From the NCBI GenBank assembly GCA_016861105.1, contig BOKS01000007.1:1-64000 (forward strand): a stretch of 64,000 nucleotides of DNA, written 5' to 3'. The notes under the pieces were generated by a model. That model searched no databases, was not told the origin of the DNA, and saw nothing but the letters and a program-made list of their open reading frames with translations. Origin of the DNA: Betaproteobacteria bacterium (GTDB taxonomy: Bacteria > Pseudomonadota > Gammaproteobacteria > Burkholderiales > Casimicrobiaceae). Below, piece by piece: positions 1 to 64,000 of the stretch (position 1 is its first letter; the number at the start of each line of letters is the position of its first letter). The translations under genes were made by a program, and so were the position numbers.

Positions 1-810
<810 letters not shown>

Positions 811-862
811 CCGGCATCCCCGGCGCCGGGCCGCGCCGCCGCGGCGCGGGCGTCGAAGCTGC

Positions 863-868
863 GATAAT
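863..868 (+). promoter_or_regulatory. possible -10 box for ettA
   Basis: GATAAT lies 38 bases before the ettA ATG in the only gap between it and the DUF3500 gene. One mismatch to TATAAT; no convincing -35 is visible in the GC-rich sequence upstream. Confidence 0.35.
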
Positions 869-905
869 GGCGGGTTTCCGCGACCCCGGACCGCAAGGCA
901 TCGCC

Positions 906-2570
<1,665 letters not shown>

Positions 2571-2607
2571 CCCGCCGGTCGTCGCGGCGGGCGGGCGGCC
2601 GCGCCCG

Positions 2608-2781
2608 TCAGGCCGCGAAGTAGCCGACCACCCAGGGCCCCAGCAGCGCCGCGACCAGCGCGGCGGCCAGGACGAGCGCGATCCGCCGTGCGATCGCCTG
2701 CTCGCGCGCGAGGCGGGCGTCGAGACGGCCCGCGCGCCGCGGGCCGGAGGCATCGCGAGGCCGCGGGCCGCCGGAGGGCAT
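2608..2781 (-). CDS. small single-pass membrane protein, unknown function
   Basis: 57 residues: an Arg-rich basic N-terminal half (RRAGRLDARLAREQAIARR) followed by a hydrophobic C-terminal helix (IALVLAAALVAALLGPWVV). It lies alone between the ettA stop and the RlpA-like gene on the minus strand. The clean basic-then-hydrophobic design and stop just after the helix favour a real small membrane protein, but I recognise no family. The start is the only ATG that avoids running back into the neighbouring gene. Confidence 0.5.
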   Translation of the reverse strand: MPSGGPRPRDASGPRRAGRLDARLAREQAIARRIALVLAAALVAALLGPWVVGYFAA

Positions 2782-2846
2782 GACGGCATGGTGCCGCCGC
2801 CCGGGGGCGCCGGCAAGCGCCGCGACCGCGGCGGCCCCCCCGCACC

Positions 2847-3389
2847 TCACTCGCCGTCGCCGCCGGGACGTGCCAGGACCTCGAGCCGCGCCTCGACCAC
2901 GCCGTCGTTGACCATGCCGAGCCGGCGCGCCGCGCCCTCGGAGAGGTCGGCGATGCGACCCGCGACGAAGGGCCCGCGGTCGTTCACCGTGACCACGACG
3001 CTGCGCTGGTTGCGCAGGTTGGTGACGCGGACCTTCGTCCCGAACGGCAGTTCGCGGTGCGCGACCGTCATCGCGTCGGCGTCGAAGACCTGCCCGCTGG
3101 CGGTCTGCCTGCCGGCGAAGCCGGGGCCGTAATACGACACGCGGCCGTGCTGCAGCGACGGGTCGGACGGCGCCGGCGCCGGGTGCCCGGTGGCCGCCGC
3201 CGACCCGGTGGCCGCCGCCGGCTGCCAGGACGCCGGCGCGGCCGGCGCGGGCTCCGCCGCGCGCTCGACCCCGGCGCAGGCGGCCAGCGTCGCGAGCGCA
3301 ACGGCGCCCAGGGCGCGCGGCCAGCGGAAGCGGGGCGGTGGTGGTGGATGCACGTCCGCCACGGTAGCCGCGGGTCGGCGCCGGCGCAT
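2847..3389 (-). CDS. RlpA-like double-psi beta-barrel lipoprotein
   Basis: 180 residues. A basic, Pro-rich N-terminus leads to a hydrophobic stretch and lipobox LAAC (Cys38), predicting lipidation and envelope anchoring. After an Ala/Pro linker comes a C-terminal double-psi beta-barrel with the RlpA hallmarks VSYYGPGFAGRQTASG, FGTKVRVTN and VVVTVNDRGPF. RlpA proteins are peptidoglycan glycosylases or related septal proteins; this copy lacks the C-terminal SPOR domain of the second RlpA at 20748, so it would not be targeted to denuded septal glycan. The ATG at 3389 gives the lipoprotein signal; upstream in-frame sequence runs into the divergent DUF3592 gene. Confidence 0.85.
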   Translation of the reverse strand: MRRRRPAATVADVHPPPPPRFRWPRALGAVALATLAACAGVERAAEPAPAAPASWQPAAATGSAAATGHPAPAPSDPSLQHGRVSYYGPGFAGRQTASGQVFDADAMTVAHRELPFGTKVRVTNLRNQRSVVVTVNDRGPFVAGRIADLSEGAARRLGMVNDGVVEARLEVLARPGGDGE

Positions 3390-3507
3390 TCGGAGCGCCG
3401 CGCGCGGCGGCGTAGGACGCGGGCGACGGCGCGCGCCCGGCTGCGCCGGTCGTTGCGTGCGCCCGCGCCACGGTGCAAGCTTCCGCGCATCCGACAGGGA
3501 GGGGCGG

Positions 3508-3927
3508 ATGAGCACGGTGCAGACGCTGCTGCTGGTGGTGGGCGGGCTCGCGTTCGCCGGCGGCGTGGTCGCCGGCGTGCAGCGGCTGCGCACGATGCTC
3601 GCCGGACGCGCTGCGGAGGGCGTGGTCGTGGACAAGGCCCGCGGCTCGGACATCGTGTCCCGGGACGGCAAGCGCGCCGCGATGTTCGAGCCCGTCGTCG
3701 AGTTCCGGCACGACGGGCGCGCCATCCGCTTCAAGTCCTCGCTCGGAACGAAGGAGGCGCTGCCGGTCGGCAAGCGCGTGCCCGTGCGCTACCTGCCGTC
3801 CGATCCGCAGGGCACCGCGGAGATCGCCACGCCGGGCCGGATGTTCGGCCTGCCGCTGGTGGCGCTGCTGGCCGGCGCCGTGATGCTGGCGGTCGGCCTG
3901 TGGGGCGCGCCGGCGCCCGGGCTCTAG
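3508..3927 (+). CDS. DUF3592 domain membrane protein
   Basis: 139 residues with an N-terminal helix (LLLVVGGLAFAGGVVAGV), a central soluble beta-rich part (VVEFRHDGRAIRFKSSLG, KRVPVRYLPSDPQGTAEI) and a C-terminal helix (LPLVALLAGAVMLAVGLW). This two-helix layout with a V-x-Y-x-P-x-x-P motif is typical of DUF3592, whose function is not established. ATG 3508 has an AGGGAGGGG ribosome-binding site. It is divergent from the RlpA-like gene and convergent with gatB. Confidence 0.8.
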   Translation: MSTVQTLLLVVGGLAFAGGVVAGVQRLRTMLAGRAAEGVVVDKARGSDIVSRDGKRAAMFEPVVEFRHDGRAIRFKSSLGTKEALPVGKRVPVRYLPSDPQGTAEIATPGRMFGLPLVALLAGAVMLAVGLWGAPAPGL

Positions 3928-3964
3928 TTATCACATGGCCGCGGCATCGACGCGGCCATGGTGT

Positions 3965-5437
3965 CTAGGCGCCCAGGCGACGCCGGAGGATCGCGTTCAC
4001 CTGCGCGGGGTTGGCCTTGCCCTTCGTCGCTGCCATCGCCTTGCCGACGAGCGCGTTGAACGCCTTCTCCTTGCCGGCGCGGAACTCGGCGACGATCGAC
4101 GGGTGGGCGGCGAGCACGTCGTCGACGAGCTTCTCGATGGCGCCTTCGTCGCTGATCTGGCGCAGGCCCTTCTCCTCGATGATCGCACTCAGCCTTCCGA
4201 CGGCGGCCTCCAACGACAGGCCGGTCAGCTGCACGGACACGTTCGACCACATCTCGTCGAACATCGCCCGTGCCTGCTTGTGGCTGATCGCCCCTGCCTC
4301 GACCTGCCGCAGCAGGGCGGCGAGCGCCGTGGACCCCACCGGCGCCGCCGCGATCTCGATCTCCGCCTTGTTGAGCGCCGCCGACACCTCCCCCAGCATC
4401 CAGTTCGCCACCGTCTTCGGCTCGCCGCTGAACGCGCGCACCGCGTCCTCGAAGTAGGCGGCCATCTCGCGCGACTGCGTGAGCATCGCCGCGTCGTAGG
4501 CCGGCAGCCGGTAGTCGCGCTCCAGGCGCTCCCGCATCGCGTCGGGCAGCTCCGGCATCGCCGCGCGCACGCGCGCGATCCACGCCTCGTCGATCGCCAG
4601 CGGCGGCAGGTCGGGATCGGGGAAGTAGCGGTAGTCCTGCGCGTCCTCCTTGCTGCGCATCGAGCGCGTCTGCCCGCGCTCCGGATCGTAGAGGCGCGTC
4701 TCCTGCACGACGCTGCGGCCGTCCTCCAGCAGCGCGACCTGGCGGCGCACCTCGAAGTCGATGGCCTGCTCGAGGAAGCGGAAGCTGTTCAGGTTCTTGA
4801 CCTCGCAGCGCGTGCCGAGCGGCGCGCCGGGCCGGCGCACCGAGACGTTCGCGTCGCAGCGGAAGCTGCCCTCCTGCATGTTGCCGTCGCAGATGCCGAT
4901 CCAGCGCACCAGCGCGTGCAGCGCCTTCGCGTAGGCGACCGCCTCGGCGGCGCTGCGCATGTCGGGCTCGGTCACGATCTCGAGCAGCGGCGTCCCGGCG
5001 CGGTTGAGATCGATGCCGGTCATGCCGTGGTAGTCCTCGTGCAGGCTCTTGCCCGCGTCCTCCTCGAGGTGCGCGCGCGTCAGCCGCACGCGCAGCGGCC
5101 CGCGCGCGGGCGATTGGATGTCCACGCCGCCGCCCTGCACGACGGGAACCTCGTACTGCGAGATCTGGTAGCCCTTGGGGAGGTCCGGATAGAAGTAGTT
5201 CTTGCGCGCGAACACGCTGACGGGGTTGATCGTCGCGCCCACGGCGAGCCCGAAGCGGATCGCACGCTCCACCGCGCCGCGGTTGACCACCGGCAGCACG
5301 CCGGGCAGCGCGATGTCGACCGCGCAGGCCTGCGTGTTGGGCGCCGCGCCGAAGGCCGTCGACGCGCCGGAAAAGATCTTCGAGACGGTCGACAGCTGCG
5401 CGTGCGTCTCGAGCCCGATGACGACTTCCCAGTCCAT
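3965..5437 (-). CDS. gatB: aspartyl/glutamyl-tRNA(Asn/Gln) amidotransferase subunit B
   Basis: 490 residues, usual length. Subunit of GatCAB, which converts Asp-tRNA(Asn) and/or Glu-tRNA(Gln) to the amide form; GatB holds the kinase/transamidase site and binds the misacylated tRNA. Seen: N-terminal [13 protein letters not shown], central [10 protein letters not shown] and [11 protein letters not shown], and a C-terminal helical tail domain ending [12 protein letters not shown]. gatC and gatA lie about 4.4 kb upstream on the same strand, with an ABC transporter in between and only 4 bp separating gatB from its last gene, so gatB is now the distal cistron behind the transporter. Confidence 0.96.
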
Positions 5438-5441
5438 GCGT

Positions 5442-6545
5442 TCAGTCTACCGCGAGGACGATGATCTCCTCGGGCGGGACGGCGAAGCGCGCCCGCCCGC
5501 CGGCCGCGAGCGCGCCCTGGTGGCGCGCGTGCGGCAGGTCGGCGGTGACGCGCAGCGCGCCGGCGCGAAGCTCGTAGCGCACGAACTCGCCGAGGAACTC
5601 GGCCGCGGCGATCTCCGCCTCGAAGCACAGGCCGCCGTCGGGCGCGCTGTCCGCGCGCCGCACGGCGTGCGGGCGGAAGGCGATCAGCGCCTCTCCGGCG
5701 GCGTCGGCGAGCCGCGCGTCCACGCGCCCTGCGGGGATGGCGCCCGCGCCGAGGTCCGCGACGACCAGCCGCCGCAGGCCGGCGTCGGCGCGCTCGACGC
5801 GGCCGCGGTAGAGGTTGATCGAGCCGACGAACTCGGCCACGAAGCGGTTGACCGGCGCGTCGTAGAGCTCGCGCGGCGTGCCCGCCTGCTGGATGACGCC
5901 GTGATCGAGCACCGCGAGCCGGTCGGCGATCGTCATCGCCTCCTGCTGGTCGTGCGTGACGAACACGGTCGTGACGCCGAGCCGTCGCTGCAGGCGCTTG
6001 AGCTCGAGGCCGGTCGAGGCCCGCAGCTTGGCGTCGAGGTTCGACAGCGGCTCGTCGAGCAGCAGCACGCGCGGCTCGATCGCCAGCGTGCGCGCGATGG
6101 CGACGCGCTGCTGCTGCCCGCCGGAGAGCTGCCCGGGCCTGCGCGCCGCGAAGGCGGACAGCCCGACCAGCTCGAGCATCTCGCGCACGCGCGCGTCGAT
6201 GCGTGCCCGGGGCCAGCGGCGCTCCTCCAGCCCGAACGCGACGTTCTGGGCCACGGAAAGGTGCGGCCACAGCGCGTAGTTCTGGAAGACCATCCCGACG
6301 TCGCGCTTCCACGGGGGCAGCGTGGCCACGTCCGCGCCCCCGATCAGCACGCGCCCCGCCTGCGAGCGCACGAAGCCCGCGACGAGCCGCAGCAGGGTCG
6401 ACTTGCCCGAGCCCGAGGGGCCGAGCAGCGCGAAGAACTCGCCGGGCGCGACGGCGAGCGAAATGTCGCGCAGCACGACCTCGGCGCCGTACGACAGTGT
6501 CACGCCCTCGATCGAGATGCCGGCGGCGGCTGGGGCGGGCGTCAC
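5442..6545 (-). CDS. ABC transporter ATP-binding protein, Fe3+/spermidine-type (FbpC/PotA-like)
   Basis: 367 residues. Cytoplasmic ATPase of an import system. Walker [10 protein letters not shown] (about residues 43-51), Q-loop [11 protein letters not shown], signature LSGGQQQR, Walker [16 protein letters not shown] and switch His in VTHDQ are all present, followed by a C-terminal TOBE-like domain ([17 protein letters not shown]). This layout belongs to the FbpC/PotA/CysA branch. Its stop is 1 bp from the permease gene's end region and its own end is 4 bp from gatB. Substrate cannot be read from the ATPase; Fe3+, 2-aminoethylphosphonate or phosphoglycerate-like ligands are all used by relatives. 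Confidence 0.9.
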
Positions 6546-6546
6546 G

Positions 6547-8253
6547 TCAGGTCTCCGCGGAGGACATCGCCGCGCTGCGGCGCTCGAGCAGCCGGTGCGA
6601 CAGGAACGTGCCCAGCGCGACGATCGCCACGGCGATGACGCCGAGCGCCGCGGCCGGGCCGCGCGTGGCGATGCTCTGGTTGTAGAGGTAGATGCCGTAC
6701 GACAGCGGCGCCTGCGACTCGCGCGTCACCAGCAGGATCGTCGCCGACAGCTCGACGGCCGCCGTGATGAAGCTCGTCACGAACCCGGCGAGGATGCCCC
6801 CTGCCATCAGCGGCACGACGATGCGCCGCACCGTCCGCCAGCGGTTCGCGCCGAGGCTCTGCGCGGCCTCCTCCAGCGACGCGTGCACCTGCTCGAGCGC
6901 GGCCACGCACGCGCGCACGGCGTAGGGCAGCCGGCGCACCGCGTAGGCGAGCATGATCGCGAGCCAGCTCGCCGTGAACGCGCCCCAGCCGAACGGGAGC
7001 TCCACGCCGCGGAAGGCGCGCAGGTAGCCGATCGCAAGCACGATGCCGGGGATCGCCAGCGCCGCGGAGGCGCCCCAGTCGAGCCAGCGCCGGCCGGGGA
7101 GCGCCGTGCGCAGCAGCAGCCACGCGATCGCCACGCCGAGCACGACGTCGATCAGCGCCGCCAGCGAGCAGTAGAGCAGCGTGTTGCCGATCATGCCCGC
7201 GGAGTCGGTCAGCACGACCGCGTAGTGCGCGAGGGTGTAGCCCTCGGGGAGCACCGAGAAGCTCCACACGCGCGACACCGACATCAGCAGGATGCCGAGG
7301 TGCGGCGACAGCACCAGCGCCAGCACGAGCAGGACCCACGCGTAGGCGGCGAACGCGCGCCAGCCGGCGAGCGGCCGCCGGCGCGTCGCCGCGCCGCCGC
7401 GGCTCAGCGTCGCGAAGTCGCGCCCCTGCGTGATCCGCGCCGACACCCACAGCGCGAGGATCGAGAACACGACCATGATCATCGCGATCACGTAGCCGAC
7501 CGGGTCCTCGAGCCCCACGGACGTGATGCGCAGGTAGGCCTGCGGCGCGAGCATGTTCGTCACGTTGAGCACGAGCGGCGTGCCCAGGTCGTCGAACACC
7601 TTGACGAACACGAGCGACGCGCCGGCGACGAAGCCGGGCAGCGCCAGCGGGAACACGACGCGGCGGAACAGCCGGAAGCCGTGCGAGCCCAGGTTCTGCG
7701 CCGCCTCCTCCATCGCGCCGTCGATGTTGCGCATCGACGCGACGAGGTTGAGGAGGATGAACGGGAAGTAGTGCAGCCCCTCGACGAAGATCACGCCGTA
7801 GAGGCCCTCCATGAACGGGATGCGGATGCCGAAGGCGTCGTTGAGCAGCAGGTTCACCGAGCCGTTGCGCCCGAACAGCAGCTGCATCGCCACGGCGCCG
7901 ACGAACGGCGGCATGATGAGCGGCAGGACGCCGAGCGTCTGCACGAGCGCCGCGCCGCGGAACGCGAAGCGCGCCGTCAGGTAGGCGAGCGGCACGGCGA
8001 TCGCCGAGGCGAGGGCCACGGCGCCCAGCGCCACGACGAGGCTGTTGACGAACGCCTCGCGCATGATGGACAGGGAGAAGAACGCGCGGAGGTGGACGAG
8101 GGTGAGCCCGCCCCGGCCGTCGGCGAGCGCGGCGTGGAGCACCGTGGCCACGGGCCACAGCAGCAGCACGCCGATGAACAGCGCGACGGGAAGCGCGACG
8201 AGCCACGCGCCGGAGCGTCCCGGCGTGCGCGCGGCGGCGAGCGCGGTCGTCAT
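6547..8253 (-). CDS. ABC transporter permease, two fused BPD domains (FbpB-like)
   Basis: 568 residues with about 12 hydrophobic segments arranged as two homologous halves. Each half carries the EAA loop that contacts the ATPase: EEAAQNLGSHGFRLFRRVV near residue 190 and EEAAQSLGANRWRTVRRIV near residue 480. A single polypeptide carrying both inner-membrane domains is typical of Fe3+ (FbpB/SfuB/AfuB) and some phosphonate importers. It lies directly upstream of the ATPase gene (1-bp gap) and 183 bp downstream of the binding-protein gene. A methionine start matches the hydrophilic N-terminus MTTALAAARTPGR. Confidence 0.9.
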   Translation of the reverse strand: MTTALAAARTPGRSGAWLVALPVALFIGVLLLWPVATVLHAALADGRGGLTLVHLRAFFSLSIMREAFVNSLVVALGAVALASAIAVPLAYLTARFAFRGAALVQTLGVLPLIMPPFVGAVAMQLLFGRNGSVNLLLNDAFGIRIPFMEGLYGVIFVEGLHYFPFILLNLVASMRNIDGAMEEAAQNLGSHGFRLFRRVVFPLALPGFVAGASLVFVKVFDDLGTPLVLNVTNMLAPQAYLRITSVGLEDPVGYVIAMIMVVFSILALWVSARITQGRDFATLSRGGAATRRRPLAGWRAFAAYAWVLLVLALVLSPHLGILLMSVSRVWSFSVLPEGYTLAHYAVVLTDSAGMIGNTLLYCSLAALIDVVLGVAIAWLLLRTALPGRRWLDWGASAALAIPGIVLAIGYLRAFRGVELPFGWGAFTASWLAIMLAYAVRRLPYAVRACVAALEQVHASLEEAAQSLGANRWRTVRRIVVPLMAGGILAGFVTSFITAAVELSATILLVTRESQAPLSYGIYLYNQSIATRGPAAALGVIAVAIVALGTFLSHRLLERRSAAMSSAET

Positions 8254-8341
8254 GCCGCCGGCGCGCCTGCGCCGGCGAGCGCGCGTTCAGCCTCCCGAGC
8301 GTCGCCGGATGGCCGCATGCGCGACGACCACGGCAGTCGTC

Positions 8342-8413
8342 GCTCCCGCGCAAGCGGGAGCCCGGCGGCCGTACACGCGCGCAAGGACGCTGGATCCCCG
8401 CCGGCGCGGGGAT
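8342..8413. repeat. REP-like pair of GC-rich palindromes between two ABC genes
   Basis: Two imperfect hairpins about 30 bases apart: GCTCCCGC-GCAA-GCGGGAGC (8342-8361) and ATCCCCGC-CGGC-GCGGGGAT (8394-8413). This resembles the common intergenic 'CCCGC..AAGCGGG...GGATCCCCGC' repeat seen across Burkholderiales genomes (from memory). It lies between the binding-protein and permease genes. Confidence 0.65.
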
Positions 8414-8438
8414 GACCCCGTGAGTCCCTCACGGGGTC
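8414..8438 (-). terminator. strong hairpin at the 3' end of the binding-protein gene
   Basis: An 11-bp perfect stem (GACCCCGTGAG / CTCACGGGGTC) with a 3-base loop overlaps the last codons and stop of the solute-binding gene. No T tract follows, so it may act as an mRNA-stabilising or attenuating structure that keeps binding protein above permease, rather than a full terminator. Confidence 0.5.
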
Positions 8439-9753
8439 ACTTGGCGGCGTTCGCGAGCTCGATCGCCTTGGCGTAGTTCGCCTTCGCGCGGCTGCCCCAC
8501 TCCTCCTCGACCTGCGCGCGCCGGCGGCTCGCGTCGGCGTCCTTCTTGTCGGCCTTGAACACCGCCTCCAGTGCCTTGTCCGCCGCCTGCTTCTCGTCGA
8601 TCGGCGGCGTGTAGGCGAGCCGGCGCGCCTCGTCGAGCTGCGGGCTCGACCTGCCGCCCAGGCGCTTCTGCGCGTCGTGGATCGCCTTCGTGGCGGCCGC
8701 GAGCTCCTTGTGCCGGAAGGTGACCAGCTGGTCGTAGAGCGCGCGCACGACGTAGTAGCGCGACTCGGAGAGGCTGGAGTCGAAGTTCACCTTCGCCTGG
8801 ATCTTCCCGGCGAACGGGTTCGGGTAGCCGGGCGGCGCCTTCTCGTAGGTGGCCGGCAGCACCGGCAGCCGGCTGATCTGCTTGTCGAGCAGCAGCTGCT
8901 GGCCTTCGTCGGAGAGGGCGTACTGGATGAAGCGCCTGCCGGCCTCCGGCGACTTCGATCCCGCCACGAGGGCGATGTTGGCCGGCACGATCGACGTGAC
9001 CGACGGATAGACGAACTCGACGGGCATGCCGGAGTTCTTCGCCGCGAGGCCGAAGAAGTCGATGACCAGCCCGATGCCGTACTGGCCGTTGGCCACGCCG
9101 TCGGGCACGCCGAAGCTGCGCTCGGTGATCGCCGCGCAGTTGCCGGAGATCTGCAGCATCTGCGCCCAGCCCTTGTGCCACCCCTCGCCCTGAAGGATGG
9201 TCTCGACGGTGAGGTGCGTCGTGCCCGACCGCGACGGGCTGCTGATCGCGAGGTGGCTGAAGTACTCGGGCTTCACGAGGTCGGCCCACTCGCGCGGCTC
9301 GGGCAGCTTGTTCGCCGCGAGGTAGCGCGTGTTCCACATGATGCCGTAGCCGGCGAGCGCCTGCCCGTAGTACATGCCCTCCGGATCGTTGATCGGGTAG
9401 CTGCCGATCTTCGCGGGGACGGCGGGGTTGGCGACGTCCGCCTTCTGCAGCAGCTTCGACGACGACAGCACCTCGAAGGCGTCGGGCGCCGACGCCCAGA
9501 AGACCTCGGGCCTGCTCCCCACCGGCTGCTCGCGCACGAACGCGATCCCCGCGGCGGTGTTCTTGTTCAGGATCTCCAGCTTGTCGTTGGGGTACTTCGC
9601 CTCGAACGCCTTCTTGTACGCGGCCGTCAGCTCCTTGGGAAAGGACGTGATGACCGTGATCGTTTCGGCAGCGGCGGCGAGGGGCAGGGCGAGGGCGACG
9701 GCGCACAGGCTGGCGCGCAGCACGAACGGCGCGCGACGGGGGGATGCGGGCAT
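8437..9753 (-). CDS. ABC transporter solute-binding protein (AfuA/PgtC-like)
   Basis: 438 residues with a Sec signal peptide (basic start, LCAVALALPLAAAAE), so periplasmic. The mature part begins ITVITSFPKELTAAYKKAF and continues with EILNKNTAAGIAFVREQP, the pattern of COG1840-type binding proteins of the Fe3+/phosphonate/phosphoglycerate group. It is about 100 residues longer than a typical AfuA, with a charged helical C-terminal extension (RLGGRSSPQLDEARR, EAVFKADKKDADASRR) reminiscent of PgtC-type proteins. It is the first gene of the transporter, 65 bp downstream of gatA. The ligand is not deducible; the Fe3+-binding tyrosine pair cannot be confirmed by eye. Confidence 0.85.
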   Translation of the reverse strand: MPASPRRAPFVLRASLCAVALALPLAAAAETITVITSFPKELTAAYKKAFEAKYPNDKLEILNKNTAAGIAFVREQPVGSRPEVFWASAPDAFEVLSSSKLLQKADVANPAVPAKIGSYPINDPEGMYYGQALAGYGIMWNTRYLAANKLPEPREWADLVKPEYFSHLAISSPSRSGTTHLTVETILQGEGWHKGWAQMLQISGNCAAITERSFGVPDGVANGQYGIGLVIDFFGLAAKNSGMPVEFVYPSVTSIVPANIALVAGSKSPEAGRRFIQYALSDEGQQLLLDKQISRLPVLPATYEKAPPGYPNPFAGKIQAKVNFDSSLSESRYYVVRALYDQLVTFRHKELAAATKAIHDAQKRLGGRSSPQLDEARRLAYTPPIDEKQAADKALEAVFKADKKDADASRRRAQVEEEWGSRAKANYAKAIELANAAK

Positions 9754-9818
9754 GGTGTTCCTCCGGGAGACCGTCGGGTGCGGTCTGCTGCACCGGATTG
9801 TAGCCGGCGGCGGCGGGA

Positions 9819-11306
9819 TCACGCCGGCGGCAGCGCCGGCGCGCGGGCGTGCCAGTCGGTGGCCTGCTGGAAGCGGTGCGCGACCGTCAGCAGGCGTGCC
9901 TCGGCGAACGCCGGCGCGTGCAGCTGCAGCCCGATGGGGCGCCCGTCGCCGGTGAACCCGCAGGGGATCGACATCGCGGGCAGGCCGGCGAGGTTCGCGC
10001 CGATCGTGAAGATGTCGTTGAGGTACATCTGCACCGGGTCGTCGGCCTTGTCGCCGAGCCGGAACGCCGCGGTCGGCGCCGTCGGGCCGGCGATGACGTC
10101 GCAACGGCCGAACGCGGCGCGGAAGTCGTCGGCGATCAGGCGGCGCACCTTCTGCGCCTTCAGGTAGTAGGCGTCGTAGTAGCCGTGCGACAGCACGTAG
10201 GTGCCGATCAGGATGCGGCGCCTGACCTCGGCGCCGAAGCCTTCGGCGCGCGTGCGGCGGTACATGTCGGCGAGGTCGCGGTATTCGGCGGCGCGGTGGC
10301 CGTAGCGTACGCCGTCGAAGCGCGACAGGTTCGACGACGCCTCCGCGGGCGCGATCACGTAGTACACCGGCACCGACAGTCCGACGCGCGGCAGCGCGAC
10401 GTCGACGGTCTGCGCGCCCAGCCGCCGCAGCTCGCCGACCGCCGCGTCGACGGCGCGCGCGACCTCGCCGTCGACGCCGTCGCCGAAGAACTCGGCGGGC
10501 AGCCCGACCCTCAGCCCGGCGAGGGGCCGCGACGGGTCCGCCGGGCGCGCCGCGAGCGATCCCGCGTAGTCGTCGACCGGGCGGTCGACGCTCGTCGAGT
10601 CGCGCGCGTCGGGCCCCGCCATCGCCCCGAGCAGCAGCGCGCAGTCCTCCGCGGTACGCGCGAAGACGCCGGGCGTGTCCAGCGACGAGGCGAACGCGAC
10701 GAGCCCGTAGCGCGAGCAGCGGCCGTACGTGGGCTTGAGCCCGGTGACGCCGGTGTAGGACGCCGGCTGCCGGATCGATCCGCCGGTGTCGGTGCCGGTC
10801 GCCGCCGGCACGAGCCGCGCGGCGACCGCGGCCGCCGATCCGCCGGAGCTGCCGCCGGGGACGCAGGCGGGCTGCCACGGGTTGCGCACCGCGCCGAAGT
10901 GGCTGTTCTCGTTCGACGAGCCCATCGCGAACTCGTCCATGTTCGTCTTGCCGACGAGCACGGTGCCGGCGTCCTTCAGCCGCGCGACCACGTGCGCGTC
11001 GTAGGGCGCGACGAAGGTCGCCAGCATCCGCGAGGCGCAGGTCGTCGGCAGCCCGGCGGTCATCAGCACGTCCTTGTGCGCGATCGGGACGCCGGCGAGC
11101 GGGCCCGCTCCGCCGCGGGCGCGGGCCGCGTCCGCCGCCGCGGCCGCCGCCAGCGCGCCGTCGCCGTCCACGTTCACGAAGGCGTTGAGCGCGTGGTCGA
11201 GCGCGGCGATGCGGTCGAGCGCCGCGCGCGTGACCTCCACGGACGAGACCTCGCGGGCGGCCAGCTGCCGCGCGAGCCCGGCGACGGTGTCGAGGGGACC
11301 GCCCAC
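9819..11306 (-). CDS. gatA: aspartyl/glutamyl-tRNA amidotransferase subunit A
   Basis: 495 residues, normal length. Glutaminase subunit of GatCAB, releasing ammonia from glutamine for tRNA-dependent amidation. The amidase-signature catalytic triad is intact: Lys78 in AHKDV, cis-Ser153 in [10 protein letters not shown] and nucleophile Ser177 in [10 protein letters not shown], one residue offset from the well-studied GatA numbering. It follows gatC with a 7-bp gap. The start [19 protein letters not shown] gives the expected N-terminus; it is probably translated from a non-ATG codon (GTG) at 11306. Confidence 0.96.
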
Positions 11307-11313
11307 GGCGCGA

Positions 11314-12844
<1,531 letters not shown>

Positions 12845-12850
12845 GCCCCG

Positions 12851-13066
12851 GAACGAGGGTCAGGAACGAGGGTCAGACTCGCATTTCGCGGAATGAGGGT
12901 AACGAATGCGAAACGAGGGTCAGACTCGCATTTCGCGGCGCCGAGACGACCGCGAACGAGGGTCAGACTCGAATTTCGCGAACGTCGGCGGCGAACCCGA
13001 TGCCCGTGAACGTGATGTGCGTTCCTGGCCGCGAGCTCGCCGGGAAATCCGAGTCTGACCCTCGTT
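12851..13066. repeat. family A repeat element, locus 1 (mreB-mreC gap)
   Basis: Several copies of the ~20-bp unit GAGGGTCAGACTCGCATTT. Direct orientation: a half copy at 12851-12863, full copies at 12864-12890 and 12910-12937, a degenerate one at 12891-12909, and one at 12953-12979 with GAATTT. An inverted copy (AAATCCGAGTCTGACCCTCG) closes the element at 13045-13065. Copies facing each other across ~65 bp of unique sequence could form a large hairpin in the mre transcript. Confidence 0.85.
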
Positions 13067-13084
13067 GCGGCGCGTGAGCGCTCC

Positions 13085-14008
13085 ATGGCCACCCTCCCCG
13101 CCGAGACGCCGGACTTCTTCCACCGCGGCCCGTCGCCGGCCACGCGGCTCGTCTTCGTCGGGCTGCTGTCGATCCTGCTGCTGTTCCTCGACACGCGCTA
13201 CCGCTACCTCGAGCAGCTGCGCGAGGTCGTGGCCGTCGTGCTCCATCCGGTGCAGCGCGCAGCGGCACTGCCGGGCGAGGCGATGGCGGAGGTGGCCGGG
13301 TACTTCGCGTCGAAGCGCGAGCTGGAGCGCGAGAACGAGGCGCTGAGGGCTCGGCTCGCCGAGGTCGGCGTGGTCGCGCAGGGCGCGGGCACCACGCGCG
13401 CGGAGAACGAGCGGCTGCGGGCGCTGCTCGACCTGCGTTCGCGCCACGGCGGCGAAGCCCACGCGGTGCAGGTGCTCTACAAGGGCCGCGACCCGTTCTC
13501 GCAGAAGCTCGTCGTCGACAAGGGACGCGACGACGGCATCGCGGCGGGCACGGCGGTGGTCGACGCCGACGGCGTCGTCGGGCAGGTGACGCGCGTGTAT
13601 CCGCACATGGCCGAGGTGACGCTGGTCACCGACAAGGACCACGTGATCCCGGTGACGATCGAGCGCAGCGGGTCGCGCGCGGTGATGACCGGCAGCGGCG
13701 CGGGCCGCGCGCCGGAGCTGCGCTTCATCCCGCCGACGGCCGACGTGCGCGTCGGCGACCTGCTGGTGACGTCCGGGCTGGACGGGACGTATCCGCCCGG
13801 GCTCGCGGTCGCGAAGGTCGCCGCGGTCGACCGCGACACCGGCCAGATCTTCGCGCAGATCGCCCTGCAGCCGCTGGCCGGCGTGGACCGCAGCAACCAG
13901 CTGCTGGTGCTCGGGCCGGTGGCCGAGCTGCCGCCGCGACCGGAGGAGCCGCAGCCCGCCGATGCCGACCGCAAGGGCGGCAAGGCGAAGGCGCGGCGCG
14001 GAGGATGA
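13085..14008 (+). CDS. mreC: rod shape-determining protein MreC
   Basis: 307 residues. Periplasmic scaffold of the elongasome that activates PBP2. One N-terminal membrane helix (LVFVGLLSILLLFL), then a coiled coil (SKRELERENEALRARLAEV; ENERLRALLDL), then two beta-barrel domains (VDKGRDDGIAAGTAVVDADGV; RVGDLLVTSGLDGTYPPGL). The C-terminus is Pro/Lys-rich. Its ATG lies 19 bp after the family A element, and its stop overlaps mreD by 4 bp (ATGA), indicating translational coupling. Confidence 0.95.
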   Translation: MATLPAETPDFFHRGPSPATRLVFVGLLSILLLFLDTRYRYLEQLREVVAVVLHPVQRAAALPGEAMAEVAGYFASKRELERENEALRARLAEVGVVAQGAGTTRAENERLRALLDLRSRHGGEAHAVQVLYKGRDPFSQKLVVDKGRDDGIAAGTAVVDADGVVGQVTRVYPHMAEVTLVTDKDHVIPVTIERSGSRAVMTGSGAGRAPELRFIPPTADVRVGDLLVTSGLDGTYPPGLAVAKVAAVDRDTGQIFAQIALQPLAGVDRSNQLLVLGPVAELPPRPEEPQPADADRKGGKAKARRGG

Positions 14009-14547
14009 GCGTGGCCATCCGCCTCCCGCCGCTGACGCCCGCGGATCCCAACGAGGTCCTGCGGCCCGCGAAGGCGTGGTTCGTCGCGGCCACGCTCGTC
14101 GGCGCGCTCGCGGCGAACCTGGTGCCGCTGCCGCCGGCCGCGCTGGTGCTGCGGCCCGACTTCCTCGCGCTCGTGATCCTGTACTGGTGCATCCAGGCGC
14201 CGCGCCACGTGGGCGTCGGCGTCGCGTGGATGATGGGGCTGACGATGGACGTCGGCGACGCGACGCTGCTCGGCCAGCACGCGCTCGCCTACGCCTTCCT
14301 CGCGTACGCGGCGGAGTACTTCCGCCGCCGCGTGCTGCGCTTCCCGCTGTGGCAGCAGGCGGCGCAGGTCGCGGTGCTGCTCGCACTCTGCGCGGCGCTG
14401 GTCCTGCTCGTGCGCTTCGTCGGCGGGGCGCCGCTGCCGCGCTGGAGCTACTTCGTGCCCGCGCTGGTCGGAGCGCTGCTGTGGCCGCCGCTGTCGGTGC
14501 TGCTGCAGCTGCCGCAACGGCCGCTGCGCTCGTCGACCACGCTGTGA
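14005..14547 (+). CDS. mreD: rod shape-determining protein MreD
   Basis: 180 residues, five to six hydrophobic segments, an integral inner-membrane elongasome component. Seen: LRPDFLALVILYWCIQAPRHVGVGVAWMMGL, containing the RPDF/LVLLYW and GxxxGL-type motifs of MreD, and the QHALAYAFLAYAAEYFRRR segment. Starts within the end of mreC; 28 bp precede mrdA. Confidence 0.93.
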   Translation: MSVAIRLPPLTPADPNEVLRPAKAWFVAATLVGALAANLVPLPPAALVLRPDFLALVILYWCIQAPRHVGVGVAWMMGLTMDVGDATLLGQHALAYAFLAYAAEYFRRRVLRFPLWQQAAQVAVLLALCAALVLLVRFVGGAPLPRWSYFVPALVGALLWPPLSVLLQLPQRPLRSSTTL

Positions 14548-14575
14548 CGGGCCGACCGCTCGCGCCCGCGCCGCC

Positions 14576-16546
14576 ATGAGAAGCCTGTTCCGCCGATCGC
14601 GCCGCCGCGACCGCTCGCTCGGGGGGCTCGACGGCCACGTGGTGCGCAACCCCGAGCGCGAGCTGTTCCTGTTCAAGCGCCGCCTGATGGTCGCCGGCCT
14701 GCTGGTGGTTGCCGGGTTCGGCGGGCTGGTCGCGCGCTTCGTCTACCTGCAGGTGGTCCGGCACGGGCACTACGAGACGCTCGCCGAGTCGAACCGCATC
14801 GCCGTGGTCCCCATCCCGCCCAACCGCGGCGTCATCACCGATCGCAACGGCGTCGTGCTCGCGCAGAGCCACTCGGCGTACACGCTCGAGATCCAGCCGT
14901 CGCGGGTGACCGACCTCGACGCGACGATCGACGCGCTCGCGACGCTGGTCGAGGTGTCGCCGCGCGACCGCAGCCGCTTCCGCAAGCTGATGGCCGAGTC
15001 GAAGAACTTCGAGAGCCTGCCGCTGCGCACGCGCCTCACCGACGAGGAGGTCGCCCGCTTCGCCGTCAACCGCTACCGCTTCCCCGGCGTGGAGATCAAG
15101 GCGCGGCTGTTCCGGCACTACCCGTTCGGCGAGGCCGGCTCGCACTTCCTCGGCCACATCGGCCGCATCAACGACCGCGACCTCGAGAAGATCGCCGAGT
15201 GGGAGGCGACCGCGAACTACAAGGGCAGCGACTACATCGGCAAGCTCGGCATCGAGCTCTCCTACGAGCGCGAGCTGCACGGCACGACGGGCGTGGAGGA
15301 GGTGGAGGTCGACGCCGGCGGCCGCGCGGTGCGCACGCTCTCGCGCACGCCGCCGGTCGCGGGCAACAACCTGCGGCTGTCGATCGACATCCGCCTGCAG
15401 CAGGCCGCCGAGGCCGCGTTCGGCGAGCGGCGCGGCGCGCTCGTCGCGATGGATCCGCGCACCGGCGAGGTGCTCGCGTTCGTCAGCAAGCCCGGCTTCG
15501 ACCCGAACCTGTTCGTCGACGGCATCGACCCGGCCAGCTGGAAGGAGCTCAACGAGTCGCCGGACAAGCCGCTGCTCAACCGTCCGCTGCGCGGCGCCTA
15601 TCCGCCCGGCTCGACGATCAAGCCGTTCCTCGCGCTCGGGGCGCTCGCGAACGGCAGGCGAACGGCGACGCAGTCCTTCGCCGACCCCGGCTACTTCCAG
15701 ATTCCCGGCCACTCGCACCGGTTCCGCGACGACAAGCCGGGCGGCCACGGCGTGGTCGACATGTACAAGTCGATCGTCGTGTCCTGCGACACGTACTACT
15801 ACCTGCTCGCCAACGAGAGCGACATCGACGACACGCACGCGTTCATGTCGACGCTGGGCTTCGGCGGGCTGACCGGCATCGACATCGAGGGCGAGCAGCC
15901 TGGCGTCCTGCCGTCGCGCGAGTGGAAGCGCAGGCGCTTCGCCGGGAAGAACTACCGCGACGACCACCGCAAGTGGTACCTGGGCGACTCGATCTCGGCC
16001 GGCATCGGGCAGGGCTACACCGCGTTCACGCCGGTGCAGCTCGCGCACGCCATCGCGATCGTGGCCAACGACGGCGTCGCGTTCCGGCCCCACATCGTCA
16101 AGCAGGTCGAGAACGTGCGCACCGGCGAGGTCCGCCACGTCGCGGCCGAGTCGACGCACACGCTCGGCGTGAAGAAGGAGCACATCGCGGTCATCCGCGA
16201 GGCGCTCGCCGGGGTTCCGAAGGAGGGGACGAGCGCGCGCGTCTTCCGCGGCGCGGGCTACGTCTCGGCGGGCAAGACCGGCACCGCGCAGGTGTTCTCG
16301 CTCAAGGGCGCGACCTACGACGCGAGCAAGATCGACGAGCGCCTGCGCGACCACGCCTGGTACATGGCGTACGCGCCGGCCGACGCGCCGCGGATCGCGC
16401 TCGCGGTGCTCGTCGAGAACGGCGGCTTCGGCGCGCAGGCTGCCGCGCCGATCGCGCGCCAGGTGTTCGACTTCTACCTGCTCGGCGACCAGGGCAGGGG
16501 ACCCGCGCCGGTCTCGCCCGGCGATCCCGACGACCAGAGCGATTGA
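14576..16546 (+). CDS. mrdA: penicillin-binding protein 2, elongasome transpeptidase
   Basis: 656 residues. Monofunctional class B transpeptidase that cross-links peptidoglycan during elongation with RodA. One N-terminal transmembrane helix (LMVAGLLVVAGFGGLVARFVYLQ), the pedestal domain with PPNRGVITDRNG, then the transpeptidase domain with active-site Ser346 in GSTIK (SxxK), the second motif Ser403-Cys-Asp and KTG at Lys567 in SAGKTGTAQ. GDSISAGIGQGY is also intact. Lies between mreD and rodA, 14 bp before rodA. Confidence 0.96.
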   Translation: MRSLFRRSRRRDRSLGGLDGHVVRNPERELFLFKRRLMVAGLLVVAGFGGLVARFVYLQVVRHGHYETLAESNRIAVVPIPPNRGVITDRNGVVLAQSHSAYTLEIQPSRVTDLDATIDALATLVEVSPRDRSRFRKLMAESKNFESLPLRTRLTDEEVARFAVNRYRFPGVEIKARLFRHYPFGEAGSHFLGHIGRINDRDLEKIAEWEATANYKGSDYIGKLGIELSYERELHGTTGVEEVEVDAGGRAVRTLSRTPPVAGNNLRLSIDIRLQQAAEAAFGERRGALVAMDPRTGEVLAFVSKPGFDPNLFVDGIDPASWKELNESPDKPLLNRPLRGAYPPGSTIKPFLALGALANGRRTATQSFADPGYFQIPGHSHRFRDDKPGGHGVVDMYKSIVVSCDTYYYLLANESDIDDTHAFMSTLGFGGLTGIDIEGEQPGVLPSREWKRRRFAGKNYRDDHRKWYLGDSISAGIGQGYTAFTPVQLAHAIAIVANDGVAFRPHIVKQVENVRTGEVRHVAAESTHTLGVKKEHIAVIREALAGVPKEGTSARVFRGAGYVSAGKTGTAQVFSLKGATYDASKIDERLRDHAWYMAYAPADAPRIALAVLVENGGFGAQAAAPIARQVFDFYLLGDQGRGPAPVSPGDPDDQSD

Positions 16547-16560
16547 ATAGGACGTCCCCG

Positions 16561-17661
16561 ATGGAACTCGTCGCGCGCATCTGGGAGTTCGTGGTCCGGC
16601 CGGTGGACCGCTTCCTGTTCGGCATCACGATGGCGATCGTGGCCGTCGGGCTGGTGACGCTGTTCTCCGCGGCCGACCAGAGCGCTGCGCGCGTGGGCAA
16701 CCAGCTCGCGAGCCTCGCCGTCGCGCTGGTCGCGATGTGGGTGGTGGCGAACGTGCCCCCGCCCGCGCTGGCGCGGACCGCCGTTCCGCTGTACGTCCTC
16801 GGACTCGTGCTGCTGCTGGCCGTGGCGATGTTCGGCGTGGTGGTCAACGGGTCGCGGCGCTGGCTGTCGCTCGGCGTCACGCGCATCCAGCCCTCGGAGC
16901 TGATGAAGGTCGCGCTGCCGCTGATGCTCGCGTGGTACTTCCAGAAGTTCGAGGGGCGCATCGGGTGGAAGGACTTCGTCGTGGCCGCGGTGCTGATCGC
17001 CGTCCCCGCGATCCTCGTCAAGCGCCAGCCGGACCTCGGCACGGCGTCGCTGCTGATGGCCTCCGGCTTCTTCGTGCTCTACCTCGCGGGCCTGTCGTGG
17101 AGGATCATCGTCGGGCTGGCGGCGGGCGCCGGCGCGCTCGCGCCGGTCTTCTGGGGGCTGCTGCACGACTACCAGCGGCGGCGCATCCTGACGTTCATCG
17201 ATCCCACGCAGGACCCGCTGGGCGCGGGCTACCACATCACGCAGGCGTCCATCGCCATCGGCTCCGGCGGCGTGGTCGGCAAGGGCTGGCTCAACGGCAC
17301 GCAGACGCACCTCGACTTCCTGCCGGAGCGCCACACGGACTTCATCTTCGCGGTCTACGGCGAGGAGTTCGGCCTGATCGGCAACGTCGTGCTGATCCTG
17401 CTGTACCTGATGCTGATCGTCCGCGGGATGATGATCGCCGCGAACGCGTCCACGCTGTTCGGCCGCCTGATGGCGGGCTCGGTCACGCTGATGCTCTTCA
17501 CCTACGCCTTCGTCAACATGGGCATGGTGAGCGGCGTGCTTCCGGTGGTCGGCGTCCCGCTGCCGTTCGTGTCCTACGGCGGCACGGCGATGCTGTCGCT
17601 GTTCATCGGGATCGGCATCCTGATGAGCGTGCAGGCGCACAGGAAGCTGGTGCACTCGTGA
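16561..17661 (+). CDS. rodA: peptidoglycan glycosyltransferase RodA (SEDS)
   Basis: 366 residues, about ten membrane segments. SEDS-family glycan polymerase partnered with PBP2. Seen: WLSLGVTRIQPSELMKVALP, KRQPDLGTASLL, the catalytic Asp region, DPTQDPLGAGYHITQASIAIGSGG and the C-terminal GVPLPFVSYGGTAM. ATG 16561 is the conserved start (MELVARIWEF); the frame is open far upstream but that is the shadow of mrdA. Last gene of the mre operon, followed by an inverted repeat. Confidence 0.96.
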   Translation: MELVARIWEFVVRPVDRFLFGITMAIVAVGLVTLFSAADQSAARVGNQLASLAVALVAMWVVANVPPPALARTAVPLYVLGLVLLLAVAMFGVVVNGSRRWLSLGVTRIQPSELMKVALPLMLAWYFQKFEGRIGWKDFVVAAVLIAVPAILVKRQPDLGTASLLMASGFFVLYLAGLSWRIIVGLAAGAGALAPVFWGLLHDYQRRRILTFIDPTQDPLGAGYHITQASIAIGSGGVVGKGWLNGTQTHLDFLPERHTDFIFAVYGEEFGLIGNVVLILLYLMLIVRGMMIAANASTLFGRLMAGSVTLMLFTYAFVNMGMVSGVLPVVGVPLPFVSYGGTAMLSLFIGIGILMSVQAHRKLVHS

Positions 17662-17723
17662 GGCGATGGGCGAAAGGCGATAGGCGATAGGCCCGTACCC
17701 TCCCAGCCCATCGCCCATCGCCT
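17661..17723. terminator. possible bidirectional terminator between rodA and the ketoacyl synthase gene
   Basis: AGGCGATGGGCG (17661-17672) and its exact complement CGCCCATCGCCT (17712-17723) form a 12-bp stem with a ~39-base loop that itself contains GGCGATAGGCGATAGG direct repeats. It lies between two convergent genes. There is no T tract, so function is inferred from position only. Confidence 0.5.
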
Positions 17724-17727
17724 GAAA

Positions 17728-18882
17728 CTACGCCACCCCCGTCCCGCCCGCCAGCACCACCTGCGTCTCGGGGAAGACCGGCGAGACGAGGCCGGCGGCG
17801 GAGCGCCCGCGCGTCTCCTTGCGCGCGCGCAACTCGTTGACCATCTGCAGCGCCGTGCGCTCGCACGGCGGCAGCTCCACGTCCGCGGCGTCGAGCGGCG
17901 TCACGCGCTCGCCGAAGCGCAGCAGGTGCGCGCACCACGTGAGGCCGGCGCCGAAGGCCGGCATCAGCATCAGCGCCCTCGGCGGGACGGCCCCGGCCTC
18001 GAGCGCCTCGACGAGCGCGACCGGCACGGTGGCCGCGGACATGTTCCCGTACTTGTGCACGGTGAGGAACACGCGGTCCATCGGGATGCCGGCGCGCTTG
18101 GCGACGAACTCGATGATGCGCAGGTTCGCCTGGTGCGGCACGACGAGGTGGACGTCGGCGGGCGCGCGGCCCGCGCGCACGAGCACGTCGGCCGCGGCCT
18201 CGCTCATGCCGTGCACCGCGCGCTTGAAGATCTCCTGGCCGTCGAAGTCCCAGAGCGTGTCGCCGTAGCTGATCCCGCGGTTGCCGTAGGTGGTGCCGTG
18301 GCCGCGCACGCGCAGGATCTGGCGCGAGTCGGCGTAGCAGCCGAGCTTGTCGGCGAGCAGCCCTTCGTCGTCGTGCTCGGCGGCCTGGAGCACGACCGCC
18401 GCGCAGCCGTCGCCGAACAGCACGGCCACGCCGCGGTTGTCCCAGTCGAGGAACGGCGAGATCGTCTCGACGCCGACGACCAGCGCGCTGCGGATCGTGC
18501 CCGTGGCGATCATGCCGGCCGCCGACGAGAGTCCGTAGAGGAAGCTCGTGCACGCGGTGTTGACGTCCATCGCGCCCGCCCGCCACGCCCCGAGCTTGTA
18601 CTGCAGGCCCGACGCGGTGTTGGGCACGGCCTCCTCGGCGCTGCAGCTTCCGTACACGACGAGGTCGAGGTCGCTCGCGGCGAGCGCGGCGCAGGCGAGC
18701 GCGCGGCGCGCCGCGACGTACGACAGCTCGGAGCCGAGCACGTGGGTGATGCGGCGCTCGCGGATGCCGGTGCGCTGCGCGATCCACGCGTCGTCGGTGT
18801 CGAGGAACGTGGCGAGGTCGTGGTTGCTGAGGACGGCCGGGGGCATGCACTTGCCCCAGCCCGTGATCGCGGCGCGCGTCAT
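17728..18882 (-). CDS. beta-ketoacyl-ACP synthase III family protein (FabH-like)
   Basis: 384 residues, longer than FabH (about 320) because of a ~40-residue C-terminal tail. Thiolase fold with the condensing triad Cys111 (VNTACTSF), His250 (VPHQANLRI) and Asn280 (KYGNMSAA). FabH condenses acetyl-CoA with malonyl-ACP; this divergent version has GWGKCMPPAVLSN at the start and may act on other acyl-CoAs or in a secondary pathway. It stands alone with its own 98-bp upstream gap, not in a fab cluster, which argues against it being the housekeeping FabH. Confidence 0.85.
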   Translation of the reverse strand: MTRAAITGWGKCMPPAVLSNHDLATFLDTDDAWIAQRTGIRERRITHVLGSELSYVAARRALACAALAASDLDLVVYGSCSAEEAVPNTASGLQYKLGAWRAGAMDVNTACTSFLYGLSSAAGMIATGTIRSALVVGVETISPFLDWDNRGVAVLFGDGCAAVVLQAAEHDDEGLLADKLGCYADSRQILRVRGHGTTYGNRGISYGDTLWDFDGQEIFKRAVHGMSEAAADVLVRAGRAPADVHLVVPHQANLRIIEFVAKRAGIPMDRVFLTVHKYGNMSAATVPVALVEALEAGAVPPRALMLMPAFGAGLTWCAHLLRFGERVTPLDAADVELPPCERTALQMVNELRARKETRGRSAAGLVSPVFPETQVVLAGGTGVA

Positions 18883-18980
18883 GCGGCTCCCCGTGGTCGG
18901 ACGGACGGGCTCGCGGCGGCCCGCCTGCGATGCTGCCGGGGCATTCTAGGGTCCGGCGCGCGCGCCGGCCTTGCGCCGGA

Positions 18981-19514
18981 TCAGCGGTACTGGAACGCGC
19001 GCGCGACGCATTCGCGGCCCTCGAGCGACCCGGCCTGGAAGCGCTTGTCGCAGCCGAGGGCCTCGGCATAGCGCCGGTCGATCTCCTGCTGGCTGCGCGT
19101 GCCCGGCGCCTGCCGCGTCGAGGCGAGGCAGGTCTGCGTGTAAGCGACCGCCGAGCTCTCGGGCGCGAGGGCGCGGAAGCCGACGGCGAGGTCCGTCACC
19201 CCCGAGGCCAGCTGGCGCAGACGCGCGAGCTCGCCGGCCGCGAGATTGCGCTTGCCGCGGTCGACCAGCGTGTCGACGACCGTGGGCTCGGCCACGTTCT
19301 GGCGCAGCAGCTTGTCGGCCTCGAGGTAGAGGCCGCCCGTCTGCGCGCAGTAGCGCGAAGCCTCGCTGCCGTTCTGCAGGACGCGCAGCATGGCCGTGAG
19401 CGTCGGGTACTGCCTGGGGTCGACCGCGGGCGGCGGCGAGGCCGTCTGCGCGGCGGCGAACGACGCCGACAGCGCGGCGGCGGCGACCGCGCCGGCGACG
19501 ACGAGAAGCCTCAC
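18981..19514 (-). CDS. exported protein of unknown function
   Basis: 177 residues starting at GTG 19514, with a GGAGG ribosome-binding site 8 bases upstream. N-terminal signal peptide LLVVAGAVAAAALSASFAAAQ, then a helical region with Cys residues (YCAQTGGLYLEADKLLRQNV, YTQTCLAST, LGCDKRF, RECVARAF), which could form periplasmic disulfides. The GTG overlaps the TGA of the upstream small Cys-rich gene (GTGA), so the two are coupled. I do not recognise the family. Confidence 0.75.
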   Translation of the reverse strand: MRLLVVAGAVAAAALSASFAAAQTASPPPAVDPRQYPTLTAMLRVLQNGSEASRYCAQTGGLYLEADKLLRQNVAEPTVVDTLVDRGKRNLAAGELARLRQLASGVTDLAVGFRALAPESSAVAYTQTCLASTRQAPGTRSQQEIDRRYAEALGCDKRFQAGSLEGRECVARAFQYR

Positions 19515-19657
19515 TTCGCCTTCCTCCGCTTGCGCGGCGCAGCGTCGTGCCGCACGCCGGGTTTCGGCGCGTCGCCGATGACGCTCTTCAGCGGGCACAC
19601 GCGAAACGCGGGGCAGCGCGCGCAGCCCACGGCCAGCGCGATCGGACAGACGGTCAT
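19511..19657 (-). CDS. small Cys-rich protein, CX7CX2CX5C
   Basis: 48 residues: MTVCPIALAVGCARCPAF, then RVCPLKSVIGD and a basic tail ending RKRRKAK. Cysteines 4, 12, 15 and 21 form a compact cluster able to bind zinc or an iron-sulfur centre. I recall similar short proteins with a CP..AVGC.KCP.F..CPLK.VIGD pattern in other betaproteobacteria, without a known role. The stop overlaps the GTG of the next gene by 4 bases, supporting real translation. Preceded by a 33-bp gap after the DUF2784 gene. Confidence 0.7.
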   Translation of the reverse strand: MTVCPIALAVGCARCPAFRVCPLKSVIGDAPKPGVRHDAAPRKRRKAK

Positions 19658-19690
19658 CGGCAGATCCCCGGCATTCCCCCGGCCACGATG

Positions 19691-20080
19691 CTACGCCGAT
19701 TCGCCGCGGCCCACACGGCGCCGCCGCGCGCGCCGCCACGCCCAGCCGTAGAACGCGGCGTTGATCGCCACGACGAGGACGCCGAGCCAGGCCTGGTGCG
19801 CGGGCGTGAGGCCCGGGGGGTAGACGAGGGGAATCAGGTAGTGCTCGACGAACCCGCCGTCGTAGCCCGCCTGGCCGGCGCGGCGGCGCAGCGCGTTCTC
19901 CAGCGGCGTCAGCGGGCACAGCGTCGCCGTCAGCTCGGCGTAGGCGCCCCACGCCGCGGCGGGAAGGTGCGCCAGCGACCAGCGCGGATCGCGCACGACC
20001 AGAGCGCCGCCGGCCACGACGAACGCGATGAACGCCAGGTGCACCAGCACCAGGGCGTCGGCCGCCAGCCGCTCGATCAC
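19691..20080 (-). CDS. DUF2784 family membrane protein
   Basis: 129 residues with three to four hydrophobic segments (ALVLVHLAFIAFVVAGGALV; WGAYAELTATLCPLTPLENALR; LGVLVVAINAAFYGWAW). The LVxxHxxFIxFVVxGG start and the CPLTPLEN.LR motif are those of DUF2784, an uncharacterised inner-membrane family. GTG start at 20080 overlaps the stop of the upstream EVE-domain gene (GTGA), so they form one translational unit. Confidence 0.85.
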   Translation of the reverse strand: MIERLAADALVLVHLAFIAFVVAGGALVVRDPRWSLAHLPAAAWGAYAELTATLCPLTPLENALRRRAGQAGYDGGFVEHYLIPLVYPPGLTPAHQAWLGVLVVAINAAFYGWAWRRARRRRVGRGESA

Positions 20081-20538
20081 GCGCGGCCGCCCGTGCCGTC
20101 CTGGCGCCGTGCCCACAGCGTCTCGAGCGCGTCGGCGAGGCGCCCGGGCACGCGCGTGCCCGACTGCCGGACCGTCCAGCGGAAGCCTGCGAACGGCGGC
20201 TTCGCGAGATCGGCGAGCAGGACCGGCGGCGACTCGCGGAGCGTGTCCAGCCGCAGCATGACGTAGCCGGTCGTGCGTCCCAGGGCCGCCTTGTCCTCGC
20301 GCCAGTGCAGCCGCTCGACCGGCGCCGTCATCACCGTGCCGCTGCCGAAGATGCCGCGCGGCTCGACGCCGAGCCGCACGAGGAACGCCCGGCTGCCCGG
20401 CTCGATCCGGCGAGCGCGTCCCGAGCTCCACTCGGTGTCGAGGAAGCCGCGCCGTGCGAGCTTGCGCCGGTCGCGCGCGAGCTCGGGCCAGTCCCACAAC
20501 TTCGGGTTCCACGCGAAGAGGTAGGTCTCGACGAGCAT
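20077..20538 (-). CDS. EVE-like (PUA-superfamily) domain protein
   Basis: 153 residues. The N-terminal YLFAWNPKLWDW followed by RARRIEPGSRAFLVRLGVEPRGIFGSG resembles the start of EVE/PUA-like domains, which bind modified bases or nucleic acids and occur alone or fused to nucleases such as McrB or HNH proteins. Here the rest (HWREDKAALGRTTGYVMLRLD, PPFAGFRWTVRQSGTRV) completes the fold with no attached nuclease. First gene of a run of four coupled small genes on this strand. Its promoter must lie in or next to the family A repeat at 20556. Confidence 0.7.
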   Translation of the reverse strand: MLVETYLFAWNPKLWDWPELARDRRKLARRGFLDTEWSSGRARRIEPGSRAFLVRLGVEPRGIFGSGTVMTAPVERLHWREDKAALGRTTGYVMLRLDTLRESPPVLLADLAKPPFAGFRWTVRQSGTRVPGRLADALETLWARRQDGTGGRA

Positions 20539-20555
20539 CCGTCGAGCATAGCGCC

Positions 20556-20690
20556 CAAACGAGGGTCAGACTCGCATTTCCCGAAACGAGGGTCAGACTC
20601 GCATTTCCTCCGGCCGCGGTCGTCTTTCAAGCGCACGCGCAGACGCGAAATGCGAGTCTGACCCTCGTTTCGCTGTGACCCTCATTCCGC
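20556..20690. repeat. family A repeat element, locus 2 (EVE gene / rlpA gap)
   Basis: Two direct copies of the unit (AACGAGGGTCAGACTCGCATTTC) at 20558-20580 and 20584-20607, then ~38 bp of unique sequence, then an inverted copy (GAAATGCGAGTCTGACCCTC) at 20645-20670 and an inverted half copy (TGACCCTCATTCC) at 20676-20688. It fills most of the 209-bp gap between divergent genes. Confidence 0.85.
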
Positions 20691-20747
20691 GCGTTCGGGG
20701 ACTCGCAGTCGACCCCGATCGCGACGGATTCGGCTAGAGTTCGCGGC

Positions 20748-21644
20748 GTGTCGCGCCGCCTCGCCGTCATCGCCTGCATCGCGCTGCTCGCCGGCTGCGC
20801 CGCCGCGCCTCCCGAGCCGCCCGGCACCGCGCCGCGGGTGTCCGCGCCGACGGCCTCGTCGCGCTACTACGCCGACGACGGCCCGCCGGACAGCGTCCCG
20901 CCGAATCTCGACGCGCTGCCCGACGCGGTGCCGCGCCTCGAGCCGCTGCACCGCTTCGCGAACCGGCCCTACGTCGTCATGGGCCGCGAGTACGTCCCGG
21001 CCACGTCGCTGCGACCGTATCGCGAGCGCGGTGTCGCCAGCTGGTACGGGCGCAAGTTCCACGGCCGCAGGACGTCGATCGGCGAGACGTACGACATGTT
21101 CGCGATGACGGCCGCGCACCCGACGCTTCCGCTGCCTTCGTATGCGCGCGTGACCAACGCCGCGACCGGCGCCAGCGTTGTCGTGCGGGTCAACGACCGC
21201 GGCCCCTTCCTGCACGGCCGCGTGATAGACCTGTCGTACGCGGCCGCGCATCGCCTCGGCATCGCGCAGCGCGGCAGCGGCGAGGTCGAGGTGGAGGCGA
21301 TGCTTCCGCCCGAGGCGGCCGCAACCGCGCTGCCGCTGCCGCCGGTGGCGCAGCCCGCGACGCCGGCGTCGCCGCCGATCGTCGCCGAGACGCCTGCGGG
21401 CCTCCCGGCCGGCGCCGGCTTCGTCGTCCAGCTGGGCGCGTTTGCAAACTTTGCCAATGCGCAATCTTTCCTCGCGCACGTGCAGAACCAGACGGCCTCG
21501 GCCTCGGTCGAACCGCGCGTGCGCCAGTCGGGCGGCCTGTGGCGCGTGTACGTCGGGCCCTATGCGGACCGCGACGAGGCCGTGCGCGCGGCGGACCGCA
21601 TCGCCGGCGCGTTCGGCTTCGCGACGGCGGTGCGGCCGCATTGA
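20748..21644 (+). CDS. rlpA: septal ring lytic transglycosylase RlpA family lipoprotein with SPOR domain
   Basis: 298 residues from GTG 20748. Lipobox LAGC (Cys17) gives an outer-membrane or envelope lipoprotein. Middle double-psi beta-barrel: GVASWYGRKFHGRRTSIGE, YARVTNAATG and VVVRVNDRGPFLHGRVIDLS. C-terminal SPOR domain (FVVQLGAFANFANAQSF to WRVYVGPYADRDEA), which binds denuded septal glycan. In related genomes rlpA usually follows rodA directly; here about 3 kb of minus-strand genes intervene. No ATG gives a better signal peptide. Confidence 0.93.
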   Translation: MSRRLAVIACIALLAGCAAAPPEPPGTAPRVSAPTASSRYYADDGPPDSVPPNLDALPDAVPRLEPLHRFANRPYVVMGREYVPATSLRPYRERGVASWYGRKFHGRRTSIGETYDMFAMTAAHPTLPLPSYARVTNAATGASVVVRVNDRGPFLHGRVIDLSYAAAHRLGIAQRGSGEVEVEAMLPPEAAATALPLPPVAQPATPASPPIVAETPAGLPAGAGFVVQLGAFANFANAQSFLAHVQNQTASASVEPRVRQSGGLWRVYVGPYADRDEAVRAADRIAGAFGFATAVRPH

Positions 21645-21657
21645 GGCGCCTCCCTTC

Positions 21658-21703
21658 GGGGTCAGAGCCGTCATCTGCGGCCGCAGATGACGGCTCTGAC
21701 CCC
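21658..21703. repeat. family B repeat: perfect 46-bp palindrome before tolB
   Basis: The half-site GGGGTCAGAGCCGTCATC plus TGCGG (21658-21680) is followed immediately by its exact reverse complement (21681-21703), with no spacer. It begins 14 bp after the rlpA stop and ends 19 bp before a TATAAT for tolB. It could act as a terminator-like hairpin for rlpA or as a protein-binding site. Confidence 0.9.
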
Positions 21704-21722
21704 GTCGCGGGTATGACAACGT

Positions 21723-21728
21723 TATAAT
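21723..21728 (+). promoter_or_regulatory. -10 box for tolB-pal-cpoB
   Basis: Perfect TATAAT 78 bases before the tolB ATG and just after the family B palindrome. A clear -35 is lacking at normal spacing; the palindrome's right arm (CTGACC) is the nearest resemblance but stands 21 bp away. Confidence 0.5.
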
Positions 21729-21806
21729 GCGCGGGTCGTTCGCGACCCGAAGGTTCCGGTGTCGCCCGGCAGCGACGCCCGTCGCCGCTCCCGGCCACGC
21801 CCTCCG

Positions 21807-23090
21807 ATGCAGATCCTCCGACGCGCCTTCCTCCTCCTCCTCGCCAGCGCGCTGTTGCCCTTCGCGGCCGCGCGCGCGCAACTGACGATCGACATCGTCG
21901 GCGGCGCCGGCACCACGATCCCGATCGCGATCGTCCCCTTCGAGGGCGAAGCCGCCTTCCCGCTGGGCATCACCGGCGTCGTCGGCGCCGACCTGCAACG
22001 GTCGGGCCTGTTCCGCCTCGTCGACTACGCCGGGATGCCGAGGCCCTCGCGCGCAGAGGAAGTCCGCAGCGCCGACTGGCGCGCGCGTGGCGCCGACGCG
22101 GTCGTCGTCGGCACGATGCGGCCTACCGGCGACGGGCGCGTCGAGGTGCGCTTCGCGCTCGTCGACACGGTCAAGCAGTCGGTGCTGGCGAGCCAGGTCT
22201 ACACGGTCGCGCAGCCGCAGTTCCGCGCGACCGCGCACCGCATCGCCGACGTGATCTACCAGGCGCTGACCGGCGACGCCGGCGTGTTCTCCACGCGCAT
22301 CGCCTACATCACCAAGCAGGGTGCGCGCTACGCGTTGCTCGTCGCCGACGCCGACGGCGCGGACCCGCAGCAGATCGTGGCTAGCAACGAGCCGCTGCTC
22401 AGCCCGCGCTGGTCGCCCGACGGCACGCGCATCGCGTACGTCTCCTTCGAGCAGAAGAAGCCGGTGGTCTACGTGCAGTCGCTCGGCACCGGCCAGCGGC
22501 AGGCCGTGGCGAACTTCCGCGGCAGCAACAGCGCGCCCGCGTGGTCGCCCGACGGGCGCCGGCTCGCGGTCACGCTCACGCGCGACGGCACGTCGCAGAT
22601 CTACCTGATGAACGCCGACGGCAGCGACGTGCGCCGCGTGACCCAGAGCGCCGCGATCGACACCGAGGCCTACTTCATGCCGGACGGGCAGTCGCTGCTG
22701 TTCACCTCGGACCGCGGCGGCAGCCCGCAGATCTACCGCCTCGCGCTCGCCGGCGGTGCCGTCGAGCGCCTGACGTTCGAGGGCACATACAACGTCACGC
22801 CGCGCCCGCTGCCCGACGGGAAGGGCATGGTGTTCGTACGGCGCGACGGCGGGCGCTTCCAGGTCGCGACGTTGGACTTCGCGACGCGCCAGGTGCAGGT
22901 GCTGACGCAGGGCCCGCTCGACGAGAGCCCCAGCGTCGCGCCCAACGGCAAGCTCGTCATCTACGCGAACGAGCAGGGCGGGCGCGGCGTGCTCGCCGCC
23001 GTGTCGATCGACGGGCGCGTGCGCCAGCGCCTGGCATCGCCCGCCACCGATGTCCGCGAGCCGGCCTGGGGCCCGCTTCCGAAGCCCTGA
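21807..23090 (+). CDS. tolB: Tol-Pal system beta-propeller protein TolB
   Basis: 427 residues, the normal TolB size. Periplasmic propeller that links TolA to Pal during outer-membrane constriction. Signal peptide RRAFLLLLASALLPFAAARA, N-terminal domain LTIDIVGGAGTTIPIAIVPF, then repeated blades with WSPDGTRIAYVS, WSPDGRRLAVT, MPDGQSLLFTSDRGGSPQIY and PNGKLVIYA. ATG 21807 gives the signal peptide; an in-frame GTG at 21759 would add 16 poorly conserved residues. Followed by pal 59 bp downstream. Confidence 0.96.
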   Translation: MQILRRAFLLLLASALLPFAAARAQLTIDIVGGAGTTIPIAIVPFEGEAAFPLGITGVVGADLQRSGLFRLVDYAGMPRPSRAEEVRSADWRARGADAVVVGTMRPTGDGRVEVRFALVDTVKQSVLASQVYTVAQPQFRATAHRIADVIYQALTGDAGVFSTRIAYITKQGARYALLVADADGADPQQIVASNEPLLSPRWSPDGTRIAYVSFEQKKPVVYVQSLGTGQRQAVANFRGSNSAPAWSPDGRRLAVTLTRDGTSQIYLMNADGSDVRRVTQSAAIDTEAYFMPDGQSLLFTSDRGGSPQIYRLALAGGAVERLTFEGTYNVTPRPLPDGKGMVFVRRDGGRFQVATLDFATRQVQVLTQGPLDESPSVAPNGKLVIYANEQGGRGVLAAVSIDGRVRQRLASPATDVREPAWGPLPKP

Positions 23091-23149
23091 TGCGGACACC
23101 CTTCGTTCCACGCGCCGCTTCAGCGGCGCACCCACCAGCAGGAGGTGCC

Positions 23150-23734
23150 ATGCGCAGAATCGTCTTCGCCGCGTTGGTCGCGGCGTTCCTCGCCGGATGC
23201 TCGAGCCAGCCGACGCAACCCACCGCCCCGATCGACGACAAGAGTGCGGCGGGCGCGCCCGGCGGTGCCGGCGCGTCGACCGCCGGGGCGGGCAGCGGCG
23301 GCGTGGCCGGCGCCGGTGCGGGCGCGGGCAGCGCGTCGGCGGGGGCGGGCGCGGCCAGCGGCGCGACGGCGAACCCGCTGCGCGACCCGAACAACATCCT
23401 CTCCAAGCGCAGCGTGTACTTCGACTTCGACAGCTTCGTCGTCAAGGACGAGTTCCGCCCGCTGCTCGAGGCGCACGCGCGCTACCTGCAGCAGAACCCG
23501 AACGCGCGCTCGACCGTGCAGGGCCACACCGACGAGCGCGGCTCCCGCGAGTACAACATTGCGCTCGGCCAGCGCCGCGCGGATGCGGTGAAGCGGATGA
23601 TGACGCTGGTGGGCGCCCGCGACTCGCAGGTCGAGACGGTGAGCTTCGGCAAGGAGAAGCCGCGCAACCCGGGCCACGACGAGGCCGCGTGGGCCGAGAA
23701 CCGCCGCGGCGACATCGTCTACGCCGGCGAGTAG
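23150..23734 (+). CDS. pal: peptidoglycan-associated lipoprotein Pal
   Basis: 194 residues. Lipobox LAGC (Cys17) after a short signal; outer-membrane lipoprotein of the Tol-Pal complex. An unusually long Gly/Ala/Ser linker (about residues 33-72) precedes the OmpA-like peptidoglycan-binding domain: VYFDFDSFVVKDEFRPLLEAHA, VQGHTDERGSREYNIALGQRRA and NRRGDIVY. Strong AGGAGG ribosome-binding site before ATG 23150. Confidence 0.96.
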   Translation: MRRIVFAALVAAFLAGCSSQPTQPTAPIDDKSAAGAPGGAGASTAGAGSGGVAGAGAGAGSASAGAGAASGATANPLRDPNNILSKRSVYFDFDSFVVKDEFRPLLEAHARYLQQNPNARSTVQGHTDERGSREYNIALGQRRADAVKRMMTLVGARDSQVETVSFGKEKPRNPGHDEAAWAENRRGDIVYAGE

Positions 23735-23762
23735 CCACCGACGCGCGAAGCGAGGGCGCCGC

Positions 23763-24686
23763 ATGAATCCCGCATGGAAGGCCTGGGCCGCGGCGGTCGC
23801 GCTCGCGGCGCTTTCGCAGCAGGCGCACGCGCTGTTCGACGACGAGGAGGCGCGCCGGCGCATCGCCGACACGAACGCGCGCCTCGCCGAGGTGCAGCGC
23901 AAGCTTGAGGAGCGCATCGGCGCGATGGAGGCGCAGCTTCGCAGCGGCGGGCTGGTCGAGCTGGCCAACCAGATCGAGCTCCTGAAGGCCGACCTCGCGA
24001 AGCTGCGCGGGCAGATCGAGGTGCTGACGCACGAGCTCGGCGAAGCGCAGAAGCGCCAGCGCGACCTCTACGTCGACCTCGACTCGCGCATGCGGCGCAT
24101 CGAGAACGCGCAGGCGGCGGCCGCGCAGCCGCAGCCGCAGCCGCAGCCGCAGTCCACGCAGGCGCCGGTGCCGGGGGCAGCGCCGACGGTCGCGACGCCG
24201 CCGGGCGATGCTTCCGCGGCGCCGTCGACCGTGCAAGGTGCGCTGCCTGCGCCGGCCGCCGGCGCGCCGGCGGGTGTACTGCCGCCGCCGGGCGTGGCCC
24301 CGCGCACCGACGTCGCGGTCGAGCAGCGCGCGTACGACGCCGCGCTCGATCTCTTCAAGCGCGGCGACTACAACGGCGCGATCGCCGCGTTCGGCAGCTT
24401 CGTGCGCACCTATCCGCGCACGCCGCTCGCGTCGTCCGCGCAGTACTGGATCGGCAACGCGCACTTCGCGCGCCGCGACTACCGCGCCGCGCTGACCGCC
24501 CAGCGCACGCTGATCGCCAACTATCCGGACAGCCCCAAGGTGCCCGACGCGCTGCTCAACATCGCGTCGGCGCAATCGGAGCTCGGCGACGCGGCAGGCG
24601 CGCGCAGGACGCTCGAGGACCTCGTCGCGAAGCACCCGGCGTCCGAGGCCGCGGCGAAGGCGAAGCAGCGACTGGCGACGCGATAG
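23763..24686 (+). CDS. cpoB: cell division coordinator CpoB (YbgF)
   Basis: 307 residues. Periplasmic protein coupling PBP1B activity to Tol-driven constriction. Signal peptide to AHALFDDEEARR, an N-terminal trimerising coiled coil (IADTNARLAEVQRKLEERIG; LVELANQIELLKADLAKLRG), a Pro/Gln/Ala linker that includes four QP repeats, and a C-terminal TPR domain (YDAALDLFKRGDYNGAIAAF; SSAQYWIGNAHFARRDY; PDALLNIASAQSELGD). Last of the tol block, 5 bp before mutY. Confidence 0.95.
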   Translation: MNPAWKAWAAAVALAALSQQAHALFDDEEARRRIADTNARLAEVQRKLEERIGAMEAQLRSGGLVELANQIELLKADLAKLRGQIEVLTHELGEAQKRQRDLYVDLDSRMRRIENAQAAAAQPQPQPQPQSTQAPVPGAAPTVATPPGDASAAPSTVQGALPAPAAGAPAGVLPPPGVAPRTDVAVEQRAYDAALDLFKRGDYNGAIAAFGSFVRTYPRTPLASSAQYWIGNAHFARRDYRAALTAQRTLIANYPDSPKVPDALLNIASAQSELGDAAGARRTLEDLVAKHPASEAAAKAKQRLATR

Positions 24687-24691
24687 CCCCG

Positions 24692-25855
24692 ATGGCCGCC
24701 CAGCGCGGCGCGCCGTTCGCGGCGCGGCTGGTCGCCTGGCAGTGGGTGCACGGCCGGCACGACCTGCCGTGGCAGCGCACGCGCGACCCGTATCGCGTCT
24801 GGCTGTCGGAGATCATGCTGCAGCAGACGCAGGTCGCCGCCGCCTTGCCGTACTACGAGCGCTTCCTCGCACGCTTCCCCGACGTGCGCACGCTCGCCGC
24901 CGCGACGCGCGACGACGTGCTGGCGCACTGGTCGGGGCTCGGCTACTACCGGCGCGCGCACCACCTGCACGAGGCGGCGCGCGCCGTCGTCGAGCATCAC
25001 CAGGGCGCGTTTCCCGCCGATCCGCAGGCGCTCGCCGCGCTGCCCGGCATCGGACGTTCGACCGCCGCCGCGATCGCGACCTTCGCGTTCGGCACGCGCG
25101 CCGCGATCCTCGACGGCAACGTGAAGCGCGTGCTGGCGCGCCACCGCGGCATCGACGGCTTTCCCGGCGCGCCGGCAGTCGAGCGGCAGCTGTGGCAGGC
25201 GGCCGAAGCATTGCTGCCCGACGCCGACGTCGAGGCCTACACGCAGGGGCTGATGGACCTCGGCGCCACCGTGTGCGTGCGGGCGAGCCCCCGCTGCCTG
25301 CTCTGCCCGGTCGCCGGCGACTGCCTGGCGCGCCGCGAGGGGCGGATCGACGCACTGCCCGCGCCGCGTCCCGCGCGTGCAGTCCCGCGTCGCGACGTGC
25401 AGCTGCTGGTGTGCGAGCGCGAGGGCCGGCTGCTGCTCGAGCGACGGCCCGCGCGCGGCGTGTGGGCCGGACTGTGGAGCCTGCCCGAGCTTCCGCTCGG
25501 GGAGGACGCCGCCGCCTTCGTGCAGGCGAGCCTCGGCGTCCGCCCCGCACGCAGCGAGGCGATGGCGCCGGTGGAGCACGCGTTCACGCACTTCACGCTG
25601 ACGATGCATCCGGTGCGCCTGCCGCTCGTCGACGCGCCCGATCACGCGCCTGCGGAGCGGCGGTGGTTCGGCCGCGAGGACGCGCTCGGCCTTGGACTCC
25701 CGGCGCCGGTCCGGCGGCTGATCGCCGGCCTCGACGCGCCGGTCGCCGGGCCGGCGGTTGCACCCCGCCGTCAGCGTGGCGGTGCGGGCACGCGGGGAAC
25801 GCCCGCGGCCCACGGGCGCAGCGCCGGCGGCAGGCGCTCGTCCGCGTCCGGGTAG
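24692..25855 (+). CDS. mutY: A/G-specific adenine DNA glycosylase
   Basis: 387 residues. Removes adenine mispaired with 8-oxoguanine. Catalytic Glu40 (LSEIMLQQTQV), helix-hairpin-helix LPGIGRSTAAAIA with catalytic Asp141 (ILDGNVKRVLAR), 4Fe-4S ligands Cys195-X6-Cys202-X2-Cys205-X5-Cys211, and a C-terminal NUDIX-like 8-oxoG recognition domain (LLLERRPARGVWAGLWSLPE). The family normally ends near PAPVRRLIAGL; here a ~38-residue Arg/Gly-rich tail continues through sequence that codes, on the other strand, for the end of the anti-sigma factor, an 85-bp tail-to-tail overlap. The tail is probably not functional. Confidence 0.95.
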   Translation: MAAQRGAPFAARLVAWQWVHGRHDLPWQRTRDPYRVWLSEIMLQQTQVAAALPYYERFLARFPDVRTLAAATRDDVLAHWSGLGYYRRAHHLHEAARAVVEHHQGAFPADPQALAALPGIGRSTAAAIATFAFGTRAAILDGNVKRVLARHRGIDGFPGAPAVERQLWQAAEALLPDADVEAYTQGLMDLGATVCVRASPRCLLCPVAGDCLARREGRIDALPAPRPARAVPRRDVQLLVCEREGRLLLERRPARGVWAGLWSLPELPLGEDAAAFVQASLGVRPARSEAMAPVEHAFTHFTLTMHPVRLPLVDAPDHAPAERRWFGREDALGLGLPAPVRRLIAGLDAPVAGPAVAPRRQRGGAGTRGTPAAHGRSAGGRRSSASG

Positions 25856-26868
25856 GCGGCGCGGAACGCGCGGAGTTCGCGGACGGCGTCATCGCCCCGG
25901 CCGGCGCCGAGGTGCGCTTCGATCCGGGCGACGTAGTCTTCGGCGGGAATTCGCGCTTCGGCGCGGCCGGCGTCCGTCGCCGCCTGGGCGTTGAGCCGCC
26001 TACCGTCGTCTCCCTGCAGGTCGCGGGCCGCCCCGCTCTCCCGCCGGGCTCCCGAAGCCGGCCCGGACGGCGTCGCTGGCGCGCCCCGTGCGGCCGGAGC
26101 GGCGGCGGGGGCGGACGTCGGAGGACCGGCCATTCCCGCGGCAGTCGCCGACTCAGAAGTAAGCGCCCGCTTGCGTCCCTCCTCGCTTTTCTCCTCGGCA
26201 GGCGGCGCCGGAGCGGCCGGAAACGCGCGCGGCATCCGCTCCTTCGGGGTCAGAGCCGTCATCTCCTTCGGGGTCGGAGCCGTCGTCTCCTTCGGGGTCG
26301 GAGCCGTCGTCTCCTTCGGGGTCGGAGCCGACACGGACGCCGGATCCCGCGGCTTCGGGGTCGGCTTCTCCTTCGGGGTCGGAGTCGTGTCTGACCCCCG
26401 ATCCTGCGGTGCCGGCCGCATCGCACCGCCTGCCTCGGCGGATGCCTTGGGGACTGCCGGCGCCACGGTGGAGCCGGGCACCGAGGGTGCGTCCGCTGCC
26501 GGCGCGCCGGCCTCGAGCTTGCGCTCCGCTGCGGTCTCGGCCGGACGCTTCGATGCCGTCGCCGGCATGTCGGTGGCGCCCGTCGGCTCGGTCGGGGCGG
26601 TGGGCGGAACGATCTGCACCAGGCCGAAGGCGATCGCGCCGATCGTCGCCGCGGCGGCGAGGCCCCACCACCACTTCGACGGCTCGCGCGCCTCGGCGAG
26701 CGCATCGTCGTCGCCGGCGGGACGCGGCCGCGAGCGCGCTTCGCGATGCGCGGCCGCGAGGATCGCGGCGTCGAGCGCCGGCGGCGGCGTCTCGACCGAG
26801 TACGCGCGCCACGCGGCGTCGAGCGCGGCGTCACGCTCGTCGGGCGCGGGGTGGTGGCGGTCGGTCAT
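25771..26868 (-). CDS. anti-sigma factor-like membrane protein with repeat-expanded linker
   Basis: 365 residues. Cytoplasmic N-terminal part (about residues 1-65) with a short helical region, one transmembrane helix (WWWGLAAAATIGAIAFGLVQIV), then a long low-complexity periplasmic linker and a C-terminal helical domain (IPAEDYVARIEAHLGAGRGDDAVRELRAFRAAYPDADERLPP). The linker contains APTPKETT repeats encoded by in-frame family B units (26243-26400). Its ATG overlaps the stop of the ECF sigma gene (ATGA), the usual coupling of a sigma factor with its inhibitor. Anti-sigma function is inferred from that pairing and topology; no ZAS zinc motif is seen. Confidence 0.75.
   Translation of the reverse strand: MTDRHHPAPDERDAALDAAWRAYSVETPPPALDAAILAAAHREARSRPRPAGDDDALAEAREPSKWWWGLAAAATIGAIAFGLVQIVPPTAPTEPTGATDMPATASKRPAETAAERKLEAGAPAADAPSVPGSTVAPAVPKASAEAGGAMRPAPQDRGSDTTPTPKEKPTPKPRDPASVSAPTPKETTAPTPKETTAPTPKEMTALTPKERMPRAFPAAPAPPAEEKSEEGRKRALTSESATAAGMAGPPTSAPAAAPAARGAPATPSGPASGARRESGAARDLQGDDGRRLNAQAATDAGRAEARIPAEDYVARIEAHLGAGRGDDAVRELRAFRAAYPDADERLPPALRPWAAGVPRVPAPPR
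26243..26400. repeat. family B units expanded in frame inside the anti-sigma gene
   Basis: Three tandem 24-bp units (26243-26266, 26267-26290, 26291-26314) beginning TTCGGGGTCAGAGCCGTC or its GGGTCGGAG variant, then three shortened or extended ones (from 26315, 26354 and 26372). The array ends with an inverted half site GTGTCTGACCCCCGATC. The 24-bp period keeps frame; on the minus strand each unit reads (A/E)-x-T-x-P-T-P-K-E-like octapeptides. Confidence 0.9.
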
Positions 26869-27452
26869 CGGAGGTCCTCGAGCGCGGCACGCAGCTTCGC
26901 GGTCGCGTAGCGCAGCCGGCTCTTCACCGTCTCCTCGCCGGCGCCAGTCAACTCGGCGATCTGCGCGAGCGTCATGCCGGCCTCCTGCTGCAGCAGGAAC
27001 GCATCGCGCTGCACGGCGGGAAGCGCGGCGAGCGCGGCCGCGATGCGCGCGCCGACCTCCTTCGCCGCGGTGCGCGTCTCCGGCTCGTCGGTGCGAGCAC
27101 CGGGGAGCGCGAGGGCGGCATCGCGTCCGTCGCCCGCGCCCTCGTCGTCGATCGACACGAACCCGAGCTGGCCGCGCGCGCGCCAGTGATCGACGAGGCG
27201 GTTGTGCGCGAGCGTGTACAGCCACCTCGTGAACTTCGCCGTGGGCACGTAACGCGCGCGGCCTCGGATGACGCCGGTCCACACGTCCTGGAACAGCTCC
27301 TCTGCGAGGCGCGCATCGTTGCAGTGGCGCACGAGGTAGCGGAACACCGGGCCCTTGTGCCGCGCGTACAGCCGGTCGAAGGCCTCGGCGCGGCCGGCGG
27401 CGTACGCGAGCATCAGCGGCTCGTCGGCGTCGTCCGGGCCTGGCGCGGGCAT
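26865..27452 (-). CDS. ECF-type RNA polymerase sigma factor
   Basis: 195 residues. Region 2: RLYARHKGPVFRYLVRHCND, AEELFQDVWTGVI and KFTRWLYTLAHNRLVDHWR. Region 4: LPAVQRDAFLLQQEAGMTLAQIAELTGAGEETVKSRL with the expected helix-turn-helix. No region 1.1 or 3, as in ECF sigma factors. ATG 27452 chosen; an ATG at 27509 would add 19 residues of Arg/Ala-rich sequence. It is co-translated with the anti-sigma gene; the Tat-exported protein gene precedes it by 69 bp and may be part of the same unit. The regulon is not visible. Confidence 0.9.
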   Translation of the reverse strand: MPAPGPDDADEPLMLAYAAGRAEAFDRLYARHKGPVFRYLVRHCNDARLAEELFQDVWTGVIRGRARYVPTAKFTRWLYTLAHNRLVDHWRARGQLGFVSIDDEGAGDGRDAALALPGARTDEPETRTAAKEVGARIAAALAALPAVQRDAFLLQQEAGMTLAQIAELTGAGEETVKSRLRYATAKLRAALEDLR

Positions 27453-27521
27453 GGCCCGCGCAGTATGCGGGCCCGCCCGCGGCGCGGCAACGACGCTGCG
27501 CGCGACCATGCGCGGTGCTTG

Positions 27522-28394
27522 TCAGCGCGGATCGGGCACGAAGCGCGAGCCCGGGAACGGGCGCGGCGTGTGCGCGTAGCGCGGCGGCGCGTGGACCACG
27601 CCCATCGCCAGCAGGTTCTCGTAGCGGTCGTAGTGGATCGCGACGATCTGCGCCGGCTCGCGCGTCGCGCGCTCGAAGCGCACGTGGCGCGCGTACGACG
27701 TCTCGGAGCGGCCGTGGCCGGTGCCGAGCTTGGCCGCGGGCGCGGGAAGCTGCGCGGCGCCGGCGGCGGCGCGCTCGGCCGACTGGCTGCGCATCTCCGC
27801 GCGACCCGCGGGCGCGGCGGGCAGCGCGTCCGCGGAAGGCGCGGGCGCCTCGGCCTCCGCCGCGCGCGCACGCTCCTCCTGCTTCGCCTCGCCGATCGCG
27901 TGCCGCGGCGGGCGCTGCTCGGCGAACACCGCGACGCCGATCACGCCGACGTCGAACGGCCGCCCGGTGCGCGCCGCGTAGCTCTGCGCGTGCTCGGAGA
28001 AGTAGAACGCCGCCGTGCGCCGCAGGCTCTTGCGCCAGCCTGCGATCTCCACGCTGCCCCACGGCTCGATCACGTAGCCCGACTGCTCGGGCGACGCGGT
28101 CTCGCCGGTGATCACGTTGACGCCGTCGACGCTGGTCACGGCGAGGATGCGCTCGCCGCTCGCGTTGCGGATGCGGATCGCGTACTCGTGGCCGGGCGTG
28201 CCCACGACCCACGCGCGGCCGTCCTTCGTGTGCAAGGGAAGCGCCGCGCCGGTGGCGCGGTCGACGAGGTCGACGCGCGCGGCCGTCGCCGCCGGCGGCG
28301 TCCAGTGGGCCGCAGCGGGCGCTGCGAGGGCCGCGAGCGAAAGCGCGATCGACGCGCGCAGGAACGAGCGGCGGGGGGACGTGGGAAGGCTCAT
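27522..28394 (-). CDS. Tat-exported protein of unknown function
   Basis: 290 residues. The start SPRRSFLRASIALSLAALAAPAAAHW has a twin-arginine-type SRRxFL-like motif followed by a hydrophobic core and AxA cleavage site. The first half is beta-rich (VDLVDRATGAALPLHTKDG, YAIRIRNASGERILAVTSVDGVNVI, GYVIEPWGSVEIAGWRKS), the second half Ala-rich and ends with HYDRYENLLAMGV. I recognise no family. It precedes the ECF sigma/anti-sigma pair on the same strand and is a plausible sensor or target of it. GGAGA ribosome-binding site before ATG 28394. Confidence 0.8.
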   Translation of the reverse strand: MSLPTSPRRSFLRASIALSLAALAAPAAAHWTPPAATAARVDLVDRATGAALPLHTKDGRAWVVGTPGHEYAIRIRNASGERILAVTSVDGVNVITGETASPEQSGYVIEPWGSVEIAGWRKSLRRTAAFYFSEHAQSYAARTGRPFDVGVIGVAVFAEQRPPRHAIGEAKQEERARAAEAEAPAPSADALPAAPAGRAEMRSQSAERAAAGAAQLPAPAAKLGTGHGRSETSYARHVRFERATREPAQIVAIHYDRYENLLAMGVVHAPPRYAHTPRPFPGSRFVPDPR

Positions 28395-28493
28395 CGGGGT
28401 CTCCGTCGGGATCCGGCGCGCGGGGCGCCATGCATGCTGTGAACGGACGCGCCCGCCCGGCGGGGTCGAGCCGTTCGTCGGGAACGCACGTGC

Positions 28494-28499
28494 CATAAT
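28494..28499 (+). promoter_or_regulatory. possible -10 box for the YeeE-family gene
   Basis: CATAAT 65 bases upstream of the ATG, in the gap between divergent genes. Five of six matches to TATAAT; -35 not evident. Confidence 0.35.
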
Positions 28500-28563
28500 C
28501 CGTGCATTTCCCGACGGGTCGGCGTCCCGGGGCGCACGTCCCCGGCGCGGCCCGACGCGCCCG

Positions 28564-29685
28564 ATGGACCAGGACGTCGCCCACTTGCCCGCGCTGGTGA
28601 CCGGCCTCGCATTCGCGCTGGCGGTCGTCTTCGGCGCCGTCGCGCACCGCGTGAACTTCTGCACGATGGGCGCCGTGACCGACATCGCGAACTTCGGCGA
28701 CTGGCGCCGCATGCGCATGTGGATCCTCGCCATCGCCACGGCGATCGCCGGGACCGGCGCGCTCGCCGCATCCGGCGCGGTCGACCTGTCGAAGTCGTTC
28801 TATACCGGCGCGCAGGTGCCGTGGCTGTCGCACGTCGTCGGCGGCTTCCTGTTCGGCTTCGGGATGACGCTGTCGTCGGGCTGCGGCAGCAAGACGCTGC
28901 TGCGCGTCGGCGCGGGGAACCTGAAGTCGCTGGTCGTGCTCGTGTTCCTCGCGATTTCCGCGTACATGACGCTGCGCGGCCTGTTCGCTCTGCCGCGCGC
29001 GAACCTGCTCGACGTCGTCCGCCTCGACTTCGGCGCGCTGCTCGGCGCGCAGCAGTCCGATCTCGGCTCGCTCGCCGCGGCGCTCGGGCTGCCGGCCGCG
29101 CGCGCGTGGCTTCCTTTCGCCGTCGCGGCCGCGCTTGCCGCCTTCGTGTTCGCGAGCCGCGACTTCGCCGCCTCGCGCGGCATGATCGCCGGCGGGCTGG
29201 TGATCGGGCTGGTGATCGTCGGCGGCTGGTACGTGTCCGGCCACGTCGGCTTCGTGGCCGAGGACCCGGCCACGCTGGAGGAGAAGTTCGTCCGCACGAA
29301 CTCCGGCCGCATGGAGTCGTACTCGTTCACCGCGCCGGTGGCCTACCTGCTGGAGCTGCTGCTCCTCTGGACCGACACGACACGCGTCGTGACCTTCGGC
29401 ATCGCCGGCGTGCTCGGCATGGTCGCCGGGGCAACGGCGATGGCGCTGGCGACTCGCACGTTCCGCTGGGAGGGCTTCGCGAACATCGAGGACGTGGCCA
29501 ACCACGTCGTCGGCGGCACGATGATGGGCTTCGGCGGCGTCACGGCGCTCGGCTGCACGATCGGCCAGGGACTGACCGGCATCTCGACGCTCGCCTTCGG
29601 CTCGGTGCTGGCACTCGCCGCGATCATCGTCGGGTGCGTCGCCGCCACCCGCTACCAGTACTGGCGCATCGAGGTCGCGGCCTGA
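28564..29685 (+). CDS. YeeE/YedE family membrane protein (TsuA-like thiosulfate/sulfur transporter)
   Basis: 373 residues, about nine to ten hydrophobic segments. Conserved cysteines sit in the family motifs: HRVNFCTMGAVTD near the start, LSSGCGSKTLLR in the middle and ALGCTIGQGLTG near the end. In the thiosulfate transporter TsuA, cysteines in equivalent GC motifs relay the substrate, so import of thiosulfate or a related sulfur species is the likely role. No TusA-like or rhodanese gene adjoins it here. ATG 28564 follows a short leader with a -10-like CATAAT. Confidence 0.88.
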   Translation: MDQDVAHLPALVTGLAFALAVVFGAVAHRVNFCTMGAVTDIANFGDWRRMRMWILAIATAIAGTGALAASGAVDLSKSFYTGAQVPWLSHVVGGFLFGFGMTLSSGCGSKTLLRVGAGNLKSLVVLVFLAISAYMTLRGLFALPRANLLDVVRLDFGALLGAQQSDLGSLAAALGLPAARAWLPFAVAAALAAFVFASRDFAASRGMIAGGLVIGLVIVGGWYVSGHVGFVAEDPATLEEKFVRTNSGRMESYSFTAPVAYLLELLLLWTDTTRVVTFGIAGVLGMVAGATAMALATRTFRWEGFANIEDVANHVVGGTMMGFGGVTALGCTIGQGLTGISTLAFGSVLALAAIIVGCVAATRYQYWRIEVAA

Positions 29686-29736
29686 CGTCCGGTGGATGCC
29701 GGTCAACCCGCGCCGACGCGTGCCGTTAACGGAATC

Positions 29737-30192
29737 ATGATCGTCTTCGACCTCGCCTGCGCGCAGGGCCACCGCTTCGAGGGCTGGTTCCCCTCGGGGG
29801 ACGAGTTCGAGCGCCAGCTCGGCGCCGGACTCGTGCACTGCCCGGTGTGCGACGGGGCGCAGGTGAAGCGCCTGCCGTCGGCGCGCGTCAACGTGCCAAG
29901 GGCGGCGCAGGCGGCGGCACCGGTGCCTGCCGCGGCGGCGCCGCAGGCGTCCGGCGCAGGCGACACCGTCGCAGGATTGCCGCCGGAGCTGATCGCGAAG
30001 CTGCGCGAGGTCGTGCGCAACACCGAGAACGTCGGCGCGCGCTTTCCCGAGGAGGCGCGCCGCATCCACTACGACGAGGCGCCCGCCCGCGCGATCCGCG
30101 GCCAGGCCTCGCCCGAGGAGGCGCAGGCGCTGCGCGACGAGGGCATCGACTTCGCGCCCCTTCCGCCTTTCCTCACCCCCGACGCCCACTGA
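29737..30192 (+). CDS. DUF1178 family protein
   Basis: 151 residues. N-terminal zinc-ribbon-like part: IVFDLACAQGHRFEGWFPS (Cys8, His12), then HCPVCDG (Cys35, Cys38) and VKRLPSARVNVP. A C-terminal helical part contains LREVVRNTENVGARFPEEARRIHY, the conserved signature of DUF1178. The function is unknown. Lies 51 bp after the YeeE gene on the same strand and may share its transcript. A family B half site follows the stop by 1-2 bases. Confidence 0.9.
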   Translation: MIVFDLACAQGHRFEGWFPSGDEFERQLGAGLVHCPVCDGAQVKRLPSARVNVPRAAQAAAPVPAAAAPQASGAGDTVAGLPPELIAKLREVVRNTENVGARFPEEARRIHYDEAPARAIRGQASPEEAQALRDEGIDFAPLPPFLTPDAH

Positions 30193-30212
30193 TTCGGGGT
30201 CAGAGCCGTCAC
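30192..30212. repeat. solitary family B unit after the DUF1178 gene
   Basis: GATTCGGGGTCAGAGCCGTC followed by A begins at the gene's stop codon. It is the only single, unpaired family B copy seen. Confidence 0.75.
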
Positions 30213-30297
30213 ATTCCGCCGCCGGCGCGCGCCGGCGGCCCGCGGCGGTGTCGCGCGGCGGGGTCCCGTGGTGGGTGCGGCCCCGGGCAGAATCGGC

Positions 30298-30303
30298 TAT
30301 ACT
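30298..30303 (+). promoter_or_regulatory. -10 box for the tRNA-Lys pair
   Basis: TATACT lies 16 bases before the first tRNA, a normal distance for a stable-RNA promoter. No clear -35. Confidence 0.45.
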
Positions 30304-30319
30304 GATGGGCTCAACGGCG

Positions 30320-30395
30320 GGGCCGTTAGCTCAGTCGGTAGAGCAGCGGACTTTTAATCCGTTGGTCGCTGGTTCGATCCCAGCACGGCCTACCA
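30320..30395 (+). tRNA. tRNA-Lys (anticodon TTT)
   Basis: 76 nt with encoded CCA. Acceptor stem GGGCCGT/ACGGCCT (G1-T72 wobble), D-loop AGCTCAGTCGGTAGAGC, anticodon loop CTTTTAA with TTT at 30353-30355, T-arm GCTGGTTCGATCCCAGC. Matches the bacterial tRNA-Lys pattern closely. Confidence 0.97.
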
Positions 30396-30445
30396 GCGCG
30401 TTGAGGCAGGCCGGGCGGGAGAGGATCCGGCGACGGAAGCACCCC

Positions 30446-30521
30446 GGGCCGTTAGCTCAGCTGGTAGAGCAGCGGACTCTTAATCCGTTGGTCGTAGGTT
30501 CGATCCCTACACGGCCTACCA
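30446..30521 (+). tRNA. tRNA-Lys (anticodon CTT)
   Basis: 76 nt with encoded CCA, nearly identical to its neighbour: same acceptor and D-arm, anticodon loop CTCTTAA with CTT at 30479-30481, T-arm GTAGGTTCGATCCCTAC. The pair probably arose by duplication; a dedicated CTT reader suits a GC-rich genome using AAG codons. Confidence 0.97.
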
Positions 30522-30528
30522 ACAAAAC

Positions 30529-30563
30529 AAGGGCTTGCAGCGATGCAGGCCCTTCGTGTTTTT
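30529..30563 (+). terminator. rho-independent terminator of the tRNA-Lys pair
   Basis: Stem AAGGGC-T-TGCA, loop GCGA, TGCA-G-GCCCTT, followed by CGTGTTTTT. Starts 8 bases after the second tRNA's CCA. Confidence 0.85.
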
Positions 30564-30582
30564 CGTCGTGACGGAGCCCCCC

Positions 30583-30819
30583 ATGCAAGAAGTCCTGCAA
30601 TGCCTCAAGAAGTACGGCCAGCGCCTCGACCTCGAGATCGCCGAGGAGATGCGCGTTCCCCTGGCGACGGTGCGGCGGCGGATTGCGGAGCTGAGCGCCA
30701 CCGGCGCCGTGGTGACCTGCAAGCTGACGCGCTACGAAGGCGAGAAGACGATCGAGGCGTGGCAGTGCCGCGTCTCGGGGTACGCGCCGGCGCCGGCGGC
30801 GGGGCGGAAGGCGAAGTAG
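30583..30819 (+). CDS. small winged-helix/HTH DNA-binding protein
   Basis: 78 residues. QEVLQCLKKYGQRLDLEIAEEMRVPLATVRRRIAELSATGAVVTCKLTRYEGEK reads as a winged helix-turn-helix: three helices then a beta wing, similar to small ArsR/MarR-like regulators. A short tail follows (WQCRVSGYAPAPAAGRKAK). The tail and downstream terminator are repeated in degenerate form at 32850 and 38661, so this gene's 3' end marks the edge of the accessory region. A role beyond DNA binding is unknown. Confidence 0.75.
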   Translation: MQEVLQCLKKYGQRLDLEIAEEMRVPLATVRRRIAELSATGAVVTCKLTRYEGEKTIEAWQCRVSGYAPAPAAGRKAK

Positions 30820-30909
30820 CGGGTCCGACGACCCGAAGCCGCGGGCCCGTCGGCGGGCGCGCGGGAAGTCGATGACGAAGCCCCCGGCGTGCGCGCGTCG
30901 GGGGCTTCG
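30736..30909. repeat. putative island boundary, copy 1: 3' end of HTH gene plus terminator
   Basis: Intact reference copy: last ~28 codons of the HTH gene, stop, then GCGGGCCCGTCGGCGGGCGC and the terminator. Copies 2 (32850-33033) and 3 (38661-38735) resemble it; 36 of 37 bases at 30791-30827 match copy 3 at 38668-38704. Confidence 0.75.
30876..30909 (+). terminator. terminator of the HTH gene
   Basis: Perfect 11-bp stem CGAAGCCCCCG / CGGGGGCTTCG around a 12-base loop, 56 bases after the HTH stop. Only a weak T-rich trail (TACTTGTTG) follows. Confidence 0.7.
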
Positions 30910-30985
30910 TACTTGTTGAAGGGACCGGTGAACCGCCCGCCTGGACGGGGTCCGGAGCAGTCCGCTCGATCTATTCTCCGCTCCG

Positions 30986-32851
30986 ATGATCGTCTATCAG
31001 CAGACCAAGGCGGGATTTCTGGACGACGTGTTTCGGCACGACATCGAGGACGTGATATTGCGCACGTTCCGAGCGCGGACAGGACACTCCGTCGCGAAAG
31101 CGGAGATCCATGCTTGGAAAGACTCGCTGGTCGCGGTTGCGAAGGTGATCAACGATGACGCCGTGCCCGATGACTGCGGCGTTGCCGTCGAGTACGGCAT
31201 TCCCCAGACCGCAAAGCGAATCGACTTCCTGCTTTCTGGCGCGAACGCTTCAAACGGCCAGGAACTCGTGATCGTCGAACTCAAGCAATGGGAGCGGGCG
31301 GAGTCCACGCGCAAGGATGCGATCGTGCGCACCCGGTTTGCGCATGGAGTCGCAGAGGTGAGCCATCCATCGTACCAAGCTTGGTCCTACTCGACCCTGC
31401 TTGCGGACTTCAACGAGACGGTGCAAGCCGAGTCCGTCCAATTGCGACCCTGCGCCTACCTGCACAACTTCCACGATGACGGATCGCTCACAGCACCGTT
31501 CTATCGCGAGCACTTGCAGCGCGCCCCCGTCTTTCTACGGGGCGAGGAGGAACGAAGGCGACTCCGGGACTTCATTTCCCAACACGTGCGAGCGGGCGAC
31601 AGGAACAAGCTTCTCAACCGCATAGACCGGGGCAGAATTCGGCCATCCAAGGGTCTTGTCGACTGCCTTGCGAACATGCTCAAGGGCAAGGCCGAGTTCG
31701 TGCTCATCGACGACCAGAAGGTGGCCTACGAGACGATGCTGGACCTCGCCCGCAGCGCCAGTCCTGCTGCAAAGCAGGTCGTGATCGTCGAGGGCGGGCC
31801 GGGAACCGGCAAGTCGGTCGTCGCCATCAATGCGATGGTCGCCTTGACGCAATCCAGGCACGTCGCCAAGTACGTGACCCGCAATGCGGCACCGCGGGCG
31901 GTGTTCGAGGCGAAGCTGTCCGGGCACGTGAAGAAGTCCCGGATCTCGAACCTGTTCGGCGGCACCGGCAGTTTCGTGGAGACCAACGCGAATGTGTTCG
32001 ATGCGCTCGTCGTGGACGAGGCGCATCGCGTGAACGAGAGGTCTGGACTCTACGGCAACTTGGGAACCCATCAGGTCGACGAGATCATTGGGTCATCCAA
32101 GTGCGCGATCTTCTTCATCGACGAGGATCAGCGCGTCACCTGGAACGACGTGGGCACCAAGGCGGACATCGAACGGCGAGCCCGGCAAGCCGGCGCGCAC
32201 GTCACGCATTTGAGGCTGGAATCGCAGTTTCGTTGCAACGGATCGGACGGCTACCTTGCCTGGCTCGACAACACGTTGGGGATCAGGGAGACCGCCAATC
32301 AAACGTTCGATGGGATCGAATTTGACTTTCGCGTGTTTGACACTCCAGGCGAACTTCTCAGCGCGATAAAGGAGAAGAACAACGGCAAGACGCGCGCGCG
32401 CATGGTGGCGGGTTATTGTTGGGATTGGAGGAGCAAGAAGGCTCCCGAAGCGATGGACGTTGTAATTCCCGAGCACTCGTTTCAGATGCAGTGGAACCTG
32501 GACCATGACGGCTCGCTGTGGATCATTGTCCCTGGCTCAGTGGAGCAGATCGGATGCATCCATACATGTCAAGGACTCGAGGTCGACTGGATCGGCGTAA
32601 TCGTCGGGCCCGATCTCGTGATCCGAAACGGGATCTTGGCCTGCGTTCCCGAGAAGCGCTCGAAGCACGACCGATCCATCAAGGGATACAAGAAGCTGCT
32701 GAAGAGCGACCCCGCCGCTGCACGGCGGAAGGCGGACAGCATCATACGCAATACATACCGCACTCTCATGACCAGGGGGATGAAGGGCTGTTACGTCTTT
32801 TGCACCGATCCCGCGACAAACGCGTACTTCAAGTCGAGGATAGTGAGCTGA
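30986..32851 (+). CDS. PD-(D/E)XK nuclease-like + DUF2075 (Schlafen/SF1-type) helicase protein
   Basis: 621 residues, visibly less GC-rich than the neighbours. N-terminal third reads as a PD-(D/E)XK nuclease: Asp80 in AKRIDFLLSG and Glu98-x-Lys100 in LVIVELKQW. From about residue 245 comes a DUF2075 helicase/NTPase: Walker A GGPGTGKS (270-277), Walker B LVVDEAHRV (about 342-350), FIDEDQRVTW, an arginine in LESQFRCNGSD, and CIHTCQGLEVDWIGVI near the C-terminus. Such single-gene nuclease-helicases often lie in defence or mobile regions. Flanked by copies 1 and 2 of the HTH 3' end. Cytoplasmic. Antiphage function is inference; a DNA/RNA repair role is possible. Confidence 0.88.
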   Translation: MIVYQQTKAGFLDDVFRHDIEDVILRTFRARTGHSVAKAEIHAWKDSLVAVAKVINDDAVPDDCGVAVEYGIPQTAKRIDFLLSGANASNGQELVIVELKQWERAESTRKDAIVRTRFAHGVAEVSHPSYQAWSYSTLLADFNETVQAESVQLRPCAYLHNFHDDGSLTAPFYREHLQRAPVFLRGEEERRRLRDFISQHVRAGDRNKLLNRIDRGRIRPSKGLVDCLANMLKGKAEFVLIDDQKVAYETMLDLARSASPAAKQVVIVEGGPGTGKSVVAINAMVALTQSRHVAKYVTRNAAPRAVFEAKLSGHVKKSRISNLFGGTGSFVETNANVFDALVVDEAHRVNERSGLYGNLGTHQVDEIIGSSKCAIFFIDEDQRVTWNDVGTKADIERRARQAGAHVTHLRLESQFRCNGSDGYLAWLDNTLGIRETANQTFDGIEFDFRVFDTPGELLSAIKEKNNGKTRARMVAGYCWDWRSKKAPEAMDVVIPEHSFQMQWNLDHDGSLWIIVPGSVEQIGCIHTCQGLEVDWIGVIVGPDLVIRNGILACVPEKRSKHDRSIKGYKKLLKSDPAAARRKADSIIRNTYRTLMTRGMKGCYVFCTDPATNAYFKSRIVS

Positions 32852-33033
32852 AGGCGTCTCGAAGACGAGCGCATGATCGATGCGTGGCAGTGCCGCGTAT
32901 CTCCGGGTGCCCGCCGGCGCCGGCGCAGACGGCGGGGCGGAAGGCCAAGTTGCGAGTCTGCAGGCTCGGGCCCGTCGGCGGGGGCGCGGGAGTCAACAGA
33001 GAGGTCGTGGGCGGGCGAGCGTTGGGGGCTTGC
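32850..33033. repeat. putative island boundary, copy 2 (degenerate HTH 3' end)
   Basis: Starts at the stop of the DUF2075 gene: GAAGGCGTCTCGAAGACG, then ATGCGTGGCAGTGCCGCGT, GCGGGGCGGAAGGCCAAGTT, GGGCCCGTCGGCGGGGGCGC and finally GTTGGGGGCTTGC, paralleling copy 1 element by element with small indels. Reads as a decayed remnant of the HTH gene end. The remaining ~140 bp to 33175 hold nothing I recognise. Confidence 0.65.
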
Positions 33034-33175
33034 TGCTCCTCGGCCCGGTGATCGTGTCGAGGACTTGCGAAGGCAGCCGGCGCCTTGGTGGCACCGTGCC
33101 GCCGGGTGCGGCCTCCGCGTGCTTCCGTCCCCGGCGATCGCGGCGGCGCCTACGTACGTGACTGGCGCGCGTCCG

Positions 33176-34195
33176 TCAACGCTCGCCCCCCGATCTGCCG
33201 ATCGTCGCGACCGCATCGAGCAGGCCCTGGTCGATCTCGACGCCCGCTCGCGCTGCGTTTCTCCGATGCTCGACGCGGCGCATCCCCGGTAGCCGAACCG
33301 CGGGGTCCGCGAGCAGGGCCTCGCAGAGTTCCTCGATGCGCTGGCGGAAGCCCGGTCCTGCCAGTGGGTCGGGGTCGAGCGCGATGAGGCATTGCCCGAT
33401 GCCGGCATGGTCCCGGTCGTCCTCCGTGAGCGATCCGGCCGCACGCGAGAACCTGGCGCCGGCGACGGCGGCGGCGACGATCTCGACCATCAACGCCAAC
33501 GCCGCACCCTTGTGACCGCCGGCGGGCGCCAGCGTACCGCCGGCCAGGATGGCCGAGGGATCGTCGGTGGGCTCGCCGCGCGCGTCCAGTCCCCATCCCA
33601 GCGGGACGCGCTCGCCGCGGCGGGCACGCAGGATGATCTCGCCGCGCGCAACCACGGTCGACGCCAGATCGATGACGATGGGCGGGTGATCGGCGCCTCG
33701 CGGCGAGGCGAACGCGAGAGGATTCGTCCCGAAGGCGGCGGAGGTACCGCCCCAAGGGGCCACGACGGCAGGCGCGTTGGCGAACGCCATCGCCACCAGT
33801 CCGCCATTGGCGAGCGCCTCGACGTGATGTCCCATCACGCCGGCGTTGTAGGAGTGGTGAACCGTCAGGATCGCGATGCCCTCCAGTCGTGCGAGCGGCA
33901 TCAGCGCCTGCAGGCCGACGCCGATGGCAGGGTGAGCGAAGCCGTTGCGGGCATCGACGCGGAGTGCGGCAGGAGCGACCTGCTCGGCCTTCGGAACCGC
34001 CTGGCCGTCGACCTTGCCCGACCTCGCGTGTGCGCAGTAGATGGGCAGGCGGAGCACCCCGTGACTCGGGATACCGTCGGCCTCGGCCGCGGCGATCGAC
34101 GCGGCGACGACGCGGGCGTTGTCGGCGGAGGTGCGGGACGCCTCGAGTGCTGCCCGCCCGAGATCGGCGACCTCCGCCAGCGTCAGGCGCGGCAC
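33176..34195 (-). CDS. Ldh_2 (malate/L-lactate/sulfolactate dehydrogenase) family oxidoreductase
   Basis: 339 residues from GTG 34195. NAD(P)-dependent 2-hydroxyacid/ureidoglycolate-type dehydrogenase of the Ldh_2 fold. Seen: HGVLRLPIYC with the family's SHG motif, NGFAHPAIGVGL, HHSYNAGVMGHHVEALA, FGTNPLAFASP and GGHKGAALALMVE. Start is 7 bp after the stop of the Bug gene, so it is the last gene of a minus-strand operon Bug-tautomerase-PrpD-Bug-Ldh_2. Probably oxidises a 2-hydroxyacid intermediate; the substrate is not deducible. Confidence 0.9.
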   Translation of the reverse strand: MPRLTLAEVADLGRAALEASRTSADNARVVAASIAAAEADGIPSHGVLRLPIYCAHARSGKVDGQAVPKAEQVAPAALRVDARNGFAHPAIGVGLQALMPLARLEGIAILTVHHSYNAGVMGHHVEALANGGLVAMAFANAPAVVAPWGGTSAAFGTNPLAFASPRGADHPPIVIDLASTVVARGEIILRARRGERVPLGWGLDARGEPTDDPSAILAGGTLAPAGGHKGAALALMVEIVAAAVAGARFSRAAGSLTEDDRDHAGIGQCLIALDPDPLAGPGFRQRIEELCEALLADPAVRLPGMRRVEHRRNAARAGVEIDQGLLDAVATIGRSGGER

Positions 34196-34202
34196 GGCGC
34201 GA

Positions 34203-35180
34203 TCACTCCAGCTTGATGCCGGCCGTGCTGATGACCTTCTCCCACTTGCTTCGCTCGGACCTGATGAACGCCCCCAGCTCGTCCGGCGAGCCCGAGACCA
34301 GATTGAATCCCTGGCCAGCCAGCTTCTGGCGCACGTCGACGTCGGCCAGCGCCGATCGTATCTCCGAACTCAGCTTCGCGATCACCGGTCGGGGCGTGCC
34401 GACCGGCACCACGAATGCCCACCAGAGGTTGACCTCGTAGCCGGGAAGCGTCTCCGCGACCGCGGGCACGTCCGGCAGCTCGCCGATCCGGTTGGCGCTG
34501 GTCACGGCGATCGCGCGCAGCTGGCCGGACTTCAGGTACGGCATCACCAGCGGAACGGTGCCGATGGCGATGTCGATCTCGTTGCCGAGCAGCGCGGCGA
34601 TGGCGGGAGCGCCCCCCTTGTAGGGCACGTGAATGGACTTCGTGCCTGCAGTGATGTCGAGGAGCTCGCCGGCGAGATGCGCCGTGCTGCCCGTTCCGAA
34701 CGATCCGTAGGTGATGCGTCCGGGAGAGGACCGCATGCGACGCAGCAGATCGGCGAAGTCCGCGATCGGTACCGTCGCCTTCGGATTCACGGCGACGACG
34801 TGCGTCACCCAGGCGGGCATTGCCACCGGGTCGAAATCCGTCATCGCGTTGTACGTGAGATTCCTGGCGAGCACGGAATTCAGCACCATGTTCGTCGTGT
34901 CGAGCAGCACCGTGTACCCATCCGCAGCAGCCTTGGCCGCCAGGCTGGCGGCGACGATGCCGTTCGCGCCGGGGCGATTGTCGATGACGACCGGCTGCCC
35001 GGTCTTCTCGGTGATCTTGACGCCGATGGACCGGACCAAGACGTCCGATCCGCCGCCTGGCGCGAACGGCACCAGTACGCGAATCGGGCGGGTGGGATAG
35101 TCGGTCTGGCCGCTCGCAGGAGGCGCGGACAGCGCAGCGCCGAGCACTCCTGCAGCAAGCACGGTGCGAACGAGCATCAT
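34203..35180 (-). CDS. Bug-family tripartite tricarboxylate solute-binding protein (TctC-like), copy 1
   Basis: 325 residues, signal peptide MMLVRTVLAAGVLGAALSAPPASG, then the Bug signature YPTRPIRVLVPFAPGGGSDVLVR, GQPVVIDNRPGANGIVAA, TYGSFGTGSTAHLAGELL and IHVPYKGGAPA. Periplasmic binding protein for carboxylates. No TctA/TctB permease genes are in the window, so it must pair with a distant transporter or act as a sensor. The two ATGs overlap the stop of the PrpD-like gene (ATGA). Confidence 0.93.
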   Translation of the reverse strand: MMLVRTVLAAGVLGAALSAPPASGQTDYPTRPIRVLVPFAPGGGSDVLVRSIGVKITEKTGQPVVIDNRPGANGIVAASLAAKAAADGYTVLLDTTNMVLNSVLARNLTYNAMTDFDPVAMPAWVTHVVAVNPKATVPIADFADLLRRMRSSPGRITYGSFGTGSTAHLAGELLDITAGTKSIHVPYKGGAPAIAALLGNEIDIAIGTVPLVMPYLKSGQLRAIAVTSANRIGELPDVPAVAETLPGYEVNLWWAFVVPVGTPRPVIAKLSSEIRSALADVDVRQKLAGQGFNLVSGSPDELGAFIRSERSKWEKVISTAGIKLE

Positions 35181-36586
35181 CGTGCGCTCTCCCGTGGTTC
35201 GATCACCGCAGCGGTGAGGGACGACAAATCGTCGATCTCTTCCAGTCCCATGACCCGGTCGACCACGCGCTCGGCCAGCGTCCGGCCGAGGATTCCGTCG
35301 GCGCACGCGTGGAACTTGGCGACGTACTCCTCGGCGGTGAACGGATTGCGTGGATCGCCGCGCTGGTAGTCCACGCGCATGCGATGCGTGCGTCCGTCCC
35401 TGGTCGTGAGGGTGGCGATCGATGGCATCGACATCGGACGAAGCGGCACCTTGTCGAGTTCCGGGTCGGCTTCCGCGTCCACGCGATCGGCGATCGCATG
35501 GATTCGCGGATCGTCGAACATCGAGGGGTCGAAGTCCTCGACGCGCAACTCGCCGTCGCGCAGCAGCCCGACGGCGATGCAATAGGGGAGGCTCATCTGC
35601 GCATCGAGCTCGGTGCGCGGTCGGAACTTCCTGGCACGGTCGCCGTGATAGTCGATGCAGTACGGGACGAGAAAGGTCTTGATGCGGTAGTGAAAGGAGG
35701 CGACCTCGTCGATGGCGAGGCGGCGTTCCCTCAGCAGCGCCAGCGTCGCCTCGAGGGGCGCGGCATTGCCGTCGCAGAACGGGTACTTCTTGAACGACGT
35801 GTCGAGGATGTCCCATCTCGATCCGAGGTCGACGAGCAGCCGCTCGGGACGCGAGTCGGCGGAGCACACGCGGAAGAGACCGTAGTCGCCTTCGAAGATC
35901 GTCCGCGGTCCGTTCATGCCGCCGGCGGCGAGTCGTGCGCTCAGCACGCCGCCGTGCGCCGCCTTCGCGACGTGGTAGCGCTTGGTGTCGGTTCCGTCCT
36001 TGAGGAACTCGATGGTGCCGCCGGCGTAGCTGCCGGCGATGCCGAAGGCATCCGCCAGTTGCGGAGCGTCCAGTCCCAGCAGCTTACCGGCGACCGCCGT
36101 GGCGCCGAAGCCGCCGCAGACCGCCGTGGGCTGGTAGCCGCGGATGTAGAGTTGCTGGGAGTTGATGGCATCGGCGACGCGCACGGCGACGTCGTAACCC
36201 AGCGCTGTCGCCGCGATGAGATCGCGCCCGGATGCTCCGACCTCCTCCGCGACGGCCAGCGCGGTGGGCGGAATCAACCCACCGGCCTGGATTCCGGCGA
36301 TGTCGTCGTTGAAGTCCATGCTGTGCGCGAACATGCCGTTGACCATCGCGGCCATCGCATCGGACGACGTGTCGCCGTACCGCCAGATCGTCGCCCGTCC
36401 GTGGGATCGCTGGCGTCGGGACTCGTTGAGCACGGCCTGCGCCCATGGCTTGTCCGTGCCGGCCAGTGCGACGCCGATGGCATCGAGGATGCACCACTTC
36501 GCCTGCCGGACCACCGGGGCCGGCAGGTCGTCGTATCGGAGCCCGCGTACGTGCTCGCCCAGGCGCTCGGCGTATGTGGATCCCAC
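35177..36586 (-). CDS. MmgE/PrpD family protein (2-methylcitrate dehydratase-like)
   Basis: 469 residues from GTG 36586 (GAGGG ribosome-binding site, 9 bp after the tautomerase stop). Hallmarks: AKWCILDAIGVALAGT, MVNGMFAHSMDFND, YQPTAVCGGFGATAVAGKLLGL, KRYHVAKAAHGGVLSA and FKKYPFCDGNAAPLEA. The family includes 2-methylcitrate dehydratase, cis-aconitate decarboxylase and iminodisuccinate epimerase; with no prpB/prpC nearby, methylcitrate itself is unlikely. Probably dehydrates, decarboxylates or epimerises the carboxylate bound by the Bug proteins. Confidence 0.92.
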   Translation of the reverse strand: MGSTYAERLGEHVRGLRYDDLPAPVVRQAKWCILDAIGVALAGTDKPWAQAVLNESRRQRSHGRATIWRYGDTSSDAMAAMVNGMFAHSMDFNDDIAGIQAGGLIPPTALAVAEEVGASGRDLIAATALGYDVAVRVADAINSQQLYIRGYQPTAVCGGFGATAVAGKLLGLDAPQLADAFGIAGSYAGGTIEFLKDGTDTKRYHVAKAAHGGVLSARLAAGGMNGPRTIFEGDYGLFRVCSADSRPERLLVDLGSRWDILDTSFKKYPFCDGNAAPLEATLALLRERRLAIDEVASFHYRIKTFLVPYCIDYHGDRARKFRPRTELDAQMSLPYCIAVGLLRDGELRVEDFDPSMFDDPRIHAIADRVDAEADPELDKVPLRPMSMPSIATLTTRDGRTHRMRVDYQRGDPRNPFTAEEYVAKFHACADGILGRTLAERVVDRVMGLEEIDDLSSLTAAVIEPRESAR

Positions 36587-36594
36587 GTGTGCCC

Positions 36595-36789
36595 TCAGCG
36601 ATCCGGCTCGGCGATCGGCTTGCCGCCGATGCCCCACTCGCTGCGGGGGACTTCGTGCAGCACGACCCAGACCTTGTCCTTGTCGGACCCGAGCACGTCC
36701 ACGAACGTGTCCGTGACCCTGGCGATGAGCTCCTTCTTCTGCTCGTAGGTGGCGCGGCCGCGCCCCAGATGAATGTGCACGAGTGGCAT
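36595..36789 (-). CDS. 4-oxalocrotonate tautomerase family protein
   Basis: 64 residues, the size of a 4-OT subunit. MPLVHIHLGRGRATYEQKKEL gives the catalytic Pro1 after Met removal; VWVVLHEVPRSEWGIGG matches the family's C-terminal half. Catalyses keto-enol tautomerisation (or a decarboxylase-like variant) of a dicarboxylate, fitting between the PrpD-like and Bug genes. Confidence 0.9.
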   Translation of the reverse strand: MPLVHIHLGRGRATYEQKKELIARVTDTFVDVLGSDKDKVWVVLHEVPRSEWGIGGKPIAEPDR

Positions 36790-36813
36790 TCCTGGATCCT
36801 CGTTCGCGGTGGG

Positions 36814-37782
36814 TCAGTCGGCGGTGATTCCGGACTCGCGGACGATCTTCTGGTACTTGATCGCCTCGGCCTCGATGAAGCGCGCGAATTCCTTCGGGGG
36901 CAGCGGATTGATGTCGCCGCCCTCGCGGCGCAGGCGGGCGACCATGTCCTCGGCCTTCACGCTCCGGGCGATGTCGGCATAGAGCTTGTCCACGATCGGC
37001 GCCGGAGTACCGGCCGGCACGAAGATCCCGAACCAGTTGGTGATGTCGAAATCCGGGAACCCGGACTCGGCCATCGTGGGAACGTCCGGTGCGGCCGTGG
37101 AGCGCGTCGTCGAGGAAACGGCGATGGCACGCAAGGATCCGGCCCTGACGTGTGGCATCGCAAGCGGCATTCCGGAGAAGACCATCGAGACGTGGTTGCC
37201 GATGACCTGGGGGATCGCGAGCGCGGCGCTCTTGAACGGCACGTGCGTGAGGTCGATCCTGGCCCCGTTCTTCAGCATCTCGGCCCCCAGATGCGGCGTG
37301 CTGCCGTTCCCTGCCGAGCCGTAGCTCAGCTTGGCCCGGCCCGACCGGGCAAGGTCGATGAGTTCCTGGAGGGACTTTGCAGGAATGGAGGGATGGATGA
37401 CGAGCAACATCGGCGTCGTTCCGACGATGGTGACGGGCGTGAACGCCTTGCGCGGGTCGTACGACATGCTGCGGAAGATGCTGGGGTTGATCGCGATCTC
37501 CGCGTTGTAGCCCATCAAGAGCGTATAGCCGTCGGGCTCCGCCTTCGCGACCGCTTCGGCACCGATCATGCCGCTGGCGCCGGGCCGATTCTCGACGACC
37601 ACCGGCTGACCCCAAGCCGACGAGAGCTTCTCGGCGAGCAAACGGGCTAGGATGTCCGCGGTGCCGCCGGGGGCAAGCGTCACAATGATCTTGACCGACC
37701 TCGTCGGGTACTCCTGCGCTGGCGAGGAGAGGGGAAGGACGGCCGCGAGGATCGCGGCGGCGGCGGAGACCAGGATTCGCAT
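36814..37782 (-). CDS. Bug-family tripartite tricarboxylate solute-binding protein (TctC-like), copy 2
   Basis: 322 residues. Signal peptide MRILVSAAAAILAAVLPLSSPA, then YPTRSVKIIVTLAPGGTADILAR, GQPVVVENRPGASGMIGAE, YGSAGNGSTPHLGAEML and THVPFKSAALA. First gene of the minus-strand catabolic operon, divergent from the GntR regulator. Only partly similar to copy 1 in this operon, so the two may bind different ligands. AGGAGG ribosome-binding site before ATG 37782. Confidence 0.93.
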   Translation of the reverse strand: MRILVSAAAAILAAVLPLSSPAQEYPTRSVKIIVTLAPGGTADILARLLAEKLSSAWGQPVVVENRPGASGMIGAEAVAKAEPDGYTLLMGYNAEIAINPSIFRSMSYDPRKAFTPVTIVGTTPMLLVIHPSIPAKSLQELIDLARSGRAKLSYGSAGNGSTPHLGAEMLKNGARIDLTHVPFKSAALAIPQVIGNHVSMVFSGMPLAMPHVRAGSLRAIAVSSTTRSTAAPDVPTMAESGFPDFDITNWFGIFVPAGTPAPIVDKLYADIARSVKAEDMVARLRREGGDINPLPPKEFARFIEAEAIKYQKIVRESGITAD

Positions 37783-37823
37783 GGGGAACCTCCTTCCCGA
37801 GGCAGGAGCGGGCAGTCTAGTCT

Positions 37824-37835
37824 ATTGGATACAAT
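37824..37835. promoter_or_regulatory. candidate operator for the GntR/FCD regulator
   Basis: ATTGGATACAAT, an AT-rich near-palindrome in the 62-bp gap between divergent Bug and GntR genes. TTGGATACAA differs by one base from the TTGTATACAA-type sites typical of FCD GntR proteins (recalled, not searched). Position would overlap both promoters. Confidence 0.55.
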
Positions 37836-37844
37836 TACACAAAT

Positions 37845-38696
37845 ATGCGTACTCGACCCGATGTGCCGGAGCGTGCGACCCGCCCTGCCGGCGCCGAAGG
37901 ACACGTGAGCGGCGTCGGCCTGGACATGCGCCCGGGCCAGCGTTCGACGACAGCCGATCGCGTCTACGACGTTCTGGAGAAGCTCATCATTTCGGGACGC
38001 TTGCGCCCAGGCGATCGCTTGACCGAACTCAGCCTCTGCGCGGAACTGAAGGTCGGTCGGACACCCCTCAGGCAGGCATTGCAGCGCCTGGTGAGCCGCG
38101 GATGGGTCCTGAGGCTTCCGAACGGAGCGATCGCCGTCGTGGACGTCTCCGAAGAGGAGATCGAGGCGCTCTATGCCGTGCGGGCTGCGCTGGAGGCGCT
38201 CGTTCTGCGGCAGGCCGTGCGACGCATGACCGAGGGCGACCTGGCCCGCGTGCGTGATCTCCTCAAGACGCAGGACATGGCCGCGAAGGCGGGCGACCCC
38301 GATCTCGTATCCATGCGCGGCGAGCAGTTCCATCGGACCCTCTGGGCATTGAGCGGCAACACAGTGGGCATCCAGTTCCTCGAAGACATCCACCAGCGGA
38401 CGACCCGGTACAGGCGTCTCAGCTTCGCCAAGCCGTACCGGTTCAAGGAGGGATTGCGACAGCACTGGGCAATCGTCGAAGCGCTCGCGAGCCAGGATGT
38501 CGACAAGGCTTGCAGGATCCTCCAGGACCACGTCGATCGCAGCCGCAACTACGTCATGCAGGCCTTCAGGTCCTGGCGGCGCAGTTCGTCGGTACCGGCA
38601 TCTCCTACCGCCGGGACGGCGCCGCCGCCCCTGGATGGAAAGCGGGCGGGTCGAGTGACGGCGTCCGCGCCGGCGGCGGGGCGGAAGGTGAAGTAG
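37845..38696 (+). CDS. GntR family transcriptional regulator (FCD domain)
   Basis: 283 residues. Winged HTH: TADRVYDVLEKLIISGRLRPGDRLTE, LKVGRTPLRQALQRL; then FCD effector domain: LYAVRAALEALVLRQAVRRMTE, MRGEQFHRTLWALSGN, HWAIVEALASQDVDKACRILQDHV. Presumed carboxylate-responsive repressor of the divergent operon. The last ~45 residues are unlike an FCD tail: they are low-complexity and end TASAPAAGRKVK, almost the end of the small HTH protein (APAPAAGRKAK), because the frame runs into boundary copy 3. An internal ATG (MRPGQRST) could be the true start. Confidence 0.88.
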   Translation: MRTRPDVPERATRPAGAEGHVSGVGLDMRPGQRSTTADRVYDVLEKLIISGRLRPGDRLTELSLCAELKVGRTPLRQALQRLVSRGWVLRLPNGAIAVVDVSEEEIEALYAVRAALEALVLRQAVRRMTEGDLARVRDLLKTQDMAAKAGDPDLVSMRGEQFHRTLWALSGNTVGIQFLEDIHQRTTRYRRLSFAKPYRFKEGLRQHWAIVEALASQDVDKACRILQDHVDRSRNYVMQAFRSWRRSSSVPASPTAGTAPPPLDGKRAGRVTASAPAAGRKVK

Positions 38697-38735
38697 CGGG
38701 TCCGTCGACGGCCGGGCGATCGGCGGGCCCGTGTC
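38661..38735. repeat. putative island boundary, copy 3 (HTH 3' end fused to GntR gene)
   Basis: CGCCGGCGGCGGGGCGGAAG then GTGAAGTAGCGGGTCCG (38668-38704) matches 30791-30827 at 36 of 37 positions, including the stop codon, then diverges through GCGGGCCCGTGTCG. It supplies the last codons of the GntR gene. Confidence 0.75.
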
Positions 38736-38806
38736 GAGGTGAGGCCCAATCGACCGGGCCCGGGCCGGATCGACGGCTCCCGCCCGCGGGCGCCGGAGGC
38801 CTGGGT

Positions 38807-39286
38807 CTAGCCCCGCCGTGCCGCCTCGATCGCCGCGATGTCGATCTTGCGCATGGTCATCATCGCGTCGAACGCGCGCTTGGCCGCGGCGGGATCGGGG
38901 TCGGTGACAGCGTCGAGGAGGGCGCGCGGCGTGATCTGCCACGACACGCCCCACCTGTCCTTGCACCAGCCGCAGGCACTCTCCTGGCCGCCGTTGCCGA
39001 CGATCGCACTCCACAGCCGGTCGGTCTCCGCCTGGTCGTCGGTGGCGATCTGGAACGAGAATGCCTCGGTCTGCTTGAAGGCCGGCCCGCCGTTGAGCCC
39101 GACGCAGGGAATGCCGGCGACGGTGAACTCCACGGTCAGGACGTCGCCCTGCTTGCCGTCGGGATACTCGCCCGGAGCGCGCATGACCGCGCCGACGGCG
39201 CTGTCCGGGAAGGTTGCGGCGTAGAAGCGCGCGGCGTCCAGCGCACCGCCGTGGTACCAGAGGCAGATCGTGTTCCTGGGGCGCAT
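38807..39286 (-). CDS. VOC superfamily protein (PhnB / 3-demethylubiquinone methyltransferase-like)
   Basis: 159 residues. MRPRNTICLWYHGGALDAARFYAATFPDSAVG, FTVAGIPCVGLNGGPAFKQTEAFSFQI and GWCKDRWGVSWQITP are the recognised PhnB-like (glyoxalase-fold) pattern. The enzymatic role is generally unknown despite the common annotation. AGGAGG ribosome-binding site before ATG 39286. Single gene; upstream sequence to 39759 has no convincing gene. Confidence 0.9.
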   Translation of the reverse strand: MRPRNTICLWYHGGALDAARFYAATFPDSAVGAVMRAPGEYPDGKQGDVLTVEFTVAGIPCVGLNGGPAFKQTEAFSFQIATDDQAETDRLWSAIVGNGGQESACGWCKDRWGVSWQITPRALLDAVTDPDPAAAKRAFDAMMTMRKIDIAAIEAARRG

Positions 39287-39759
39287 GGCTTCCTCCTGTC
39301 GGGGATGAGGTTGTCGAGCGGGCGCACTGCACCCCCTAGTCGTTTCGTCCGGTGCGTTCTCGACATCGGACCATTGCCGATTCGTTGCGGCGGCCTCCAA
39401 GTGGCCGCACCCGACCTGGCGGAGCCCCCGTCGCGCGGGCGTTGGCTGGCGGGGAGGTTTCAGGACCGGGGTGATCGGTCCGTCACTCGCCTTCTTCCGA
39501 GGCGAGTGGGCGATCTGTCTGTCGCCGATCGCGAGCACGCCCTCGCGAGCCAGGCGTCGATCAGAGCTTCGACCGCCTCGGCCGAGGGCTTCACGTTCCC
39601 GGCGGGCGTGGCGATGTGACGCTGACGCACGAGCGGCCCGGCGGCCGGTACTTCGGAAGCGCGCGAAAGTCTCCGTTGCGCCGCTCGCGGCGCAACGCGG
39701 CGGGCGGCACCTCGCCCGCCATCCGCCCTGCAGGCGAGGCTGCGGACGTTCCCGCGATC
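39287..39759. other. 473-bp stretch without a recognisable gene
   Basis: Both strands carry open frames, as everywhere at this GC level, but none has a domain. A minus-strand reading HIATPAGNVKPSAEAVEALI (about 39545-39605) looks protein-like and may be a relic. No repeats seen. Confidence 0.5.
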
Positions 39760-39909
39760 CTAAGGTACGTTCTTGTCCGGGTGCGGCGCCGGAACCTGCG
39801 TCGTCGTGGTCGCGGACTGCTCGGCCTTGCGCAGGCGCTTCGCTTCCTTCTTCTGCTTCTTCGCGAGATCGCGCTGGCGCTTCTGGAACGCGTAGTTGGG
39901 TGTGGCCAA
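39760..39909 (-). CDS. small basic conserved protein, unknown function
   Basis: 49 residues from a TTG at 39909: TPNYAFQKRQRDLAKKQKKE, then AKRLRKAEQ and a Thr/Pro tail. I recall short proteins beginning 'ANPNYAFAKRQRDLAKKQKKEEKR' in other proteobacteria; their role is unknown. Strongly basic and helical, suggesting RNA or ribosome association (inference). The start codon is uncertain because there is no ATG at the conserved position. Confidence 0.6.
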   Translation of the reverse strand: MATPNYAFQKRQRDLAKKQKKEAKRLRKAEQSATTTTQVPAPHPDKNVP

Positions 39910-40176
39910 GGGTGTTCTCGATCGGTTGGTCCTGACAAGCGTAAGGGTACCTGAACCGGAAGAGGCGCGCACTCGCGCGGCGGCGAGGTGCCGGGCCCCG
40001 GGGCCGCCCGCGCCCTCGATCCCGTGATGCGACGCTGTCCGGCACGGCGACGAAGCGACCGTCCGGCCTCTTGCTCCGTCGCCGGCCTCGTTCGAACCTT
40101 CCGGCGGGCGGTCGTTGCGACGGAGCCGCCGGCCACGCACAATCCCACGCTTGAAACGTCGGAAGAGAAAGTTGCC

Positions 40177-41283
40177 ATGCCCGGAGCACTCGTGATCCTC
40201 GCCAGGCTGTTGCGCCAAGGCATCTCGCCGCTGGCCCTGTTCGCCGCCTGGGCCGCGACCGCGGCGGCCGGAGTGACGACGTTCAACGGCACGCTGGCGC
40301 CGGGAGGGCCCAAGATCACGCCGGTGGCTGTCATCTCGACGCCGAACTGCACGGGTGGTTACGGAAGCGTCGGGGTGCTCTTCAAGTCGTTCAGCATCAC
40401 GGTCGACACGAGCGGCACTTACGCGATCACCGAGCCCGGGTCGACCTCGGGGATCTACGTGCACGAAGGCGCCCCCGACCCCGGGGCCGCCGCGATCAAT
40501 TGCATCGCCGCCAGCAACAGCAACCCGATCAACCTCAATGCGTCCCTCACCGCCGGAACCGTCTACACGGTGACCGTGTTCGACGACACCTTTGGCCAGG
40601 CGGGCTTTGCGTTCAGCGTGACGGTCTCGGGGCCGGGCAACATCGCCCGCCGCTGTGCGTCGTTCACCGACCTCGACAGCGGCGACGTGTCCTGTCCGGC
40701 CGTCGAGTGGATCAAGAACCGCCTGGTGACGCTGGGCTGCACGTCGACGCTCTACTGCCCGAACGACAGCGTCACGCGGCTGCAGATGGCACTCTTCATG
40801 AACCGGCTCGGCAAGGTGTTCGAGCCCGTGTTCCTGCAGGCGTCCTCGACCACGGCGTCCGCAGCCGTCAACACCGGCAGCGTCGTTTGCGCGACCGGGG
40901 ACTACGCCGTGACGGATTACCCGCGGACGGCATCGCCGGCGTCCGTCGCGGTGTACCACCGGGGGGCCTCGGCGGTCGGCGTCGAGACCCGCCTCGTCTA
41001 CAGCCTGGACGCCGGGACGACGTGGACCGACTGGGGCGCCATCATGCGGGCCGCGAACGTCGCGAACCTGTACGCGTCGCAGGCGCCGGCCGCAGTGGCC
41101 CTTCCCGTCAGCCCGGGCCAGACGATCCGCTTCGGGATCCAGGCGTCCGCGACCGGAACGACCAACGATGCCGGCTGCCTGCTGAGCGTCCGCTTCGACA
41201 GCCGGACGCTCGGGACGACGCCGGGCGACGAGCGACCCGTGGCAGATTTGCAACGCGGACGGGAGCCGAGCCACGGCAACTGA
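40177..41283 (+). CDS. exported protein with SLH-like domain (copy 1)
   Basis: 368 residues. Signal peptide-like start (LLRQGISPLALFAAWAATAAAG). First part: a beta-sandwich-like VTTFNGTLAPGGPKITPV to VYTVTVFDDTFGQAGFAFSVTVSG with two Cys. Middle (about 160-215): CASFTDLDSGDVSCPAVEWIKNR, LGCTSTLYCPNDSVTRLQMALFMNRL, an S-layer-homology-like motif with paired cysteines. C-terminal part: another beta domain (VETRLVYSLDAGTTWTDWG). Shares the SLH-like motif with the protein at 58335. Probably cell-surface or secreted. Confidence 0.8.
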   Translation: MPGALVILARLLRQGISPLALFAAWAATAAAGVTTFNGTLAPGGPKITPVAVISTPNCTGGYGSVGVLFKSFSITVDTSGTYAITEPGSTSGIYVHEGAPDPGAAAINCIAASNSNPINLNASLTAGTVYTVTVFDDTFGQAGFAFSVTVSGPGNIARRCASFTDLDSGDVSCPAVEWIKNRLVTLGCTSTLYCPNDSVTRLQMALFMNRLGKVFEPVFLQASSTTASAAVNTGSVVCATGDYAVTDYPRTASPASVAVYHRGASAVGVETRLVYSLDAGTTWTDWGAIMRAANVANLYASQAPAAVALPVSPGQTIRFGIQASATGTTNDAGCLLSVRFDSRTLGTTPGDERPVADLQRGREPSHGN

Positions 41284-41371
41284 ACGCCACCGTGCGCCGA
41301 GCCGCGGCGCCGGACCGACGGCGCACGGTGCACGGCCCGCCTGTCTTCGCAACGCGTGAACGGGCCCGCGG

Positions 41372-42298
41372 GTGAGGACGGTGTCCCCCGCAGGCCTGTG
41401 CCCCATCGTCACCTCCGCGGACGGCAACTTCGCGATGCCGCTCGCCACGGCGCTGCGCTCGCTCGCGCAAGCGAACGGGCACCACTGGCCGATCGACGTC
41501 GTCGTGCTGGTGTCGGCGTTCCCTCGCGAGGAGCGGCGCCGGGTCGAGGCATCGCTGCCGCCTGACGCCGTGCACATCCGCTGGGAGGAGGTCGACCTCG
41601 CGCCGTTCCGCGCGTTCCGTCCGCTGTCGTACCTGCCGCCGATGTCGTATGCGCGCCTGTCGCTCGAACGCCACCTCGCGCCCGATGCATCCCGGATCGT
41701 CTATCTCGACGCGGACACCCTCGTGCTCGACGATCTCGCCCCGCTCGCGTCGACGCCGCTGGGCAGCGCCGTCGTCGGCGCGGTACCCGACGACTACCTC
41801 GACGCCGCGCTGGCCGGGCGCCGGCCGCTGAAGCACGGCGGCGTGCCGCGCGTGGCGCGCTACTTCAACTCCGGGGTGCTGGTCATCGACGTGCCGAAGT
41901 GGCGGAGCGGCGGCGTCGCCGAGCGCGCGATCGCCTACCTCGCTGCACATCCGCGCTCGCCGTTCGCGGACCAGGATGCGCTGAACGTCGCGTGCGACGG
42001 CGCATGGCACGAACTTGCACCGCGGTGGAACTTCCAGGACCACCGCGCGCTGCGGATCGATCGGATGCCCGCCGCGCGGCGTCCGGCCATCGCGCACTTC
42101 GTCTCCACGGACAAGCCGTGGAAGCCGGGGGGCGACAGCCGCAATGCGGCGTTCTACGACGGGTTCCGTGCGCGGACGGCCTACCGTCGCACCGTCGCGC
42201 ACAGGCTCGCCGATCTCGCCGAGGCCGGTGCGCGACGCACCGTGCGATTCGCCTGGCGCCACTGCCAGCGGTGGCCGGCCGTGCGCCGGCGCAGCTGA
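41372..42298 (+). CDS. family 8 glycosyltransferase
   Basis: 308 residues from GTG 41372 (a second GTG at 41381 is possible). GT8 pattern: CPIVTSADGNFAMPLATALRSL, PPMSYARLSLERHL, DXD motif in IVYLDADTLVLDDL, ARYFNSGVLVIDVPKWR, FADQDALNVA and HFVSTDKPWKPG. Retaining transferase using a UDP-sugar, probably for LPS or surface glycan. The C-terminus is Arg-rich. It follows the SLH-like exported protein, which might be a glycosylation target (speculative). Confidence 0.92.
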   Translation: MRTVSPAGLCPIVTSADGNFAMPLATALRSLAQANGHHWPIDVVVLVSAFPREERRRVEASLPPDAVHIRWEEVDLAPFRAFRPLSYLPPMSYARLSLERHLAPDASRIVYLDADTLVLDDLAPLASTPLGSAVVGAVPDDYLDAALAGRRPLKHGGVPRVARYFNSGVLVIDVPKWRSGGVAERAIAYLAAHPRSPFADQDALNVACDGAWHELAPRWNFQDHRALRIDRMPAARRPAIAHFVSTDKPWKPGGDSRNAAFYDGFRARTAYRRTVAHRLADLAEAGARRTVRFAWRHCQRWPAVRRRS

Positions 42299-42413
42299 GC
42301 GCCGGTGGTCGGCACCGTCGTCCCCGCGAGCGCGGCGGAAGACGCGCGGATTGTGGCGTCGGTCCGGCGACGGTTCCGCCGCCCGGACGACGCCGTTGCG
42401 GGCAGCGGCGCGG

Positions 42414-42584
42414 TCAGCCCGCCTTGGTGCGCAGCAGGGTCCCGCGCCGCAGCGGCGCGACGTTGGAGATGGCGCCTTCCTGACGCTGCGCGCGCAGTTC
42501 GCGGCGGACGCGTGCGAAGGTCTTGCGCAGATCGGTGTCGACGCTCTTCGTATACCTGAAGCTGGGATCGAGGATCGATTTCAT
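42414..42584 (-). CDS. small conserved protein (MKSILDPSFRYT family), unknown function
   Basis: 56 residues. KSILDPSFRYTKSVDTDLRK, TFARVRRELRAQRQ and a basic end. I recall near-identical short proteins starting MKSILDPSFRYT in other Burkholderiales genomes, without assigned function. ATG 42584 has AGGCATGC upstream, a weak ribosome-binding site. Alone between the GT8 gene and a 365-bp gap. Confidence 0.7.
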   Translation of the reverse strand: MKSILDPSFRYTKSVDTDLRKTFARVRRELRAQRQEGAISNVAPLRRGTLLRTKAG

Positions 42585-42949
42585 GCATGCCTCCGGACTT
42601 CGGCGGAACGGGCGCTCGCCTGCCCGCGACCACAGGGACGCAAGTTGCATTCCGCGCCGGCGAACGCCAGCATCGTCAATCCCTTGCCGCCGTCCTACGT
42701 GAAGGCCGGCGACGGCGTCGTCAAGAAGTCCGACAACCTGCCGTCAGTTGTCCGTCCGGTGTCGTAGACCACACCAAGGCGCGTCGCGAAGTCGTGAACG
42801 GGGGCGCGCTCGCCGCGACCGGACGCACCGGCGTGAGGGCCTGTGGCGACATGCTCGGCCCGCATGCGAACGCGACCCAGAACGACGTTGATCGCGCTGC
42901 GCGGCCCGCGAACAATCGCTATACGTCTGTCCGCAGGAGCGGTGCATCC
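42585..42949. other. 365-bp stretch without a confident gene
   Basis: A plus-strand frame ending at 42767 reads NASIVNPLPPSYVKAGDGVV then KKSDNLPSVVRPVS, which looks like a genuine C-terminal segment without a matching beginning, possibly a gene relic. The rest up to the isomerase start shows no motif. Confidence 0.45.
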
Positions 42950-43558
42950 ATGGGCGCATCCGACCCCCGCCGCGTCGAGTTCTGGTTCGACTTCGGCAGC
43001 ACCTACAGCCATCTCGCGATGATGCGCATCGCGCCGGCCGCGGCCGCGCTTGGCGTCGCCATCGACTGGCGGCCGTTCCTGCTTGGCCCCGTGTTCCGCG
43101 CGCTGGGCTGGGACGGCTCGCCGTTCCTCGCGCAGGAGCGCAAGCTGGACTACGTGTGGCGCGACGCGGCACGCGAGGCGCGCAAGTACGGCGTGCCGTG
43201 GCGCCGGCCGACGGCGTTTCCGCGCCGCGCGGTGCTTCCGTCGCGCGTCGCGCTCTGCGGCGCGCAGGCGCCGTGGGTCGGCGCATTCTGCCGGCGCATG
43301 ATGCTGCTCAACTTCGCCGAGGACCGCGACATCGACGACGAGACGGTCGTGCTCGCGGCCCTCGCGGAAAGCGGCGTGGACGCCGACGCGATCCTCGTGC
43401 AGGCGCAGGGCGAAGCGAACAAGCTGGCGCTGCGGCGCCAGACCGACGAGGCGATGGCGCGCGGCGTCTTCGGCGCGCCCACGTTCTTCGCGCGCGGCGA
43501 GCTGTTCTGGGGCAACGACCGCCTCGACGACGCGCTCGCGCTCGCCGCGGCCGCGTGA
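42950..43558 (+). CDS. 2-hydroxychromene-2-carboxylate isomerase family protein (DsbA-like fold)
   Basis: 202 residues. FWFDFGSTYSHLAMMRIAPAA carries the catalytic Ser of kappa-class GST/HCCA isomerases, followed by IDWRPFLLGPVF, a helical insert and GVFGAPTFFARGELFWGNDRLDDA with the cis-Pro. Glutathione-dependent isomerase; in PAH degraders it acts in naphthalene catabolism, but no such genes adjoin it here, so the real substrate is unknown. ATG 42950 preceded by AGGAGCGG. Confidence 0.9.
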   Translation: MGASDPRRVEFWFDFGSTYSHLAMMRIAPAAAALGVAIDWRPFLLGPVFRALGWDGSPFLAQERKLDYVWRDAAREARKYGVPWRRPTAFPRRAVLPSRVALCGAQAPWVGAFCRRMMLLNFAEDRDIDDETVVLAALAESGVDADAILVQAQGEANKLALRRQTDEAMARGVFGAPTFFARGELFWGNDRLDDALALAAAA

Positions 43559-43649
43559 CGTGGCGGGCACGGCCACGCGGCCGGTCCCGGCGGCGCTGCT
43601 CGCGCTGGCCCGCGCGCTGGCGGTTGCCGCTGCGCTGCTCGAAGTCCTG

Positions 43650-43810
43650 GGAATGAGGGTCAGACTCGCATTTCCGGCGCCGTCCGTGGGAATGAGGGTC
43701 AGGGAATGAGGGTCAGACTCGCATTTCCGGCGCCGTCCGGACCGCTGCGAAAAGCGAGTCTGACCCTCGTTCGCGCGTCGTGTCGGAAATTGGAGTCTGA
43801 CCCTCGTTTC
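43650..43810. repeat. family A repeat element, locus 3
   Basis: Direct full copies at 43650-43677 and 43703-43730, a half copy at 43688-43702, and inverted copies at 43748-43773 and 43785-43810. The two full copies sit in a 36-bp perfect direct repeat (43651-43686 = 43704-43739). Lies between two convergent genes; the second inverted copy ends 8 bp from the MFS stop. Confidence 0.88.
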
Positions 43811-43817
43811 GGGGTGG

Positions 43818-45029
43818 TTACGCGGCGCCCGCCGCGTGCGCAGAACGCACGATCTCGCGGTCGTCGATCGGCCAGTGCAGCGCCGCTGCGATGACGCCCA
43901 GCGCGATGGCGGCGGCCCAGATGGCGTCGTAGGAACCGGTGGCGTCGAACACCAGGCCGCCGAGCCACACGCCGAGGAACGAGCCGACCTGGTGGCCGAG
44001 GAACACGAAGCCGAACAGCGTGGTGATGTAGCGCACGCCGAACACCTGCGCCACGAGGCCGTTGGTCAGTGGCACGGTGCCGAGCCACAGGAAGCCCATC
44101 ACCGCGGCGAAGAGCCACACGCTCCACGGGGTCGCCGGCAGCAGCACGAACGCCGCCATCGCGCCGGCGCGCACGAGGTAGAGCGCGGCCAGCAGCCGCT
44201 TGCGCCGATAGACCCCGCCGAGGCGCCCGCAGCAGTAGGTGCCGGCGACGTTGGCCAGCGCGACGATCGCCAGCGCGGCGACGCCGTCGGCGGCGGAGAG
44301 CCCGCGGTCGAGCAGGTACGCCGGCAGGTGCGAGGCGATGAAGGCGAGCTGGAAGCCGCAGGCGAGGAAGCCGAGGTTGAGGAGGCGGAAGCCGCGGTGC
44401 GCGAACGCCTCGCGGATCGCCGCGCGCATCGACTGCGCGGGCCCGCTCGCCGCGTCGGACGGCCGGTCGCGCAACGTGAAGGCGGCCGGACCGGCGAGCG
44501 CGATCGCAACACCCAGCGCCACCAGCGCCGCCGCCCAGCCGAGCATGCCGATCAGCCCGTGCGCGGCAGGCACCATCGCGAACTGGCCGAAGCCGCCGAC
44601 GGCGCCGGCGAGACCCAGCGCCCACGGCCGCTGCGCGGGCGCGGCGAGACGGCTCAGCGCGCCGTACACCGCGCCGAAGGACGTGCACGACAGGGCGACG
44701 CCGACCAGCACGCCGGCCGACAGCGTCAACCCGGCGGGCGTCGTTGCGGCGGCCATCGCGGCCAGCCCCGCCGCGTAGAGCAGCGTGCCGGCGAGGATCA
44801 CGCGCAGCGACCCGTAGCGGTCGGCGATCATCCCGGTGAGCGGCTGGGCGAAACCCCACACGAGGTTCTGCACGGCGATCGCGAAGGCGAAGGCCTCGCG
44901 CGTCCAGCCGCGCTCGGCGGTCATCGGGACGAGGAACAGCCCCTGCACGTGACGCGCGCCCAGCGCCAGTCCCATGACCAGCCCTCCGCAGACCACCGCC
45001 GCCAGCAGGCCCCGCTTCCCGTCCGTCAT
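43818..45029 (-). CDS. major facilitator superfamily transporter
   Basis: 403 residues, twelve hydrophobic segments with a polar central loop (DRPSDAASGPAQSM). The loop 2-3 motif GMIADRYGSLRVI is the MFS motif A. N-terminus GLVMGLALGARHVQGLFLVPMTAERGW resembles oxalate/formate or monocarboxylate-type carriers. Divergent from a LysR regulator, which probably controls it. Substrate unknown. Confidence 0.9.
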   Translation of the reverse strand: MTDGKRGLLAAVVCGGLVMGLALGARHVQGLFLVPMTAERGWTREAFAFAIAVQNLVWGFAQPLTGMIADRYGSLRVILAGTLLYAAGLAAMAAATTPAGLTLSAGVLVGVALSCTSFGAVYGALSRLAAPAQRPWALGLAGAVGGFGQFAMVPAAHGLIGMLGWAAALVALGVAIALAGPAAFTLRDRPSDAASGPAQSMRAAIREAFAHRGFRLLNLGFLACGFQLAFIASHLPAYLLDRGLSAADGVAALAIVALANVAGTYCCGRLGGVYRRKRLLAALYLVRAGAMAAFVLLPATPWSVWLFAAVMGFLWLGTVPLTNGLVAQVFGVRYITTLFGFVFLGHQVGSFLGVWLGGLVFDATGSYDAIWAAAIALGVIAAALHWPIDDREIVRSAHAAGAA

Positions 45030-45123
45030 CGTCCCGATCCTTCACCGTTCGCGTGCCGCTGCGGCGCATCGCATGCCGTTGCCGCATGCCGCCGTCCGCG
45101 ATGCGCACGGCACGTCCGGCGAT

Positions 45124-45129
45124 TACAAT
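45124..45129 (+). promoter_or_regulatory. possible -10 box for the LysR gene
   Basis: TACAAT 57 bases before the LysR ATG, in the MFS/LysR divergent gap. No clear -35 and no obvious T-N11-A repeat identified. Confidence 0.35.
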
Positions 45130-45185
45130 GGGAGCCGCGCGGCCGCTCAACCGCGATTCCCTTCCCATTCGCATTCCTCTTTCGC

Positions 45186-46145
45186 ATGTCGATGCCCCTC
45201 GTGCGCATGGCGGCGCTGGACCTGGTCCGCGGCTTCGTGGCGGTCGGGCGCAGGATGAGCATCACGCTCGCCGCGCAGGACCTGTGCGTGACCCAGTCGG
45301 CCGTCAGCCGGCAGGTCCACGCGCTGGAGGAGCGCCTCGGCGTGCGCCTGTTCGTGCGCGGCTACCGCTCGATCGCCTTCACGCCCGAGGGTGCGCGCCT
45401 GTTCCGTACCGCCGACGCCTCGATCCAGCAGCTGCAGGACGCGATGGGGGCGCTCGCGCCCTCCGGCGACCGCGTGCCGGTCACGGTGACCGCGACCATC
45501 GGCGTGGCGTCGCTGTGGCTGCTGCCGCGGCTGACGCGCTTCCAGCAGCGCCATCCCGACGTCGACGTGCGCATCGCGGCGAACAACCGCGTGCTCGACC
45601 TGCGCACCGAGGGCATCGACCTCGCGATCCGCTACAGCCGGCAGGATGCGGTGCCTGCGGGCGCGATGGCGCTGTTCGGCGAGGCCGTCGTGCCGGTCGC
45701 GCATCCCGCGCTGCGCGTGGGCCCGCTCGCCTCGCCGCGCGGCGTGCCAGCGCACGTGCTGCTCGAGTACGACGACCCGGGCCGTCCGTGGCTGCAGTGG
45801 GCCGACCGGCTCGCGGTCCTCGGGCCGGCGCCGGTCCGGCCGCGCGGGGTGCTGCGCTTCAACCAGTACGACCAGGTGATCCAGGCGGCGCTCGCGGGGC
45901 AGGGGATCGCGCTCGGCCGCCTGCCGCTGGTCGCGCCGATGCTCGACGACGGGCGCCTGGTCGCGATCGACGCGGCCGACAACACGGTCGCGGCGCGGCA
46001 CGCGTACTGGCTCGTCGCGTCGAGCGACGAGCCGCGCGACGACGTGCGCACCGTCATGCAGTGGATCCGCGACGAGGCGCGCTCCGCCGCGCGCCGCGCG
46101 CGGGCGGCGGGTGGAGGGGCGCGGCGCGGCGCCGCGTCCGTATAA
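45186..46145 (+). CDS. LysR family transcriptional regulator (GcvA-like)
   Basis: 319 residues. N-terminal HTH: LDLVRGFVAVGRRMSITLAAQDLCVTQSAVSRQVHALEERLGVRLFVR; C-terminal periplasmic-binding-like effector domain: VTVTATIGVASLWLLPRLTRFQ, IAANNRVLDLRTEGIDLAIRY, QYDQVIQAALAGQGIALGRLPL. The RTEGIDLAIRY pattern is typical of the GcvA/AmpR branch. Divergent from the MFS gene. Its TAA stop lies within the -10 box of purU. Confidence 0.92.
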   Translation: MSMPLVRMAALDLVRGFVAVGRRMSITLAAQDLCVTQSAVSRQVHALEERLGVRLFVRGYRSIAFTPEGARLFRTADASIQQLQDAMGALAPSGDRVPVTVTATIGVASLWLLPRLTRFQQRHPDVDVRIAANNRVLDLRTEGIDLAIRYSRQDAVPAGAMALFGEAVVPVAHPALRVGPLASPRGVPAHVLLEYDDPGRPWLQWADRLAVLGPAPVRPRGVLRFNQYDQVIQAALAGQGIALGRLPLVAPMLDDGRLVAIDAADNTVAARHAYWLVASSDEPRDDVRTVMQWIRDEARSAARRARAAGGGARRGAASV

Positions 46146-46146
46146 T
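46141..46146 (+). promoter_or_regulatory. -10 box for purU
   Basis: Perfect TATAAT overlapping the LysR stop codon, 40 bases before the purU ATG. No good -35. Confidence 0.5.
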
Positions 46147-46185
46147 GCGCGCCTCGCCGTGCGCGGTGCGCACGGTCCCGCCACG

Positions 46186-47043
46186 ATGACCGCGCCCCGC
46201 TACGTCCTCACGCTGTCCTGCGCCGACCGCCCCGGCATCGTCGGCGCGGTGGGGACCTTCCTCGCCGACCACGGCTGCAACATCGACGAGAGCAACCAGT
46301 ACGGCGACGTCGACACCGGGCGCTTCTTCATGCGCGTGGTGTTCGAGCCGGTGCGCGAGGGCGTGACGCTCGCCGGCGTGGAGTCCGCGTTCGTGCCGAT
46401 CGCCGCGCGCTTCGAGATGGCGTGGTCGCTGCACGACGCGCACGTGCGGCCGCGCGTGCTGATCATGGTCAGCCGGCTCGACCACTGCCTGAACGACCTG
46501 CTGTATCGCTACAAGGTCGGGGCGCTGCCGATGGACCCGGTGGCGATCGTCTCCAACCACCGCGACAGCTACCGCCTCGCCGCGTCGTACGACATCCCGT
46601 TCCACCACCTGCCGGTGACGCCCGCCACCAAGCCCGCGCAGGAGGCGAAGCTGTGGGCGCTGATCGAGGAGACCGGCGCGGAGCTGGTCGTCCTCGCGCG
46701 CTACATGCAGATCCTCTCGGACGGCCTCGCGGCGAAGCTGGCGGGCCGCGCGATCAACATCCACCACGGGCTGCTGCCGTCGTTCAAGGGCGCGCGGCCC
46801 TACCACCAGGCCTACGACCGCGGCGTCAAGCTGATCGGCGCCACCGCCCACTACGTGACCAGCGACCTCGACGAGGGGCCGATCATCGAGCAGGAGGTGG
46901 CGCGCGTCGACTACAACATGCGCGCCGACGACCTGGTGACGCTCGGGCGCGACGTCGAGTGCATCGCGCTGGCACGCGCCGTCCGCTTCCACCTGGAGCG
47001 GCGCGTGTTCCTCAACGGCCAGAAGACGGTCGTCTTCCGCTGA
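46186..47043 (+). CDS. purU: formyltetrahydrofolate deformylase
   Basis: 285 residues, usual length. Hydrolyses 10-formyl-THF to THF and formate, balancing one-carbon pools. N-terminal ACT domain: YVLTLSCADRPGIVGAVGTFLADHGCNIDESNQ. Catalytic formyltransferase fold: NHRDSYRLAASYDIPFHHLPVT, INIHHGLLPSFKGARPYHQAY with catalytic Asn-x-His, and HYVTSDLDEGPIIEQ with the catalytic Asp. ATG 46186 is the conserved start. Confidence 0.96.
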   Translation: MTAPRYVLTLSCADRPGIVGAVGTFLADHGCNIDESNQYGDVDTGRFFMRVVFEPVREGVTLAGVESAFVPIAARFEMAWSLHDAHVRPRVLIMVSRLDHCLNDLLYRYKVGALPMDPVAIVSNHRDSYRLAASYDIPFHHLPVTPATKPAQEAKLWALIEETGAELVVLARYMQILSDGLAAKLAGRAINIHHGLLPSFKGARPYHQAYDRGVKLIGATAHYVTSDLDEGPIIEQEVARVDYNMRADDLVTLGRDVECIALARAVRFHLERRVFLNGQKTVVFR

Positions 47044-47052
47044 GCTCCGGCG

Positions 47053-47838
47053 CTACGCGCGGGCCAGCCTGCGCGCCGGCCGGTCGACGTGCGGCTCGCT
47101 CACGTCGGCGAAGCGCAGCATGTCGACCACGCGCGCCGACGCGCCGTCCCAGAACCCGGTGGCCGCGGGGAAGCCGCGCGGGTTGCGGAACGTGCCGAAC
47201 AGCATGTCGATCAGCGGCAGGTCGCAGTAGTTGAACGCGTGTACCCCGCGCGCGTGGTGCAGCGCGTGGCTCTCCGGGCGCGCGACCAGGAAGCCGAGCC
47301 AGCGCGGCGTGCGGACGTTGGCGTGCGTGAAGATGCCGAGGAAGGTGAGCGCGAACAGCGTCGCCTTCGCCGCCTCCGGCGACAGCCCGACGCCCAGCAC
47401 CAGCGCGAGACTGGTGACGAGCGTCCAGCCGGCGACGTCGAGCGGCGAGAACCAGAACGCGCTGGCGACGTCGAGGCGCTCGGCGCTGTGGTGCATCTGG
47501 TGCAGGACGCGCCACATCGGCGTGAAACGGTGCAGCGCGCGGTGGTAGCCATAGGCGACCACCTCGTAGACCAGGAAGCCGATGGCCGCCGCCGCCCAGA
47601 CCGGCAGGTGCTCGAGGTCGACGGGCTGCCAGCGCGCGAAGTGCGCGTCCCAGAGGAGCGGCAGGTAGCTCGCGATCATCAGGTAGACGAGCAGCGCCGC
47701 GATGCCCTTCAGGCGCCATCCGCGCACGGCCGGCAGCGGCCGGGCGGGCGCGAGCGCCTCCCAGAGCATAAGCGCGGCGAACAGGCCCATCGTGACGAGC
47801 GCGGCGGGGTCGAGCAGGATGTCGAGGGGGGTTGGCAT
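47053..47838 (-). CDS. fatty acid hydroxylase / sterol desaturase family protein
   Basis: 261 residues, four hydrophobic segments. Di-iron histidine boxes are all visible: HRALH (HX3H), HQMHHS (HX2HH) and ESHALHHARG (HXXHH). Integral membrane oxygenase acting on lipids; the substrate in bacteria is usually unknown (carotenoid, fatty acid or sterol-like). AAGGA ribosome-binding site before ATG 47838. Divergent from the AraC-type regulator. Confidence 0.9.
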   Translation of the reverse strand: MPTPLDILLDPAALVTMGLFAALMLWEALAPARPLPAVRGWRLKGIAALLVYLMIASYLPLLWDAHFARWQPVDLEHLPVWAAAAIGFLVYEVVAYGYHRALHRFTPMWRVLHQMHHSAERLDVASAFWFSPLDVAGWTLVTSLALVLGVGLSPEAAKATLFALTFLGIFTHANVRTPRWLGFLVARPESHALHHARGVHAFNYCDLPLIDMLFGTFRNPRGFPAATGFWDGASARVVDMLRFADVSEPHVDRPARRLARA

Positions 47839-47937
47839 GGCGGGTCCTTTCGCGTGGACAATGTCAGGGTCCCGAAGGTACGAACGCCGGCGCCCGCCGC
47901 CCAGGGGCGGATCGGCAAGCAACCGGACGATTCGGCC

Positions 47938-48969
47938 ATGACGCCACGCCCGCCCGTCGACGTCGCGATCCTCGCGTTCCCCGAGGCGACCGCCTCCGTC
48001 GTCTGGGGCATCCACGACCTGCTGCTGGGGGCCGGCCGCGACTGGAGCCTGATCTTCGACGGCGTGCCGGGGCCGCAGCTCTTCGCGCCGCGCGTGGTGA
48101 CCGCGGGCGGCGAGCCGATGCGGGTCGCCAACGACGTGCTGCTCGCCCCCCACGGCACGCTTGCCGACGCCGCCAGCGCGGCGATCGTCGTCGTGCCCGA
48201 GATCTTCCTGCCGCCCGGCGCCATGGCGGACGGGCGCTTCCGCACCGAGTGCGCGTGGCTGCGCGAGCGCTACGCTTCGGGCGCCACGATCGCGACGGTG
48301 TGCTCGGGCGCGATGATGCTCGCCGAGGCCGGGCTGCTCGGCGGCCAGGACGCCACCACGCACTGGGCGTTCTGCGACGTCCTCGGACGCTATCCGGGCG
48401 TGCGCGTGCGCGCGCAGCGCGCGCTGGTGACGTCGGGCGAGGGGCAGCGGCTGGTGATGGCCGGCGGCGGAACGTCATGGCTCGACGTCGGGCTGTGGCT
48501 GATCGCGCGCTTCGCCTCGGTCGACGAAGCGATGCGCGTCGCGCGGCTCAACCTGATCGACTGGCACGCCTCGGGGCAGCAGCCGTTTGCGCGGCTGGCG
48601 CGCTCGCGGCAGGTCGACGACGCAGTGGTCGCGCGCTGCCAGGCGTGGATCGCCGAGCACTACCGGCAGCCGGCGCCCGTGGCCGCGATGGTGAAGCTCT
48701 CGGGCCTTCCCGAGCGCTCGTTCAAGCGGCGCTTCCAGCAGGCCACCGGCATGGCGCCGCTCGAGTACGTGCACACGCTGCGGCTGGAGGAAGCGAAGCA
48801 GATGCTCGAGGCGGGCGACGCGTCGGTGGAGAGCATCGCCGCGGAGGTGGGCTACGAGGATGCGGGCTTCTTCTCGCGCCTGTTCCGGCGCCACGTCGAC
48901 CTGACGCCGGCGCAGTACCGCCGCCGCTTCGGCGGCCTGCGGCGCGCGCTGCCCGCGCCGGCGGCCTGA
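47938..48969 (+). CDS. GlxA family transcriptional regulator (DJ-1/PfpI + AraC HTH)
   Basis: 343 residues. N-terminal class-I glutamine-amidotransferase-like domain: DVAILAFPEATASVVWGIHDLL, AIVVVPEIFLPPG, and the nucleophile-elbow-like TVCSGAMMLAEAGLLGG. C-terminal AraC domain with two HTHs: AAMVKLSGLPERSFKRRFQQATG and AAEVGYEDAGFFSRLFRRHVDLTPAQYRR. Divergent from the desaturase-like gene, a possible target. Effector unknown. Confidence 0.92.
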   Translation: MTPRPPVDVAILAFPEATASVVWGIHDLLLGAGRDWSLIFDGVPGPQLFAPRVVTAGGEPMRVANDVLLAPHGTLADAASAAIVVVPEIFLPPGAMADGRFRTECAWLRERYASGATIATVCSGAMMLAEAGLLGGQDATTHWAFCDVLGRYPGVRVRAQRALVTSGEGQRLVMAGGGTSWLDVGLWLIARFASVDEAMRVARLNLIDWHASGQQPFARLARSRQVDDAVVARCQAWIAEHYRQPAPVAAMVKLSGLPERSFKRRFQQATGMAPLEYVHTLRLEEAKQMLEAGDASVESIAAEVGYEDAGFFSRLFRRHVDLTPAQYRRRFGGLRRALPAPAA

Positions 48970-48976
48970 CGCGTCC

Positions 48977-49903
48977 TCAGCGCCCGCGCGTCGGGCCCGC
49001 GCGCATCAGCAGCGCCCAGCCCGCCTGCATCCGTGCGCCGAGCACGTTGACCGCGAGGCCCGCGAACACGAGCGCCACGCCCAGCGCCTGCAGCGGCGCC
49101 AGCGTCTCGCGGAGGAAGACTGCGCCGCTCGCCAGTCCCGCCACGGGGATCAGCAGTGCGAACGGCGAGACGAGCGGCGCGGGATAGCGGTGGAGCAGGC
49201 GGTTCCACACCGAGAACCCGAACAGCGTCGCGCCCCACGACAGGTAGAGGATCCAGCCCCAGCTCGACGGGCTCGCCCGGGCGAGGGCCTGGAACGGCGC
49301 CGTGCCGCCCTCGAGCGCGAACGACACGAGCACGAGGAAGGGCACGGGCACGACGCTCGACCACACCACCAGCGAGAACATGTCCGCGTTCGCCGATCGC
49401 TTGGCGATCAGGTTCCCTACGCCCCACGCGAACGCGCCGCCGATCAGCGCGACGAACCCGGCGAGCGGCACGGTCGCGCCGGCCTCCAGCTTGAACGCGG
49501 CCAGCAGGCCGATGCCGGCGAACGCGACCACGGCGCCGGCGACGTTCCAGCGGTGCAGCCGGTCGCCGGCGAACGCCACGGTGAGGGCGATGGTGAAGAA
49601 GACCTGCAGCTGCATCACCAGCGACGCGAGGCCGGCGGGCATGCCGAGGTGGAGCCCGAGGAACATGAGCCCGTACTGCAGCACGCCGATCGCAATTCCA
49701 TAGGCGACGACCGACCGCCACGGCATCGCCGGCCGCGCGACGAGGAACATCGCCGGCACCGCCGCGAAGAGGAAGCGCAGCGCCGCCAGCATGAACGGCG
49801 GGATCTCGGCGAGCACCCACTTGATCGGTACGAACGCGAAGCCCCAGAGGGTGACGATCACGAGGATCAGCGCGAGGTCGCGCGGGGCGATGCGGGCGTG
49901 CAT
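48977..49903 (-). CDS. EamA-family (DMT) transporter
   Basis: 308 residues with ten hydrophobic segments in two EamA repeats: LILVIVTLWGFAFVPIKW to FAGIGLLAAFKL, and PLAGFVALIGGAFAWGVGNLIAKR to FAGLAVNVLG. Metabolite exporter family (amino acids, nucleosides and others). Convergent with the GlxA-type gene (7-bp gap) and divergent from the inositol phosphatase gene. Confidence 0.92.
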   Translation of the reverse strand: MHARIAPRDLALILVIVTLWGFAFVPIKWVLAEIPPFMLAALRFLFAAVPAMFLVARPAMPWRSVVAYGIAIGVLQYGLMFLGLHLGMPAGLASLVMQLQVFFTIALTVAFAGDRLHRWNVAGAVVAFAGIGLLAAFKLEAGATVPLAGFVALIGGAFAWGVGNLIAKRSANADMFSLVVWSSVVPVPFLVLVSFALEGGTAPFQALARASPSSWGWILYLSWGATLFGFSVWNRLLHRYPAPLVSPFALLIPVAGLASGAVFLRETLAPLQALGVALVFAGLAVNVLGARMQAGWALLMRAGPTRGR

Positions 49904-49994
49904 GGAGGGAGCGCGGCGCGCGAGGTCGGCCGGCGCGAACGGAGGTGCGGTCGGGCGATGATACGCTTCGCCCGACGCAACTCCGCGACCCGCC

Positions 49995-50789
49995 GTGACG
50001 CTCGACGACCGCTACGCCTTCCTCCGCCGCCTGTCCGCCGACGCGGGTGCGCTCGCCCTCGGCTGGTTCCGCCGCCGCGGCGCGCTCGACGTCGAGGAGA
50101 AGGGACCGACCGACTACGTGAGCGAGGCCGACCGCGCGGTGGAGCGCGTGATCGCCGACGCGATCGCGCACGCGTTCCCGGGCGACGCCTTCCTCGGCGA
50201 GGAGACGGCGAACACGCTGGACGGCGTCCCCGAGCGGCTGTGGGTCGTCGATCCGATCGACGGCACGCACAACTTCCTGCGCGGCGTCCCGTACTGGAAC
50301 GTGTCGATCGCCTTCCTCGAGCGCGGCGAGCGCGCGCTCGGCGCGATCTGCGATCCGTGCGCGGGCGCGGTGTACCACGCGCAGCGCGGCACGGGCGCGT
50401 GGCGCACCGATGCCGCGGGCGAGACCCGGCTCGCGGCAAGCCGGCGCACGAGGCTGCCCGGCGGCATGGTGTGCGTCGGCCACCACGACCGCGCGCCCGA
50501 CGAGCGCTACATGACGCTGCGCCGCGCGCTGATGGAGCGCAACGTCGCGTTCCGCAACTTCGGGTGCGCGGCGTTGCAGCTCGCGCACGTCGCCGAGGGG
50601 CGCTACGACGCCTACGTCGAGATGGCGCTGTCGTCGTGGGACGCGATGGCCGGCCTGCTGCTGGTCGAGGAGGCGGGCGGCTTCGCCGCGCCGTTCCCGG
50701 GGAGCGCGAAGCTCACGGAGCGCGCGAAGGTCGTCGCGTGCGGGCGCGGCCTCTCCGCGGAGCTGATGGGGCTCGTGGACGCAGCGTGA
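49995..50789 (+). CDS. inositol monophosphatase family protein
   Basis: 264 residues from GTG 49995. Mg2+-dependent phosphatase fold: DYVSEADRAVERVI, metal-ligand GEET (FLGEETANT), WVVDPIDGTHNFLRGVPYWNVSIAF with the DPIDGT metal/substrate site, and SSWDAMAGLLLVEEAGG with the third Asp. The members include IMPase, histidinol-phosphatase HisN and CysQ; the sequence alone does not decide. Confidence 0.92.
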   Translation: MTLDDRYAFLRRLSADAGALALGWFRRRGALDVEEKGPTDYVSEADRAVERVIADAIAHAFPGDAFLGEETANTLDGVPERLWVVDPIDGTHNFLRGVPYWNVSIAFLERGERALGAICDPCAGAVYHAQRGTGAWRTDAAGETRLAASRRTRLPGGMVCVGHHDRAPDERYMTLRRALMERNVAFRNFGCAALQLAHVAEGRYDAYVEMALSSWDAMAGLLLVEEAGGFAAPFPGSAKLTERAKVVACGRGLSAELMGLVDAA

Positions 50790-50825
50790 GCTGCGGCGCG
50801 CCCCGCGCCCCGCGCCGCAGGTGCG

Positions 50826-51143
50826 TCACTCCGGACGCCCGGCCGCGCTCACCGCGTACCCGCCGGGTGGAGCGCGAACACCGTCGACGTCCAAGAAGTC
50901 GACGGAGGCCACGCTGGTCGGGTGGTCCGCGTCGGCCACGTCGATCGCCTGTGCGATGCGCTGCACGCCCCTGGTGCAGGGTGCGGCGTCGAACGGCACG
51001 AATGCCGCGACGACCGACTCGCAGCCGCCGTGCGCGCTCCGCGCACAGCGCGACGCCTTCGGCTGGACAGGCATCGCCACGATCACGCGATGGCCGGTGG
51101 TGCCGGTCGACCGCCTTGCCCGACGCTTCGCCCACGCGGGCAT
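50826..51143 (-). CDS. possible small protein, unrecognised
   Basis: 105 residues if started at ATG 51143: basic N-terminus, then GHRVIVAMPVQPKASRCARSAHGGCESVVAAFVPFDAAP and RIAQAIDVADADHPTSVASVDFLDVDGV. Composition looks protein-like with mixed secondary structure, unlike the opposite strand, but no family is recognised. It fills the gap between the IMPase gene and the lactonase gene; a relic is equally possible. Confidence 0.35.
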   Translation of the reverse strand: MPAWAKRRARRSTGTTGHRVIVAMPVQPKASRCARSAHGGCESVVAAFVPFDAAPCTRGVQRIAQAIDVADADHPTSVASVDFLDVDGVRAPPGGYAVSAAGRPE

Positions 51144-51187
51144 GGCGTCGAGCCACCCCGCGATGCGTCGACGTGCCTGACGTCGAT

Positions 51188-52105
51188 CTAGGCGTGCGAG
51201 AACAGGCGCAATCCGGCGGCGGGCATCGTGGCGGTGAGCAGCGTGCCGGTTTCCGACTCGGTGATGTACAGCGTCCGGCCGTCCGGCCCGCCGTAGGCGA
51301 CGTTGGTCGTGTGGTCGCCGGCGCACGACTGGATCCGCGCGACGGGCTCCCCGCGACGGCTGAACAGCCAGACGCAGCCGAGTCCGATGTGGGCGACGGC
51401 AAGGTTGCCGTCGCCGTCCACGGCGAGTCCGTCCGGTCCGCCGCCGCCGGACAGCTGGATGAAGTTGCCGACCTTCGCGACGGTCCCGTCGGGCATCAGC
51501 GGGACGCGCCACACGGCGTTCGCGCGCGTCGCGGCGACGAACAGCGTCTTCTCGTCGGGACTGAGCGCAATGCCGTTGGGGCTGGGGACGTTGTCGAGCA
51601 GCAGGTCGACGTGGCCGCCGTCGCGCACCCGGAACACGCGCCCGGTCGCATCGTGAAGGCCCGTCAGCCCCTGGTCGGTGAAGTACAGGTCCCCCGTGCT
51701 GGAGAACACGAGGTCGTTCACGGCCTTGAGACGCTCGAGCCGGACGCGCGTGACGAACGGCGTGATCCGCCCGGTGGCCGGATCGAGCACCAGGATGCCG
51801 TGGGCGTAGTCGGCGACGAAGATGCGGCCGTCGCGGTGGATCGCCAGCCCGTTGGGCTCGCCGTCGTACTCCGCGGCGACGCTGAACTCGCCCTGCGCGG
51901 TTACTCGGAAGATCCGGCCATGGGGAATGTCGACGCACCACAGCGTCCCGTCGCGGTCGAACGCCGGTCCTTCGAGAAGCGAATGCTCCGGAAGCACGCC
52001 GGGCTGGCCCCGGTGCCACGCGGTGTCGCGGCCCGCGCGGCGGAGGTGATCGGGCAGGCGCGCGAACGGCCGCGTCTCGATGACGGGAGGCGGAGCGAAA
52101 AGCAC
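51188..52105 (-). CDS. SMP-30/gluconolactonase family lactonase
   Basis: 305 residues. Six-bladed propeller with metal ligands: LLEGPAFDRDGTLWCVDIPHGRI (Glu), EPNGLAIHRDGRIFVADY, LKAVNDLVFSSTGDLYFTDQG (Asn), PSPNGIALSPDEKTLFVAATR (Asn) and GGPDGLAVDGDGNLAVAHIGLG (Asp). Hydrolyses aldonolactones. Start GTG 52105 is 2 bp before the TRAP DctM stop, so it is the last gene of the transporter operon; it probably opens a sugar-acid lactone feeding the kinase/dehydrogenase pathway encoded divergently. Confidence 0.92.
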   Translation of the reverse strand: MLFAPPPVIETRPFARLPDHLRRAGRDTAWHRGQPGVLPEHSLLEGPAFDRDGTLWCVDIPHGRIFRVTAQGEFSVAAEYDGEPNGLAIHRDGRIFVADYAHGILVLDPATGRITPFVTRVRLERLKAVNDLVFSSTGDLYFTDQGLTGLHDATGRVFRVRDGGHVDLLLDNVPSPNGIALSPDEKTLFVAATRANAVWRVPLMPDGTVAKVGNFIQLSGGGGPDGLAVDGDGNLAVAHIGLGCVWLFSRRGEPVARIQSCAGDHTTNVAYGGPDGRTLYITESETGTLLTATMPAAGLRLFSHA

Positions 52106-52107
52106 GG

Positions 52108-53415
52108 TCAGGAGGCCTTCATCAGGGCGGGCAGCCACAGCGCGATCTGCGGCAGCGCGTAGAGCAGGAATGCGAAGCCCGTGATCATGATCGTGTAGGG
52201 CAGCGAGGCCATGGCGACGTCGCCGAGCGAGCGGTCGCTGGCGATCGACTGGATCGCGAACAGGTTGAGGCCCATGGGCGGCGTGAGCGCGCCGAGCTCG
52301 ATGAACACCACGATGATCACGCCGACCCAGACGGGGTCGAAGCCGACGGCGAGGAACGACGGATACAGCAGCGGGACCGTCAGCAGCATGATCGAGAGGC
52401 CGTCGATGAACATGCCGACCACGAGGTAGATCAGGAGCAGCAGGCAGAAGAACACAAGCTTCGGAAGGCCGAGCGACGCTAGACCCTGCGCGAGCCCCTC
52501 GCCGATGCCGGACGTGACCACCGCGAAGTTGAGGATCTGCGCGTTGAGCGTGATGAACATGACGACGCCGCTGGTGATGGCGGCGTTGCGCAACGCCTCC
52601 ATCAGCCGCGCGCGCGTGAGCTCGCGGTACGCGAGCGCGAGCACGAGCGCGATCAGGCACCCGAGCGCCGCTGCCTCGGTGGGCGTGACGATGCCGAAGT
52701 ACATGCTGCCGATCACGGCGGCGATCAGCAGGACCACCGGCACGGCATCCGCGGCGCCGCGCACCATCTCGCGACCGCTCGGCCGGCTCTCGGGCGGCGG
52801 CGCGAGCCGCGGATCGCGCCAGACGCGAAGCGCCACGTATCCCATGAAGAGGGCGGCGAGCGCGAGGCCCGGCACCACGCCGGCCATGAACAGGTCGATC
52901 ACCGAGACCTGCGTCATGGACGCATAGACGATCATGGGAATGGACGGGGGGATGAGGATGCCGAGGCAGCCGCCGCCGGTCAGCGTTCCCAGCGTCAGCC
53001 GGTCCGCATAGCCACGCTTGCGCATCTCCGGGATCGCGACGGTGCCGACCGTCATGGCCGTGGCGACCGATGACCCGGCGATGGCCGAGAAGATGGCGCA
53101 GCCGACGATGTTCGTCTGCGCGAGCGCACCGGGGAGGCCGCGCAGCAGCAGCGCCACGCCGTTGTAGAACCGCGTCGAGATGCCGCTGCGCAGGATGATC
53201 TCGCCCATGAGCACGAACAGCGGGATCGAGACCAGCGTGAACGTGTTCGTCGTGTTCCAGACGATGTCGCCGAGCGACAGCCACAGCTGCGTGCCCGCGG
53301 CGAGCGTGATGCCGACGACGCCGACCAGCCCGATCGCGACGCCGATCCCCGCCCCGCCGAGCAGCAGCCCGGTGAGCAGGAACGCGTAGAGACCGAGCGC
53401 GACGGGCCAGGTCAT
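52108..53415 (-). CDS. TRAP transporter large permease DctM
   Basis: 435 residues, about twelve membrane segments. Signature stretches: SIPLFVLMGEIILRSGISTRFY, AGSSVATAMTVGTVAIPEMRKRGY, LTGGGCLGILIPPSIPMIVYA and IELGALTPPMGLNLF. Catalytic membrane subunit of a Na+-driven TRAP importer. ATG overlaps the DctQ stop (ATGA). Confidence 0.94.
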   Translation of the reverse strand: MTWPVALGLYAFLLTGLLLGGAGIGVAIGLVGVVGITLAAGTQLWLSLGDIVWNTTNTFTLVSIPLFVLMGEIILRSGISTRFYNGVALLLRGLPGALAQTNIVGCAIFSAIAGSSVATAMTVGTVAIPEMRKRGYADRLTLGTLTGGGCLGILIPPSIPMIVYASMTQVSVIDLFMAGVVPGLALAALFMGYVALRVWRDPRLAPPPESRPSGREMVRGAADAVPVVLLIAAVIGSMYFGIVTPTEAAALGCLIALVLALAYRELTRARLMEALRNAAITSGVVMFITLNAQILNFAVVTSGIGEGLAQGLASLGLPKLVFFCLLLLIYLVVGMFIDGLSIMLLTVPLLYPSFLAVGFDPVWVGVIIVVFIELGALTPPMGLNLFAIQSIASDRSLGDVAMASLPYTIMITGFAFLLYALPQIALWLPALMKAS

Positions 53416-53978
53416 TCGGGCGTGGCCTGTGCGACGGGCGGGCCGTCGCGCGACGGCAGCCGCCCGGCCGCCTGCAGGAACGAAGTGACGGCGGAGTGCA
53501 GGAACGCAACCGTCAGCAGCGCAAGTCCCACAGGCATGACAACCTGCGGAACCCACAGCAGCGTCTGGGACGGCTGGATCGAGCGCGAATCGAACGCGAG
53601 GCTCGTCCGGAACGTGGACCACGTGGCGTAGAGCAGCACGGCGACGAGGGCGGCGGCCAGCAGCGAGGTCAGGCCGTCGGCGGTGCGGCGCAGTGCCGGG
53701 GAGAGGCGCTGCCGCAACGCGTCGACGCGGAGGAAGCGGTCGGTGCGCTGCGCGTAGAAGAACCCCGCCATGGTCATCCACGTGAACAGATAGCCGCTGT
53801 ACTCGTCGGCGATCTGCGTGGAGCGGTGGAGCAGGGCCCGCGTGGCGATCTCCACCCCCATCAGCACGACCATGAGGAGCAGAAGGGCCGCCGAGGCGAC
53901 GATGAGCACGTCGCCGAGGCGGTCGAGGAGCGCGCCCACCCGCGTCCAGGCGGACGGGCGCGGGCCCGGACGCTCCAT
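53412..53978 (-). CDS. TRAP transporter small permease DctQ
   Basis: 188 residues, four hydrophobic segments: VLIVASAALLLLMVVLMGVEI, ADEYSGYLFTWMTMAGFFYAQRT, LLAAALVAVLLYATWSTF and VVMPVGLALLTVAFLHSAV. The EYSGYLFTWM.M.G pattern is the DctQ hallmark. ATG shares one base with the DctP stop (TGATG), giving tight coupling. Confidence 0.92.
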   Translation of the reverse strand: MERPGPRPSAWTRVGALLDRLGDVLIVASAALLLLMVVLMGVEIATRALLHRSTQIADEYSGYLFTWMTMAGFFYAQRTDRFLRVDALRQRLSPALRRTADGLTSLLAAALVAVLLYATWSTFRTSLAFDSRSIQPSQTLLWVPQVVMPVGLALLTVAFLHSAVTSFLQAAGRLPSRDGPPVAQATPE

Positions 53979-54988
53979 CAGCGGCAGGCTTCGAGCGCCG
54001 TGTTGAGCATCTTCTCGGCCATCGGACCGTTCTTGTCGGTCCACTCCTTCCACATCGGCCGCGTGATCGCGCGGAACTTCTCCATGTCGGCGGGCGACGG
54101 TTCCCGCAGCGTCATGCCCTTCTCGGTCAGCGTCTTGCGCGCGGCGCTGTCCGCGGCGATCAGCTCGGCGCGGTACCTCGGCGCCCACGCCTTCGCCTTG
54201 TCCAGCAGCAGCTGGCGCAGGTCCGCCGGCAGCTTGGAGAGCTCCTGCTCGTTGACCGCGAACACCTGGTGCGCAAGCGTGAGGTTGATCATGTACCCCA
54301 TCTTGGTGACCTCGTTGAACTTCCAGTCGAGGGCCGGCACGGCGGCGGTGAACGCGCCGTCGACCACGCCCCGCTGCAGCGCGGGAATGACCTCGGCGGG
54401 GGTGATCGTGACGCCCGAGCCGCCCAGCAGCTTCATCATGTCCGCCTGCTCGCGGTTCCACGAGCGCACCTTCAGGTTCTTGAGGCCGTCGATGCCGTCG
54501 ACGGGCTTCACCAGCCACAGCTGCTGCGGCGGCATCACCCACTGCATGATCGAGCGCGTCTTGAACTTGCGCTGGAGCGTTGCGTCGACGTCGGCGGCCA
54601 CGGCGGGGGCGGCCTTGTCGTAGAACTTGTCCATCGACGTGCAGGAGAACGGCATCGCGAACGCGTTGAGCTCGGGCACGTCGCCGGCCACGAAGCCCAG
54701 CGCGACGTCGCCCATCTGGACCTGGTTCGTGGCCACGGCGCGGAGCACGTCCGGCGCCTTGTAGGGAAGCTCGCCGGAGGCGTAGACGCGGATGTGGAGG
54801 CGCTGCTTGCTCGCCTTCAGCACGTCCTCGGCGAACGCCTTGTGCAACTCGGTCGGCTTGTCGTTCGCCGCAAAGTACGTATAGAACTTCCATTCGACTT
54901 CCGCGGCCAGCGCGGTACCGCCGGTCGCCACTGCGGCGGCTGCGACGCATGCCAGGGCCAGCGGTCGCACGATCGACTTCATGGACAT
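53978..54988 (-). CDS. TRAP transporter solute-binding protein DctP
   Basis: 336 residues. Signal peptide SIVRPLALACVAAAAVATGGTALAAE; mature part VEWKFYTYFAANDKPTELHKAFAEDVLK, IRVYASGELPYKAPDVLRAV, VRSWNREQADMMKLLGGSGVTITPAEVIPALQRGVVDGAF with the conserved Arg that clamps the carboxylate. So an organic acid ligand is expected, fitting an acid sugar. AGGAGGAC ribosome-binding site before ATG 54988. Divergent from the DeoR regulator. Confidence 0.94.
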   Translation of the reverse strand: MSMKSIVRPLALACVAAAAVATGGTALAAEVEWKFYTYFAANDKPTELHKAFAEDVLKASKQRLHIRVYASGELPYKAPDVLRAVATNQVQMGDVALGFVAGDVPELNAFAMPFSCTSMDKFYDKAAPAVAADVDATLQRKFKTRSIMQWVMPPQQLWLVKPVDGIDGLKNLKVRSWNREQADMMKLLGGSGVTITPAEVIPALQRGVVDGAFTAAVPALDWKFNEVTKMGYMINLTLAHQVFAVNEQELSKLPADLRQLLLDKAKAWAPRYRAELIAADSAARKTLTEKGMTLREPSPADMEKFRAITRPMWKEWTDKNGPMAEKMLNTALEACR

Positions 54989-55211
54989 GTCCTCCTGCTC
55001 GGTTGTCACGGGGCGGCGCGTGGCGCGCCACGGTGCGGACGGCTCGCCCGTGCCGGGAGGCCGAGACCGGAATCGCCGCGGGGTCGATCCTCGCATCCGC
55101 CTGTTCCAATGTCAATCAAGACGTGGAATAATTTGGCATCTTATGAAACGGCAAGAGCGGCTCGACAAGGGATCCGGCGCACCATCGCCGACGCGGAGGG
55201 GGCGTGTCGAA

Positions 55212-55979
55212 ATGATCCCCGCGGAGCGACACGCGCGCCTTCTCCAGGTGCTCCGCGTACGGCGGGCGGCGTCGATCCGCGAACTCGCCGAACTGGTGGG
55301 AGGATCGCCGAGCACGGTTCGACGCGACCTCGACGATCTTGCGCAGCGCGGCGCACTCACGCGGACATTCGGCGGCGCGGCGGTCAAGGACGGGTTGATG
55401 ACCACCTTCGAACCCGACACTGCGGTGGCCGAGCATCTGGAGCACGAGGCGAAGCAGCGGATCGGACGGCATGCCGCCCTGTTGATCGAACCGGGCCAGT
55501 CGGTCATCTTCGACAGCGGCACGACCGTGCTCGAAGCGGCCAAGGCGTTCGCGCACCGCGGCGTCGCGGCGACGACAGTGACCAACGACGTCGGGATCGC
55601 CCAGCTGTTGGCCGACGTTCCGGGCGTGCGGCTCGTCGTCCTCGGCGGCACCCTGCGTCCCCGCTCGCTGACGCTGTACGGCGAGGCCGCCGAGCGATTC
55701 GTCGGCGAGCTGCACGTCGACCTCGCACTGATCGGCGCCCACGCCGTGACCGGCGACCTGATCACCGAGACCTCGCTGGAGATCGCGCGGATCAAGCGCG
55801 CGATCGTCCGCGCTGCACGCCGCACCTACGTGCTCGTCGATCCGACGAAATTCCGCGCGCCCGCCTTCGCCGACGTCTGCCGGGCCGGCGACGTCGCCGG
55901 CATCATCACCGTGCGTGGCGCCGACGCGAAGACGCTCGCACTGTGGCGCGACGCCGGGCTCGAGGCGAGGCTTGCCTGA
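55212..55979 (+). CDS. DeoR family transcriptional regulator
   Basis: 255 residues from ATG 55212, which has GGAGGGGG at good spacing and gives the canonical start IPAERHARLLQVLRVRRAASIRELAELVGGSPSTVRRDLDDL. An ATG at 55143 would add 23 residues. C-terminal sugar-phosphate sensing domain: ALLIEPGQSVIFDSGTTVLEAAKA, VLGGTLRPRSLTLYGEAAERF, DLALIGAHAVTGDLIT and VDPTKFRAPAFADV. Presumed repressor of both arms of the acid-sugar locus, responding to a phosphorylated intermediate. Confidence 0.93.
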   Translation: MIPAERHARLLQVLRVRRAASIRELAELVGGSPSTVRRDLDDLAQRGALTRTFGGAAVKDGLMTTFEPDTAVAEHLEHEAKQRIGRHAALLIEPGQSVIFDSGTTVLEAAKAFAHRGVAATTVTNDVGIAQLLADVPGVRLVVLGGTLRPRSLTLYGEAAERFVGELHVDLALIGAHAVTGDLITETSLEIARIKRAIVRAARRTYVLVDPTKFRAPAFADVCRAGDVAGIITVRGADAKTLALWRDAGLEARLA

Positions 55980-55983
55980 CGCG

Positions 55984-57138
55984 ATGACCAGGCAGCCCGG
56001 AACCGACGCTCCGCTGCGCATCCTTGCCGACGACCTCTCCGGTGCGCTGGACGCGGCCGGTCCGTTCGCCGTGCACGCCGGGCCCGTCGTCGTGGCGTGG
56101 GACCTCGCCCGCGCCGGCGGCCCAACGCGCCTCGCGCTGGACCTCGCGACGCGGGAACGCGATGCGCATGCCACGGTGGCGCGCACCCGTGCCGCCGCGC
56201 ACGCGCTGTGGGCGGGCGAGGCCGACGCGCTGGCGGTGCTCAAGGTCGACAGCGTGTGGCGCGGGCATCCCGCCGCAGCCGTCGCCGCCGCGGCGGCGGA
56301 GGGCGGCTTCGATCGCGTCGTGGTCGCGCCGGCGTTCCCGCAGCAGGGCCGCGTCACGCGCGAGGGCAGCCAGTGGACCGCGGAAGCGCGCGGATGGCGC
56401 GAGGTGGCGCCCGACATCCCGGCCGAACTGCGCCGGCACGGCCTCGACGCCATCCGCGAGACGCAGGCCCCATCCGGGGCGAAGGCGGTGGTCTGCGACG
56501 CCATCGTGCCCGAGGATCTCGACGCGATCGTGGCGCGCCACGCGCGTCCGGGCACGCGCACGCTGTGGTGCGGGACGAGCGGCCTCGCGCGCGCGCTCGC
56601 GGCGCGCACGGCATCGCCGGCCGGCGCCCCGGGGCCCGTGGCCGCGCTTCCGCAGCGCGTGCCCGTGCTCGTGGTGGTGGGCACCGACCACCCCGTCGCC
56701 ACCGCGCAAGCGACGATGCTCGCCCGGGATCCCGCCGTCGCCTGCCGGATCGTCGATGCCGTGGCGCGCGTGACGTCGCACGGGGGCGCCTCCGCGTCGC
56801 AGGCGTCCACGGTGCTGCTGCACTTCCGCACCGGCGGGACGGCAGGGCGCGAGCAGGTGCGCGAGGCGATCGCCGCGGCACTCCGCCATGAGGTGGCCGC
56901 GCTACCGGTGCCGGGGCTCGTCGTGGCGACGGGCGGCGAGACGCTGCGCGCGCTGAGCGAAGCACTGGGCGCGGCGCACCTCGAGGTCGCCGGCGAATTC
57001 GAGCCCGGCATTCCGATCGCGCGGTGGTCGGACGGCCGGTGGGCCGGCACGCCGGTGGTGTCGAAATCGGGCGGGTTCGGCACGCCGGACCTGTTCGTGC
57101 GCGTGGTCTCCGCGGTGGCGCCGCCTCCCCGATCGTGA
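55984..57138 (+). CDS. four-carbon acid sugar kinase family protein (DUF1537; OtnK/DtnK-like)
   Basis: 384 residues. N-terminal Sbd domain: PLRILADDLSGALDAAGPFA and VLKVDSVWRGHPAAAVAAAA; C-terminal nucleotide-binding domain: VLVVVGTDHPVATAQATML and GLVVATGGETLRALSEALG, ending EFEPGIPIARW and TPVVSKSGGFGTPDLF. DUF1537 kinases phosphorylate D-threonate, L-threonate/D-erythronate and related acids. Starts 5 bp after the DeoR stop and is followed by the PdxA2-like gene, the diagnostic pair for 4-phospho-threonate metabolism. The exact stereoisomer is not readable. Confidence 0.93.
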   Translation: MTRQPGTDAPLRILADDLSGALDAAGPFAVHAGPVVVAWDLARAGGPTRLALDLATRERDAHATVARTRAAAHALWAGEADALAVLKVDSVWRGHPAAAVAAAAAEGGFDRVVVAPAFPQQGRVTREGSQWTAEARGWREVAPDIPAELRRHGLDAIRETQAPSGAKAVVCDAIVPEDLDAIVARHARPGTRTLWCGTSGLARALAARTASPAGAPGPVAALPQRVPVLVVVGTDHPVATAQATMLARDPAVACRIVDAVARVTSHGGASASQASTVLLHFRTGGTAGREQVREAIAAALRHEVAALPVPGLVVATGGETLRALSEALGAAHLEVAGEFEPGIPIARWSDGRWAGTPVVSKSGGFGTPDLFVRVVSAVAPPPRS

Positions 57139-57148
57139 AGGAACTGCC

Positions 57149-58150
57149 ATGACCCGACTTGCCGTCACGCTGGGCGATCCCGCCGGCATCGGCCCCGAAA
57201 TCATCCTCAAGGCGGCGCCGAAGTTCCTCGACCGGGCCGGCATCGACCTCGTGGTCGTCGCACCGCGCGCGTGCCTCGACGAGACCGCGGAGCGACTCGG
57301 CGGCGAGGCGCTGGCACGCTGGCAGGGCGGCCCCGCGGCGTGCGGCTTCGTGCTGGACGAGATTCCGATGCCGACGGGCACGATCGCGTTGGGCGAGGTG
57401 TCCGCGGCGGCCGGCACAGTCGCGTACGCGTCGATCGCCCGGGCCGTCGAACTCGCCATGCGCGGCGAGGCGGGCGCGATCGTCACCGCGCCAATCAGCA
57501 AGGAGGCGCTCAACCTCGCGGGCCACCCGTTCTCGGGCCACACCGAACTGCTCGCGCACCTCTCGGGCGGGCAGGGCCCGGTGATGATGCTCGCGCACGG
57601 GCCGATGCGCGTGAGCCACGTGTCGACGCACATTCCGCTGAGCGAGGTGCCGGCGCGGCTCACGCCGGCACGGCTGCGACGGGTGCTGGACGTCACGCGC
57701 GACGCGCTCGTGCGCATCGGGATCGCACGGCCGCGCATCGCGGTCGCCGCGCTCAACCCGCATGCGGGCGAGGGCGGCATGCTGGGGCGCGAGGACATCG
57801 ACGTGACGATGCCGCTCGTCGCGGAACTCGCCGGGCGGGGCTGGGCGGTCGAGGGGCCGGTGCCGGGTGACACCGTGTTCGTGAAGCTGCGCGCCGGGCA
57901 GTACGACGCCGTGGTCGCGATGTATCACGACCAGGGCCACATCCCGGTCAAGCTGCTGGGCTTCAGCGTCGATCCCGCCACGGGGCGCTGGGACGCGCTG
58001 AGCGGGGTGAACATCACGCTCGGCCTGCCGATCATCCGCACCTCGGTCGATCACGGGACGGCATTCGACATCGCCGGACGCGGAATCGCCTCGGAGCAGA
58101 GCCTCGTCGAGGCGATCGAGTACGCCGCGGCACTGGCGCGGGCACCCTAG
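57149..58150 (+). CDS. PdxA2-like 4-phospho-threonate 3-dehydrogenase (PdxA family)
   Basis: 333 residues. LAVTLGDPAGIGPEIILKA start, APISKEALNLAGHPFSGHTELLAHL with the first metal His, AALNPHAGEGGMLGREDI (second His), and AMYHDQGHIPVKLLGF (third His). The PdxA family contains the B6 enzyme and PdxA2 proteins that oxidise and decarboxylate 4-phospho-D-threonate or erythronate to DHAP and CO2. Adjacency to the DUF1537 kinase and DeoR/TRAP genes favours the catabolic PdxA2 role. AAGGAACT ribosome-binding site. Confidence 0.93.
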   Translation: MTRLAVTLGDPAGIGPEIILKAAPKFLDRAGIDLVVVAPRACLDETAERLGGEALARWQGGPAACGFVLDEIPMPTGTIALGEVSAAAGTVAYASIARAVELAMRGEAGAIVTAPISKEALNLAGHPFSGHTELLAHLSGGQGPVMMLAHGPMRVSHVSTHIPLSEVPARLTPARLRRVLDVTRDALVRIGIARPRIAVAALNPHAGEGGMLGREDIDVTMPLVAELAGRGWAVEGPVPGDTVFVKLRAGQYDAVVAMYHDQGHIPVKLLGFSVDPATGRWDALSGVNITLGLPIIRTSVDHGTAFDIAGRGIASEQSLVEAIEYAAALARAP

Positions 58151-58334
58151 CGGCGCGCGTGCACTCGTCGCCGTACGGTGCGGGCGAAGCACGGGCGGGG
58201 AGGCATGCGAAGCCCAGGGGACAGGGGACCTGACCGACGCCCGCCGTCGGCATTGCCCGCGCCCGGCGAACGCACTACGCTACAGCGACGCCGTCCCCGC
58301 CACGCGGGGGTCGGGCGACCCGGAGAAGAACGCG

Positions 58335-59075
58335 ATGCGAAGCCTCGTTGCCGCAGCCCTGCTCGTCCTCGCGGTCGAAGCGCGTGCCGCCCCTTGCGCC
58401 GGCTTCACGGACGTCGACAGCACCAGCCCCTTCTGCGCCGGCGTCGCGTGGATGAAGAACCGCGGCATCACCAGCGGCTGCACCGCGACGCTGTACTGCC
58501 CGAACGATCCGGTCTCCCGCCTGGCGATGGCGGCGTTCCTGAGCCGCCTCGACCGCGTGCTGCCGCTAACGCTCGTCGACGCGAACGGCGTGGCGGTCGG
58601 GCCGGTGGTCGCGCAGCGCGGCCACCATCTCACCGTGGCCTATAGGACGCCGCTGCAGCCGGACCGGGTGCACCTGCTGTGGGTGGTGATGGACTGGGTG
58701 CCGATGGACGGCGAAAGTAGACTGGGCTACTACTGGAACCAGTTCGCCATGAACTTCGTGACGGCCGACTGCACGGGCGTGGGCTATCTCCAGTTCACGC
58801 GTTGGCCGCCGGAGCCGGACATCCATACGCATCTCCACGCGGGCGGCCTCTCCTTCGTCGTGAAAGGCCCGGGCGGCGAACACTGGCTCTACGCGTCAGT
58901 TTCCTCGCCGTTGCCTTACGAGATCACGCCGGGGCAGCTCGTCGTGGCGTCGTGGCGCAACGGTCTCGGTTCCTGTGTGCCCCTGGGATCGTCGACGCTC
59001 GACAACCACATCTTGCCCTTCTCGCAGGTGGAGGACCTGTCCGCGAAGTTCGCGCATCCTTTCATTCTGCGCTGA
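58335..59075 (+). CDS. exported protein with SLH-like domain (copy 2)
   Basis: 246 residues. Signal peptide SLVAAALLVLAVEARAAP, then CAGFTDVDSTSPFCAGVAWMKNRGITSGC and TATLYCPNDPVSRLAMAAFLSRL, the same Cys-paired SLH-like unit as in the protein at 40177, but here directly after the signal. The C-terminal ~170 residues form a different beta-rich domain with HTHLHAGGLSFVVKGPGG. Probably envelope-associated or secreted; function unknown. Confidence 0.8.
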   Translation: MRSLVAAALLVLAVEARAAPCAGFTDVDSTSPFCAGVAWMKNRGITSGCTATLYCPNDPVSRLAMAAFLSRLDRVLPLTLVDANGVAVGPVVAQRGHHLTVAYRTPLQPDRVHLLWVVMDWVPMDGESRLGYYWNQFAMNFVTADCTGVGYLQFTRWPPEPDIHTHLHAGGLSFVVKGPGGEHWLYASVSSPLPYEITPGQLVVASWRNGLGSCVPLGSSTLDNHILPFSQVEDLSAKFAHPFILR

Positions 59076-59099
59076 CGCTGCGCTCGCGGCGGCTCGTCC

Positions 59100-61841
59100 T
59101 CACTGCGCCGGAAAGTCTCCAGCGAACGCCCACGCGATCCGCGCCGGCGTCAGGTGCTTGCGCAGCGCCCCGTTCACGTCGGCCACGTCGGCCGCCTCGA
59201 TCGCCGCGTCGATGCGCGCCGACTCGGCGAATGTGCGGCCGAGGTAGGCCTGCTGGGCGAGCGCGCCGGCGACGATGCCGTCCTGCGCGCGGTTGTTGCG
59301 GCGCTCCTCGAGGATGGCGCGCTTCGCCGCGGCGACCTCGTCGGCCGTGAAGCCGTCGGCGAGCGCGCGCGCGAGCACCTCGTCGACCGCGGCGCGCACG
59401 CGGGCGAGCTCGCGCGGCGGGAAGATCGCGTAGAAGACGAAGCGCCCGTGGGCGTCGAGCTGGCCGGGCGACAGCGACGAGCCGACGCTGTAGGAGAGGC
59501 CCTCCTTCTCGCGCAACCGCAGGGCGAGCCGCGAATCGCTGGATCCACCCAGGATGCGCTCGGCGATCGCGAGGGCCGGATAGTCGGGATCGAGGTCGCG
59601 CAGCGCGATGTCGAGGTCGCCGACGACGATCGCGTTCGCCTTGTCGGGCGTGACGAAGCGCATCTGCGCGGGCGTGGGCGGCCGGTAGGGGTCGGGCACG
59701 CGCGCGAAGGGCGAGGGCGACTTCCAGTCGCTGAAGAGCTCCGCGAGCAGCGCCCTCACCGCAGCCGGATCGAAGTCGCCGACGATCGCGATCTGGCCGT
59801 GGCTGGCGCCGGTGAACGCGGCGTGGAAGCGCCGCACGTCGTCGATCGTCACCTTCGCGACGTCCGCAATCTCCTCGTCGAGCGTGGGCGCGTAGCGGAC
59901 GTGCCCCGGCGGGTAGGGATTGTCGTGGCGCGCGAGCGCGCGCGACGCGATCGCGTCGGGCTCGGTGCGGCTCGCCTCGAGCGCGGTCAGCCGCTCGCGC
60001 TTGAGCAGGTCGAGCTCGCCGGCGGGAAAGGCCGGCGTGCGCAGCGCCTCGACGACGAGCCGCAGTACGCCGGGCAGGTGTTCGCCCACGGTCTCCCCGC
60101 TGGCCGTCACCACGGTCTCGCCGCCGCCGATGCCCACGCGGGCGCGCAGCTGGTCCAGCGCGTCCTGGAACTCCTGCCGCGAGCGCTTCTGCGTGCCGCG
60201 CGGGAGCATGGCGGCCGCCAGCGAACCGGCGGGCGTGACGTTCATCAGGGTCTCCTCGCTGCCCTGGTTGAGGCGCAGCGAGAAGCGCACGGCGCCGCCG
60301 CGCGTCTTCTTCGGCAGCAGCGCGACCTGCATGCCCCCGGGCAGCGCGAAGCGCTGCGCGCGGGCATCCAGGTTGGCCGGCGTGGGATCGAAGGTCTCGC
60401 CTGCGGCGACGGCCTCGTCGCCCTTGTAGCCGTCGACCATCGCCGCGACGTCGACCGCGGCGATGTCCGGCGCGCGGTCCGGCGACGCGTCGGGCACGAA
60501 CGTACCCACCGTGCGGTTCGCGGGCTTGAGGTACGCGGCGGCGACGCGGTTGACGTCGGCCGCCGTCAGCTTGCGGAGCCGATCGCGGCCGAGGAACAGC
60601 AGGCGCCAGTCTCCCAGCGCGATCGCCTCGGAAAGGGCGACGCCGACGCGCTGCGGGTCGTTCATCAGCTGCTCGAAGGCGGTCAGTCCGCGCGTGCGGA
60701 TGCGCTTCACCTCGGCGTCGGTGACCGGCTGTGCCGGCACGCTCTCGATCGCGGCGATCATCGCCGCGCGGACCGCGCTCTCGTCGGCGTCGAGCGGAAG
60801 CTGCGCCCAGAAGATCAGGTTGCCGGGGTCGGCGAGCGCGAAGGTCCACGCCGCGACGCCGGTCGCCTTCTTCGCCTCGACCAGCGCCTTGTAGAGCCGT
60901 CCGGCGGGCTCGATCGTCAGCGCGTCGCCGAGCACGTCGAGCGCGGTGGTGTCGGGGTGCGGCCCCGGCGGGATGCGGTAGAGGACGCCGATCAGCTTCT
61001 CCGAGCCGACGCGGCGGACGATCACGCTGCGCTCGCCGTCCTGTGCGGGGTCGACCGTGTAGAGCTTCGGCAACGCTCGCGACGGCCTGGGAATCGGACC
61101 GAAGGACTCCGCCACCAGCGCCAGCGTCTTCACCGGGTCGAAGCGGCCGGCGACGACGAGCACCGCGTTGTCCGGCTGGTAGTACGTGCGGTAGAACGCG
61201 CGCAGCCGGTCGATGTCGACGTTCTCGACGTCGGAGCGCGCGCCGATCGTCACGTTCCCGTAGTTGTGCCAGTCGAACGCGAGCGCCTGCATGCGCTTCC
61301 AGAGCACTCTCTGCGGACTGTTCTCCCCCATCTCGAACTCGTTGCGCACGACCGTCATCTCGGTGTCGAGGTCGGCCTTCGAGAACGTCGACTGCGTCAT
61401 GCGCTCCGCCTCCATGGCGAGCGCCCACGCGAGGTTCTCCTCGCTCGCGGTGAAGGTCTGGAAGTAGTTGGTGCGGTCGAACGACGTGCTGCCGTTGAAG
61501 CGCATGCCGCGGCGGCCCAGTTCCTGGAAGACGTTGGGGATCGTGGGCGTGCCCTTGAACACGAGGTGCTCGAGCAGGTGCGCCATGCCGGTCTCGCCGT
61601 AGCCTTCGTGGCGGGAGCCGACGAGATAGGTCACGTTGATCGTCGTCGTCGGCTTGGTGGCGTCCGGGAACAGCAGCACGGTGAGGCCGTTGGGCAGGCG
61701 GTACTCCGTGATGCCCTCCACGCTCGCGCGCTGCACGATCCCGCCCGGCAGTGCGGGTTGCGCGAGCGCCGCCTGGACGGGCAGCAGGCAGGCGGCGAGG
61801 AGCAGGAGGGCGAAGCGGCGAAGCGCGGCGGGTGTGACCAT
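59100..61841 (-). CDS. M16 family zinc metallopeptidase (two-domain, exported)
   Basis: 913 residues. Signal peptide RRFALLLLAACLLPVQAALAQ. First M16 unit has the inverted zinc motif HLLEH (His88, Glu91, His92) and Glu168 in VVRNEFEMGE as third ligand; the second unit (from about residue 500) lacks HXXEH, as in pitrilysin-type pairs (RFALPGGMQVALLPKK; GGSSDSRLALRLREKEGLSYSVG). Periplasmic peptidase. ATG 61841 gives the signal peptide. Divergent from icmF. Confidence 0.93.
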   Translation of the reverse strand: MVTPAALRRFALLLLAACLLPVQAALAQPALPGGIVQRASVEGITEYRLPNGLTVLLFPDATKPTTTINVTYLVGSRHEGYGETGMAHLLEHLVFKGTPTIPNVFQELGRRGMRFNGSTSFDRTNYFQTFTASEENLAWALAMEAERMTQSTFSKADLDTEMTVVRNEFEMGENSPQRVLWKRMQALAFDWHNYGNVTIGARSDVENVDIDRLRAFYRTYYQPDNAVLVVAGRFDPVKTLALVAESFGPIPRPSRALPKLYTVDPAQDGERSVIVRRVGSEKLIGVLYRIPPGPHPDTTALDVLGDALTIEPAGRLYKALVEAKKATGVAAWTFALADPGNLIFWAQLPLDADESAVRAAMIAAIESVPAQPVTDAEVKRIRTRGLTAFEQLMNDPQRVGVALSEAIALGDWRLLFLGRDRLRKLTAADVNRVAAAYLKPANRTVGTFVPDASPDRAPDIAAVDVAAMVDGYKGDEAVAAGETFDPTPANLDARAQRFALPGGMQVALLPKKTRGGAVRFSLRLNQGSEETLMNVTPAGSLAAAMLPRGTQKRSRQEFQDALDQLRARVGIGGGETVVTASGETVGEHLPGVLRLVVEALRTPAFPAGELDLLKRERLTALEASRTEPDAIASRALARHDNPYPPGHVRYAPTLDEEIADVAKVTIDDVRRFHAAFTGASHGQIAIVGDFDPAAVRALLAELFSDWKSPSPFARVPDPYRPPTPAQMRFVTPDKANAIVVGDLDIALRDLDPDYPALAIAERILGGSSDSRLALRLREKEGLSYSVGSSLSPGQLDAHGRFVFYAIFPPRELARVRAAVDEVLARALADGFTADEVAAAKRAILEERRNNRAQDGIVAGALAQQAYLGRTFAESARIDAAIEAADVADVNGALRKHLTPARIAWAFAGDFPAQ

Positions 61842-61976
61842 GTCGGACGATCGTTCGGCGGGGTGGCGAGTATACGGTGGCGAGCCGTTTCGACCGGCGC
61901 GACGCGACGAAGTGCCGCGTGCGCCGACGGCGCGTGTCGAGTCCCGCCCCATGGCCGGCCGGCACGTCGTCCGGGA

Positions 61977-62005
61977 TTGACGTTTACGTAAACGTCAACT
62001 AGCCT
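61977..62005 (+). promoter_or_regulatory. palindromic operator and promoter for icmF
   Basis: A 22-bp perfect palindrome at 61977-61998: TTGACGTTTAC followed by its reverse complement. Its left end is a -35-like TTGACG and TAGCCT (62000-62005) lies 17 bp downstream as a weak -10, so the operator fills the spacer, as for MerR-type activators or TetR-type repressors. LiuR/LiuQ-type control of branched-chain catabolism is a reasonable guess from memory. Confidence 0.6.
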
Positions 62006-62046
62006 GCGGAGGCGCCGGGCCCGCGGGCGCGGCGTAGGATGCGAAA

Positions 62047-62192
62047 CGGGGTCAGAGCCGTCATCTCCCATCGGGGTCAGAGCCGTCATCTTCCGCGGCG
62101 TCGCGGCCGCAGGAAGGGCGATGCGGGAATGGACGGCCCCGGTACCGATCCTGCGAACTCGCCTGTCTGGAAGACGACGGCCCTGACCCCGA
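62047..62192. repeat. family B repeat element in the icmF leader
   Basis: Two direct units at 62047-62067 and 62072-62092 (CGGGGTCAGAGCCGTCATCT) and a degenerate inverted unit (GACGACGGCCCTGACCCC, 62173-62190) across ~80 bp. All lie between the operator/promoter and the icmF ATG, so they would be transcribed in the 5' leader. Confidence 0.75.
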
Positions 62193-62225
62193 TGTTGTCC
62201 TGATCCCGACCTCCTCGAGGTTCCG

Positions 62226-64000
62226 ATGAACGACGCCAGCCGCCAGCCGCTCGTCTACAAGCCCGTGCACAAGGTCCGCTTCGTCACCGCGGCGAGCCTG
62301 TTCGACGGCCACGACGCGTCGATCAACATCATGCGGCGCATCCTGCAGGCGACCGGCTGCGAAGTGATCCACCTGGGGCACAACCGCGCGGTCGACGAGA
62401 TCGTCACCACCGCGATCGAGGAGGACGCGCACGGCATCGCGGTGTCGTCCTACCAGGGCGGCCACGTCGAGTTCTTCCGCTACATGATCGACCTGCTGCG
62501 CGAGCGTGGCGCCGGGCACGTGAAGGTGTTCGGCGGCGGCGGCGGCGTGATCGTGCCCGCCGAGATCGAGGCGCTGCACGCCTACGGGGTCGCGCGGATC
62601 TACTCGCCCGAGGACGGCCAGCGGCTCGGCCTGCAGGGGATGATCAACGAGATCGTCGCCGCGTGCGACGTCGATCTCGCGCAGGGCGTCCCCGCGACGG
62701 CGGACGCCCTGACGAAGGGCGACCGGCACGCGCGCACGCGCGCGCTCGCGCGGATCATCACGGCGCTGGAGAACGGCGTCGCGCCGGCGAAGCTGCGCGA
62801 CGACATCCGCGCGAGGGCGAAGGCGGCGGGCGCTCCCGTGCTCGGCATCACCGGCACCGGCGGTGCGGGGAAGAGCTCGCTCACCGACGAGCTGGTGCGG
62901 CGGCTGCGGCTCGACCAGCAGGACGGGCTGCGCATCGCGATCGTGTCGATCGACCCGTCGCGGCGCAAGTCGGGGGGCGCGCTGCTAGGCGACCGCATCC
63001 GGATGAACGCGACGCGCAGCCAGAACGTGTACATGCGCTCGCTCGCGACGCGCGAGGGTGGCAGCGAGGTGAGCCCGGCGCTGCCCGATGCGATCGCGGC
63101 CTGCAAGGCGGCGGGCTTCGACCTCGTCGTCGTCGAGACGTCGGGCATCGGGCAGGGCGACGCGGCGATCGTGCCCCACGCCGACGTCTCCCTCTACGTG
63201 ATGACGCCCGAGTTCGGTGCCGCGTCGCAGCTGGAGAAGATCGACATGCTCGACTTCGCCGACTTCGTCGCGATCAACAAGTTCGACCGCAAGGGCGCGG
63301 CCGACGCGCTGCGCGACGTTCGCAAGCAGGTCCAGCGCAACCGCGAGCGCTTCCGCGACCCGCCCGAGGCCATGCCCGTGTTCGGCACCATCGCCTCGCG
63401 CTTCAACGACGACGGCGTGACGGCGCTCTACCACGCGCTCCGGGAAGCGCTCGCGGCGAAGGGCCTGGAACTCGCCGCGGGCACGCTGCCGCGCGTGGAC
63501 GTCCGTCACTCGACCGGTCAGCACGCCGTCGTGCCGCCGCAGCGCGTGCGCTACCTCGCCGACATCGCGCAGGCGGTGCGCGACTACCGGCGCTGGGCCG
63601 AGGACCAGGCGCGCGTCGCGCGCGAGCGCCAGCAGCTGGCGGCGGCGAAGGCGATGCTGGAGCGCGAGTGCGGCGCCGACGCATCGTCGCTCGATGCGCC
63701 GATCGCGGCGCGCGAGGCGAAGCTCGACGCGCGGGCGAGGAAGCTGCTGGCGATGTGGCCGCAGACGAAGGCGGCCTACGCCGGCGACGAGTACGTCGTG
63801 CGGATCCGCGACAAGGAGGTGCGCACGAGCCTCGTCCACACGTCGCTGTCCGGCACGAAGGTGCGCAAGGTCGCGCTGCCGCGCTGGGAGGACGACGGCG
63901 AGATCCTGCGCTGGCAGCTGCTCGAGAACGTGCCGGGCAGCTTCCCGTTCACCGGCGGCGTGTTCGCGTTCAAGCGCGAGCACGAGGACCCGACGCGGAT
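62226..64000 (+). CDS. icmF: fused isobutyryl-CoA mutase IcmF, N-terminal ~591 residues (runs off window)
   Basis: Open to the last base; the family is about 1,090 residues, so roughly half is present. B12-binding domain: VRFVTAASLFDGHDASINIMRRILQATG, with the DxH motif whose His ligates cobalt, and KVFGGGGGVIVPAEI. MeaI-type G domain: Walker A GTGGAGKSS (about residues 208-216), SIDPSRRKSGGALLGDRIRM, VVVETSGIGQGD and NKFDRKGA. The beginning of the mutase substrate domain follows (PFTGGVFAFKR at the edge). Interconverts isobutyryl- and n-butyryl-CoA, with the G domain protecting the cofactor. Preceded by the family B leader and palindromic operator. Confidence 0.96.
   Translation, partial: MNDASRQPLVYKPVHKVRFVTAASLFDGHDASINIMRRILQATGCEVIHLGHNRAVDEIVTTAIEEDAHGIAVSSYQGGHVEFFRYMIDLLRERGAGHVKVFGGGGGVIVPAEIEALHAYGVARIYSPEDGQRLGLQGMINEIVAACDVDLAQGVPATADALTKGDRHARTRALARIITALENGVAPAKLRDDIRARAKAAGAPVLGITGTGGAGKSSLTDELVRRLRLDQQDGLRIAIVSIDPSRRKSGGALLGDRIRMNATRSQNVYMRSLATREGGSEVSPALPDAIAACKAAGFDLVVVETSGIGQGDAAIVPHADVSLYVMTPEFGAASQLEKIDMLDFADFVAINKFDRKGAADALRDVRKQVQRNRERFRDPPEAMPVFGTIASRFNDDGVTALYHALREALAAKGLELAAGTLPRVDVRHSTGQHAVVPPQRVRYLADIAQAVRDYRRWAEDQARVARERQQLAAAKAMLERECGADASSLDAPIAAREAKLDARARKLLAMWPQTKAAYAGDEYVVRIRDKEVRTSLVHTSLSGTKVRKVALPRWEDDGEILRWQLLENVPGSFPFTGGVFAFKREHEDPTR

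Follow-up and report, generated by a model that had tools for sequence, protein, structure and literature searches.

The DNA analysed here (the window) comprises 64,000 nucleotides with a G+C content of 71.7% and represents positions 1-64000 of contig C7 of a genome of 4.49 Mb in 28 contigs (G000). On its minus strand, an ECF sigma factor gene overlaps, at 26865-26868, the start of a gene encoding a membrane protein of 365 amino acid residues, within which an array of short repeats is read in frame (Table 1). Genes of anti-sigma factors overlap or follow ECF sigma genes, as this one does, while neither a Pfam match over the cut-off nor an NCBIfam match to a known anti-sigma domain was obtained in the 365-residue protein. 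Its designation as anti-sigma-like rests on the order of the two genes, on a single predicted membrane helix and on conservation, and sigma binding is putative. A mutY-like frame on the plus strand overlaps the gene tail to tail by 85 bp (25771-25855). Elsewhere in the window, two adjacent tRNA-Lys genes (anticodons TTT and CTT, 91% alike) are located at 30320-30521, and a dispersed G+C-rich repeat of 74 nt is present in three copies at 30784, 32917 and 38661, of which the second and third are 73 and 72% like the first, respectively.

Table 1. Positions of the genes, protein segments, array units and repeat copies. Positions are those of the window unless a locus is named.
Feature	Position	Strand	Remark
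ECF sigma factor gene	26865..27452	-	sigma domains matched; overlaps start of anti-sigma-like gene
Anti-sigma-like membrane protein gene, 365 aa	25771..26868	-	stop included
Predicted membrane helix, residues 64-86	26611..26679	-	helix in AlphaFold2 model and hydrophobic sequence; presumed to lie in the membrane
C-terminal helical domain, residues 309-355	25804..25944	-	pLDDT 95-98 in blocks 311-360; weak TPR-like matches only
Array unit 1	26239..26262	+	family-B core unchanged; encodes MTALTPKE
Array unit 2	26263..26286	+	encodes TTAPTPKE
Array unit 3	26287..26310	+	sequence equal to unit 2
Array unit 4	26311..26334	+	end diverging
Degenerate array unit	26350..26367	+	core at 26357; 5 mismatches in 13-base core
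Further array unit	26368..26388	+	core at 26375; 2 mismatches in 13-base core
Inverted, partly degenerate array unit	about 26387..26403	-	closes array
Family-B inverted pair, intergenic	21651..21708	.	near-perfect hairpin
Family-B single unit, intergenic	30193..30215	+
Family-B cluster	62045..62190	.	two direct units 25 bp apart and one inverted
Family-A cluster	12868..13063	.
purH with in-frame family-A pair	L053:1039-2652 (G000:C3)		product PurH, a purine-synthesis enzyme
dnaE2 with three in-frame repeat pairs	L033:1430-4783 (G000:C8)		NCBIfam error-prone DNA polymerase

The AlphaFold2 model of the anti-sigma-like protein, built from 24 sequences (mean pLDDT 60.0, pTM 0.29), contained helices at residues 14-23, 30-46 and 64-86, a linker of low confidence and a well modelled helical end. 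Over residues 91-300 the block means of pLDDT were 41-51, and the linker is predicted to be disordered. When the model was compared with the PDB by Foldseek, 131 matches were found at E≤10 and none at E≤0.001; short TPR-like matches recurred among the matches listed (50 of 131).

The array occupies positions 26239-26403 and, read on the minus strand, encodes residues 156-210, DRGSDTTPTPKEKPTPKPRDPASVSAPTPKETTAPTPKETTAPTPKEMTALTPKE. In it, four units of 24 bp in tandem are followed by two degenerate ones and an inverted one. Tandem Repeats Finder (TRF) reported 26239-26330 with a period of 24, 3.8 copies and 97% match, and the score of 170 was the top of 57 rows for the window. GGGGTC cores were found at 26246, 26270, 26294, 26318, 26357 and 26375. 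The first-pass annotation had described a 24-bp-period array, which holds for the four tandem units; given the spacings of 24, 24, 24, 39 and 18 bp and the inverted end unit, the whole is longer and less regular. Each spacing is a multiple of 3, which by itself is weak evidence, since this was also the case for 22 of 52 direct same-family neighbours outside the anti-sigma-like gene, purH and dnaE2. Units 2 and 3 differ from unit 1 by two bases, which replace Met by Thr and Leu by Pro, and both changes are present in repeat copies outside the anti-sigma-like gene too; unit 4 and the cores at 26357 and 26375 have diverged further from unit 1. The codon scores of the array flanks were -30 and 11, and coding status was not called by score alone. 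A plus-strand frame was rejected as the real gene, since comparison with orthologues establishes the minus-strand frame on either side of the array. Folding of the array was no better than that of shuffled DNA (z +1.43 and +1.32): the element in this gene is no longer palindromic, and its hairpin has been lost.

The sequence of unit 1 is that of a repeat dispersed through the genome. Positions 26241-26264 are identical over 24 consecutive bases to the intergenic positions 21653-21676. The repeat family concerned, family B, has the core GGGGTCAGAGCCG, with TCAT often next to it, and its pattern GGGGTCAGAGCCGT (14-base core, at most one mismatch) gave 39 matches in the 4.49 Mb genome and none with the reversed control, which makes a chance origin of the array very unlikely. 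Three of these matches are array units, and at least two (C2:189932 and C16:21924), in ordinary coding sequence, are chance-like. A related repeat, family A, with the core GAGGGTCAGACTC, gave 152 matches at up to one mismatch and none with the reversed control. The copies of both families are dispersed, mainly intergenic, and form direct and inverted clusters (family A being sampled at 100 of its 152 places). Family B had been taken as intergenic elsewhere, and mostly it is; another family-B pair was, however, located inside dnaE2 of the same genome. Inverted pairs folded strongly, with z -10.75 for 21650-21708 and z -8.60 for dnaE2, and the two single units that were folded, one of each family, did not fold better than shuffled sequences (z -0.30 and -0.80). 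Family-B cores were present in 5 of 22 genomes of the genus.

A total of 61 clusters (167 units; family A from 100 of 152 places) was examined for position relative to genes, with two one-mismatch family-B matches in ordinary coding sequence (L029 and L036) left out. Five in-gene clusters were recognised, four of them in frame and free of stops by codon score (three in dnaE2 and one in purH) and the fifth, in the anti-sigma-like gene, by orthology. Among the same-strand clusters checked, the upstream frame stopped before the repeat in 18 of 21 and at or inside it in the other 3. Since 18 frames stop upstream, no clear frame-breaking insertion was seen among these 21 clusters, and the 3 could be truncations; clusters beyond the 21 were judged by flank codon scores alone.

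The same class of event has taken place in purH and dnaE2, where pairs of families A and B are read in frame once and three times, respectively. A pair was defined as a forward and then an inverted unit at most 180 bases apart, each with at most one mismatch. The PurH insert was found at the same place in 2 of 24 aligned sequences, those of G000 and of G002, the closest genome by PurH (85% identity). The insert of G002 is 9 residues longer, a length difference that is a multiple of 3 bp; its forward unit has two mismatches and was not counted under the strict rule. In DnaE2, pairs were found in 10 of the 19 sequences from the genus and in none of the other 6, some of the sequences being partial, and in 0 of 25 with the reversed motif as control. 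The pair counts exclude looser or lone matches in PurH of G007 and G049 and in DnaE2 of G006, G001 and G048. Matching DnaE2 loops across the genus (L033, L110, L106, L116 and L107) hold different repeat families. At the third DnaE2 site of G000, G002 carries an inverted dimer of another repeat, which starts with CGTC and ends with CCCA. This repeat had 145 matches in G002 at up to two mismatches, against none for the control, and two of the matches lie within dnaE2; it may be called CGTC-like, as we interpret the account of that class in PMC3733652. The first DnaE2 site of G002 (L110, near 1288-1500) has a CCCTCTCC...GGGAGAGG repeat in tandem copies that are read in frame, and in G017 (L113) a tandem GHRGQEA peptide repeat is present at the first site.

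Two IS200-type transposase genes were found among the repeats. The Y1 transposase gene at C7:107334-107660 has family-B units on both sides and contains one in-frame stop; because of this interruption, the present activity of the family-B transposase is doubtful. The Y1 transposase gene at C4:176848-177174, between family-A units, has an open frame of 231 aa, which matched Pfam Y1_Tnp, with NCBIfam REP_Tyr_transpos below its cut-off (70.2 vs 80 bits).

Matches to the anti-sigma-like protein were obtained in 18 of 61 genomes, its own included, and in these relatives the ends are conserved and the middle is variable and rich in Ala and Pro. The linker, array included, is 228 residues long, which is ordinary given the spread of the relatives: 135-274 (median 207) in 23 relatives (alignment A3) and 178-278 (median 232) in 10 proteins from the genus and family (alignment A1). 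The first-pass annotation had proposed a check for TPKE repeats in orthologues. By six-frame translation of the 22 loci matched by protein, PTPKE was found only at the window's own locus, and neither TPKE nor the repeat core was found in any of 77 neighbour frames of homologous operons, which indicates that the repeat came before the protein array. A simple rule was used to select these frames from the best 80 of 166 named loci; 3 of the 80 had no frame longer than 120 aa. At least two of the frames (L155 and L157) look disrupted or incorrect; both are still counted in the 77 and were left out of alignment A3. The closest named loci by sigma factor (best 80 of 166) were Burkholderiales or Betaproteobacteria records, mostly metagenome bins. 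One bin titled Bordetella parapertussis (L156) groups by sigma factor with uncultured Burkholderiales, and its name looks doubtful. In G002, no match to the anti-sigma-like protein (E≤0.001) or to the sigma factor (E≤1e-20) was found. Since the genomes compared yielded no close strain in which the site is empty, the insertion, its target site and the order of events are not directly visible.

According to the explanation that we consider probable as a whole, a mobile-element copy entered a tolerant linker and was then multiplied by frame-preserving slippage. The array would have started from one copy of a small mobile element with inverted repeats, of the type linked to IS200-like tyrosine transposases; the copy was presumably brought in by such an enzyme. 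The element would have been inserted into a stretch encoding a disordered, Ala/Pro-rich linker, in a frame without stop codons, and may have been tolerated because the linker serves as an unstructured spacer with little constraint on its length or composition, so that the effect was probably near neutral. Units would then have multiplied by slippage in 24-bp steps; the identity of units 2 and 3 fits recent slippage, which would leave them so. The other units would have drifted, multiples of 3 bp being kept, until the hairpin was lost. The two base changes could have been selected rather than neutral.

The repeat may instead have been selected as a length-variable spacer, in which the number of units tunes the transmission of a periplasmic signal to the anti-sigma part. 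Units of 24 bp can vary in number without a frameshift, and Thr for Met and Pro for Leu make the peptide more hydrophilic and richer in Pro and Thr, as in a linker; both changes, however, occur in other repeat copies, TPKE is found in 0 of the 77 neighbour frames, and the linker length is not conserved among the 23 relatives (135-274), within which the 228 residues with the array are ordinary. This reading is decidedly unlikely, and the length-variable switch proposed in the first-pass annotation, set in a linker predicted to be disordered and of a length inside the range of the relatives, found no support. We regard it as very unlikely that the repeat was kept for a role in DNA or RNA (a hairpin, protein binding or transcript stability) with the peptide as a by-product: the intergenic pair does form a strong hairpin (z -10.75) and in 18 of 21 clusters on the same strand the upstream frame ends ahead of the repeat, as for REPs, but it is the hairpin that the array has lost (z +1.43 and +1.32).

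The order of events could also be reversed, the TPKE repeat having evolved within the linker and the likeness of the DNA having come about by chance or by the array seeding the dispersed repeat. Repeats are frequent in Pro-rich linkers, and a few neighbour proteins carry PAPA or PPPP runs. Against this stand the 24-base identity to an intergenic copy, the 39 core matches versus 0 for the reversed control, and the family-B cores in 5 of 22 genus genomes, including G019, whose orthologue is without TPKE. A protein-first origin is most improbable and was rejected as largely refuted by the identity, the core matches and the G019 orthologue. The same identity and core matches, together with the reading of residues 156-210, bore out the claim that a mobile repeat of palindromic type is read in frame as protein, and insertion of a mobile element followed by slippage is the reading retained here.

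A wider reading is unlikely but can be stated: certain protein loops of the genus might be standing landing pads for unrelated palindromic mobile repeats, whose turnover, if selected, would supply replaceable linker cassettes for tuning, in this case of an error-prone polymerase and a stress regulator. At matching places in their DnaE2 loops, different species have pairs of family A, pairs of family B or CGTC-like dimers, the purH insert is kept in two species, and the anti-sigma linker has let one insert grow into an array. Species that have in-frame inserts and species that lack them, at corresponding places in DnaE2 and PurH, form a natural series that makes the question of neutral versus selected inserts directly testable.

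Among known systems, the Rickettsia palindromic elements (RPEs) offer the parallel named in the first-pass annotation, and the available texts make it an apt one (PMC10969869, PMC3733652). RPEs are described as elements of about 150 bp that form ten families in Rickettsia, with in-frame fusions to protein genes (PMC10969869). Both are small palindromic mobile elements read in frame in unrelated protein genes, and in-frame insertion in protein genes is found here as well. The repeats of this genome, compared with RPEs by description only, differ in belonging to Burkholderiales, in their units of about 20-25 bp set in pairs or rows, and in forming a head-to-tail array without a palindrome.

REPINs have been described (PMC3116915), and REPs inside genes have been reported, with DnaE2 named among the targets; according to the text available, intragenic dimers or groups add 20-30 aa and clusters 43-82 aa in Thauera and R. 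conorii, and GTAG and CGTC repeats are the two named REP classes (PMC3733652). Like these, families A and B have many dispersed copies, mostly between genes and often just 3' of genes, with some read inside genes. In contrast, the single units that were folded form no stem-loop, no GTAG or CGTC tag was seen by eye at the stem end, and an anti-sigma protein is not among the hosts mentioned in the available text (PMC3733652). A literature search, conducted mostly without subscription journals and supplementary lists, yielded no anti-sigma case and no in-frame terminal inverted repeat (TIR) elements, and no anti-sigma linker with tandem repeats by title and abstract.

Elements of TIRYT transposases carry GGGGWSAS in their terminal inverted repeats (PMC3733652; the consensus again in PMC6006769, both in their available text). 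The core GGGGTCAG of family B fits this motif, inverted pairs and clusters occur in both, and Y1 tyrosine transposase genes are flanked here by repeats on both sides, the likeness being drawn from motif and context. Unlike here, in-frame coding use is not described for TIR elements in the available text of the two sources (PMC3733652, PMC6006769). Published examples of such in-frame insertions already exist (RPEs and intragenic REPs, DnaE2 included; PMC10969869, PMC3733652), and the array is another case of this known, little-studied route from bacterial selfish repeats to protein. To the mobile palindromes turned protein it adds an uncultured Burkholderiales lineage, as well as elements with inverted repeats that fall into neither of the two named REP classes.
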